Source: Alphaproteobacteria bacterium
GTDB lineage: Bacteria; Pseudomonadota; Alphaproteobacteria; Rhizobiales; JAKIUO01
Direction of reading: 5' to 3'
NCBI GenBank assembly: GCA_024280895.1
Contig: JAJRPI010000034.1
Span: forward strand, 1-41,592
Length of the DNA: 41,592 nucleotides
Within the stretch, counting starts at the first letter, position 1. The number at the start of each line of letters is the position of its first letter. Positions 1 through 41,592 of the stretch are shown here, piece by piece. Under the pieces are notes generated by a model that worked only from the letters and a program-made list of their open reading frames with translations, was not told where the DNA came from and did not search any database. A program made the position numbers and the translations under genes.

Positions 1-447
1 ATGGGCAAGTTCTGGCACCTTGTCGGATTGCATCAGTATTTCATCAAGGGGACGCCGGTTGGTGAGCACATTTTGCAGTAATATAACGGCGGCTTCGCGG
101 GCCGCGATGCCTTCTGGTCCTTTGGGTTTGAATTGGTGGCGTCGCGCATTACTTTTGGCGTTACCCTTTTGCTCGCTTGAAGGGTTGCGCCTTTTGTCGC
201 CGCCCTTGTAAGGGCGCTTGCCATGCTCACTTTGCCTCTCGTTGCGGCCTTCTTTGGCCCCGTCTTTACTGGCGGTTCTGGCGGCATGGGCGCGGCGGCG
301 ATTGTCCGGTTTACGGGCGGGTTTGTCATCGGCGTGTTTTTTGCGATCGCCTGTGGTCTGGCGTTCAGATTTCGAGGCATTTTTTTGGGAGGAATTGGAA
401 GTTTGGCGTTTGCGCGGGGCGTTGCCAGCGTCTGATATCTTGCTCAT
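1..447 (-). CDS. rsmB: 16S rRNA (cytosine-C5) methyltransferase RsmB, N-terminal part
   Basis: This is the first 149 codons of a minus-strand gene that runs off the left edge. ATG is at 447 and the frame is open to base 1. The product starts with about 110 disordered, Arg/Lys/Gln/Asn-rich residues. It then enters a NusB-like helical segment (GIAAREAAVILLQNVL, then NRRPLDEIL), which matches the RNA-binding N-terminal domain of RsmB/Sun proteins. RsmB methylates C967 of 16S rRNA with S-adenosylmethionine. The catalytic Rossmann domain and its two cysteines lie outside the window, so the assignment rests on the NusB-like segment alone. The basic N-terminal extension is longer than in E. coli RsmB and may help in RNA binding; that is inference. 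A NusB-domain protein of another kind is the main alternative. Confidence 0.72.
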   Translation of the reverse strand, partial: MSKISDAGNAPRKRQTSNSSQKNASKSERQTTGDRKKHADDKPARKPDNRRRAHAARTASKDGAKEGRNERQSEHGKRPYKGGDKRRNPSSEQKGNAKSNARRHQFKPKGPEGIAAREAAVILLQNVLTNRRPLDEILMQSDKVPELAH

Positions 448-522
448 TTTAGATCCTTGATAGGAGAAGGTGCTTCAGGTTAAGGGCTGTTCTTATAGCA
501 TATGGGCAAGAAAGAGAAGATA

Positions 523-568
523 ATACCGACCGCCCTAGATACAGATCGGTATCAAGGGCGGTTGGTAT
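523..568 (-). terminator. Hairpin terminator downstream of the small membrane-protein gene
   Basis: Fourteen-base arms (523-536 and 555-568) pair with one G-U wobble around an 18-base loop. On the minus strand the stem is followed by a pyrimidine-rich run (TATCTTCTCTTTCTT). It lies 5 bases after the stop of the gene ending at 574 and before rsmB, so it probably ends the SPFH/NfeD transcript. Confidence 0.65.
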
Positions 569-573
569 AATTG

Positions 574-972
574 CTACAGGTTTAGATAATGCCATCCAAG
601 GGCACCGATGCCGATCAATCCAAACAAAACCATATAAGATGCGGTGACAGTCACCATCTTGGCGTTTATATCGGTAAATACCCGCACTTTTTGACCCGAT
701 CCGACATCAAGTTTGACGGTGTCGCCGATTTGCGCGCCAGGTACATGGGCGTGATTATTAAAGCGGATGGTTTGTCCGCCCGAACTGTATTCGACGATCG
801 CATTGGCTTTGCCGCGATGGCCGAAAAACTCCAGCTCGACCACGGTGCCATCAATCAGCTGCGAGCGGTCAAAGTCTTTATTTCTTTTGCGCAACAGCGA
901 GTTGATGAAAAACAATGGCGGCACGGCAGCAAGCGCACCAATGCCAACGATCAGGGTGAGGGATGCTTGCAT
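574..972 (-). CDS. Small two-helix membrane protein, DUF3592-like
   Basis: The 132-residue product has hydrophobic helices at about residues 5-25 and 108-128. Between them is a roughly 75-residue beta-rich segment (GTVVELEF, then a GxTIRF strand and a GDTVKLDV strand). That architecture resembles DUF3592-type proteins, with a small soluble domain between two helices. I do not know a function. The gene starts 20 bases after the NfeD-like gene, has a GGGAGA ribosome-binding site, and lies in the same minus-strand operon as NfeD and the SPFH protein. A role linked to membrane microdomains is plausible from context only. A terminator follows at once. Confidence 0.7.
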   Translation of the reverse strand: MQASLTLIVGIGALAAVPPLFFINSLLRKRNKDFDRSQLIDGTVVELEFFGHRGKANAIVEYSSGGQTIRFNNHAHVPGAQIGDTVKLDVGSGQKVRVFTDINAKMVTVTASYMVLFGLIGIGALGWHYLNL

Positions 973-992
973 GATAGTCTCCCTGTTTTGAG

Positions 993-1448
993 CTAGCCGG
1001 CCCTGCCGATGAGCTTGTTGCCGCGGGCATCAGTGATGAGGACGCCATCGCCTTTGGCAAGGTTTGCGTCATTTTCAAGCTGAACCGCCCAGATGCTGTC
1101 GCCGACCTTGACGCTGCCACGTCCATTGCGGGTATCTTCAAGCAGCTCATAGGTTTTACCCAGATAGGATTTGGCTCGCTTATTGAGCATGGGACGGTCG
1201 CTCTCCCCGGCTCTGGACCCGGCAAAGCGCAAGGAAGCGATCAGCAGCCCCATGCCGATGACGGCATACAGGATCAGCTGCATCTGCCAGGAAATATCAA
1301 TGGCGAGCGCCAGGCCGCCGACCACGAGGGCCGCCAACCCGTACCATATGAGAAAATAGCCCGGTGCGACCATTTCCAATACGCCAAGAACGCCAGCCAG
1401 AATAAACCAGTTCCAGATACCAAGGGAAAAGAAGAATGAATTTTCCAT
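993..1448 (-). CDS. NfeD family membrane protein
   Basis: The 151-residue protein has three or four N-terminal membrane helices (about residues 10-75), including the GxLEMVAPGYFLIW segment typical of short NfeD proteins. A C-terminal soluble OB-fold-like domain (about 90-150, with GxVKVGDSIWAV) follows. Short NfeD proteins pair with SPFH/stomatin partners in bacterial membrane microdomains, and some partner proteases cleave stomatin; no protease domain is present here. The gene follows the SPFH gene by 21 bases, as is usual for this pair. A strong GGAGGT site precedes ATG 1448. The family call is secure; the precise role is not known. Confidence 0.9.
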   Translation of the reverse strand: MENSFFFSLGIWNWFILAGVLGVLEMVAPGYFLIWYGLAALVVGGLALAIDISWQMQLILYAVIGMGLLIASLRFAGSRAGESDRPMLNKRAKSYLGKTYELLEDTRNGRGSVKVGDSIWAVQLENDANLAKGDGVLITDARGNKLIGRAG

Positions 1449-1469
1449 ATGACCTCCCTATGACCCCCC

Positions 1470-2423
1470 TTATGACCGTGGCACGGAACCACCGCCGCCT
1501 TTTTTATCGTCCTTGCCAAACGCTTCTTTGGTTAGCTCGGCAATGCCGCCAATGGCACCGATCAGATTGCCAGCTTCCACGGGCATCATCAGCACCTTCT
1601 GGTTTGGTGATGTGGCCAGCTCTTTGAGGGCATCGACATAATTATTGGCAACGAAATAGTTGAGCGCCTGTACATTACCATCGCCAATGGCCTTCGATAC
1701 AACAATCGTCGCCTGCGCTTCAGCCTCGGCGGCCCGTTCACGGGCTTCGGCATCTCTAAAGGCTGCTTCCTTGCGGCCCTCGGCGGCCAGAATGGCCCCC
1801 TGTTTTTCACCTTCGGCGCGCAAAATTTCTGACTGGCGGGACCCTTCGGCTTCAAGGATTTCGGCGCGTTTCAGGCGTTCGGCCTTCATCTGGCGGCCCA
1901 TGGCCTCGACTAGGTCGCGCGGCGGTGTGATGTCCTTGATCTCGATGCGCGTGACTTTCACGCCCCAAAGATTGGTTGCTTCATCAACAACCGTTAGCAG
2001 CTTGGCATTGATGGTCTCGCGTTCGGACAACACTTCGTCAAGGTCCATGCCGCCAATTACAGTACGGATATTGGTCATGGTCAAATTGAGCATGGCGCGG
2101 CGCAGATTGTGCACCTCATAGCTGGCTTGAGCGGCATCAAGTACCTGGAAAAAGGCCACTCCATCAACCGTCAGCATGGCATTGTCCTTGGAAATCACTT
2201 CCTGGGAGGGAATATCGAGCACCTGCTCCATCACATTGATTTTGTGACCGATGGTATCAATGAACGGCATAATGATGCCTAGCCCTGGTTTAAGGGTATG
2301 GGTATAGCGACCAAGTCGCTCAACGGTATAGTTAAAGCCCTGCGGCACGATTTTAACCACAGATGCCGCGAGAACGAAAAACAAGGCAACAAGAACAATG
2401 ACGAAAATATCAAATCCTGGCAT
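1470..2423 (-). CDS. SPFH/Band 7 (stomatin-like) membrane protein
   Basis: The 317-residue protein has one N-terminal membrane segment (about 4-24). An SPFH domain follows ([20 protein letters not shown], then [11 protein letters not shown]), and then an Ala/Glu-rich coiled coil (about 185-250, with several [15 protein letters not shown]-like turns). This is the QmcA/slipin type. Such proteins oligomerise at the inner membrane and scaffold microdomains, often influencing membrane proteases. The length fits QmcA-like proteins. It is first in a three-gene minus-strand operon with the NfeD and DUF3592-like genes. The start has an AAGGGG site a few bases upstream. The 125-base gap before hemH holds a 15-base odd palindrome (2477-2491), possibly a regulatory site. 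Confidence 0.93.
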
Positions 2424-2548
2424 AGACGGGGACCCCTTTAAGATGTTGACTGACTATCTATTTGGTATTTCTGATCTCACTTTTAAAGTGACAATCACTC
2501 AACAAGTTGAATTATATTAATAAAATCAAATCAAAGAGGAGGGCGGAT

Positions 2549-3556
2549 CTAAATCCAGCCCTGCAATTCTCGCTTGATAAGAGCACTCATCATTTCTATA
2601 GCATCCTTGCTATCGTTAAGGCAGGGGATGGCAGTAAAATTTTTACCACCCTTTGCTTTAAAAATATCAGCATTTTCAATACTGATTTCTTCGAGCGTCT
2701 CAAGGCAATCAGCAGCAAAACCCGGGGTCAGCACCACGACATTTTCAACCCCGTCGCTCGCCAGTTTTTCAAGGGTCTTGTCTGTATAGGGTTGTAGCCA
2801 GTTGGCCGGTCCAAAACGCGACTGGTAAGTCATTTGTAGTTTGTAGCCATCGGAGCCAAGGGCTTTTTTCAGTAGTTTGAAGGTTTGCTCACAATGTAGC
2901 GGATAAGGATCGCCGCGATCGGCAAATAACTGCGGCAGCCCATGAAAGGAGGCGATGATCACATCTGGCGTAAAATCGAGTTGCTTGAGCTTGCTGGTCA
3001 AAGATGAGGAGAGTGCCTCAATATAAGCGGGCTCGCTATAATAGGGGGGAACGGACCGTATTGCTGGTTGGTGACGGATTTTTTTAAGGGCGTCTGCCGT
3101 TGCATCAATGACGGTTGCTGTGGTGCTGGCGGAATATTGAGGATAGAGCGGAAACAGCAAAATACGTTTACAACCTTGCTCCATCAAGGTGTCAATACGC
3201 GAGGCAATGCTGGGTTTGCCATAGCGCATCGCCCAATCGATGATCAGCTGCTCATCGCCGCTTAAATGTGCGGCGAGTTTTTCGCTGGTGTCTTTGGTGA
3301 TGGAGATGAGCGGCGCGAGATCATTTTTCTTGTCCCAGACCTCTTCATATTTTTTGCCGCTTTTTTGCGGGCGGGTGTTGAGAATAATGCCATTGAGGAT
3401 TAGCCACCAGATCGGTCGCGGGATCTCCACGACCCGGCGGTCACCCAAAAACTCTTTCAAATAGCGGCGCACTGACCAAAAATCGGTTCCCTCGGGGGAA
3501 CCCAGATTGATCAACAAAACACCAATTTTACCGCGCTCAACCATGCTCTCAACCAT
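2549..3556 (-). CDS. hemH: Ferrochelatase
   Basis: HemH inserts ferrous iron into protoporphyrin IX, the last step of protohaem synthesis, at the inner face of the membrane. The protein shows KIGVLLINLGSP near the N-terminus, LFPLYPQYSASTT, the catalytic-histidine motif SFHGLP (His205 in this numbering) and QSRFGPANWLQP. I chose ATG 3556 (335 residues) over an earlier in-frame start at 3649. It fits the family N-terminus, has an AGAGG site upstream, and overlaps the stop of the upstream PsiE-like gene by 8 bases. ATG 3544 is a second option. The overlap suggests translational coupling between the two genes. Confidence 0.96.
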   Translation of the reverse strand: MVESMVERGKIGVLLINLGSPEGTDFWSVRRYLKEFLGDRRVVEIPRPIWWLILNGIILNTRPQKSGKKYEEVWDKKNDLAPLISITKDTSEKLAAHLSGDEQLIIDWAMRYGKPSIASRIDTLMEQGCKRILLFPLYPQYSASTTATVIDATADALKKIRHQPAIRSVPPYYSEPAYIEALSSSLTSKLKQLDFTPDVIIASFHGLPQLFADRGDPYPLHCEQTFKLLKKALGSDGYKLQMTYQSRFGPANWLQPYTDKTLEKLASDGVENVVVLTPGFAADCLETLEEISIENADIFKAKGGKNFTAIPCLNDSKDAIEMMSALIKRELQGWI

Positions 3557-4025
3557 TCGGGGCCTCTTTGTTGTGCTGAACTGGGGCGTGATCTTTAAGT
3601 TCCTCCAGTCCGGTATCGAGTGGCATCTTGAAGGAGCCATAGCGAACAATCAACGTTGCCAGGGTTAATATGAAGATGCCGCTTGACGCGACGACAATAT
3701 CGAGCCCGACCTTGTGACTGACATTGATCATGCCGATCATGGCGCGGGTTATGGCTGTGATGGCCACATAGATCAAAAACCGCACCGGTAGCTTGGAGGT
3801 TTTAAAGTAGATGCCAACCATGGCACCAAGCTCAAGATAGATAAATAACAAAAGAATGTCTTCCACCGAGAAATGACCAGTTTTTGCCATTTCCAGATAG
3901 GTGCCCGCAGCGGCCCAGACAATTGCCGCACCAATCGCAAATAGCGCAATCGTGTGGAACACTTTGACCAGCGCGTTGCCAACAAAGTCCCCCAAAATTG
4001 CCAGACCATCAATAAACCTGTTCAT
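3549..4025 (-). CDS. PsiE-like four-helix membrane protein
   Basis: The 158-residue protein has four predicted membrane helices and the sequence LELGAMVGIYFKTSKLPVRF, characteristic of phosphate-starvation-inducible PsiE-family proteins. E. coli PsiE is induced by phosphate starvation, but its biochemical function is unknown. The C-terminal tail is short, charged and cytoplasmic. ATG 4025 has a GGGAGA site. The 3' end overlaps the ferrochelatase start, an arrangement that would tie synthesis of the two products together. I saw no clear Pho box upstream, so regulation by phosphate is not supported here. Confidence 0.85.
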   Translation of the reverse strand: MNRFIDGLAILGDFVGNALVKVFHTIALFAIGAAIVWAAAGTYLEMAKTGHFSVEDILLLFIYLELGAMVGIYFKTSKLPVRFLIYVAITAITRAMIGMINVSHKVGLDIVVASSGIFILTLATLIVRYGSFKMPLDTGLEELKDHAPVQHNKEAPNG

Positions 4026-4247
4026 TGCTTGTCTCCCTTAGTCCCCCACGCCTATAGCACGAAGTTCCTTGAGGCAATAACCGCAGGGCAAATAGTATGA
4101 GCAGCTGGCTCATCATGGTACGCAGCTTGGTTGGAAAAACTCCAGAACAGGCTTTGATCACGATGAATTCAACGGCTCAGTTGATGTCGCCACTGTTAAG
4201 GACCAACGCATCATGATAGTGTGAGCAAGATAGTTGAAACCAGGATC

Positions 4248-4277
4248 GGCGACAGGGCATGTGATTGCCCTGCCGCC
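4248..4277. terminator. Imperfect hairpin, possible terminator
   Basis: Twelve-base arms with one mismatch enclose a 6-base loop (TGTGAT). It lies about 35 bases beyond the stop of the small exported-protein gene (minus strand). There is no clear T-run on either side, so intrinsic termination is uncertain. The rest of 4026-4313 holds no gene that I can support. Confidence 0.3.
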
Positions 4278-4313
4278 TTGATAGAAGGTCTGCGTCAGGA
4301 AACGTCAAGTTTC

Positions 4314-4547
4314 CTATTTATCGGTTAGAACCTTAGCAGCCTTTGTCAAAAGGGTGACGCACGCTTTGTCGTCACCGGCGGCCTGCTTCTCTTTTGCCAT
4401 TGTAAGCAGGTCGTCAGCTTTTGCATTGGGGGCGGCTTTTGCGGCCGCCTCTTCTACCGTTTTCATCGTATCTGTGCATTGATCAGCAAAGGCGCCAGTG
4501 GCCATTGCAAAGGTCAGTGCTGTGGCAAGAACGATTTTCTTCAACAT
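4314..4547 (-). CDS. Small exported two-cysteine protein, unknown function
   Basis: The 77-residue product has a clear Sec signal peptide (MLKKIVLATALTFAMATG, then AFA before a likely cut near residue 21). The mature part is about 56 residues, Ala/Lys/Asp-rich and predicted helical. It carries two cysteines (24 and 59) that could form a disulfide after export. A strong AAGGAG site precedes the ATG. It is flanked by intergenic DNA and appears to be a single-gene unit. I do not recognise the family. The shape is a small periplasmic helical hairpin; a role as a stress or metal-related periplasmic protein would be a guess. Confidence 0.75.
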   Translation of the reverse strand: MLKKIVLATALTFAMATGAFADQCTDTMKTVEEAAAKAAPNAKADDLLTMAKEKQAAGDDKACVTLLTKAAKVLTDK

Positions 4548-4976
4548 CGGATTTCTCCTTCTGGTTACGTGCAGCGTCTTTTCACCTCATGAAAGAAAAG
4601 GCGTGCGCTCCACACCAGAATTGGGCGTCTCGAACTGTGACGAAACAGTGATTGCGGCTTGTCGAAAAAAGATCAATCAGCTTGGATATGTTATAAGATA
4701 TTGAAAATAGGTCATAAAATATCTGGTATTTGATGATTGTTACGTAATATTACATCGGTTTACTTTGTATTCGCCTGTGTAAATTGAACAAGCCAGCCGG
4801 TTTTCTGCAAGACGCTGATTTGCTGCCCGATTTTGTTATTTTCGGTCTGTAACATTTAGATGAATAGGCAAGGCAAGGCGGGTAAAGATAGCTTTTGCCT
4901 TGACAGTGATAAATCGATATTCTGGTTGAAACCAACCGTTTTAAGCTCCCTTTATGAGAGAAAATCGACCGCAGTT
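4548..4976. other. Intergenic region between divergent genes
   Basis: About 430 bases lie between the small exported-protein gene (minus) and the lipid-recycling fusion (plus). The stretch 4680-4760 is AT-rich and likely holds promoters for both. It contains a 7-base inverted repeat (4696-4702 and 4718-4724) and the 10-base palindrome GTAATATTAC (4744-4753). An open frame extends upstream of the fusion to ATG 4860, but its 39 extra residues do not look like the family, so I treat it as leader. Confidence 0.45.
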
Positions 4977-7900
4977 ATGGCCCAATCCCAGTTTCATCTG
5001 CTTCGTTTGAAGCGCTTTTTTCCGCTATTTGTCACGCAGGCATTGGGGGCATTTAATGATAATGGTTTCAAACAGGGGCTGGTTATTCTTGTTACCTACG
5101 GCCTCGCCACCAATGCTGGCTATGATGCCCGCTTGATTATCACCATTGCGGCAGGGATTTTTATCTTGCCGTTTTTTTTGTTCTCGGCCACGGCCGGGCA
5201 GTTGGCCGATAAATATGACAAGGCGATGCTGATCAGGCGTATCAAGTTTGCCGAGATCATTTTGATGGGGTTGGCGGCGATTGGCTTCTATCTGCAAAAT
5301 ATCGAGTTTTTGCTTTTCGTTTTGTTCTTGATGGGCACACAGTCGAGCTTTTTTGGACCGCTAAAATACGGGATTTTGCCACAACTCCTGAAAAAGGATG
5401 AGCTGATCGGTGGCAATGCGCTGATCGAAACCGGCACCTTTCTCGCCATTTTGCTTGGCACCATGTATGGGGGTTTGCTGATCACCCAGCAGATGGGGCC
5501 GCTGATTGTCGCAGCGTCGCTGATCGTTCTGGCCGTTTTTGGTTGGCTGGCGGCGGGCAAAATTCCTCCAATGGAGCCACAGACCCCCGATTTGAAAATT
5601 AATTTCAATCTGTTTTCGGAAACCGGGCGCATTATCAAACATGCCAGTGGCAATCGCACTGTGTTTTTGTCAATCCTTGGTATCTCGTGGTTCTGGCTGG
5701 TGGGGGCGCTGTATCTGGCGCAATTTCCCACATTTTCCAAAAATGCCCTGCATGCCAATGAGATGGTGGCCACCTTGTTTATCGCCATTTTCACCATTGG
5801 CATCGCTCTTGGATCACTTGCCTGTAATAGATTGCTGAAAGGGGTGGTCTCGGCCAAATATGTCCCGCTGGCGGCGCTGGCCATTACGATTTTTTCCGTG
5901 GATTTATATTTTGCCAGCCGCAATGCCGTTCCAATTTCCGGGTCTGGCAGCCTCGTTGAAATCGGAGCTTTTTTGAGTACGCCAATGAATTGGCGTGTTC
6001 TGTTTGATCTGTTCATGATTGCTTTTAGCGGCGGGCTTTACGCGGTGCCGCTCTATGCACTAATTCAAGAAAGTTCAGACCCCGAACATGTGTCGCGCAA
6101 TATCGCCGCCAATAATATTGTCAACGCCGCGTTCATGGTGGTCTCCACGGTGCTGGCCGGATTTATGCTGAGCGCTGGTTACACGATCCCGCAACTGTTT
6201 TTGACGATTGGCGTGCTGAACGGATTTGTGGCGGCTTATATTTGCAAGCTATTGCCCGAGGAGGTCGTCAAAGGCCTTGGCCGCCAGATTTTCAGATTGC
6301 TATACCGCGTCGAAATCAAGGGCGAGGAGAATATTGCCAAGGCGGGGGACAAGGCGGTGATTGTCGCCAATCATGTGTCTTATCTGGACGGGCCAATCCT
6401 CGCCTCGTTCTGGCCGGGCAGCCCAAGCTTTGCCATTAACACGCAGATCGCCGAAAAATGGTGGGCGCGCCTTGCCTTTCCGTTCTTTGATTTTTTGCCC
6501 CTTGACCCCAGTAACCCCATGGCCATCAAGACTTTGGTGCGCACGGTCGAAAGCGGTCAGCATATCGTCATTTTTCCCGAAGGGCGGATCACTGTCACGG
6601 GCGCTTTGATGAAGGTCTATGAGGGGCCAGGGAGTATTGCCCTGCATGCAGATGCGCCCATCCTTCCCGTGCGTATTGACGGGGCGCAATACAGCAAATT
6701 TTCCAAGCTTGGATCGCGCGTCAAAACCAAATGGTTTCCCAAAATCACGATCACCATTATGCCGCCGCAAAAACTTGAAGCGCCAGAAGGTTTGACCAGT
6801 GCGCGCAAGCGTGAAGTGATTGGCAACAAGCTGTATGATGTCATGACTTCGATGGTGTTTGAGACCGGTCCTTATAAGCGCACCTTGTTTGATGCTTTGC
6901 TGGATGCGCGCGCGCAACATGGTCGTAAAACTCTTATCCTTGAAGATGTGGAACGCGCGCCCTTGAGTTTTGATCGCATTGTGCTGGCGTCATTTGTGCT
7001 CGGTGGGCGCATTGCCAAACGCACTGCGCGCGGCGAGTATGTCGGCGTGTTCTTGCCTAACACCAACGCGATGGGCGTCACCTTTTTTGCTCTGCAGGCC
7101 TATGGCCGCGTGCCCGCCCATCTCAACTACTCCACCGGTCTTAAAAACCTGCGCTCGGCCTGTTGCACGGCCAAGCTCAACACGGTCTTGACGTCGCGCC
7201 GCTTTATTGAGGTCGGTGAGCTGGAGCCGATGATTGAGGGCATCAAGGATTTAGTTGATATTGTTTATCTTGAAGATATTAAGGCGGAAATCGGTATTTT
7301 AGACAAGCTGTCGGGCGTCGTAAAAAAGCTGGCACCACGTTTTTCTTATCGAAAACAGAGCGGTGCACCAACTCCCGATGACGCCGCGGTGGTGCTGTTT
7401 ACGTCCGGCTCCGAAGGGGTGCCAAAAGGCGTGGTTCTAAGCCATACCAATTTGCAGGCCAATCGCTTGCAGGTCAGCGCCCGTATTGATCTCAATGCAG
7501 AAGATACGGTCTTTAACGCCTTGCCCCTGTTTCACAGTTTTGGTCTGTCGGGGGCCTTTCTTTTGCCATTGCTGGGCGGCGTCAAAGTGTTTTTGTACCC
7601 CTCGCCTCTGCATTACAAAATCGTGCCCGTAATGGTCTATGAGACCGATGCCACCATTTTGTTTGGTACGGATACGTTTTTGAGCGGTTATGCCCGCATG
7701 GCCCACCCCTACGATTTTTATTCTATTCGTTACGTCATTGCAGGAGCCGAAAAGGTTAAGAAGACGACCCGCCAGATGTGGTCTGATAAATTTGGTATCC
7801 GCATCTTTGAGGGTTATGGGGCCACAGAAACAGCACCGGTGCTGGCGGTCAATACGGCCATGCACTGCAAGGCTGGATCTGTTGGCCGCCTGATGCCCTC

Positions 7901-8417
7901 TATCGAGCATAAATTGAAACCAGTGTCGGGCATCAAAGAGGGCGGGCGGTTGGTGGTCAAAGGCCCCAATGTGATGCTGGGATATATCATGGCCGATCAG
8001 CCCGGCATCTTGCAGCCCGTCATGGATGGCTGGTATGATACCGGCGATATTGTCTCGATTGATGATGATGGCTTTGTAGAGATCATCGGGCGCGTTAAAC
8101 GCTTTGCAAAAATTGCCGGGGAGATGATTTCGCTGACGGCCGTGGAGGCGCATGTCAACACCACATGGCCGGATCTATCGCACGCGGTGGTCGCGGTGCC
8201 AGATGAGAAAAAAGGCGAGCGTTTGGTGTTGGTGACGGAACATGAAGAACCAGATCGCAGCGAATTACTCGCTTCTGGCAAGAAAGCGGGCATCGCCGAA
8301 ATCATGATCCCGCGCATGATCCTCAAAATCAAGGAGCTGCCCTTGATGGGCACCGGCAAGATCGATTATGTCGGCATCGCCGATTTCGTGCGCAAAAAAA
8401 TTGGTCGCAAGAAATAG
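4977..8417 (+). CDS. Lysophospholipid transporter / acyltransferase / acyl-ACP synthetase fusion (LplT-Aas type)
   Basis: The 1146-residue protein joins three modules. Residues 1 to about 410 form a 12-helix MFS transporter like LplT (FVTQALGAFNDNGFKQG at the start). Residues about 430-620 form a PlsC-type acyltransferase with NHVSYLD (N465, H466, D471) and FPEGR. Residues about 640-1146 form an AMP-binding ligase with LFTSGSEGVPKGVVLSH (near residue 805) and YGATETAPV. Together these would bring lysophospholipid in from the outer leaflet, activate a fatty acid and re-acylate the lipid at the inner membrane. E. coli splits this between LplT and Aas. I chose ATG 4977 because the transporter fold begins there; ATG 4860 is in frame but adds 39 atypical residues. 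All visible catalytic motifs are intact. Confidence 0.93.
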   Translation: MAQSQFHLLRLKRFFPLFVTQALGAFNDNGFKQGLVILVTYGLATNAGYDARLIITIAAGIFILPFFLFSATAGQLADKYDKAMLIRRIKFAEIILMGLAAIGFYLQNIEFLLFVLFLMGTQSSFFGPLKYGILPQLLKKDELIGGNALIETGTFLAILLGTMYGGLLITQQMGPLIVAASLIVLAVFGWLAAGKIPPMEPQTPDLKINFNLFSETGRIIKHASGNRTVFLSILGISWFWLVGALYLAQFPTFSKNALHANEMVATLFIAIFTIGIALGSLACNRLLKGVVSAKYVPLAALAITIFSVDLYFASRNAVPISGSGSLVEIGAFLSTPMNWRVLFDLFMIAFSGGLYAVPLYALIQESSDPEHVSRNIAANNIVNAAFMVVSTVLAGFMLSAGYTIPQLFLTIGVLNGFVAAYICKLLPEEVVKGLGRQIFRLLYRVEIKGEENIAKAGDKAVIVANHVSYLDGPILASFWPGSPSFAINTQIAEKWWARLAFPFFDFLPLDPSNPMAIKTLVRTVESGQHIVIFPEGRITVTGALMKVYEGPGSIALHADAPILPVRIDGAQYSKFSKLGSRVKTKWFPKITITIMPPQKLEAPEGLTSARKREVIGNKLYDVMTSMVFETGPYKRTLFDALLDARAQHGRKTLILEDVERAPLSFDRIVLASFVLGGRIAKRTARGEYVGVFLPNTNAMGVTFFALQAYGRVPAHLNYSTGLKNLRSACCTAKLNTVLTSRRFIEVGELEPMIEGIKDLVDIVYLEDIKAEIGILDKLSGVVKKLAPRFSYRKQSGAPTPDDAAVVLFTSGSEGVPKGVVLSHTNLQANRLQVSARIDLNAEDTVFNALPLFHSFGLSGAFLLPLLGGVKVFLYPSPLHYKIVPVMVYETDATILFGTDTFLSGYARMAHPYDFYSIRYVIAGAEKVKKTTRQMWSDKFGIRIFEGYGATETAPVLAVNTAMHCKAGSVGRLMPSIEHKLKPVSGIKEGGRLVVKGPNVMLGYIMADQPGILQPVMDGWYDTGDIVSIDDDGFVEIIGRVKRFAKIAGEMISLTAVEAHVNTTWPDLSHAVVAVPDEKKGERLVLVTEHEEPDRSELLASGKKAGIAEIMIPRMILKIKELPLMGTGKIDYVGIADFVRKKIGRKK

Positions 8418-8498
8418 CTGTTTTCTGCTCGGCAGAATATAAAGATATAATATATATATTGCTTTTAAATACCTCTTGAATTATCGATACATATTCAT

Positions 8499-8518
8499 AT
8501 ATTCGATTTTACGAATAT
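8499..8518. promoter_or_regulatory. Candidate SqrR/BigR-type operator
   Basis: The 7-base arms ATATTCG and CGAATAT flank a 6-base spacer in a very AT-rich gap. The core is ATTC-N8-GAAT (8501-8516), the pattern I recall for the persulfide-responsive ArsR-family repressor SqrR. It lies 42 bases before the start of an exported rhodanese gene, a sensible target. Assignment to a regulator is inference; no regulator gene is in the window. Confidence 0.4.
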
Positions 8519-8560
8519 AAATTGTATATCTGATTTTCACCCCAAGAGGTTTTGAGAGAA

Positions 8561-9151
8561 ATGAAAAAAATATTTACCGCTGCTCTGGCTGTCGGCTTTT
8601 CGGTATTGACCGCAGCAACGCTTAGTGCCGCTCCTGAACCAAAAAACCCTAAACAGCAAACTCAATGGCATCTGTATGTCAACTCCATTGAAGCCAATAA
8701 TATGGAAAAGACCAATGGTGACAAGGTGCTGTTTGTCGATGTGCGTGATCCGGTAGAGATTATGTTCACAGGATTTACAGATGTTGTTGATATCAATATC
8801 CCGTTTAAAATGGCTGATCGTAAAGCTTGGAATCCCAAAAAACCGGTTTATAACATGGTTGAGAATCCCCGTTTCGAACAAGACGTAGAAGCAGCCCTCA
8901 CTCAACGCGGGATGAGCAAGGATGATGCTATTGTCATTATGTGTCGATCTGGCGGCACGCGCGGAGCACCTGCTGCCAATACGCTATGGGGTAAGGGCTA
9001 TAAAAAAGTCTATGTGGTGACAGATGGTTTTGAGGGCGGCACCTTGAAAAAGGGCGAGCACAAGAACTGGCGTTTGAAAAATGGATGGAAGAATTCTGGC
9101 CTGCCATGGAGCTATAAACTTAATCAAAGTAAAATGTATATGGTCAGATAA
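8561..9151 (+). CDS. Exported rhodanese-domain protein
   Basis: The 196-residue protein has a signal peptide (MKKIFTAALAVGFSVLTAAT, cut near LSAA) and a rhodanese domain (about 55-170). The domain has VLFVDVRDPVEIMFTG and the active-site loop IMCRSGGTRG (Cys128). Rhodanese domains move sulfane sulfur onto thiol acceptors, so a periplasmic sulfur-transfer or persulfide-handling role is likely. ATG 8561 is preceded by AAGAGG (8544-8549); an upstream TTG (8552) is less likely. The AT-rich upstream gap carries a possible sulfide-responsive operator, and a terminator follows. The C-terminal tail (WRLKNGWKNSGLPWSYKLN) looks like that of rhodaneses linked to cytochrome or quinoprotein systems, but I cannot name the partner. 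Confidence 0.88.
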   Translation: MKKIFTAALAVGFSVLTAATLSAAPEPKNPKQQTQWHLYVNSIEANNMEKTNGDKVLFVDVRDPVEIMFTGFTDVVDINIPFKMADRKAWNPKKPVYNMVENPRFEQDVEAALTQRGMSKDDAIVIMCRSGGTRGAPAANTLWGKGYKKVYVVTDGFEGGTLKKGEHKNWRLKNGWKNSGLPWSYKLNQSKMYMVR

Positions 9152-9192
9152 GATCCTGTTTAAGGAATATCTTGTGTTTGTTTGAAATCGAA

Positions 9193-9222
9193 AAAGGCTC
9201 TACTTCTGGTAGGGTCTTTTTT
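9193..9222 (+). terminator. Rho-independent terminator after the rhodanese gene
   Basis: Eleven-base arms (9193-9203 and 9209-9219, two G-U pairs) enclose a 5-base loop and run into TTTTTT (9217-9222). It lies 42 bases past the rhodanese stop and isolates that gene from the downstream heparinase-like gene. Confidence 0.8.
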
Positions 9223-9287
9223 ATGACCTGAACGCGCGCTATAGTATTTGGCAAGTCACGAGGCTGCGGGGGAGCTGTTTGAAAATT

Positions 9288-11006
9288 ATGGACAGGTATC
9301 AAAAAACATCGGAAGATCTCGCACCAGAGGCGCCTAACAAACCGGCTGCGTCACCGCAAGGAAAGAGCTCGCCACAACCGGAAAAGGTCGGTCTTTTACA
9401 GCATAAAATTAATCACGCGATCGATCAGTTTACCGGGACTGGCGTCGATACGCCCGAGCTTTTATTTGTGCCGGACGATTTGCAAACCAGTGATCCCAGC
9501 CTGTTGAGCGAGATCGCATTGGGGCATTTTGGTCTTGACGGAATGTTTATTGAATTGGAGGAGGGGGGGGCTTCTATTTTCGAGCACCCTGAAACCGATG
9601 ATAGTTACAATCGTGTTTTACACGGTTTTGCCTGGCTGCGCGATCTGCGGGCGTGCGATGATTTTGACGCGCAAAAAGAGGCGCAGCGTCTTGTTTTCAA
9701 GTGGATGGATCTTGTTTGGCAGCCAGAAGATATCGCCTATGAGCCAGAGGTGCTGGCCCGCCGCATCACCTCTTTTTTAAGCAATAGCTCGTTTATTCTT
9801 CGCGGCGTGCGCAAAGAGCGCACGATGCGCTATATGCGGATCTTGTCGCAGCAGGTGGTGGAGCTCCATTCCAAACTTAATACAACTCCACCGGGCGTGG
9901 CGAGAATTCATGTTTTAAGCGCTTTAGCGATGGCCGGTCTGTGCTTGTCGCGGCAAAATGAGTTACTGGAAAAAACCACCTCTTTGTTGATGAGCGAACT
10001 TAAACTACAGATTTTTGCAGATGGCGGCCACTGTTCGCGAAATCCTGCGGCTATTTTGACTATTTTATTCGAAATACTTCCTTTAAAACAGTGCTTTATC
10101 TCTCGTGGCCGAGACGTACCTTCTGAGCTGAACAAGGCCATCAGACGCATGTTGCCGATGATCCGTTTTTTTCGTCTTGGCGACAGTTCGCTGGCCCGTT
10201 TCAATGGGGCCAGCACGACGCCAACTGATGCGCTTGCAACCCTGCTTGCCTATGATGAGCGCAACCGTCCGTTTGATGCTCATGCCAAACAATCTGGCTA
10301 TACGCGGATACAAGATGGCTCCGTGACGATTTTGTGCGATATTGGATCGCCCCCGGTGATAATAGGAGGGAGAAATGCCCATGCTGGCTGCCTGTCCTTC
10401 GAGATGACGGTGCGCCATGTGCCATTGGTGGTCAATTCGGGCGCTTATCAAGGCACGGACAAGCGTTGGCAGGATTTCGCGCGCTCCACGATGGCTCATT
10501 CGACGCTTATTCTGGATGATTATTCGTCTGGCAGTTTTGATAAAAAGGGGCGGTTGCTCGGCCCGGAAAAAATTTATATTGTGCGCGCCGATCTGTCGGG
10601 CCTTGATGTTGTGCATCATGGCTATGTGGATAGGTTTGGTTTGTCACACCGCCGCCAGATGACCTTGTCCTATGACGGTCTGAGGCTTGAAGGAGTTGAT
10701 CATCTCGAAGCGATTGCTGAAGTGAGCGAAGCGCAGTTAAGCGTGCGTTTTCATTTGCATCCGCTCATCGAAATAGCCCGCAGTGATGAAGATAACTTGT
10801 TGATGACCCTGCCCGATGGTGAAATTTGGCGCTTTTATGCCAAAGGGGCTCAAATCGAGATGGAAGACAGTGTCTATCTGGCCTATCGGCGTGGACCACA
10901 ACCAGCTCATCAGATTGTGCTGAACGCCAAAGCGCGAGCAGGCATGAGGATTGACTGGCTGTTTGAACAATATCGCCGCCGCCCTCAAGAAGAGGACCCA
11001 AGTTGA
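9288..11006 (+). CDS. Heparinase II/III family protein
   Basis: The product is about 572 residues. It has a Pro/Ser-rich N-terminal segment (1-35) and an alpha-helical toroid-like region (about 75-310, with RVLHGFAWLRDLRA). A C-terminal beta-sandwich domain of the heparinase II/III type follows (about 330-560, with GGRNAHAGCLSFEM, and FARSTMAHSTLILDD around the usual catalytic region). Family members cleave acidic polysaccharides by elimination, but alphaproteobacterial copies near purH have no established substrate. No signal peptide is obvious. ATG 9288 has a somewhat distant GGGGGAG site; TTG 9279 lies 4 bases after that site and is possible. The 3' end overlaps the following GNAT gene by 4 bases. 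Confidence 0.88.
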   Translation: MDRYQKTSEDLAPEAPNKPAASPQGKSSPQPEKVGLLQHKINHAIDQFTGTGVDTPELLFVPDDLQTSDPSLLSEIALGHFGLDGMFIELEEGGASIFEHPETDDSYNRVLHGFAWLRDLRACDDFDAQKEAQRLVFKWMDLVWQPEDIAYEPEVLARRITSFLSNSSFILRGVRKERTMRYMRILSQQVVELHSKLNTTPPGVARIHVLSALAMAGLCLSRQNELLEKTTSLLMSELKLQIFADGGHCSRNPAAILTILFEILPLKQCFISRGRDVPSELNKAIRRMLPMIRFFRLGDSSLARFNGASTTPTDALATLLAYDERNRPFDAHAKQSGYTRIQDGSVTILCDIGSPPVIIGGRNAHAGCLSFEMTVRHVPLVVNSGAYQGTDKRWQDFARSTMAHSTLILDDYSSGSFDKKGRLLGPEKIYIVRADLSGLDVVHHGYVDRFGLSHRRQMTLSYDGLRLEGVDHLEAIAEVSEAQLSVRFHLHPLIEIARSDEDNLLMTLPDGEIWRFYAKGAQIEMEDSVYLAYRRGPQPAHQIVLNAKARAGMRIDWLFEQYRRRPQEEDPS

Positions 11007-11590
11007 ACAAGGCCAAAGACCAATTGAGCCGTGAACTTATCAAGGGCTGGACGCAAGTTGCGGCCGGAAACCAAAACATGACAGCTTCAGCCCACACCAT
11101 ACGCATCGCTAATGCCACAGATGCCGCTGCTGTCAGTCGCCTGCTCAAAAATAGCTATAGTGCACTGCTTCCAGCCTTTTACGAGGACACTGTGATGGCT
11201 CAAATATTGCCTTTGATCACCAAAGCAAACCCGCTCTTGCTGAATTCGGGGATGTTCTATGTGGCGATGGCTGGTCGCGGCAATGTGGTGGGGTGTGGAG
11301 GTTGGAGTGTCAGGCGACCGAAAATTGGCGTGAAAATGAATAGCCAGGGCAATATCAGGCATTTCGCAACCCATCCCGATTGGTTGCGGCGCGGTATTGG
11401 CAGGGGCATTTTGCATCGCTGTATAAAAGCGGCCAGATCCCAAAAAATAGAACGACTGAATTGCTATGCCGCATTAGGTGCTGAGCCATTTTATGGTGCC
11501 AATGGTTTTTTGGCGATCAAGCAGATCGATGTCCCCATATCGGGTGATTTTTCGTTTCCCGCCACTTTGATGTGTCACGAGTTGAGTTAA
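11003..11590 (+). CDS. GNAT family N-acetyltransferase
   Basis: The GNAT fold begins at about residue 31 (TIRIANATDAAAVSRLL). The acetyl-CoA loop is IRHFATHPDWLRRGIGRGIL, and the C-terminal part has AEPFYGANGFL. The acetyl acceptor cannot be predicted. Two starts are possible. TTG 11003 overlaps the heparinase stop (TTGA) and has GAGGA upstream, giving 195 residues. ATG 11078 gives 170 residues beginning just before the domain. I list the longer form because of the coupled overlap, but the 25 extra residues may be untranslated. It probably shares a transcript with the heparinase-like gene. Confidence 0.85.
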   Translation: MNKAKDQLSRELIKGWTQVAAGNQNMTASAHTIRIANATDAAAVSRLLKNSYSALLPAFYEDTVMAQILPLITKANPLLLNSGMFYVAMAGRGNVVGCGGWSVRRPKIGVKMNSQGNIRHFATHPDWLRRGIGRGILHRCIKAARSQKIERLNCYAALGAEPFYGANGFLAIKQIDVPISGDFSFPATLMCHELS

Positions 11591-11726
11591 TTCAGGGCAT
11601 GATCCATCTTTTTCGCTTACTGCACTGCTCTCTTGTTGATGAATTAAGGGCTTTTGGTTTCCTCTGTGACGAAATCGTGCTAGCTGGCTTTCAATATATT
11701 TCTTCAAAACAGAATAGAGGTTCTTT

Positions 11727-13307
11727 ATGAGCAGCAGTGGTCCAAAGATTAAACGTGCGCTGATTTCCGTTTCTGACAAGACGGGTGTTGCCGCATTCGC
11801 TCAAGAGCTAACTGACCGGGGTATCGAGATTATCTCCACTGGCGGCACGGCCGCTTTGCTGAAGGGGGAAGGGTTTAGTGTCAAGGACGTAGCAGATGTT
11901 ACGGGCTTTCCCGAGATGATGGATGGACGCCTCAAAACACTGCACCCGGTTGTGCATGGCGGTCTGTTGGCGGTGCGTGGCAATTCGGAGCATGAAGCTT
12001 CGCAAAGCGAGCATGGCATTGGCAATATTGATCTGCTCGTCGTCAATCTCTATCCATTTGAAGAAACGGTGGCCAAGGGCGCCGATTTTGATACCTGTAT
12101 CGAGAATATCGACATTGGTGGTCCCGCGATGATCCGCGCAGCAGCCAAAAATCACCGCTCTGTTGCTGTCATTGTAGAACCAGCAGATTACGCCAAGCTG
12201 CTTGGCGATATGGATCTGCATGGAGGAGCAACTTGTGATGGGTTCCGCCGCTCAATGGCGCAAAAAGCCTATGCCCGTACGGCAGAATATGATGGTGCCA
12301 TTTCCAACTGGATGGGGGCCGTTGTTGAGCACGAAGAGGGCAAGGCCGAAGGTTTTGGACGCACTTTTTCGGTGCAATATACCAAGGCGCAAACGATGCG
12401 CTATGGCGAAAATCCGCATCAAAGCGCAGCCTTTTATGTGGGCGGTGGCACGGAGGCCAGCGTCTCGACTGCGGAGCAATTGCAGGGCAAGGCCCTGTCA
12501 TATAATAATATTGGTGATACGGACGCGGCGCTTGAATGTGTCAAACAGTTCAATGATGCGCCGACTTGCGTCATCGTCAAACATGCCAATCCATGCGGTG
12601 TTGCCACTGGTGACAATCTGTTTGACGCCTATGAGCGCGCCTTTTCCACTGATCCTGAATCGGCCTTTGGTGGCATCATTGCCTTTAACCGTGAACTGGA
12701 TAAAAAAACCGCTGCGCAAATCGTCGAGCGCCAGTTCGTCGAAGTCATTATTGCCCCCAAAGTTTCACAAGGGGCAATCGATGCGGTAGCGAAGAAGAAA
12801 AATGTGCGCCTGCTGGAATGTGGAGAATGGCCGCTCGACCCAGCGGCGCGTCTTGAGTTCAAGAAGGTCAATGGCGGCTTGCTGGTGCAGGATGCCGATC
12901 TTGCATTGTATGAAAAACTCGAAGTAGTGACGAAGGTTAAACCGACCGACCAGCAGATGGAAGATTTGCTGTTTTCCTGGAAGGTGTGCAAATTTGTCAA
13001 ATCAAACGCCATCATCTATTGCAAGGATGGCATGACAATCGGGGTGGGTGCTGGCCAGATGTCACGGGTCAACTCAGCCCGCATCGCGGCCATTAAAGCC
13101 GAGCATGCTAAGCTGGAAATTGCAGGGTCCGTTGTCGCCTCTGACGCCTTCTTCCCGTTTGCCGATGGCTTGATGACGGTTGCCAACGCTGGCGCCAGTG
13201 CGGTGATCCAGCCCGGTGGCTCCATGCGCGATAAAGAAGTGATTGAGGCGGCCGACGAGGCTGGCATCGCCATGGTGTTCACGGGCATGAGGCACTTCCG
13301 CCATTAA
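11727..13307 (+). CDS. purH: Bifunctional AICAR formyltransferase / IMP cyclohydrolase
   Basis: PurH carries out the last two steps of IMP synthesis: formylation of AICAR with 10-formyl-tetrahydrofolate, then ring closure. The 526-residue product is full length. The N-terminal MGS-like cyclohydrolase domain has [20 protein letters not shown] and [15 protein letters not shown]. The C-terminal transformylase domain has the catalytic KHANPCG motif (Lys285-His286) and ends in GMRHFRH. ATG 11727 has an AGAGG site. It lies downstream of the heparinase/GNAT pair and upstream of the folate gene fthC, so one-carbon and purine functions sit together here. Confidence 0.98.
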
Positions 13308-13336
13308 TAGGTTTGGTTTGTGGTTTATGTGTATGA

Positions 13337-13555
13337 ATGTCCTGGGCGCACGGCAATAAAGGGACCAGTCCCTTTATAATCCCAATTTGTAAATGGGGTG
13401 CAGGGGATCATCCCCTGTTTGCATGGATCGAGAAAGACAATGCAGCCTCGCTGGCGACCTTTCGTTCACTTGGCTACCGGCAAATACACAAAGCAGAAAT
13501 AGCTTCTTTCAGTTCGTTGCTTTTAAGGTATGATCAATCAGGCTTGAAATTATGA
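13337..13555 (+). pseudogene. GNAT acetyltransferase C-terminal remnant
   Basis: The frame is open for 72 codons. The last 46 or so (from about 13418) read like the C-terminal end of a GNAT enzyme: LFAWIEKDNAASLATFRSLG, then YRQIHKAEI. The N-terminal two thirds of the fold, including the acetyl-CoA loop, are missing. The residues before 13418 are encoded by the palindromic repeat element rather than by enzyme-like sequence. The TGA overlaps the ATG of fthC (ATGA at 13552-13555), as if the intact gene once coupled to it. I read this as a truncated gene whose 5' part was lost or replaced by the repeat. A short functional protein is unlikely. Confidence 0.6.
13358..13417. repeat. Dispersed palindromic element next to the GNAT remnant
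   Basis: Two hairpin-forming palindromes lie side by side. The first, at 13358-13375, has arms AAAGGGA and TCCCTTT around CCAG. The second, at 13401-13417, has arms CAGGGGAT and ATCCCCTG around one base. The first resembles the palindromes at 21343 and 29614 (all contain a CYAGTCCC core) and the one at 29251 (AAAGGG arms followed by an ATCCC-like tail). It probably belongs to a dispersed short repeat family. Confidence 0.6.
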
Positions 13556-14121
13556 TGTCTCTTGATCCCAAACAAAGTTTACGCCGCAAGATGAAAGCGA
13601 GCAGGCGTGCTGTGTCGCGCGATGAGCGCCAACAGGCAGCGATTGCAGCAGTTGTGCACTTCATGGGGATAGAGGAGCGAAATCAAGCGCCCATTGCGAT
13701 CTATCACCCGCTCGCCGATGAATTTGATACATTGCCTTTGGCGGCTTATCTGAGAGAGAAATTTCAGCAATTGGCACTTCCTGTCGTCGTTGAGGAAGGA
13801 GCACCGCTGGCGTTTCGTCCCTGGAATACAGAGGATCAGCTGGAAGTTGGGGCCTTTGATATATTGGTGCCGCCAGATAGAGGCTTGAGCGTTGTGCCTG
13901 AACTGATTATTATCCCGCTTCTGGCATTTGATGATACGGGGGCGCGTCTTGGCTATGGGGGCGGTTTTTATGATCGCACATTAGCGTGTCTGCGAGGTAG
14001 CCATAGGGTCAGCGCCATTGGTTTGGCTTATGATTTTCAACGGGCAGATGATTTGGCTAAAGAACCCCATGATCAACCGCTTGATGTCGTCGTGACACCC
14101 TCAGGCATTCGTAAATTTTAG
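13552..14121 (+). CDS. fthC: 5-formyltetrahydrofolate cyclo-ligase
   Basis: The enzyme converts 5-formyl-THF to 5,10-methenyl-THF with ATP, returning a storage or inhibitory folate to the active pool. The 189-residue length is normal. Family features are RRKMKASRRA near the N-terminus, IAIYHPLADEFDT (49-61) and the nucleotide-binding RLGYGGGFYDRTL (132-144). ATG 13552 overlaps the TGA of the GNAT remnant; ATG 13555 directly follows and could also be used. A YmdB-type phosphodiesterase gene follows after 15 bases, a pairing I recall as common in alphaproteobacteria. The 6S RNA often found upstream of this gene was not seen here. Confidence 0.94.
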   Translation: MMSLDPKQSLRRKMKASRRAVSRDERQQAAIAAVVHFMGIEERNQAPIAIYHPLADEFDTLPLAAYLREKFQQLALPVVVEEGAPLAFRPWNTEDQLEVGAFDILVPPDRGLSVVPELIIIPLLAFDDTGARLGYGGGFYDRTLACLRGSHRVSAIGLAYDFQRADDLAKEPHDQPLDVVVTPSGIRKF

Positions 14122-14136
14122 GAAAGAGTTTCACAG

Positions 14137-14952
14137 TTGCGCCTTTTATTTCTTGGAGATGTGGTTGGTCGTTCGGGCCGGGTGGCGGTTGTTTCGCAAT
14201 TGCCGATGTTGCGTGATCGCTACAAGCTTGATTTCATTGTCGTCAATGGAGAAAATGCGGCCGGCGGTTTTGGCATCAATGAAAAGATTGCCAATGAAAT
14301 GTTTGATGCGGGCGCAGATGTCATCACTACCGGCAATCACGCCTTTGATCAGCGCGAGACTCTATCGCATATAGGGCGCGAAGATCGCTTGTTGCGTCCG
14401 GCCAATTATCCCGAAGGGACGCCCGGCAAAGGGGCTGGATTGTTCACCGCGCAAAACGGGATGCAAGTCCTTGTGGTCAATCTGATGGGGCGGGTATTCA
14501 TGCAAGAACTGGATTGCCCGTTTCAAAGGATTTCGCGAGAGCTGGAAGCTTGTCCCATGGGATCTGGAGCCGACATTGTTTTTGTCGATATGCACGCGGA
14601 GGCGAGTTCTGAAAAACAGGCCATGGGTTATTTTCTCGATGGCAAAGTCAGCGCCGTGGTTGGCACTCATACTCATGTGCCAACGGCTGATGATCGCATC
14701 TTGCCACAGGGCACGGCCTATATGTCGGATGCTGGAATGTGCGGCGTTTATGACAGTGTCTTGGGTATGGAAAAAGATGAGCCGGTGAACCGCTTTGTGA
14801 CGCGCGTTAATGGTGGCAGATTTGCACCAGTGATCGGCGAGGCGGCGATTAGCGGCGTCATTGTTCAAATTGATCAAGGAACGGGTTTGGCTAAAAATAT
14901 TTGTCCTTTGCGCCTTGGACCCGATATTCGCCAAATGGAACCCGATTTTTAA
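14137..14952 (+). CDS. YmdB/TIGR00282 family metallophosphoesterase
   Basis: The 271-residue protein starts with the metal-binding motif RLLFLGDVVGRSG (Asp8). It then shows VVNGENAAGGFG (Glu39, Asn40), TTGNHAFDQ (Asn67, His68), FVDMHAEASSEK and GTHTHVPTAD. Together these form the complete binuclear metal site of the family. B. subtilis YmdB hydrolyses 2',3'-cyclic nucleotides and affects RNA turnover and biofilm formation; the alphaproteobacterial substrate is not established. The start is TTG 14137 with AGGAAAGAG upstream, 15 bases after fthC, so the two are probably co-transcribed. Confidence 0.93.
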   Translation: MRLLFLGDVVGRSGRVAVVSQLPMLRDRYKLDFIVVNGENAAGGFGINEKIANEMFDAGADVITTGNHAFDQRETLSHIGREDRLLRPANYPEGTPGKGAGLFTAQNGMQVLVVNLMGRVFMQELDCPFQRISRELEACPMGSGADIVFVDMHAEASSEKQAMGYFLDGKVSAVVGTHTHVPTADDRILPQGTAYMSDAGMCGVYDSVLGMEKDEPVNRFVTRVNGGRFAPVIGEAAISGVIVQIDQGTGLAKNICPLRLGPDIRQMEPDF

Positions 14953-15276
14953 TTGCGAGCTTTTCAGCGACCAAAGGTCCCTGATTGCGGGCCAGAGCGC
15001 GAAGTCCAACTCTCTAGGCTAGCAATATTTTTAGACTTTGGCGGGAACAATAAGTGATGAAATTCCCTCCGTTTGCATTAAATGTCGCAGTGCTCAAACA
15101 TTAAATATGTGTTAATTGCACTTTTAGGTTGTCTAAACATTGTTTATATGTGTTAGAGAAGCGTTGAATGAGTCAAAAAGAACTTACACTGATTTCTTAT
15201 ATTCATCATTCTTTTAATCGCAGTTTCGAATTTTAAATCGATGCTTTCAGGTGTTCTTACAGGTGGGTAAATAGTT
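14953..15276. other. AT-rich intergenic region, likely promoter of the next gene
   Basis: These 324 bases hold no gene that I can support. The stretch 15080-15260 is AT-rich, with the odd palindrome TAAACATTGTTTA (15134-15146), and probably contains the promoter and a long leader for the gene at 15277. A specific -35/-10 pair could not be chosen with confidence. Confidence 0.4.
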
Positions 15277-16074
15277 ATGCGCTATCCAATTTATATATTC
15301 TTGTTGATGAGTGGGGTTTTCTACCTTACGGGGAACCCTTTTTTGGATGAAACATCACAAACTGGTGAACCAGGTGTTCAAGGCAAGCTTGCCAAGCTAA
15401 AATATGGCCGCCGGATCAACGCGCCTTTGAGTGTAGACAAAAAGCCTGAGACGACGATCATTGCTGATGATGCGAAAATGACAGAAACAGCAAATTCCTA
15501 TACTGTCGCGGCATCAGATGAGAGCACCAGCGTTGCAGACACAAAGGTGCAAGAGCCAGCTCCCGTTACATTGTCCACCACAGCTTCGACACCATCGAGC
15601 AAATCATTTACAAAGGGTCAGGCAAAGCGTTTCAAAGATCCGGCCAGGAAGGCAATCGACTGGACTGTCTTTGGCAATAAACGCAAAAATGTTGCTCTAA
15701 CAGTGCCCGTTCGCCCCCGCTCACAAGATGAGATTGATGCGGAGGGAATTGCTGGTGAGCCAAAGCAGGTACGCAGCTACGATCCTCTTGAGCTGGCTAC
15801 AAAAGATAGAAAATACAAACCTACTCTGGCCTCTGAAAGTCGCAAATATAAAAGGGCAGAAATCAGACGGCAGAAATTGAAGGCTCGTAAAGCTGCGAGA
15901 AAAGCCCGTAAGACTAAACGTTTGGCCCGTCTTAAACGTAGAACCAAAGGCGCATACCGGATAGCTCGTAAGGCCAAGAAGAAAACGCCTGAGAAAGAAG
16001 AAGTCGCTTCAAAGCCGCGCCGCAAGGAATTTGGTTTTACTCAAGTTGGTGTGCAGTCGCGTCTGAACTTCTAA
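15277..16074 (+). CDS. Unrecognised exported or anchored protein with a highly basic C-terminal half
   Basis: The 265-residue protein starts with a hydrophobic segment (YPIYIFLLMSGVFYLTG, residues 3-19) that could be a signal or anchor. A Thr/Ser/Ala-rich, probably disordered region (60-115) follows. The C-terminal half is very basic: between about 190 and 250 more than a third of residues are Lys or Arg (for example KLKARKAARKARKTKRLARL). It ends in FGFTQVGVQSRLNF. I recognise no family. A charged exported protein could bind peptidoglycan, teichoic or nucleic acid polymers, but nothing in the sequence decides this. It has its own AT-rich upstream region and a strong terminator. Confidence 0.75.
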   Translation: MRYPIYIFLLMSGVFYLTGNPFLDETSQTGEPGVQGKLAKLKYGRRINAPLSVDKKPETTIIADDAKMTETANSYTVAASDESTSVADTKVQEPAPVTLSTTASTPSSKSFTKGQAKRFKDPARKAIDWTVFGNKRKNVALTVPVRPRSQDEIDAEGIAGEPKQVRSYDPLELATKDRKYKPTLASESRKYKRAEIRRQKLKARKAARKARKTKRLARLKRRTKGAYRIARKAKKKTPEKEEVASKPRRKEFGFTQVGVQSRLNF

Positions 16075-16099
16075 GCTAACGGCAACCTAAGTATATAAA

Positions 16100-16139
16100 A
16101 AAAAAGCCGTTGAACCCCTTGGGGTTCAACGGCTTTTTT
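16100..16139. terminator. Perfect bidirectional Rho-independent terminator
   Basis: Two 19-base arms (16100-16118 and 16121-16139) pair perfectly around a 2-base step. They have an A-run on the left and a T-run on the right, so either strand gives GC stem plus U tail. It separates the convergent gene ending at 16074 (plus) from smc, which ends at 16161 (minus), and serves both. Confidence 0.95.
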
Positions 16140-16160
16140 GTGTCGAATTTCGAGCTAATT

Positions 16161-19100
16161 CTATGCCGTTTCTCGATATTGTTCGGCGGTTGACAGATCC
16201 ACACTGACCATTTGAGAGATACCTTTTTCTGCCATGGTCACGCCGAACAGACGGTCCATATGCGACATGGTCGTGGGGTGATGGGTGATAACCAGGAACC
16301 GCGTGTCGGTCTTTTTGGTCATTTTGTCCAGTAGAGCGCAAAAGCGCTCCACATTGGCGTCATCGAGCGGTGCATCAACTTCATCAAGCACACATATGGG
16401 CGCAGGATTGGTCAAGAATACTGCAAAGATCAACGACAGGGCGGTGAGCGCTTTTTCTCCGCCCGATAGCAAGGTCAGGACTTGAGGCTTTTTGCCTGGC
16501 GGGCTGGCAATGATTTCAAGGCCTGCTTGCAGAGGATCATCGCTTTCAATGAGCTCCAAGCGTGCTTTGCCGCCTCCAAACAAGGAGGTAAACAGTTCTT
16601 CAAAATGGGTATTGATTTCATCAAAGGCACTCATCAGGCGGCGGCGGCCCTCTTTGTTAAGGCCGCTGATCGCCTTGCGCAAGGCATTGATGGCTTCAAT
16701 CAGATCGGTGTGCTCATGGCTCATTTCCTCGATCTGCTCGCTCAGTTCACGCGCTTCTATATCGGCGCGTAGATTGACGCTGCCAAGACGCTCACGATCT
16801 CCCATCAATTTGGCAAGGCGGCGGTCAAGTTCCGCGCGATCAGGTAATGTCTGATCTGCATCGAACTCAGCTTTTTGCAAGCAGTCGTCGGGGGCACAAT
16901 CTAGCTCTGTTTGTATCAGCTGCTTTTGTTCGCCAAGGCGTGTATTAGCCGCTTCAAGGCGGGCCTCACAGGCTGCTCGATCTTCGCGTGCGCTTGCGGC
17001 TTGTCCCTGCATGTCTTGTAAGCTGCTGTCGATCTCTCGCAGCGTGTTTTCACCTTGTTGCAATTGATCACCAGCAAGCTGGCTTTGTTCCTGGGCTTTA
17101 ACAAGCTGGCTGTTGAGAACCTGGCGTTTGGCATCGATCTGCGCGGGTAGGTCGGTGAGATCTGCCAATTCTGTTTCATCTTCTTTGCGCCTGATCGTCA
17201 GGGTTTTAACATGCTCGTTTGCTTGTTGCTGGCGCTTATTGGTTTGGCTGATTTCGGTTTCGAGCCGATTGATGCGAGCGATGCGGTTGCTGTTTTCTTG
17301 CTCAAGCCCATCCATATGAGCTTTGGCCTCAAGATAATTTGTACGCAATAGGGTAAGATCGCCAGATTGCTTTTCGACACGCATTTGCAGTTGTGTGAGC
17401 TGATCAGATTTTGCGAGTTCCATTGCCAAATCTTGTAGACGGTCTGTTTCGAGGGCGTGACGCTCCAAAAGATCGGCGCGGGTCAGGTGGATTGATTGCA
17501 GCCGGGCGCGCTGGGCAGAGGCTAACTGCTCTGCCTTTGCCAGCGAGCTGCGTTGTTGTTCAAACTCGCGGCGCATATCGGCGTGACGGTTTTTGAAGTC
17601 TTGGAGACGTGCTTGCAATTGCTGGCGTGCATCTTGCGCTTTTTGCGCAGCTTTTTGTGTCTGTTCGGCCTTTTTCTGTGCTTGCTCCAAGCTGCTTTGC
17701 AATTGTTCCAGATCGTTTTTTTGCGATAATCTTCGTGCAGCGCTGGTGGGAGCATCGGCCCGCGCCACAAAGCCATCCCAACGCCACAGGTCTCCCTCAA
17801 CAGACACGAGCCGCTGACCGGCGGACAGTTTGGATTGCTGCAAATCGCCCTCGACCCGCTCTACAATGCCGGTCATCAAAAGCCGCCGCGACAGAGCCGC
17901 TGGAGCCGTTACCAGCTGCTTGAGCGGAATGACCCCTTCAGGCAATGCCTGGGTGGTCTCAAGGGGGGAGGAGGTGTCATCTTCGTATTCGCGCCAGTAC
18001 AGATCGGCATGTATATTGAGAGAGGCGTCCAGATCGTCGCCAAGGGCGGCTCCAAGAGCAGTTTCATAGCCCGCTGTCACGATGATCTCGTCAAGCACGG
18101 GCAGGTCATCATTGCTGCTGGGAGAGCGCAGCAGTTTTTCCAGCGTACTTATTTCGGCAACCAGGGTCGAGAGCTTTGTTTTGGCGTCCATCTGCTCAAG
18201 CAGCCGGGCGCTTTCATCTGATCGGGCCTGCTCAATATCTTGTTCACTGGCGGTCAGTTTTGTTTCCAGTTCCTGGAGTGCAGTGCTTTTTTCCTCAATC
18301 AAACGAGCCAGCTCGTCAAAATCGGCAATCTGTGAGAGCTGGCGATCAAGTTCGGTTTGCTCCTCTGCCAGCTTGTCGCTCTTTACAAGCAGGGCGCTGG
18401 TGGAGGCCTGCTTTTCAAGCTGTTCGCGTTCAAAGGCTTTGAACTGGGCTTTTTGTTCGGCAAATTGTGTCCCAAGCGAGAGTGATTGTTGCTCCGCTGA
18501 GGTCAATACTGATTGCGCTTTTTCGACTTGTGTGGAAGCCTGTTGGCGGGCCTTGTCATTATTGTTTGAGGCTTTTTGCAGGTCCTGCAATTCACCTTGG
18601 AAACTTTTGAGACGTTGCTGATCTTCTTTAAGGCTGTTTTCTTCGCGGGCCAGATCAGCGTCATATTGCGTGCGTCGCTTGGCAAGTTCGTCTTTGCGTG
18701 CCTGCTGGGTTTCTTGCTCGCGTGTTAATTGATCAGATTCGATGTTCAAGCGCTGCATAACGGCCGCTGTGATCATTTCGCGTTCTCGCAGGGCAGGGAT
18801 TTGGGCGCTCGATTTAACATGTAACTGGCGGATTTGAGCTTCTTGCGTGGTTTTTTCACCCACAACCGCCAGCACTTCTTGCAACTTGATCTCAGCCTGT
18901 TTGGCCGCCGATCGGAATGAGACAAAGTCGCTATAAAGGGCGATGATCTGCAATTGTTCAATTTCTCTGGCAAGCTCACGATAGCGTTTGACCTGGCGCT
19001 CTTGGCGCTTGAGCCCCGACAGGCGGCTATCCATCTGGCCGATAATGTCTTGCAGGCGCTCCAGATTACTTTCAGCACCGCGCAGCTTGATTTCTGCCTC

Positions 19101-19634
19101 ATGACGGCGACTGTGCAAGCCGGTGATGCCGGCAGCTTCCTCGAGGATAAAACGGCGCTGTGCTGGCTTTGCGGAGACAATCTCACCGATGCGCCCTTGT
19201 TGGACAAGGGCCGGCGAGCGAGCACCCGTTGAGGCATCTGCAAACAATAGCTGTACATCACGGGCGCGCACCGGTTTGCCATTGATTTGATAGTGCGAAC
19301 CATTATCGCGCTCGATGCGGCGGGTGATTTCCAGATTGTCATCATCATTAAAGGCCGGGTGAGCCTTGCGGTTACGATTGTCCAGATGGATGGTGACTTC
19401 CGCGATATTGCGCGCCGGGCGAGCATTTGTACCCGAAAAAATCACATCTTCCATGCTGGAAGCGCGCATATTTTTGTAGGAGGTTTCGCCCATAACCCAG
19501 CGAAGGGCTTCCAGCAGGTTGGATTTGCCGCAGCCATTAGGCCCCACGACACCCGTCAACCCCCGCTCGATTACCAGTTCGGCAGGTTCCACAAAGCTCT
19601 TAAATCCGAGCAGGCGCAGGCGCGTTATATGCAA
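16161..19634 (-). CDS. smc: Chromosome segregation protein SMC
   Basis: The 1157-residue ATPase organises and helps segregate the chromosome as a dimer with ScpA/ScpB. The N-terminal head carries Walker A GPNGCGKS (31-38). Long coiled coils flank a hinge near residues 500-640. The C-terminal head carries the signature LSGGEK (1056-1061), Walker B with DEVDAP (1084-1089) and the H-loop ITHHPTTMS. The length is normal for alphaproteobacterial SMC. The start is TTG 19634 with GAGGGAGGG eight bases upstream. A dsbA-type gene lies directly upstream, as in many alphaproteobacteria, so the two may be co-transcribed. Confidence 0.98.
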   Translation of the reverse strand: MHITRLRLLGFKSFVEPAELVIERGLTGVVGPNGCGKSNLLEALRWVMGETSYKNMRASSMEDVIFSGTNARPARNIAEVTIHLDNRNRKAHPAFNDDDNLEITRRIERDNGSHYQINGKPVRARDVQLLFADASTGARSPALVQQGRIGEIVSAKPAQRRFILEEAAGITGLHSRRHEAEIKLRGAESNLERLQDIIGQMDSRLSGLKRQERQVKRYRELAREIEQLQIIALYSDFVSFRSAAKQAEIKLQEVLAVVGEKTTQEAQIRQLHVKSSAQIPALREREMITAAVMQRLNIESDQLTREQETQQARKDELAKRRTQYDADLAREENSLKEDQQRLKSFQGELQDLQKASNNNDKARQQASTQVEKAQSVLTSAEQQSLSLGTQFAEQKAQFKAFEREQLEKQASTSALLVKSDKLAEEQTELDRQLSQIADFDELARLIEEKSTALQELETKLTASEQDIEQARSDESARLLEQMDAKTKLSTLVAEISTLEKLLRSPSSNDDLPVLDEIIVTAGYETALGAALGDDLDASLNIHADLYWREYEDDTSSPLETTQALPEGVIPLKQLVTAPAALSRRLLMTGIVERVEGDLQQSKLSAGQRLVSVEGDLWRWDGFVARADAPTSAARRLSQKNDLEQLQSSLEQAQKKAEQTQKAAQKAQDARQQLQARLQDFKNRHADMRREFEQQRSSLAKAEQLASAQRARLQSIHLTRADLLERHALETDRLQDLAMELAKSDQLTQLQMRVEKQSGDLTLLRTNYLEAKAHMDGLEQENSNRIARINRLETEISQTNKRQQQANEHVKTLTIRRKEDETELADLTDLPAQIDAKRQVLNSQLVKAQEQSQLAGDQLQQGENTLREIDSSLQDMQGQAASAREDRAACEARLEAANTRLGEQKQLIQTELDCAPDDCLQKAEFDADQTLPDRAELDRRLAKLMGDRERLGSVNLRADIEARELSEQIEEMSHEHTDLIEAINALRKAISGLNKEGRRRLMSAFDEINTHFEELFTSLFGGGKARLELIESDDPLQAGLEIIASPPGKKPQVLTLLSGGEKALTALSLIFAVFLTNPAPICVLDEVDAPLDDANVERFCALLDKMTKKTDTRFLVITHHPTTMSHMDRLFGVTMAEKGISQMVSVDLSTAEQYRETA

Positions 19635-19695
19635 TCCCCAAACCCTCCCTCGAGCGGCTTTCGAAACAATATATGCAACCGGCCATCAATTCATG

Positions 19696-20421
19696 TCAGG
19701 CCAGTAACGGGTCTATCTCGGCGCTCAATCTAGCCAAGGTCATGGCTCCGCGCAACTGTTTGCCGTTTATAAAGAAGGTCGGTGTTCCGATTACACCAAG
19801 ATCGCGTCCCCGCTGCTTGGTTTCTTTAATGCCTTTGATAATGTCTTGATTCGCAAGGCAGGAGTCAAATTTTGAGCGCGTCAAGCCGTGAGGGGCGGCT
19901 ATGCTGTGGATAGCGTCGAGGCGCACGTCTTGGGATACCCAGCGTCTTTGTTGCGCCAGATAGAGGTTTAATAGCTTGAAATAATTGCCTTCATCGCAGC
20001 GAATAGCGATGGCCGCATTGCCGCTTGAGCGTCCAATGGGGAAATCTCTGGCGATGAAGTAAACTTTGCCAGTGTCGATATATTGACGCTTGAAGATGGG
20101 CCAGGTTTCCTTGTGAAACTTGTGGCATACGGGGCAAGTGAGGGAAAAATACTCGATCACCGTTACTTTGGCCGAGGGTTGGCCAAGGGTCATTTCCTTG
20201 AGCGGGCCAGGTTCCATCAATTCGGCAACGGTGGCGGGGGTCGTGCGCCGTTTTCTTATCTCAATGCCATCGCTTGTATCGTTGTCGCCAAGAGAATTCT
20301 TCCAGCTATCGTCCTTGCTGATAGGCGCTTTACTGCCAAGATCGAGGCCGCCACCGCAAGAGCCAAGCCCTGTGGCAAGGCTTGCCAGCAATCCCGATGT
20401 GAGAATTCTGCGGTTGATCAT
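19696..20421 (-). CDS. DsbA-family thiol-disulfide protein, probable lipoprotein
   Basis: This thioredoxin-fold protein has a CPVC active site (Cys96, Cys99) and cis-Pro loop GTPTFF (Pro214). The N-terminus has positively charged residues, a hydrophobic stretch and a lipobox-like LGSC (Cys22), so it is probably a membrane-anchored lipoprotein. Residues 25-75 form a flexible linker. A second cysteine pair (142 and 188) is spaced 46 residues apart, exactly as in the neighbouring paralogue. ATG 20421 (241 residues) is preferred over GTG 20439 because it places the signal at the N-terminus. It probably oxidises or isomerises periplasmic proteins. It lies 36 bases after the paralogue and 61 before smc. 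Confidence 0.92.
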   Translation of the reverse strand: MINRRILTSGLLASLATGLGSCGGGLDLGSKAPISKDDSWKNSLGDNDTSDGIEIRKRRTTPATVAELMEPGPLKEMTLGQPSAKVTVIEYFSLTCPVCHKFHKETWPIFKRQYIDTGKVYFIARDFPIGRSSGNAAIAIRCDEGNYFKLLNLYLAQQRRWVSQDVRLDAIHSIAAPHGLTRSKFDSCLANQDIIKGIKETKQRGRDLGVIGTPTFFINGKQLRGAMTLARLSAEIDPLLA

Positions 20422-20457
20422 GTTATTGGCGTCCCACACTTGGTTTGATTGGGCGTT

Positions 20458-21135
20458 TTATTTGGCTTTGTCGCCCATAAGCTCTTCAATCTGTCGAAGG
20501 TGGCTGGCACCTTTTAGTAATTTGCCATTGACGAACAAGGTCGGGGTCGAGGTGACCTTGAACACGGTACTGGCTTTTTCTCGGACCTGCACGATTTTGT
20601 CGAGCAGTGCTTGATCACGCAGGCAAGAATTGAACGTTTCGTCGGTATAGCCAGCTTTTTTGGCCCGTTCTTTCAGCTTTTCCAACGGATCCTTGACGAA
20701 TGCCCAGGCTTCTTGGTGCTTATAAAGGTCTTCAACGATTTCGTTATATTTTTCGCTCTTGCAACGGGCCAGCATGAAACCGGCGACCGCCAGATTGTCG
20801 AGGGGAAATTCGCGGACCACGTAGCGCACCTTGCCGGTGTCGATATATTTGCTTTTTAGTTCAGGCAGCACGTTTTTGTGGAAACTGGCGCAATGGGGAC
20901 AGGTCAGAGAAGAATATTCGATGATGGTGACGGGGGCGTCCGCTTTGCCAACCGCTATATCCTTCAAGACACCTTCTGCATGCAGGTCTTTAACATCCTT
21001 GACGCTTTCTCCCTGCTTCATTTTCTGGGCCTGAACCGGCTCGCCAGCGGGCAGATTAAGCGTGTATGCCGCGCCAATTAGGGCAAAAGCCGCTGCCAGA
21101 GCAACGCTAAAACGTATCTTAAAGGTGTTTTTCAT
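20458..21135 (-). CDS. DsbA-family periplasmic thiol-disulfide oxidoreductase
   Basis: The 225-residue protein has a signal peptide (about 1-36, cut near VQAQ) and a DsbA thioredoxin fold. The active site is CPHC (Cys79, Cys82), as in classical DsbA, and the cis-Pro loop is TSTPTLF (Pro198). Cys125 and Cys171 probably form the second, structural disulfide. It should introduce disulfides into exported proteins, with reoxidation by DsbB encoded elsewhere. The next gene encodes a lipoprotein paralogue, so the pair arose by tandem duplication. The mutY and DUF721 genes that often lie upstream in alphaproteobacteria are absent. Confidence 0.93.
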   Translation of the reverse strand: MKNTFKIRFSVALAAAFALIGAAYTLNLPAGEPVQAQKMKQGESVKDVKDLHAEGVLKDIAVGKADAPVTIIEYSSLTCPHCASFHKNVLPELKSKYIDTGKVRYVVREFPLDNLAVAGFMLARCKSEKYNEIVEDLYKHQEAWAFVKDPLEKLKERAKKAGYTDETFNSCLRDQALLDKIVQVREKASTVFKVTSTPTLFVNGKLLKGASHLRQIEELMGDKAK

Positions 21136-21337
21136 CGCATTTCATTCCTGTTTTGGCGCATTTGCATCGCTGCTTGGCCGCCGATTGCATGGTTTCCCAC
21201 ATTCATCACGACTTTCTAGGCAATTTCAAGACGAAAGCCAAGTCACACTGGTGTGAATGGGCTAAATATTGCTTGTTTGGCTGCTGCTGGCAAGGCAATT
21301 GAAAACCGTATAGGTACCATATCAGTTTTCAACAGAT

Positions 21338-21380
21338 GGGGTCTGGGGGCCAGTCCCCAGCGCCGTCCGCGTAGGACACT
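21338..21380. repeat. Dispersed GC-rich palindromic repeat, copy A
   Basis: The hairpin CTGGGG-GCCAGT-CCCCAG (21343-21360) sits in a longer stretch similar to 29609-29650 (copy B), including GTCYGYG and GACAC downstream of the hairpin. The outer stem pair is C-G here and T-A in copy B, a compensating change. Both copies lie just past the stop of a minus-strand gene. Confidence 0.7.
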
Positions 21381-21384
21381 TCTT

Positions 21385-22230
21385 TTATTTCAACGTCGCC
21401 AATTCCTTTTGCAGCAGGATATTGGCGATGACTTTGTTGAGGACGAGTTTGGTACGCCGGTCGAGATCACTTTGCTCGCGAAAATCGGCAGCGGCGTAGA
21501 AATCGCAGCGATTTTCCTTGAGCAGGGTCTGGCAGGCTGATTTATCTTTGCGCGGGGCATGTACGGCGACGGAATAGCCGCCATTGGCCCTTGTCACGGC
21601 CATAGAGGGTACATCGGTCAGGCCATCACCGAAATAGATCATATTTTCGAAGGGGATGGGGCGCAGACGTTCGGGCATATGGCTGTTGATGTTTTTTGAT
21701 AGGTCCTCAATGCCCTTATTGATGCGAAACAGGTACTGGGTCTTGGTGGTATCGGTGATGACGCGGTTGGGGTAGCGGGCATGGCCATAATGATCGAAAT
21801 AATATTCCGAGGCGAAGACATTGTGAAAGCGCTCATAAATGCTCACCCCTTCAAGAATTTCCTTGAGGCCGGATGAGATTATATAGTGACGGGTTTCAAC
21901 GCTGCCATCAGAGCCGTTGGCAATATGGGCATCGATGCGGTCAAACCAGCTTTCTACGCCTTTAAAATAGGGCACATTGTGGCCCATTTCCTTCAAATCG
22001 TCGCGCGTGAACGGTACTTTGGCAGCGTCGGCTCGCTCATACATCATGCGCATATAGGTGATGATGTCTTCGCCGCCAGTTTCCAGAGTTTCTTTGCCAA
22101 CATCGGCCCAGAATTTGGCTGGTTCTACGCCAATCTCGGGCAGTACCGTATATTCCTGCATGGGTTGGGGCGACAAGGTCCCGTCGAAATCATAGATAAG
22201 CGCGATTATATTCTTGCTGTTTTGCGGCAT
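21385..22230 (-). CDS. HAD-family phosphatase, phosphoserine phosphatase-like
   Basis: The 281-residue protein has HAD motif I IYDFDGTLS (nucleophile Asp14, acid Asp16), motif II YIISSG, a conserved lysine in INKG (motif III) and motif IV FGDGLTDVPS. A C1-type cap lies between motifs I and II. The substrate is unknown; phosphoserine phosphatase-like members act on small phospho-compounds. It is a single minus-strand gene, and a dispersed palindrome lies at its 3' end. The start at ATG 22230 fits the motif I position. Confidence 0.88.
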   Translation of the reverse strand: MPQNSKNIIALIYDFDGTLSPQPMQEYTVLPEIGVEPAKFWADVGKETLETGGEDIITYMRMMYERADAAKVPFTRDDLKEMGHNVPYFKGVESWFDRIDAHIANGSDGSVETRHYIISSGLKEILEGVSIYERFHNVFASEYYFDHYGHARYPNRVITDTTKTQYLFRINKGIEDLSKNINSHMPERLRPIPFENMIYFGDGLTDVPSMAVTRANGGYSVAVHAPRKDKSACQTLLKENRCDFYAAADFREQSDLDRRTKLVLNKVIANILLQKELATLK

Positions 22231-22317
22231 CAGATCCCCACCCTTTTCCTAAAACCCATTGTTGCGAAGAGTAACAGTTAGAACTAGTATCCCAAAAAAA
22301 CAAGTATGGGACCTGAT

Positions 22318-22524
22318 ATGACCGAACCTGACACTAAACCGACCATCTCCACAGACCCTAAATTGCTGGAACTGCTGGTTTGTCCGCTGACCAAGACATC
22401 ACTGCAATATGATGCAGACAGGCAAGAGCTGGTGTCGCGCGCCGCGCGCCTGGCCTTTCCTATCCGCGATGGCATCCCTGTTTTACTGGAGGCCGAAGCC
22501 CGCATACTGGAAGAGGGCGAATAA
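22318..22524 (+). CDS. Trm112/YcaR (UPF0434) family small protein
   Basis: The 68-residue product shows the family signature [14 protein letters not shown], a middle [17 protein letters not shown] and an acidic C-terminal end. Only one cysteine (Cys22) is present, so the four-cysteine zinc site of some members is not conserved, as is usual for alphaproteobacterial copies. Eukaryotic and archaeal Trm112 activates methyltransferases; the bacterial role is not settled. ATG 22318 has GGGA eight bases upstream; ATG 22306 is in frame and also possible. zapE follows after 32 bases on the same strand. Confidence 0.88.
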
Positions 22525-22556
22525 TCGGTGGATTGGGCAATAGGGGATAGGGGCGT

Positions 22557-23642
22557 ATGAAAAAAGGGCCGCTTGTTGTTTATCGAGCCTGGATTGCGGC
22601 AGGGGAGCTGCGAGCCGATCCAGCGCAAGCCCATGCCGTGGGGCAATTGCAACTGCTTGCCAACCGTCTTGCCGACTGGGAAAATTCAAGTGGTCTGCGC
22701 GTTCTCAATGAATGGCTGGGGCGCGCGAAAAAAGTGCCGCGTGGTCTTTACATGTTTGGAGATGTGGGACGTGGTAAAACCATGTTGATGGATCTGTTTT
22801 ATGAAACCATTGATATGCCGCATAAAAAACGCCTGCATTTCCATCCCTTTATGCGCAATGTTCATGTATTGATCAAACAGATGCGCGCACGCGATGAGGG
22901 CGACCCCATTCCGTTGGTCGCCGATGAGCTGATGCGTGAAACCGATCTGTTATGTCTGGATGAATTGCATGTCAATGACATTACGGACGCCATGATTTTA
23001 GGGCGCTTGTTCGCGCACATGTTCGAGCGGGGCCTCATTCTGGTGGCGACTTCCAATGCCGCTCCAAGCGAACTTTACAAAGATGGGCTCAATCGCTCTT
23101 TATTCTTGCCGTTTATTGAACTTGTGGAGCGAAAAATGGATGTGCTGCAGCTCGATGCGCAGCTTGACTACCGCCGTGACAATTTCCAGAATACGCCGCA
23201 TTATTTTACGCCGGCAGATGAACGGGCACGGCTTCAGCTCGATGATATCTGGCGCCAGTTTGCGGGGGGAGCGGCACCTCATGATGGTGGCTTGGATGTC
23301 GGCAGCAGGCGCATCCATATCCCGACAATGGGTGGCGGTATGGCGCGGTTTGGTTTTGCCGATCTATGCGATCAGCCGCTGGGAGCCAATGATTATCTGG
23401 CCTTGTGCGAGCATTTTCATACGTTTTTCATTGATGATATTCCGCAACTATCAGCTGATCGTCACAGTGAAGCGCGTCGCTTCATCAAGCTGATCGATAC
23501 GCTTTATGATCAAAAACGAAGGCTGATTGTATCATGTATGGTTGAGCCCGATGAGATCTATGTCGATGGCAAGGGCGCTGATGAGTTTGTCCGCACAAGC
23601 TCGCGCCTCACGGAAATGCGCCAAAGCAGTTGGGCTGATTAG
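22557..23642 (+). CDS. zapE: Cell division AFG1-like ATPase ZapE
   Basis: The 361-residue AAA-type ATPase has Walker A FGDVGRGKTM (GDVGRGKT, 68-75), Walker B LLCLDELHV (Asp135, Glu136) and sensor-like VATSNAAPSELYKDG. The C-terminal end has FIKLIDTLYDQKRRLIV. In E. coli ZapE acts on Z-rings under low oxygen or heat stress; in mitochondria its relative AFG1 helps turn over respiratory subunits. In alphaproteobacteria it is often placed near central metabolism genes. ATG 22557 has a GGGGAUAGGGG-type purine-rich site upstream. The family call is firm, the cellular role less so. Confidence 0.95.
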   Translation: MKKGPLVVYRAWIAAGELRADPAQAHAVGQLQLLANRLADWENSSGLRVLNEWLGRAKKVPRGLYMFGDVGRGKTMLMDLFYETIDMPHKKRLHFHPFMRNVHVLIKQMRARDEGDPIPLVADELMRETDLLCLDELHVNDITDAMILGRLFAHMFERGLILVATSNAAPSELYKDGLNRSLFLPFIELVERKMDVLQLDAQLDYRRDNFQNTPHYFTPADERARLQLDDIWRQFAGGAAPHDGGLDVGSRRIHIPTMGGGMARFGFADLCDQPLGANDYLALCEHFHTFFIDDIPQLSADRHSEARRFIKLIDTLYDQKRRLIVSCMVEPDEIYVDGKGADEFVRTSSRLTEMRQSSWAD

Positions 23643-23654
23643 GATTTATTTTAT

Positions 23655-24203
23655 CTAAGCGGTTGTTTTGTAAGTTTTGATGCGCTCATTGACGAAGTCG
23701 GCAAATTGCTGGCGCTCTTCCTCATCGGCAAACGCGGCATGGGGAATGATCGTACCAGCGCCCTTGTCAATCCACAGGACCAAAATGTCTGCACTTTGTG
23801 TGAGATCAATGAATGCGGTCCAGTCGAACGAGGATTGCAAATGTTTGCCAGTGATCTGGATGCCGCCCCCCTCATAGGCGGCAAGCGTGAACTCGCCGGT
23901 CATGGCATCATGAGAGCCGACAATATTGTGAACCATTTTATGGTTGGCAATGAGCGATAAAATGCCAATACCAATTGTGGCTATTCCTGCACCAACAAAG
24001 AACACGGAAATTTCTCGAGAAGATAAATAACCCGACCAGTCCAATGCCAGTAATATGAGTCCGGCCAATAAGCCAAAAATAATGGCCCGCAAAAATCGCC
24101 CCGCTGAGCTACTATTTCTTGAGCGCTTTGCAGCTATTTTGAGATAGCTTTGAAAATGATCCGGCGTCAATTTATAGCGCAGGCGGAAACGATCGGCGAC
24201 CAT
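23655..24203 (-). CDS. YcxB-like membrane protein
   Basis: The 182-residue protein has an N-terminal YKLTPDHFQSYLKIAAKRSR segment, two membrane helices (about 35-58 and 65-88) and a C-terminal beta-alpha YcxB-like domain. That domain has GIQITGKHLQSSFDWTAFID, then AFADEEERQQFADFV. Its function is unknown. ATG 24203 shares its first base with the secA stop (TAATG), so ribosomes finishing secA can restart here. An upstream start at 24224 would overlap secA further and is less likely. Coupling suggests steady low expression with secA rather than a shared function. Confidence 0.82.
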   Translation of the reverse strand: MVADRFRLRYKLTPDHFQSYLKIAAKRSRNSSSAGRFLRAIIFGLLAGLILLALDWSGYLSSREISVFFVGAGIATIGIGILSLIANHKMVHNIVGSHDAMTGEFTLAAYEGGGIQITGKHLQSSFDWTAFIDLTQSADILVLWIDKGAGTIIPHAAFADEEERQQFADFVNERIKTYKTTA

Positions 24204-27043
24204 TAGCTCAACCGTCCGTGGCAATGTTTGTATTTTTTGCCAGAGCTACAAGGGCAGGGCGCATTACGCGGAACCTTGCCCCAGGTGGTCTCGTCATTGG
24301 CATCAATGTCAACGCCCTTTGGCTTGTTGCGTTTAGGGCGTTGCGGTCCTCTGTCTTGTGGATTGGCCGCTTCGCCATAATCGGCATCAACCACATCATC
24401 ATCGAAATCGGCGTCGTCATAGCCTAGCGACATGTCTATATGACTGGCTTCCATCTGGCGACCAGCAGCTTCCGCCTCCATGGCCTGGATTTCTTCGTCC
24501 GAGATGGGCTCGACATGGAACATCTGGGTGGTGACGTCTTCACGTAACTGGGTCAACAGATTTTCGAACAATACAAAGGTCTCGGTCTTGTATTCGTTCA
24601 AGGGATCGCGTTGGCCATAGCCGCGCAGGCCGATGACCTGCCGCAAATGGTCAAGGGTAACAAGATGTTCGCGCCACAGATTGTCCAGGGTTTGCAGCAG
24701 GAACCACTTTTCGACATTGCGTATATTGTCAGAGCCAAAATCGACCGCTTTTTTGGCGGCCGCTTCATCCACGGCCTGCTTCAGGCGATCATGGATTTCA
24801 TCATCGGCGATGCCTTCTTCTTCGGCCCACTCGCCAATCGGTAGATCAAGAGCGAATATCTCCTTGACGCGTTCATGTAATCCATCGGTATCCCACTGTT
24901 CGGCAAAAGCTTTTTCAGGGATATGCAAGGTCACTAATTGATCGGCGACGTCGTGACGCATGTCTGAGATGGTCTCCGAGACATCCTCGTCTTCCATCAG
25001 TTCGATGCGATGTTCAAAGATCACCTTACGCTGATCATTCATTACATCATCATATTTCAGCAGGTTTTTACGAATGTCGAAATTGCGCGCTTCGACTTTG
25101 CTCTGGGCTTTTTCCAGCGCTTTGTTAATCCAGGGATGAGTGATGGCTTCGCCTTCATCCAGACCCAGTTTGCGCAACATACCGTCCATGCGGTCGCCGC
25201 CAAAAATGCGCATAAGATCATCTTCCAGCGACAGATAGAATTTGGAATGACCGGGATCGCCCTGACGACCAGAGCGGCCACGTAGCTGATTGTCGATGCG
25301 CCGGCTCTCATGGCGCTCGGTGCCCAGCACGAACAGGCCGCCGGCATCGAGTACGGTCTGGCGCCCTTCCTTGATGCTCTCTTCGAGCTTTGCGCGCTTT
25401 TTCTCGATTTCTTTATCGGTGGGCTTCTTGTTCTTTTTCTCTTGCTCTTCAATCCAATCGACGACCTGCATGTCGAGATTGCCGCCGAGCTGAATATCGG
25501 TACCACGACCAGCCATATTGGTGGCAATGGTGACGGCGCCAGGAGCTCCAGCCTGCGAGATGATCGAGGCTTCGCTTTCGTGATAGCGGGCGTTCAGTAC
25601 CTTGTGCTTGACGGGCTTGTCGATGCCGCTTTCCTTGAGAAATTTTTTGTCATCGAGCAAGGCCGAAATGGTTTCGGATTTTTCAATGCTGGCGGTGCCC
25701 ACCAAAATGGGCTGATTACGCTGTTGGCATTCATGCACACGTTCGACAATGGCGCGATATTTCTCTTTTGCTGTGCGATAGACTTCGTCATTTTCGTCCT
25801 GACGCAAAATATCCACATTGGTGGGGATTTCGATAACGCCAAGCCCGTAAATGTCCATGAATTCATCGGCTTCGGTGAGCGCTGTTCCGGTCATGCCAGA
25901 AAGCTTGTCATAAAGGCGGAAGAAATTCTGGAAGGTAATGGAGGCCAGCGTCTGGTTTTCGGGCTGGATCTTGGCGTGTTCCTTGGCTTCAAGGGCCTGA
26001 TGCAGGCCTTCGGAAAAGCGCCGCCCCTCCATCATGCGTCCCGTGAACTCGTCAATGATCACCACTTCGTCCTTGGCAACGATATAGTCGCGGTCTTTTT
26101 CAAATAGTTTGTGAGCACGCAGAGCCTGATTGACGTGATGCACCACCATGACATTTTCAATGTCATAAAGGCTGTCGCCCTTGAGCTGACCCGCGTCGCG
26201 CAAGACTTCTTCCAGGCGCTCATTGCCTTCTTCACTAAAGGTCGCCGCCTTGACCTTTTCATCCACCTCAGAATAGGTGTCCGCGTTTTCTTCATTGAGC
26301 AAGTCCACCATGATTTTATCGATGGCCACATATAGCTCGGTGAGATCTTCGGTGGGACCAGAAATAATCAATGGTGTGCGCGCTTCATCGACAAGGATAC
26401 TGTCGACCTCATCGACGATGGCGTAATAATGGCCGCGCTGCACCATCTCTTCCATCTCATATTTCATATTATCGCGCAGATAATCAAAGCCATATTCATT
26501 ATTGGTGCCATAGGTGACGTCGCAGGCATATTGCGCCTTGCGATCCTCGTCTTCGACCCCATGTATGATCACGCCAACGGTAAGCCCAAGATATGTGTAG
26601 ATCTGGCCCATCCATTCCGCGTCACGTTTGGCCAGATAGTCATTGACGGTGACCACATGCACGCCCTTGCCGGGAATGGCATTAAGATAGACCGCTAATG
26701 TGGAGACAAGGGTTTTACCCTCGCCGGTTTTCATTTCCGAGATTTGGCCTCCATGCAGCACCATGCCGCCCACCAGCTGCACATCATAATGGCGCTGTTT
26801 GAGGGTGCGCTTGGCGGCTTCACGCACCGTTGCAAAGGCCTCCACCAAGAGATCATCAAGGCTTTCGCCGTCCGCAAAGCGTTTACGAAACTCATCCGTT
26901 TTGGCCTGCAGGTCGCTATCGGAGAGTTTTTCAAACTCATTTTCGAGCGCATTGATCGCCTCAACGCGATCATCATAGGATTTGAGCGCTCGCTCATTGG
27001 CGTCACCGAATATTTTTTTGGCGAGTTTGCCGAAAGAAACCAT
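24203..27043 (-). CDS. secA: Preprotein translocase ATPase SecA
   Basis: SecA drives proteins through SecYEG with ATP. The 946-residue product is full length. It has Walker A MKTGEGKT (104-111), the DEAD-like [39 protein letters not shown], and a C-terminal zinc site with Cys930, Cys932, Cys941 and His942 ([13 protein letters not shown]) that binds SecB and lipids. An acidic, low-complexity linker (about 880-925) precedes the zinc site. The 269-base gap upstream separates it from divergent pyrD and likely holds both promoters. I saw no SecM-type regulator. Confidence 0.99.
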
Positions 27044-27312
27044 GTTATCGAAGCCTCATAGAAAAGGATTGGCGGAATGTTGTTTTATAACCTGTTTTGC
27101 GCAGTGAAAGACCTACTACACTAATGCGACAAAAAACGCTCATCGGAACCTTATGGCCCCCACGCTCGTTTATGACTTAAGTGTCAGAGATAAGGTTGGC
27201 TGGTGGCATTGTCAATGCGCGGTATAGCGCATACAAGCGCATGTGATGAAGCTTGACCCCGCCAGCCAAGTGCATAGAGTCGCCTTGTAACCAAAAGAAG
27301 GAATATAATCCC

Positions 27313-28404
27313 ATGTTGAAGGGCCTGATGACATTGGCGCGGCCTGCCCTTTTGGCGCTTGATCCCGAAAAAGCCCATGAGCTGACGTTGCGCTCGCTGG
27401 AGCAGGGACTTTATCCCCGTGGTGGGCAAAATGATCAGCGCCTTGAACAAACAGTTTGGGGGCTTAAATTCAATAATCCCCTTGGCATGGCCGCAGGTTT
27501 TGATAAAAATGGCCGCGTGCCGGGTCCCTTGTTCAAGATGGGCTTTGGCTTTTGTGAAGCTGGCACCGTGACGCCCCACCCCCAGGATGGCAATCCAAAG
27601 CCACGGGTGTTTCGGCTGATCAAGGATCGCGGCGTGATCAATCGGCTTGGCTTTAATAATGACGGCCATGATGCCTTGGCCAACCGGCTGTTGTCGCGCA
27701 GTCACGACGGCGTCTTGTCGATCAATATTGGTGCCAATAAAGATAGCGCGGACCGGATTGAGGACTATTGCATGGGTCTCAAGCGCTTTTATGATGTCGC
27801 CGATTTTTTCACCATCAATATATCATCGCCCAACACGCCGGGCCTGCGCGATCTGCAAGCCCCCGATGAGCTGGATGCTTTGCTTGAAAAATTGACGAAA
27901 CTGCGCACCCAGTTGATGGATGAGGATGATGCCCCCTATCGCCCTATGGCGGTGAAGTTGGCTCCTGATATTGATGAGGGGGCGCTGCCCGCTATTATTG
28001 AGCGATTACAAGCTCATAAGGTGGATAGTATTGTTGTCTCTAACACCACATTAGCGCGCACCGGTCTGGTGGATCGCAGTACAGGCGCGCAAGCTGGCGG
28101 CCTGTCGGGGCGGCCCTTGTTTGAGCGCTCGACCCGGATGCTGGCCCGCATTTATCAGATCACCAAAGGGCAGATCCCGTTGATTGGTATTGGTGGTATC
28201 GATAGCGGCGAAACAGCTGTGGCTAAATTGTGCGCGGGTGCAACACTCATTGAACTTTACACCGGTCTCATCTATGAAGGTCCAAGCCTCATCACAAATA
28301 TCAAACGCGCACTTATCCGCCATTGCGAAGAAAACGGCTATAGTTCGATTGAACAAGCCATTGGCACAAAGGCCGACGAATGGGCTGCTAAAGCCATCTC
28401 CTGA
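27313..28404 (+). CDS. pyrD: Dihydroorotate dehydrogenase (quinone), class 2
   Basis: PyrD oxidises dihydroorotate to orotate in pyrimidine synthesis, passing electrons to quinone at the membrane. The product is about 363 residues, with an N-terminal membrane-associating helix, NPLGMAAGFDKNGRV (FMN/orotate site), NISSPNTPGLR with the class 2 catalytic serine, and IGIGGIDSGETA near the C-terminus. ATG 27313 has AGAAGGAA upstream and is the correct start; the open frame reaches back to 27253 but adds unrelated residues. arsC follows after 19 bases, a pairing common in Hyphomicrobiales. Confidence 0.97.
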   Translation: MLKGLMTLARPALLALDPEKAHELTLRSLEQGLYPRGGQNDQRLEQTVWGLKFNNPLGMAAGFDKNGRVPGPLFKMGFGFCEAGTVTPHPQDGNPKPRVFRLIKDRGVINRLGFNNDGHDALANRLLSRSHDGVLSINIGANKDSADRIEDYCMGLKRFYDVADFFTINISSPNTPGLRDLQAPDELDALLEKLTKLRTQLMDEDDAPYRPMAVKLAPDIDEGALPAIIERLQAHKVDSIVVSNTTLARTGLVDRSTGAQAGGLSGRPLFERSTRMLARIYQITKGQIPLIGIGGIDSGETAVAKLCAGATLIELYTGLIYEGPSLITNIKRALIRHCEENGYSSIEQAIGTKADEWAAKAIS

Positions 28405-28423
28405 CATATGAAAAGGAACTGTC

Positions 28424-28771
28424 ATGTCCGTTAAAATCTATCATAATCCCCGCTGCTCGACCTGCCGCCAAACAATGGCCTTGCTGGACGAGGCCGGTGT
28501 CGAACCAGAAATTATCGAATATCTTGAGAACCCGCCAACAGAAGCAGAGCTCAAGGAAATCATCGAGATGCTTGGCATCAAGCCACGCGATCTCATGCGC
28601 AAAAAAGAAAAAATCTACAAAGAACTTGAGCTGTCGGATGAAAGTCTGCCCGACCACGCCCTTATTATGGCCATGGTCAACCATCCTCATCTAATCGAAC
28701 GCCCTATCGTCGTCAAAGACGGCAAAGCCGCCGTTGGACGTCCGCCAAAACTCGTGCTGGACATTTTATAG
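28424..28771 (+). CDS. arsC: Glutaredoxin-type arsenate reductase ArsC
   Basis: The 115-residue protein has the catalytic Cys11 in HNPRCSTCR. Arginines 59, 93 and 106 match the three that bind arsenate in plasmid R773 ArsC (Arg60, 94, 107). The length is normal for the short glutaredoxin-dependent class. It reduces arsenate to arsenite with glutathione and glutaredoxin. No arsR, arsB or acr3 is nearby, so this is a chromosomal copy probably expressed with pyrD. Related Spx/YffB proteins are the alternative, but the full arginine set favours arsenate reductase. AAGGA precedes the ATG. Confidence 0.9.
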   Translation: MSVKIYHNPRCSTCRQTMALLDEAGVEPEIIEYLENPPTEAELKEIIEMLGIKPRDLMRKKEKIYKELELSDESLPDHALIMAMVNHPHLIERPIVVKDGKAAVGRPPKLVLDIL

Positions 28772-28879
28772 AGATTGGCGAGCGGCCAGTAGCAGGTTGA
28801 AGAGGAGAGTAAGATCGAAATACTCTATACGCTTATAGGTTTCATCTTCACGATCCTTGGCTGGCTGCTCTCCATCATT

Positions 28880-29230
28880 TTGTGGTTTTTGAGTTTTTTG
28901 CTCATGCCACTGCTGATTTTACTGGTGCTGGCAGCCTTTGCCCTGCGCTACGCCTATCGCACCCCCATGACCAAACCCTATGTGGAGCGCCTGTTCACGC
29001 GCCTGCAGGAAAAGGGCTTTGGCGGCGCCAAGCGCTTGCTCTATCTGGTCTCTGTCGAACCTTTTCGCGTGATTTTCCGCTTTGTCGGCCTGTCTATTCT
29101 TTACGCCTGGGTCAATCTATGGTGGAAACCCAAATGGTCCCCCTGGACGAGAGCGCGCGAGAACCCGAAACAGCGGGGGAGCGGGAAGGGGAAGAAGAAA
29201 AATAAGTCGGGGGCGAAGAAGAAGAATTAA
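28880..29230 (+). CDS. Small basic membrane protein; true start may be a non-standard ATC at 28814
   Basis: From TTG 28880 the product is 116 residues: a membrane helix (about 2-23), an amphipathic middle (YRTPMTKPYVERLFTRLQEK), a second hydrophobic stretch (ILYAWVNLWW) and a Lys-rich tail (KGKKKNKSGAKKKN). I do not recognise a family. The reading frame stays open upstream to 28793 and encodes a further hydrophobic stretch (YTLIGFIFTILGWLLSII). The only good ribosome-binding site (AGAGGAG, about 28801-28807) points to ATC 28814, not to a standard start. Either ATC is used or the start was lost by mutation and an internal TTG is used. It follows arsC on the same strand. Confidence 0.6.
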   Translation: MWFLSFLLMPLLILLVLAAFALRYAYRTPMTKPYVERLFTRLQEKGFGGAKRLLYLVSVEPFRVIFRFVGLSILYAWVNLWWKPKWSPWTRARENPKQRGSGKGKKKNKSGAKKKN

Positions 29231-29250
29231 TCGCCTATGCGGCGGGCAGA

Positions 29251-29267
29251 AAAGGGCGAGCCCCTTT
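29251..29267. repeat. Short palindrome related to the element near 13358
   Basis: Arms AAAGGG and CCCTTT surround CGAGC, 20 bases past the preceding stop. The following bases (CATCCCCATTTTGG) resemble the flank of the 13358 palindrome. It opens the 438-base repeat-rich gap 29231-29668, which otherwise holds no gene. Confidence 0.5.
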
Positions 29268-29317
29268 CATCCCCATTTTGGTAGTAACTGGAAGGGGGGA
29301 ATAGCTACTCATCCTTC

Positions 29318-29346
29318 GTCATGGCCGGGCTTGACCCGGCGATCCA
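29318..29346. repeat. REP-like palindrome, GTCATGGCCGGG type
   Basis: A 6-base stem (GCCGGG at 29324-29329, CCCGGC at 29335-29340) with loop CTTGA sits within a GTCATGG...GATCCA frame. I recall this as a very common interspersed repeat in Hyphomicrobiales chromosomes. Only one copy is in the window. Confidence 0.6.
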
Positions 29347-29449
29347 ATAGAGCCTTTCAAATGAATTTTGTGTATTTAGAAAACTGCCACTATATTCGAA
29401 TTTTAGATAAGCGGAATGCTTAGCCATCGTTTCGCGGTTACAATTGCCT

Positions 29450-29576
29450 GTCATCCCCGCGAAGGCGGGGAACCATAACCCCAGACCTGTCATTTAAGAT
29501 ATAAATCCGTCAATAATATCCGTTTGCAAATTGCCAAATCAGGGAGTATGGATCCCCGCCTTCGCGGGGATGACAC
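29450..29576. repeat. Composite inverted REP-like element 1, downstream of proC
   Basis: Two head-to-head copies of GTCATCCCCGCGAAGGCGGG (29450 onward, and its complement ending near 29576) enclose about 85 bases of AT-rich DNA. The left arm is followed by ACCATAACCCC and the right arm is preceded by GAGTATGGAT. Element 2 at 30520 carries the same two flanks in the opposite order, so the two elements are inverted copies around proC. The arrangement is like a REPIN/BIME doublet. Confidence 0.8.
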
Positions 29577-29608
29577 GGATAAAAAACGTCATATCCCTCA
29601 CCCGTTTC

Positions 29609-29650
29609 GGGGTTTGGGGGCTAGTCCCCAACATTGTCTGTGAAGACACC
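29609..29650. repeat. Dispersed GC-rich palindromic repeat, copy B
   Basis: The hairpin TTGGGG-GCTAGT-CCCCAA (29614-29631) matches copy A at 21343, with a compensating outer base pair and a similar downstream flank. It lies 19-60 bases past the proC stop, the same position relative to a minus-strand gene as copy A. Confidence 0.7.
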
Positions 29651-29668
29651 GCGCGGCGAGCGCATTTC

Positions 29669-30493
29669 TTATTCCCCCGATAATTCCTTTGAGCGCTGCG
29701 TCGCCGCACGTATCGCTTTATCCATCAGTTTGGGCAGGCCTTTTTTGCCCATCAGCACGTCAAGGGCTGCCTGCGTGGTGCCGCCCGGCGAGGTGACATT
29801 TTTGCGCAGGATGACGGGGTTGTTGGGCGAGTGGCGCATCAGGGCACCAGCGCCTTCCATGGTCGTTTTGGCCAGTTGCCAAGAGAGTTTAGCGTCCAGC
29901 CCTTGATTGATACCGGCCAGCGCCATGCACTCGGTGAGCGCGAACAGGTAGGCGGGGCCAGAGCCTGAGACGGCGGTGACCGCATCCATTTGGGCTTCAT
30001 CATCGATCCATGCGATTTCACCGACCGCTGATAGTAGGGTGATACAGTGCTCGACTTGCGCGCCCGTAACGGTTTGGTTGGCGCAGGCAACTGACATGCC
30101 GCGTCCAATGGAAGCGGGGGTATTGGGCATGGCGCGCACAATGGGTTGCTTGTCGCCAAGGTGGCTGGCGAGAGTTTTGAGGTTTTGCCCCGCAGCGATG
30201 GACAAGAACAGGCTCTGTTCATTGGCTTTTTGTGCAAGTGCTGGCAGGATTTGCGCCATCATTTGCGGTTTGATGGCCAGCACAATGATCGCGGGAGGGG
30301 AGGGCAGCGCTGGATTTTCGCCGCTCACCAGCTCATGCTCGGAAATCAGTTTTTGGGCGTCCTCGCAAGGAGCGGGGTCCTGGATGATCAGATCTTGCGG
30401 GGCAAGTCCTTGTTCCAACCAGCCCGCAGCCATTGCGCTGCCCATTTTACCAGCCCCGACCAGCAATAAGGGGCCACCAATATCGATTGTCAT
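29669..30493 (-). CDS. proC: Pyrroline-5-carboxylate reductase
   Basis: ProC makes proline from pyrroline-5-carboxylate with NAD(P)H. The 274-residue protein has the Rossmann motif LLVGAGKMGSAMAAGWL, VLAIKPQMM, RAMPNTPASIGRGM and the C-terminal signature VTSPGGTTQAALDVL. All family motifs are present and the length is normal. The start is ATG 30493. The gene sits between two inverted copies of a composite REP-like element and also has a GC-rich palindrome at its 3' end. It is 226 bases downstream of ybjN on the same strand, with element 2 in that gap. Confidence 0.97.
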   Translation of the reverse strand: MTIDIGGPLLLVGAGKMGSAMAAGWLEQGLAPQDLIIQDPAPCEDAQKLISEHELVSGENPALPSPPAIIVLAIKPQMMAQILPALAQKANEQSLFLSIAAGQNLKTLASHLGDKQPIVRAMPNTPASIGRGMSVACANQTVTGAQVEHCITLLSAVGEIAWIDDEAQMDAVTAVSGSGPAYLFALTECMALAGINQGLDAKLSWQLAKTTMEGAGALMRHSPNNPVILRKNVTSPGGTTQAALDVLMGKKGLPKLMDKAIRAATQRSKELSGE

Positions 30494-30519
30494 ATATACG
30501 AACTTTCTTGACTAAGAGC

Positions 30520-30645
30520 TCATCCCCGCGAAGGTGGGGATCCATACTCCTAGTGTTATTGTAAATTTCGAAGAGCCAGCCTCAAACCCCTTCCGCATTT
30601 TGCGACGTCAGGGGTTATGGTTACCCGCCTTCGCGGGGATGACAC
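30520..30645. repeat. Composite inverted REP-like element 2, upstream of proC
   Basis: The left arm (CATCCCCGCGAAGGTGGGGA, 30521-30540) and right arm (complement, ending near 30645) enclose about 85 bases unrelated to the core of element 1. The left arm is followed by TCCATACTCC and the right arm is preceded by GGGGTTATGGTT, the reverse of element 1. It lies between the ybjN-like gene and proC, so transcription of proC from upstream would have to cross it. Confidence 0.8.
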
Positions 30646-30719
30646 GATGGAGATATAGCATAAAGGCGATAAATTTCAGGAAAATATTGGTTTATGACAT
30701 TTAGCCTGTGCGAGGTGAT

Positions 30720-31217
30720 TTATGCTTGGCCCTTGGTCTCAAACATGGTTGTCGCCAGGGCATCTGATGCGTTCTTACCAGCCCAGATGACAAACTGGAA
30801 TGCCTGATAGTAAAATTCGCAACTTTCAAGGGCAGCAGACATCAAAGCCTGACATTGTTCGGTATTGGCTTCGGTACCATTTAGCAGTAGCGCATGGCGA
30901 TACATGAGCAGCCCATCATCTGACCAAAGATCAAAATGGCCGACCCATAATTGTTCGTTGATTTTGGCAATCAGCCGGTAGATTTCGTTGGCGCGCCCCT
31001 CTGGCACTTTGAGATCAAAGGCGCTGGCCAAATGCAGGCTTTCAATATCTTCACGCCAGTTGATCGATACTTGATAATCGCACCAGGTGCCATCAACAAC
31101 CAGGGTCAGTTCATCATCACATGTGCGCTCATAAGGCCAGCTATGTTGGAGTGCGAGGGATTCTATGAGGTCAATCGGATGGCTGATCCGGCCGAATATG
31201 CGTGCTGCTGTTGCCAT
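30720..31217 (-). CDS. YbjN domain-containing protein
   Basis: The 165-residue cytoplasmic protein has the YbjN fold (HPIDLIESLALQHSWPYER, then VDGTWCDYQVSINWRED, and LWVGHFDLWSDDGLLMYRHA). Bacterial YbjN proteins have been tied to stress tolerance and act as chaperone-like or regulatory proteins, but the molecular role is not known. The ybjN-proC neighbourhood is common in Hyphomicrobiales. ATG 31217 has GGAG eleven bases upstream. Confidence 0.85.
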   Translation of the reverse strand: MATAARIFGRISHPIDLIESLALQHSWPYERTCDDELTLVVDGTWCDYQVSINWREDIESLHLASAFDLKVPEGRANEIYRLIAKINEQLWVGHFDLWSDDGLLMYRHALLLNGTEANTEQCQALMSAALESCEFYYQAFQFVIWAGKNASDALATTMFETKGQA

Positions 31218-31571
31218 GGTCTATTCTGCTCCGCTGGTCATGTGGGAATCAGAGTTTTAACCACGCGACATGAGTACATATCGCGAGTTCGACCCCCACA
31301 AATATCTGATTCAACAAAACAGTTCAGATTGCTGGCGGGGAAGCCTGATCTATACGAACTTTTTGTTGATGGTTTGCTTAAAGATACTATGCGAGGCCAC
31401 AACTATTTCTAAGCGGTATCTGATGCGCAGCAATTGTTGCAAGACCCGTTTGCAAGTTGTCCACCAATTAAGCAAATGGTGACTTGCAAGGCACACAGTT
31501 TCCCACAGGTCGGGGAAAACCTGCGAGATTATGCACAGCAAGAAGGCTGGATAGGCTTGAAGGGAGCTAGC
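31218..31571. other. Intergenic region with a structured hairpin
   Basis: The 354 bases between the ybjN-like gene and ubiK hold no convincing coding frame; open frames of 60-70 codons on both strands show no recognisable protein character. A hairpin lies at 31450-31489. Outer arms TTGCAAGT and ACTTGCAA pair over 8 bases, a 4-base bulge (TGTC) follows, and an inner stem CACCA/TGGTG closes a 10-base loop. It could be a terminator-like or RNA element; there is no clear T-run. Confidence 0.4.
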
Positions 31572-31829
31572 TTATTTTAAGGCTTTGATTTGCTCACGGA
31601 GCGTTTTGATTTGCGCGCGCAAATCATCATTTTCTTCGCGGGCTTTGATGGCCATGGCTTTCACCGCGTCGAATTCTTCGCGCTGAACGATGTCGAGGTC
31701 GCGCAGCACCTTTTCAGCTTTTGAGCGCATGGCATTGTCGACTTCGCCGCGCGCGCCCTGCAAGGCACCAGCGGCGTCGGTCATCAGTTTGGCGATTTCA
31801 TCAAAAACTCTGCCGGTTGTCTGGGGCAT
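31572..31829 (-). CDS. ubiK: UbiK/BMFP family accessory factor
   Basis: The 85-residue protein has the family layout: an N-terminal helix (FDEIAKLMTDAAGALQGARG), a middle with VLRDLDIVQREEFDAVKAMA and a C-terminal coiled coil (ENDDLRAQIKTLREQIKAL). E. coli UbiK binds lipids and UbiJ to support aerobic ubiquinone synthesis. Alphaproteobacterial relatives lie near lgt, as here. A near-consensus AAGGAGG site precedes ATG 31829. In this window an exported MBL-fold gene lies between it and lgt. Confidence 0.88.
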   Translation of the reverse strand: MPQTTGRVFDEIAKLMTDAAGALQGARGEVDNAMRSKAEKVLRDLDIVQREEFDAVKAMAIKAREENDDLRAQIKTLREQIKALK

Positions 31830-31867
31830 ATTTGCCTCCTTGTCAGGTGTGCTGAATTGCGACGATC

Positions 31868-32827
31868 CTAAAACTCAAGCGCTTCGACTTCAAGATACAT
31901 CTTGTTGACATGCTTGCCAAAATTGCTATCGAAACCGCTCCAGCCTTTGAAGTCGCCAAATTGCGCTTCAATATTTTTTTTGATCTCAAAGCCTTCTTTT
32001 TCGGCGCGATAGCCCTTGGTAACGCCGTCACGCAGTTTTTCCAGATAGGTCAAAAATGGTGTTACAGCCAGATCAGCCGAGCCACTTTTGCCATGACCGG
32101 GCACATAGGTGGTCATTTTGAGATCACGCACATATTGCAAAGCCTTGATATTGCCGTGCATATCGCCGCTTTCTTCAAAGCGTCCCATGCGTTTGTTAAA
32201 ACCATTATCGCCCAGGAACATTGTTTTGCTTTCCACATGCTCCACCATGATATCGGTGTCGGTGTGGGCAGATGAGAGGTGATGCGCGCGAAAGGTCTGG
32301 CCATCAATGGTCACTGACGCGCCATTTTTGATGGTTTGATCGGGAGCAACGACCTTGGTGCCTTTGCTCATGCCCTTGGTCAGCCGGTTCATGATGTCGA
32401 CCCAGCTCAGGCCTTCATCGGCATTGGCTTTTTCGATCATTTTGGCATGGCCATATATTTTCACCTTGGGAAAGGCGCTCTTGATCGCCTGATTGCCGAG
32501 CCAGTGATCGCCATGAATATGGGTGTTGAAAACGGCAAGTACCGGCTTGTTGGTGATTTTCTTGATCTCGACCAGTACTTGTTCGCCAACCTGTTTGGTG
32601 CTGCCTGGATCGATCACGATGACGCCATTGGTTGATATAATGATGCCCGGATTATTCATGAAGCCCATATTTTCAGGGCTTGGCTCACCTTTGGGTCCGT
32701 GCATGACATAGACATTTTTTGACATTGCTTCAAAGGCGACCTTGCTGCCATCTGGCAAGGTCCAGGCATTGGCAATTGCGGGCCACAACAATAAAGATGC
32801 CAGCAGCGCAGTTTTGAACAAATTCAT
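31868..32827 (-). CDS. Exported metallo-beta-lactamase-fold hydrolase
   Basis: The 319-residue protein has a signal peptide (1 to about 21, ending AIANA) and an MBL fold. It carries the metal motif THIHGDHW (His103, His105, Asp107, His108), with His188, Asp207 and PGHGKSG (His245) completing a two-metal site. An N-terminal GFMNNPGIIISTNGVIVID matches the SoxH/quinoprotein-relay type of periplasmic MBL hydrolases. The substrate is unknown; sulfur-linked or thiol-ester substrates are possible for this subgroup. A C-terminal helical extension (270-319) has no visible motif. AAAGGA precedes the ATG. It is divergent from lgt, sharing a 170-base promoter region. Confidence 0.87.
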   Translation of the reverse strand: MNLFKTALLASLLLWPAIANAWTLPDGSKVAFEAMSKNVYVMHGPKGEPSPENMGFMNNPGIIISTNGVIVIDPGSTKQVGEQVLVEIKKITNKPVLAVFNTHIHGDHWLGNQAIKSAFPKVKIYGHAKMIEKANADEGLSWVDIMNRLTKGMSKGTKVVAPDQTIKNGASVTIDGQTFRAHHLSSAHTDTDIMVEHVESKTMFLGDNGFNKRMGRFEESGDMHGNIKALQYVRDLKMTTYVPGHGKSGSADLAVTPFLTYLEKLRDGVTKGYRAEKEGFEIKKNIEAQFGDFKGWSGFDSNFGKHVNKMYLEVEALEF

Positions 32828-32997
32828 GATGAGATTTTTTCCTTTAACATGTCATTTTTATTGTAGTTTAAGGCTCCCACGGATTTTGCACAAGAGCACT
32901 TGTTTGTGAGATTAAGGGAGTTCACTTGACACTTGCATGGGGTTTCGACAAAAGCTGACTAAAGTTGCGAAACCAGAAATGTGATGGGAAACCCGCT

Positions 32998-33846
32998 ATG
33001 AGCTTTGCTATTATCTTGCCGATGATCGACCCTGTGGCTCTCAATCTTGGGCCGATTTCCGTAAAATGGTACGGGCTTGCCTATATGGTTAGTCTGCTTT
33101 TGGGGTGGGGCTATACGCGTTATTTGAGTGGCAATCAGCGTCTGTGGGGCGGCAAGTCGCCGATCAAGCCAGAGCAATTTGACGATCTGCTGCTGTGGAT
33201 CACGCTTGGTGTTGTGGTGGGCGGACGTCTTGGATATGTGTTCTTTTACAATCCGGTTTACTTCTTTCATAATCCAGTTCAGATCATGGCCACCTGGAAT
33301 GGCGGCATGTCGTTTCATGGCGGCATGCTGGGCTCGTTACTGGCCATCTGGTTCTATTCAAAACGTCATGATCTGCCGGTTTTGTCGGTGATGGATGTGG
33401 CGGCTGCGACCGCGCCCCTGGGGTTTTTGTTCGGGCGCATTGCCAATTTCGTCAATGGTGAATTATGGGGTCGGGTCACCGACGTGCCTTGGGCGATGGT
33501 GTTTCCAAATCCAGAAGCTGGCGGCGTGGGGCGTCATCCAAGTCAGCTTTATGAAGCTGCCCTTGAAGGGGCGCTATTGTTTCTGGTGGCGCGCTTCTTG
33601 ACCCACAAGCGATTGGCCTTTTCGAGACCTGGTCTGGTGCTTGGCACGGTCATTCTTGGCTATGGTCTGGCGCGTATTTTTGTGGAGAATTTCCGCCAGT
33701 TTGATGAAGGCGTTGGGCTGATGATTGGTCCGTTCACGCCAGGTATGATCTATTCTGCGCCGATGGTTGTTCTGGGGGCCTATCTTATTGTTCGGGCGCG
33801 GCGTCTGGGCGCTGGCAGTTCTGGAAAACAAGCAAAGACGACATGA
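32998..33846 (+). CDS. lgt: Prolipoprotein diacylglyceryl transferase
   Basis: Lgt moves diacylglycerol from phosphatidylglycerol to the lipobox cysteine of prolipoproteins at the inner membrane. The 282-residue protein has seven predicted helices, HGGMLGSLLA (His107) and the Lgt signature GRIANFVNGELWGR (146-159). ATG 32998 has GGGA upstream and fits the family N-terminus (PMIDPVALNLGPISVKWYGL); the open frame extends to TTG 32965 but is not needed. The stop overlaps the next gene by 4 bases (ATGA). Lipoproteins elsewhere in the window (19696 and 36230) would be substrates. Confidence 0.97.
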   Translation: MSFAIILPMIDPVALNLGPISVKWYGLAYMVSLLLGWGYTRYLSGNQRLWGGKSPIKPEQFDDLLLWITLGVVVGGRLGYVFFYNPVYFFHNPVQIMATWNGGMSFHGGMLGSLLAIWFYSKRHDLPVLSVMDVAAATAPLGFLFGRIANFVNGELWGRVTDVPWAMVFPNPEAGGVGRHPSQLYEAALEGALLFLVARFLTHKRLAFSRPGLVLGTVILGYGLARIFVENFRQFDEGVGLMIGPFTPGMIYSAPMVVLGAYLIVRARRLGAGSSGKQAKTT

Positions 33847-35093
33847 GCGGCAAGCGCAAAAAAGGCAGTGATCTCACCGATGGTGGTGACGATAGCGTTG
33901 AGCAGTTGCTTGGCAAGATTTATGAGGGAGTGAGTGCGCGCCAAGCCATCGGGCAGGGGGGTGATACCCTTTTGGCTATGAAACTCAAAACGCGCATTGA
34001 GCAAGAGGGGCCGCTGACCCTGCACGACTATATGCAGGCCTGTCTCGGCGATCCCGAATTTGGCTATTATATTGCGTCCGAGCCGTTTGGTGCACACGGC
34101 GACTTCATCACCGCTCCAGATGTGTGTCAGATATTCGGGGAACTGCTTGGCTTATGGTGTGTGCAGGTCTGGAACGAGCTTGGCAAGCCAAGCAGTTGCA
34201 AGCTGATTGAGCTGGGACCGGGCAGGGGGGCGTTGATGTCGGATGCCTTGCGTGCGGCCTCACTGGTGCCAGAATTTTTGCAATCTGTTGAGGTGCATTT
34301 TGTTGAGACCAGCAAGGCGTTGCGAGCGGAGCAAAAGCGCCGGATCACGTCGCAGGCCGCGGAGCATGGGCGCGAACTTACGCAACTTTTCTGGCATGAC
34401 CGGCTGCAAGATGTGCCGCCCGGGCCAAGCTTATTGCTTGCCAATGAGTTTTTGGACGCACTGCCGATCCGCCAATATCAATTCAAGCTTGGTGCTTGGT
34501 TTGAACGTTTGGTGGGGCTGGATGATACCGGGGCGTTCACCTATGTGCTGGCCCAATATCCCAGCAATGATCCAGATGATCTCTCGCTCATGCAGCGCGC
34601 GCCGGCTGAGGGCGATGTTCTCGCAACCCGCCCCGCCACCAAAGCACTTCTCAAAGAGATCACCAAACGGGCCAGTACCCACCCCTTTCACGGTTTGTTC
34701 GTTGATTATGGCTATGGCAAGCGCGCTTTCGGGGGCAGTTTTCAGGCGATTAAAAACCATCAGTTTGCTGATCCCTTACGCGATCAGGGCTTGGTGGATT
34801 TAACAGCCCATGTTGATTTTTCCTCCCTTGTGCAAATCGCCAATGAACTTAAGCTCGAGGCTAGCGGGCCGGTCACGCAGCGCGATTTTTTGATTGCTCT
34901 TGGGGTGCGAGAGCGCGCTGCGCAATTGATGCAGGCACAAGAAAATATCAGCGGGGCCGAGCAGTTCATGACCGGTTTGCAGCGCTTGATCGATCCAGAT
35001 CAGATGGGGTCTTTATTCAAGGTCGTGGCGCTGTATGGCGCCGGGCAAGTCAAGGGGCCGGGGTTTGAACCGCCCTTAAATGGTGATGGTTAG
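33843..35093 (+). CDS. MidA/NDUFAF7-type SAM-dependent methyltransferase
   Basis: The 416-residue protein has GPLTLHDYMQACLGDPEFGY, then FGAHGDFITAPDV near the N-terminus, and the SAM-binding LIELGPGRGALMSD (about residues 120-133). It also has LLANEFLDALPIRQY, the DEFLDALP-like stretch of this family. Human NDUFAF7/MidA methylates an arginine of complex I subunit NDUFS2; bacterial members may do the same to NuoD, but no nuo genes are here to support it. The ATG overlaps the lgt stop, and pgeF follows after 15 bases. The lgt-midA-pgeF order is typical of Hyphomicrobiales. Confidence 0.93.
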   Translation: MSGKRKKGSDLTDGGDDSVEQLLGKIYEGVSARQAIGQGGDTLLAMKLKTRIEQEGPLTLHDYMQACLGDPEFGYYIASEPFGAHGDFITAPDVCQIFGELLGLWCVQVWNELGKPSSCKLIELGPGRGALMSDALRAASLVPEFLQSVEVHFVETSKALRAEQKRRITSQAAEHGRELTQLFWHDRLQDVPPGPSLLLANEFLDALPIRQYQFKLGAWFERLVGLDDTGAFTYVLAQYPSNDPDDLSLMQRAPAEGDVLATRPATKALLKEITKRASTHPFHGLFVDYGYGKRAFGGSFQAIKNHQFADPLRDQGLVDLTAHVDFSSLVQIANELKLEASGPVTQRDFLIALGVRERAAQLMQAQENISGAEQFMTGLQRLIDPDQMGSLFKVVALYGAGQVKGPGFEPPLNGDG

Positions 35094-35108
35094 AAACAGG
35101 AGCACGCA

Positions 35109-35879
35109 ATGAAAATTCTGGCCGATAATCTAACAGGCCATGAGGGCATTTCTCATGGCTTTTTTGGCGCGCGTGGCGGAGTGTCCAAGGGCATTTATCA
35201 AACGCTTAATTGCGGTCAAGGGTCAAAGGATGATCCAGACCTTGTTGCAAGCAACCGCCAGATTGTCGCGAGTGATCTGGGCGTTAATGCTGACCACCTC
35301 GTTTCCCCCTATCAGGTGCATAGCGGGGAAGCGATGATTGTTAATCACCCGTGGCCGCTCGATGTTGAGCGCCCCCGTCTCGATGCGCTGGTCACAAAAA
35401 CCAAAGGGTTGGCGATTGGTATCATGACGGCTGATTGCGCCCCTGTTTTGTTTTGTGATCCTGTGGCGCAAATCGTTGGCGCCGCGCATGCAGGGTGGCG
35501 CGGCGCATTTGGCGGCGTGCTCGATGACACTATCGAAAAAATGTGCTCGCTGGGTGCCAGCAGACAAAATATAGCAGCAACGGTTGGGCCCGCCATTTCG
35601 CTTGAAATCTATGAAGTTGGTGATGAATTTCGCGATAATATCTTGCAAGAAGATCAAAGTAATGCGCGTTTTTTCGCCAAGCCTGCTGGTGCTCGCAAAG
35701 TACATTTTGATTTGCAGGCTTATGCCTGCCATCGGTTAGTCGCAGCAGGACTTGAACAAGCCGGCATTATTGCTCATTGCACTTTCCAGCGTAAAGAACA
35801 GTATTTCAGCTATCGGCGCTCGCAGGCATGTGGGCAGGTCGATTACGGACGTCAGATTTCTGCCATAGTAATAGGGTGA
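35109..35879 (+). CDS. pgeF: Peptidoglycan editing factor PgeF (laccase-fold, YfiH)
   Basis: The 256-residue protein has the zinc-site residues of the family: His71 (QVHSGEA), Cys110 (TADCAPVLFCD) and His127 (AAHAGWRGAFGG). PgeF hydrolyses wrongly made peptidoglycan precursors with L-Ser in place of L-Ala, keeping the cell-wall pool correct; related proteins have purine nucleoside activities. CAGGAG precedes ATG 35109. It probably ends the lgt-midA-pgeF transcript, since a 350-base gap follows. Confidence 0.95.
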   Translation: MKILADNLTGHEGISHGFFGARGGVSKGIYQTLNCGQGSKDDPDLVASNRQIVASDLGVNADHLVSPYQVHSGEAMIVNHPWPLDVERPRLDALVTKTKGLAIGIMTADCAPVLFCDPVAQIVGAAHAGWRGAFGGVLDDTIEKMCSLGASRQNIAATVGPAISLEIYEVGDEFRDNILQEDQSNARFFAKPAGARKVHFDLQAYACHRLVAAGLEQAGIIAHCTFQRKEQYFSYRRSQACGQVDYGRQISAIVIG

Positions 35880-36229
35880 GTTAGGGGAGTTAAATTCATG
35901 CGAACTTGGACTTATGCACCGATCGCCCGCATAGCACTAACTGGTACAGCGTATGGATAGACAGGTCCAGGCAATGAAATGCCCACAGTTATCATTATGT
36001 TAACTGTTTCTGTGAACCCTGAAAGCTAAAACCGGTACCATATTTGCGAGATAGTTGCATGTCAAACAATGTCTGCTTTCCTTGTGAGTATTATCGGCTA
36101 TTATTAAAGCGAATCGGTGTCTTGATGGATGCTGGGAAAATGAGCGTCGAGATGAGCGTGCAAATAATCGAACCGGGGGGAGCGAGACTTGTGATCAACA
36201 CAAGAAAAAAAGGTGAGAAGATTGTGCGC
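35880..36229. other. Intergenic region before the lipoprotein gene
   Basis: The gap holds a hairpin (35985-36007; arms ACAGTTA and TAACTGT, 9-base loop, followed by TT) that could be a weak terminator for the lgt operon. An open frame runs in phase with the lipoprotein from 36044, but its residues (Met/Cys-rich, no signal) do not look like protein I can place. I treat it as leader; a promoter is likely here but no boxes are clear. Confidence 0.4.
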
Positions 36230-37240
36230 ATGGCGCGCAATATTGCCCTGTTTGCTTTTACAGGGGTAACTCTGGCTGCCTGTACGGGGGGGTATTCTGG
36301 CCTGTCGTCGAACAAGTCTTCGTTGGCACCAGCCTCCAATATGTCCCGTTCGATCCGGCAAATGCCCGCCAAAGTTCCGCAAATTGCCATGTCCAGACCC
36401 ACCAAGACAGTGGCCATTAAATTGGCGGCGATTATCGGTCCGCCATCAAATGTTGCCAACAAGCTGACGAGGAAAATAACCAGCGAGCTTAAAAAGCGCA
36501 ATATTAATGTGATCAAGGGCAAGGCTGGCTACAAAATGCGTGGCTATGTTGTTTCTTCTTCAGAAGCAAGAGGCGCAAAACTCGCCTATATCTGGGACCT
36601 CAAAAACAAGGCTGGACGCAAACAAACCCGTATTTCAGGCGAAAAAACCGTTGCGAGCGGGACCAGTGATAATCCCTGGAAGGGGGTCAATGATCAGGTG
36701 ATCGCGGCAGTTGCCAGCGATACCGCAGATCAATTGGCTGGCTGGCTGGTTAAGAAAAATGGCGGTGTCATGAAGACGGCTTCAAGGGGCCAGGCGCAAA
36801 GAATACGCACGGCAAACACTCTTGGCAGCAGAGCGCCTGCAACAACGGCATCGACTGCTAATGCCAATGTCAAACGGGTGATCATGGCAATGGTCGTGCC
36901 GGTCACGGGAGCGCCTGGCGATGGCAAAACTTCGTTGACCAAAGCCATCAAGAAACAGCTTTATGCCAAGGGTATTAGGTTGACCAGCAAGCGTACAGAT
37001 AGTGTCTATCAGGTGCGCGGCGTTGTGCAGGTCGCAAGCGCCCAAAAAGGTAAGCAAGCGATCCGCATTGACTGGAAGGTCTATGATCCTCGCGGCAAAC
37101 GTCTTGGTACTGTCACCCAGAAAAATGAAATTCCCAAAGGCTCCCTCAGTGGTAGCTGGGGGCCGATTGCCGATGCCGCCGCCGGCGCAGCTGCCAATGG
37201 CATTTCCAAATTGCTGCCCAAAACGGCTCGCAGATCGTAA
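36230..37240 (+). CDS. Lipoprotein with two internal repeat domains
   Basis: The 336-residue protein starts with a signal and lipobox (MARNIALFAFTGVTLAAC, Cys18). It contains two similar units at about 61-173 and 217-328. Each begins with a strand and a GxP turn and contains a helix (SELKKRNINVI in one, KQLYAKGIRL in the other). A YxMRG/YQVRG strand, a DLKNKAGR/VYDPRGKR turn and a W-x-x-V/I-A helix follow. The repeats are joined by a Ser/Thr/Ala-rich linker. ATG 36230 (or GTG 36224) follows GGTGAG; the longer frame from 36044 does not fit. Hyphomicrobiales carry such a lipoprotein between pgeF and prs. Its role is unknown. Confidence 0.85.
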   Translation: MARNIALFAFTGVTLAACTGGYSGLSSNKSSLAPASNMSRSIRQMPAKVPQIAMSRPTKTVAIKLAAIIGPPSNVANKLTRKITSELKKRNINVIKGKAGYKMRGYVVSSSEARGAKLAYIWDLKNKAGRKQTRISGEKTVASGTSDNPWKGVNDQVIAAVASDTADQLAGWLVKKNGGVMKTASRGQAQRIRTANTLGSRAPATTASTANANVKRVIMAMVVPVTGAPGDGKTSLTKAIKKQLYAKGIRLTSKRTDSVYQVRGVVQVASAQKGKQAIRIDWKVYDPRGKRLGTVTQKNEIPKGSLSGSWGPIADAAAGAAANGISKLLPKTARRS

Positions 37241-37415
37241 GATGGTGATTGTTCGAGGGCAAATTAGGCTTTCTTGCACAAACATTTAGCATTCCGTTCG
37301 AATTAACTGGTTGGTGGTTTACACACCCTCGCCATATTGCTAGACCCTCGCTCAAGGTCATTTTAGGTTCGGGGCAGTCTTTGGAGGGAAGCCTTCATGA
37401 TCAGGGGAGAGTAGA

Positions 37416-38348
37416 ATGCAACTGATGGCAGGCAACGCCAATCGACCACTGGCAGAAAAAATCAGCGAATATATTGATGCACCGCTCTCCAAGGTCGAGG
37501 TTAAACGGTTTGCGGACAACGAAATCTTCGTCGAGATCAGGGATAATGTGCGTGGCTCTGACGTGTTTATTATCCAGCCCACATCCTACCCCGTAAATGA
37601 CAATTTGATGGAAATGCTGATCATGATCGATGCGGTGCGCCGTGCGTCAGCCACGAGGATCACCGCCGTCATGCCATATTTTGGTTATGCAAGGCAAGAT
37701 CGCAAACCAGGCCCGCGTACCCCCATTACCGCCAAGCTGGTTGCCAATATGATCACGAGAGCTGGCGCGGATCGCGTCTTGACCCTTGATTTGCATGCCC
37801 TGCAGATCCAGGGCTTTTTTGACATGCCCGTAGATAATCTGTTTTCCGCTCCAGTGATGGTCAAGGATATTAAAAAGCACAGCAAATTGAGCAAGGTCAT
37901 TGTGGTGTCGCCTGATGTGGGAGGGGTGGCACGCGCCCGTGCTTTTGCCAAGCGCATTGATGCGCCGTTGGCCATTGTTGACAAGCGGCGAGACAAGCCA
38001 GGTGCGTCTGAGGTGATGCACATTATTGGCGACGTCAAGGACCGCTCATGTATCCTTGTGGACGATATCGCCGATAGCGGTGGCACATTGATTAATGCTG
38101 CTGATGCTTTGCTCAAAGAAGGGGCCAAAGAGGTCAAGGCCTATGTCACACATGGGGTCTTGTCGGGGGCAGCTGTTGCAAAGATCAGCGCCTCGGCTTT
38201 GAAAGAGCTGGTGATTACCGATAGTATCAAGCCAACTGATGCGGTCACTGCCGCTGAAAATATTCGGGTGGTGAGCATCAATGAGTTGCTTGGCAAAGCC
38301 ATCAAGCGCACGGCGCGCGAGCAGTCCGTCTCCAGCCTGTTTTACTAG
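37416..38348 (+). CDS. prs: Ribose-phosphate pyrophosphokinase
   Basis: Prs makes PRPP from ribose 5-phosphate and ATP for purine, pyrimidine, histidine and NAD synthesis. The 310-residue protein has [15 protein letters not shown] at the start, [11 protein letters not shown], the metal/ATP motif [28 protein letters not shown] and the PRPP loop [14 protein letters not shown]. The GAGAGT site a few bases before ATG 37416 is good. Length and motifs are those of bacterial class I enzymes. It is followed after 57 bases by the convergent coiled-coil gene. Confidence 0.98.
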
Positions 38349-38405
38349 GTCCGTTTTTAGAGCTGTTTTGGTGAATGGGACTATGTTCCAAGCCCCTTGC
38401 CGCCA

Positions 38406-39416
38406 TTATTTGGGTTTGGCGGCAACCGGGATGGTTATGCGATGTGCAGCTCCAATACCGCGATCAGAATTGACTCTATAGGATTCATCGCCGCGGATGA
38501 TCTCGACGAGGTTTTCTGAATCTTCAATCTCCTTGCGCATCTGATCAATGGTGCCCGACAGCGCAATTTTCTCGACCGAATAAGCCGTTTCTTGATCCTG
38601 AAGGCGCGATTCCATACCAGCAAGCTGGGCACGCAAGGCATTTATTTCTTGCTGATGGATGCGGTTCTCGGCATCCTGGTCCTCATATCTGGTGATCAGG
38701 TTCTTGACTTCGTTCTGGTGGCTGCTGGTGAGTGTATGCAGCTCTTGCATGTGCTGATCGCCCTTGCTCTCATGGGCTGACAGGTCTTCTTCAAGTTTTT
38801 TGACCTGGGCTTCGCGCAAGTGCAATTGCGTCATACGGGTTTTTAAATCATCTTCAAGCGTGCGCACCTGTTGCTCGTGGGTGGCGGCACGTTTATTTTC
38901 TTCTTCAAAGGTCTGCTGCAATCCCTCGACAATTTTGTCATGGGCGTGCGCACGCTCTTTTTCTGTTGCCAGCATCGAGCGTAACTCTTTGACCTGTAGT
39001 TCATGGGTGTTCGCTGATTTGTGCTCGGTTTTTAATTTGGCTTCAAGTTCCGAAATAACCTTTTCGCGATTGCCAGCATGCTCTTTGAAAGCGGCCAGTT
39101 CGACTTCAAGATGGCTGCTTTTATCGACATGCTCGTCACTGACGCTTTTGCTATTATGCAGTTCTTTTTCAAGTTCGGCGATGCGCAGATCACGCGCATC
39201 AGACAATTGCATTTCAGAATGTAGGTAGTGCTCGAGGACGCCGATGACATTTTCGCGCTTTTTGCTATGTGCGTCATGGTTTTGAAGGTTGCTTTCCAGC
39301 TCTTTGAGATGGTTACCTTCAAAGCCTGAGCTGCGATCCAGGCGTGCCAGTTTTTGCTCAAGAGCCAGCACTTCGCTTTCTTGTATTTTGACGTCGATCA
39401 GATGTTTGCCAATCAC
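38406..39416 (-). CDS. Coiled-coil part of a Clp-N/coiled-coil gene, cut off by an in-frame stop
   Basis: The 336-residue frame begins at GTG 39416, but the same frame is open back to the TAA at 39570-39572, and 51 good codons (LARLKGIVDIDW...) lie between. So this is almost surely the C-terminal half of one gene with 39570-40370. Residues 11-220 are ten tandem 21-residue units, each with hydrophobic residues at positions 6, 9 and 13 (V/L/I, L, L) and usually Glu at 10. Predicted structure is a continuous coiled coil of about 30 nm. Residues 240-300 form more coiled coil, and the tail (YRVNSDRGIGAAHRITIPVA) is not helical. No family recognised. If translated alone it would lack the Clp-N part. 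Confidence 0.65.
   Translation of the reverse strand: MIGKHLIDVKIQESEVLALEQKLARLDRSSGFEGNHLKELESNLQNHDAHSKKRENVIGVLEHYLHSEMQLSDARDLRIAELEKELHNSKSVSDEHVDKSSHLEVELAAFKEHAGNREKVISELEAKLKTEHKSANTHELQVKELRSMLATEKERAHAHDKIVEGLQQTFEEENKRAATHEQQVRTLEDDLKTRMTQLHLREAQVKKLEEDLSAHESKGDQHMQELHTLTSSHQNEVKNLITRYEDQDAENRIHQQEINALRAQLAGMESRLQDQETAYSVEKIALSGTIDQMRKEIEDSENLVEIIRGDESYRVNSDRGIGAAHRITIPVAAKPK
38757..39386 (-). repeat. Ten tandem 63-base units encoding 21-residue coiled-coil repeats
   Basis: Residues 11-220 of the coiled-coil part divide into ten units of exactly 21 residues, for example THELQVKELRSMLATEKERA (one residue short of a unit) and THEQQVRTLEDDLKTRMTQL. There are no insertions or deletions, so unit length is under strong constraint although the sequences differ. 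Three heptads per unit would give an unbroken coiled coil. Confidence 0.85.
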
Positions 39417-39569
39417 CGAGCGATCGCTCGTATTGTTGTGCGGACTTGTCGGAGCGGAACCATTATTGTCGTGGGCCAGGGCGCGCAGGCGGGCCAGTTC
39501 GCTGACCGCTTCATCCGGGGTGATGTCTCCAGCCCAGTCAATATCGACAATGCCTTTGAGGCGGGCCAG

Positions 39570-40370
39570 TTACTGATCCAGATGGCGCACATATAAAAAC
39601 GCCTTGCGACAGCGAGGGCGTTCTGCCAGTTCTTTTTCGGCTCGGGCCAGTAACATTGTGCGTTGGGTCTGCTCTTCACCGTCGAGCACTTCATCAATCA
39701 TGTTGAGGCTCTTGAACAAATGATACCATTCACATTCAAACAGGATTTCTTCGGCATCGCGGCGCCGGGCCATGATCGATTTGATGGAGGCCCGAATAGG
39801 ATCGACATCAAAATTGAGATCTTCGCTTGTTTGATCGATTGGCGTATTGGCCATTGCTTCTTCTCCATTCTGGAGGACTGAGGACCTTTGTTGGGCCGAT
39901 GGGCGAGACCGGGATTTTTTGTGCCGTTTGGGAGTGCGGGCTCGGTCTGGTTTATTTGGCTCTGCGTTCAAAAAGTCAGGGCTGTTTGCTGTCTTAAAAT
40001 CGGCAAGAGCGCGTATGACGTCGCCGCCATCAATGTGATCATCATGTTCATTGTCAGCTTGATCTGAGGCTTTGGCCATCAGCTTTTTCAATTCACGGGC
40101 CGGTTGCAGCTCCGCTATTTCAAGCTTGGCACCGGTGGGCAAACCATCGAGATGATCGGCAACTTTATCGCGCAATTCACCTCGATCAAGGCCGCGTCCG
40201 GTGAGGGCAATCGCCCCTTCAGGATCATCAATAAGCGCAAACAAAAGATGCTCTATTTCCACTGTGCCATGACGGTTCTGTTCGGCGTCCAGCAGGGCTT
40301 TGTTGAAGCTTTCCTTAAGGTTGGGAGACAAGGAAACCCAGCCAAGATATTCAAAAAAAGTAGCAGTCAT
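39570..40370 (-). CDS. Clp-N domain part of a Clp-N/coiled-coil gene, ends at an in-frame TAA
   Basis: The 266-residue frame starts at ATG 40370. Residues about 14-110 resemble the double Clp-N (Clp R) domain of ClpA/ClpB-type proteins (LKESFNKALLDAEQNRHGTV, then EIEHLLFALIDDPEGA, and IDGGDVIRALADFK). There is no AAA+ ATPase: a Lys/Arg-rich linker (about 145-165) and a helical segment with RASIKSIMARRRDAEEIL follow instead. The frame ends in VRHLDQ then TAA, with the same frame continuing directly as coding-like sequence into the coiled-coil part. Clp-N domains bind substrates or adaptors. It is either a pseudogene, a sequencing error, or a gene using readthrough. No good ribosome-binding site is visible. 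Confidence 0.7.
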   Translation of the reverse strand: MTATFFEYLGWVSLSPNLKESFNKALLDAEQNRHGTVEIEHLLFALIDDPEGAIALTGRGLDRGELRDKVADHLDGLPTGAKLEIAELQPARELKKLMAKASDQADNEHDDHIDGGDVIRALADFKTANSPDFLNAEPNKPDRARTPKRHKKSRSRPSAQQRSSVLQNGEEAMANTPIDQTSEDLNFDVDPIRASIKSIMARRRDAEEILFECEWYHLFKSLNMIDEVLDGEEQTQRTMLLARAEKELAERPRCRKAFLYVRHLDQ

Positions 40371-40603
40371 AGAGTTTCAGGCCTTCATTGTTCTGTCTGT
40401 AAACTGCCTTGCAATCCCTCGTGCAGGCCAGATTATTACTCACCAATGCCATAAAAAACCGTTTGAGGAAAGGTTGGCACGCATATCTGCTTAACAGAGC
40501 AATTAATATGCCAAGGCGAGCGCAGCAATGCTGTGATCGGCAAAATAGGATGGTTTGAAGGGCCGCTTACTTATTCACGGCGTATAAAGCATATTTGGCC
40601 AGA

Positions 40604-41592
40604 TTAAATTGCGCTGCCAAGCCTTGAGATAAACAAGGATGCCCATTGCCATGCGGCTTCTCCATAGCGACCAAGCGCCAGGCTGGAAATCACCAAAAAT
40701 GTGATAAATCCCAGTTTCTTGAGGCCATTGCCATAATCTTTGGCGATGGAAAGTTCAATGATCTTGTCTGGAATATCGGCAATATGAATATTACCGTCAT
40801 CGTCAACCGTACGGGCTGATATGACCAGTTGCAGCCGCGCCTTTCCTGATTTAACCGGTGTCACATTCCAGCGCCAGACGCCGAAATCAGCATCATTGAT
40901 ATGTCGCTGGTTGCGATCAATCCATTGCGTTTGAGGGGACAGGTTTTCGATATGAAAGCCGCTGCCGGGTGCGCGAAGCTGCACGGTCATGGCTTCGGTT
41001 ACCGCAAGTTCGTGAATATGGTTGGAGCTAAGGTCTTCAAATTCACTATTGATCTCATCCAACTGTTCTCTGGTGATACGCACCTCGGCCCGGCTTGGCT
41101 TATTCATCTTCATTTTGCGCGGTACAGCTTCAACGAGGCGACCTTTTTCGAGAACAGAGCCAGTGGCGGACATGCTTTCATTGCTGCCAAGACTGGATGG
41201 TACCGCGCGGCGCCGTTTGGTATGTCGGTTGTGCTGGTTCAGCTGGGCCGTATTTGGTGTGTCCAAGTGAGCCATGCTGGCGGGATCAACCAGCTGTTCC
41301 ACAGAAGCAAGGACGGGAGCTGGTCTAAGAGCAGCCGGTTGTTTTGATGTAGCGGGCGCGGCAGGTGGGCTTTGATTATTGTTGGCTGGTATTGGTGCCA
41401 ATGTGCTTGGTGCCGTTGGCGGGGGCGTGGAGGGAGTGGGGCTTTCCTCGGATTTAAGCGCGACGTCTTTCAATTTTTTCCCCATATTACCAAATAGGGA
41501 GCGCATGCGCGAGGGAGCCTCGCTTGATGCAGCTTCGCTTGATGCAGCTTCGCTTGATGCAGCTTCGCTTGATGCAGCTTCGCTTGATGCAG
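40604..41592 (-). CDS. Beta-rich domain protein with C-terminal membrane anchor, 5' end outside the window
   Basis: At least 329 codons are in frame, open to the right edge, so the start lies beyond 41592; ATG 41506 is internal to the frame. The order is: EAASS pentapeptide repeats (41519 onward), a Pro/Thr/Ala-rich linker (about 40 residues), and a basic segment (RHTKRRRAVPSSLG). Next come a helical piece (RITREQLDEINSEFEDLSSN) and a beta-rich domain (MTVQLRAPGSGFHIENLSPQ, DFGVWRWNVTPVKSGKARLQ). A membrane helix near the C-terminus (FITFLVISSLALG) ends it. The W-x-W-x-V-x-P...G pattern recurs in large bacterial signalling or effector proteins, as I recall, but I cannot name this domain. It lies 233 bases upstream of the Clp-N gene. 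Confidence 0.7.
   Translation of the reverse strand, partial: ASSEAASSEAASSEAASSEAASSEAPSRMRSLFGNMGKKLKDVALKSEESPTPSTPPPTAPSTLAPIPANNNQSPPAAPATSKQPAALRPAPVLASVEQLVDPASMAHLDTPNTAQLNQHNRHTKRRRAVPSSLGSNESMSATGSVLEKGRLVEAVPRKMKMNKPSRAEVRITREQLDEINSEFEDLSSNHIHELAVTEAMTVQLRAPGSGFHIENLSPQTQWIDRNQRHINDADFGVWRWNVTPVKSGKARLQLVISARTVDDDGNIHIADIPDKIIELSIAKDYGNGLKKLGFITFLVISSLALGRYGEAAWQWASLFISRLGSAI
41519..41592. repeat. 15-bp tandem repeat encoding EAASS, continues past the window
   Basis: The unit CGCTTGATGCAGCTT recurs at least 4.7 times to the right edge with no base change; the inner edge (41519-41521) is a degenerate unit. On the minus strand it is read in frame as Glu-Ala-Ala-Ser-Ser. Identity of the units suggests recent copy-number change, so length may vary between strains. 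Confidence 0.9.

Follow-up and report, generated by a model that had tools for sequence, protein, structure and literature searches.

The Clp/Hsp100 ATPases ClpA, ClpB, ClpC and ClpV are known proteins that carry a Clp_N domain, which in them accompanies AAA modules. The Clp_N protein ClpC2 is actinobacterial and is not known to have a long coiled coil. Mycobacterial ClpC2 is described as a partial homologue of ClpC1 and as a molecular sponge that takes up a compound binding ClpC1 (PMC10030653). A gene that is open in related genomes and closed in one is likewise familiar, either as an ordinary recent nonsense allele (a young pseudogene) or as a base error in a consensus sequence; the two look alike, both giving one frame with one premature stop, intact orthologues and no decay after the stop. 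The gene described here lies in an alphaproteobacterial contig of 41,592 nucleotides, the whole of which is called the window below. As an interrupted gene it seems to be of this known kind and is of little consequence. The interruption is ordinary, and the gene pair of which it is part is mildly interesting.

On the minus strand, the frame that runs from ATG 40370 to 38406 comprises 655 codons and ends with a TAA at 38406-38408; its single internal stop is a second TAA in the context CAG TAA CTG (39570-39572). ORF listing by rule divides this frame into two reading frames of the same phase (Table 1), of 266 and 336 amino acids, the second of which begins at GTG 39416, the first standard start beyond the internal stop and 51 codons away from it. 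The coordinates, the shared phase, the sole interruption and its codon context had all been given correctly by an earlier sequence-only reading, which also held that the 51 intervening codons read as protein. They are coding: LARLKGIVDID, ITPDEAVSELARLRAL and similar stretches are common to all three complete orthologues. The 1965 bases of the frame match the window's own genome once, at this place itself.

Table 1. Features of the interrupted gene and its neighbour (window coordinates unless a contig is named)
Feature	Position	Strand	Source
5' part of the gene: Clp_N (residues ~29-74), linker and the greater part of the small helical region; 266 aa product	39570..40370	-	translation, Pfam, orthologue alignment, model
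Premature TAA; Glu sense codon in each of the 5 relatives with sequence here (G012 by eye)	39570..39572	-	orthologue comparison
51 codons without ATG/GTG/TTG, homologous to orthologues; end of helical region and linker	39417..39569	-	alignment
3' part: predicted coiled coil and tail; ORF listed by rule from GTG 39416, a non-start in 3/3 orthologues	38406..39416	-	ORF list, alignment, model
C-terminal half of the neighbouring gene, directly upstream, cut by the contig end	40604..41592	-	orthologue comparison
The same neighbouring gene, a second Clp_N gene, with orthologues	window 40604-41592; L040:9776-11656; L034:3841-5757	window -	Clp_N scan of orthologues
15-bp tandem repeat (~5 copies) where the contig ends within the neighbouring gene	41516..41592	.	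repeat scan

The gene is present in all four other genomes of the genus that were searched, with 71-88% identity in the gene; at this distance none of them is a second genome of the window's species. Three of these genomes, all metagenome-assembled, hold complete and uninterrupted orthologues: L034 in G002 (661 aa), L032 in G001 (660 aa) and L033 in G004 (655 aa), which are 92%, 86% and 82% identical to the window over the first 266 residues. The alignment to relatives that the earlier reading had proposed finds one open frame of 655-661 aa in 3/3 complete orthologues and two separate genes in none, in agreement with its view of a single interrupted gene. The column of the stop is GAA (Glu) in all three. 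In the fourth genome, G003, where the ends of two contigs share the gene, the column reads GAG (Glu). G012 belongs to a different family of the order; there the motif was used to locate the codon by eye, and it is GAA (Glu). Neither of these two frames contains a stop, and Glu is encoded in all five relatives that cover the site (G012 by eye). The window codon is one base away from the GAA of its genus-mates; a one-base change had been foreseen from CAA, AAA or GAA, and GAA is the codon seen in the three complete orthologues, while CAA and AAA are not. GTG 39416 is replaced by GTC, ACG and AAG in these orthologues. Because the orthologues are uninterrupted with Glu at the stop column, GTG 39416 is unconserved and later start codons split no orthologue, a single Clp_N/coiled-coil gene, not two, is well supported by sequence comparison.

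The age of the stop was assessed from substitutions on the window branch and on the sister (L034) branch since their split, polarised with L032. After the stop, the window branch carries 37 silent and 23 replacement substitutions and the sister branch 38 and 28 (Fisher P = 0.72), and relaxed constraint beyond the stop is not seen in these counts. Under a rough model, a branch that was neutral throughout would be expected to show some 127 replacements and some 7 additional stops, and a non-functional share of the branch above roughly 5-10% is unlikely. All six pairwise comparisons give a dN/dS of 0.13-0.19 for the part beyond the stop. An old pseudogene is rejected, as the frame beyond the stop has been as constrained on the window branch as on the sister branch. 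This equal constraint implies that the change is either recent or not real.

The interruption has the look of a recent mutation of the ordinary sort, or of a base error, and not of a new kind of system. We consider it probable that this is one gene with a nonsense codon that arose by a single-base change too recently for the remaining frame to decay. The change would have turned the Glu codon into TAA, so that a gene of one frame gained a nonsense codon, and the product, in this strain or in this consensus, would be an N-terminal piece of 266 residues that keeps the Clp_N domain and the greater part of the small helical region but lacks the coiled coil. The stop column corresponds to residue 267 of L034, which falls in a modelled helix (252-274); the short product would therefore lack the end of the helical region as well as the whole predicted coil. 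The base at 39570-39572 is presumably real in the organism's DNA; the short piece may be made, and the function of the gene may have been lost. One count speaks against a recent mutation, which does not predict it: upstream of the stop, replacements are slightly in excess on the window branch, mostly in the linker (19 silent and 17 replacement substitutions, versus 22 and 6 on the sister branch; P = 0.04). A real allele would suggest that the Clp_N-coiled-coil protein can be lost in at least one lineage. The case also carries a caution for annotation, namely that gene callers list two proteins where relatives have one.

A base error in the assembly consensus, with an intact gene in the organism, is the main competitor; we regard it as possible, though clearly less probable than a recent mutation. 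An error would equally leave the frame after the stop free of decay, and it accords with the sense codon in 5/5 relatives covering the site. In addition, the difference from the orthologues is a G-to-T change on the coding strand, a class that can also arise by oxidative damage in library preparation. Against an error, no other stop was found inside the 19 window genes that were compared with orthologues on syntenic contigs of G001, G002 and G004, the interrupted gene included and some genes matched by one relative only. Of 18 stops listed in comparisons with relatives, by position arithmetic three are the present finding, nine lie upstream of the listed start of a window ORF, and the remaining six fall in two short ORFs listed by rule (103 and 116 aa). 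The assembly looks otherwise clean where examined, though isolated consensus errors may still occur.

For a wider estimate of premature stops, only 48 queries were matched at ≥65% identity, and the estimate therefore rests on an ab initio scan of 365 kb of the window's own genome (the window and the first ≤20 kb of 20 contigs, from a genome of 96 contigs and 3.36 Mb). Among 387 joins of open stretches across a single stop, seven were coding-like on both sides. In the other six, as picked out by the scan, a start codon occurs at most 21 codons past the stop; in this gene it occurs only after 51. Within the 365 kb, no second coding-like join is as far from its next start, which also counts against a consensus error. 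The first version of the scan returned 0/152 and missed the known case as well; its score, minimum length and threshold were then changed, so that the final cut was chosen with knowledge of the case.

A split into two genes, in which the downstream part has a start of its own (GTG 39416 or a later one) and the stop is harmless or even useful, is very unlikely and is rejected despite the conserved start codons found further downstream. These are an in-frame GTG at 39371, which is GTG in 3/4 sequences and in the window is preceded by a run rich in purines (ACAAGAAAGCGAA), and two in-frame ATG codons (alignment columns 387 and 466), which are ATG in 4/4 sequences; the downstream coil is also still constrained. 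All three codons lie within the coiled-coil part, however, and are accompanied by a split gene in none of the orthologues. A start at 39371 or later would lose at least 66 conserved codons, and GTG 39416 is unconserved in the three intact orthologues, none of which has a two-gene arrangement. No run resembling a Shine-Dalgarno sequence was seen by eye in the 20 bases before GTG 39416 or before the column-387 ATG. A promoter for a downstream product was sought and rejected: promoter-like matches in the region are at chance level (one found, 1.9 expected).

A programmed or regulated stop, either read through or switched by phase variation, is likewise very unlikely. Both mechanisms had been raised by the sequence-only reading, and neither is supported. 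The frame is kept after the TAA, which is flanked by two imperfect pairs of inverted repeats (14-15 nt) at window 39353-39399 and 39707-39814, whereas none of 60 shuffled sequences had any. These pairs are absent from 3/3 orthologues. Among genomic tiles of equal size it is not rare to meet one or more pairs of this sort (28/526 outside the window, 16/137 of the overlapping tiles within it), and two such pairs occur in 2/526 tiles outside the window and in 1/137 of the overlapping window tiles. The flanking pairs are uncommon among genomic tiles but not unique. Phase variation is rejected, since there is no tandem repeat tract at the site, inversion at either repeat pair fails to open the frame and leaves three stops in it (the terminal one counted), and the relatives carry sense codons. 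As for recoding or readthrough, TAA is not conserved at the site, where 5/5 relatives (G012 by eye) have Glu and no stop, and it is in ordinary use as a stop, ending 8 of the 17 window genes on the list, the interrupted gene itself among them. We give hardly any credence to the view that the TAA marks a standing regulatory or adaptive allele, off or short, in a Clp_N pair without ATPase, whose short form (the Clp_N head without the coil) would have a role of its own, for example that of a soluble decoy for Clp ligands, next to a possibly membrane-anchored sister.

Whether the stop is a recent nonsense mutation or an error, the intact protein of the relatives resembles ClpA, ClpB, ClpC and ClpV in its Clp_N domain. 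Residues 29-74 match Clp_N (PF02861) in Pfam with 32.3 bits against a cut-off of 20.7, and there is a weak sequence match to solved structures of the ClpA N-domain (E 3.3e-5). Matches to the NCBIfam Clp models, including one to ClpA (E 7.6e-10), are confined to the Clp_N part and fall far under the cut-offs. Unlike the Clp/Hsp100 ATPases with their AAA modules, the full 661-aa orthologue has no AAA family match in Pfam; in their place an AlphaFold model predicts a small helical region at residues 191-297 and, over 317-628, long helices. The model was built from four sequences and has a mean pLDDT of 61 and a pTM of 0.27, with values below 50 in the Clp_N part and moderate ones near the stop. 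PADLOC gave weak matches in coiled-coil stretches of both the downstream part and the full orthologue, and none for the Clp_N part or the neighbouring gene.

On these predictions, the intact protein would be a ligand-binding Clp_N head without an ATPase, held on a long coiled coil. It might tentatively be read as a non-enzymatic Clp_N adaptor, decoy or scaffold. For such a reading mycobacterial ClpC2 (PMC10030653) may serve as a precedent in kind: it too is a Clp_N-type protein and is a partial homologue of a full chaperone, an apparent likeness that covers Clp_N only.

Of 297 genomes of the order, 6 have the small helical region, namely five of the genus and G012. Among 385 genomes drawn from the class it was found in the window's own genome only; as no second match was reported, this draw cannot have held the other genus members or G012. 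The G012 gene, at L088 (G012:C82) 141-2570 on the minus strand, has the same Clp_N, helical and coiled-coil parts and is open over 810 codons.

The gene directly upstream encodes a second Clp_N protein. Its full orthologues in G001, G002 and G004 are of 627-658 aa, and the two that were scanned (G001 and G002) both begin with a Clp_N domain of their own and have no AAA family match. By eye, this protein is rich in proline in the middle and has a C-terminal segment that is hydrophobic. A gene of this kind also lies directly upstream in G003, by eye, whereas no Clp_N-Pro-rich sister gene was seen by eye among the longer ORFs listed for the 11-kb contig of G012. The 15-bp tandem repeat at the contig end may have broken the assembly there. 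A limited literature search found no description of a Clp_N/coiled-coil gene beside such a neighbour. With its Clp_N neighbour, the intact gene forms a small pair, which might belong to an undescribed system, as the sequence-only reading had suggested, and whose products are candidate binders of ClpA or ClpB ligands. Those Clp_N proteins from further families of the order that were inspected by eye, L009 and L011 among them, resemble the neighbour and not the interrupted gene.
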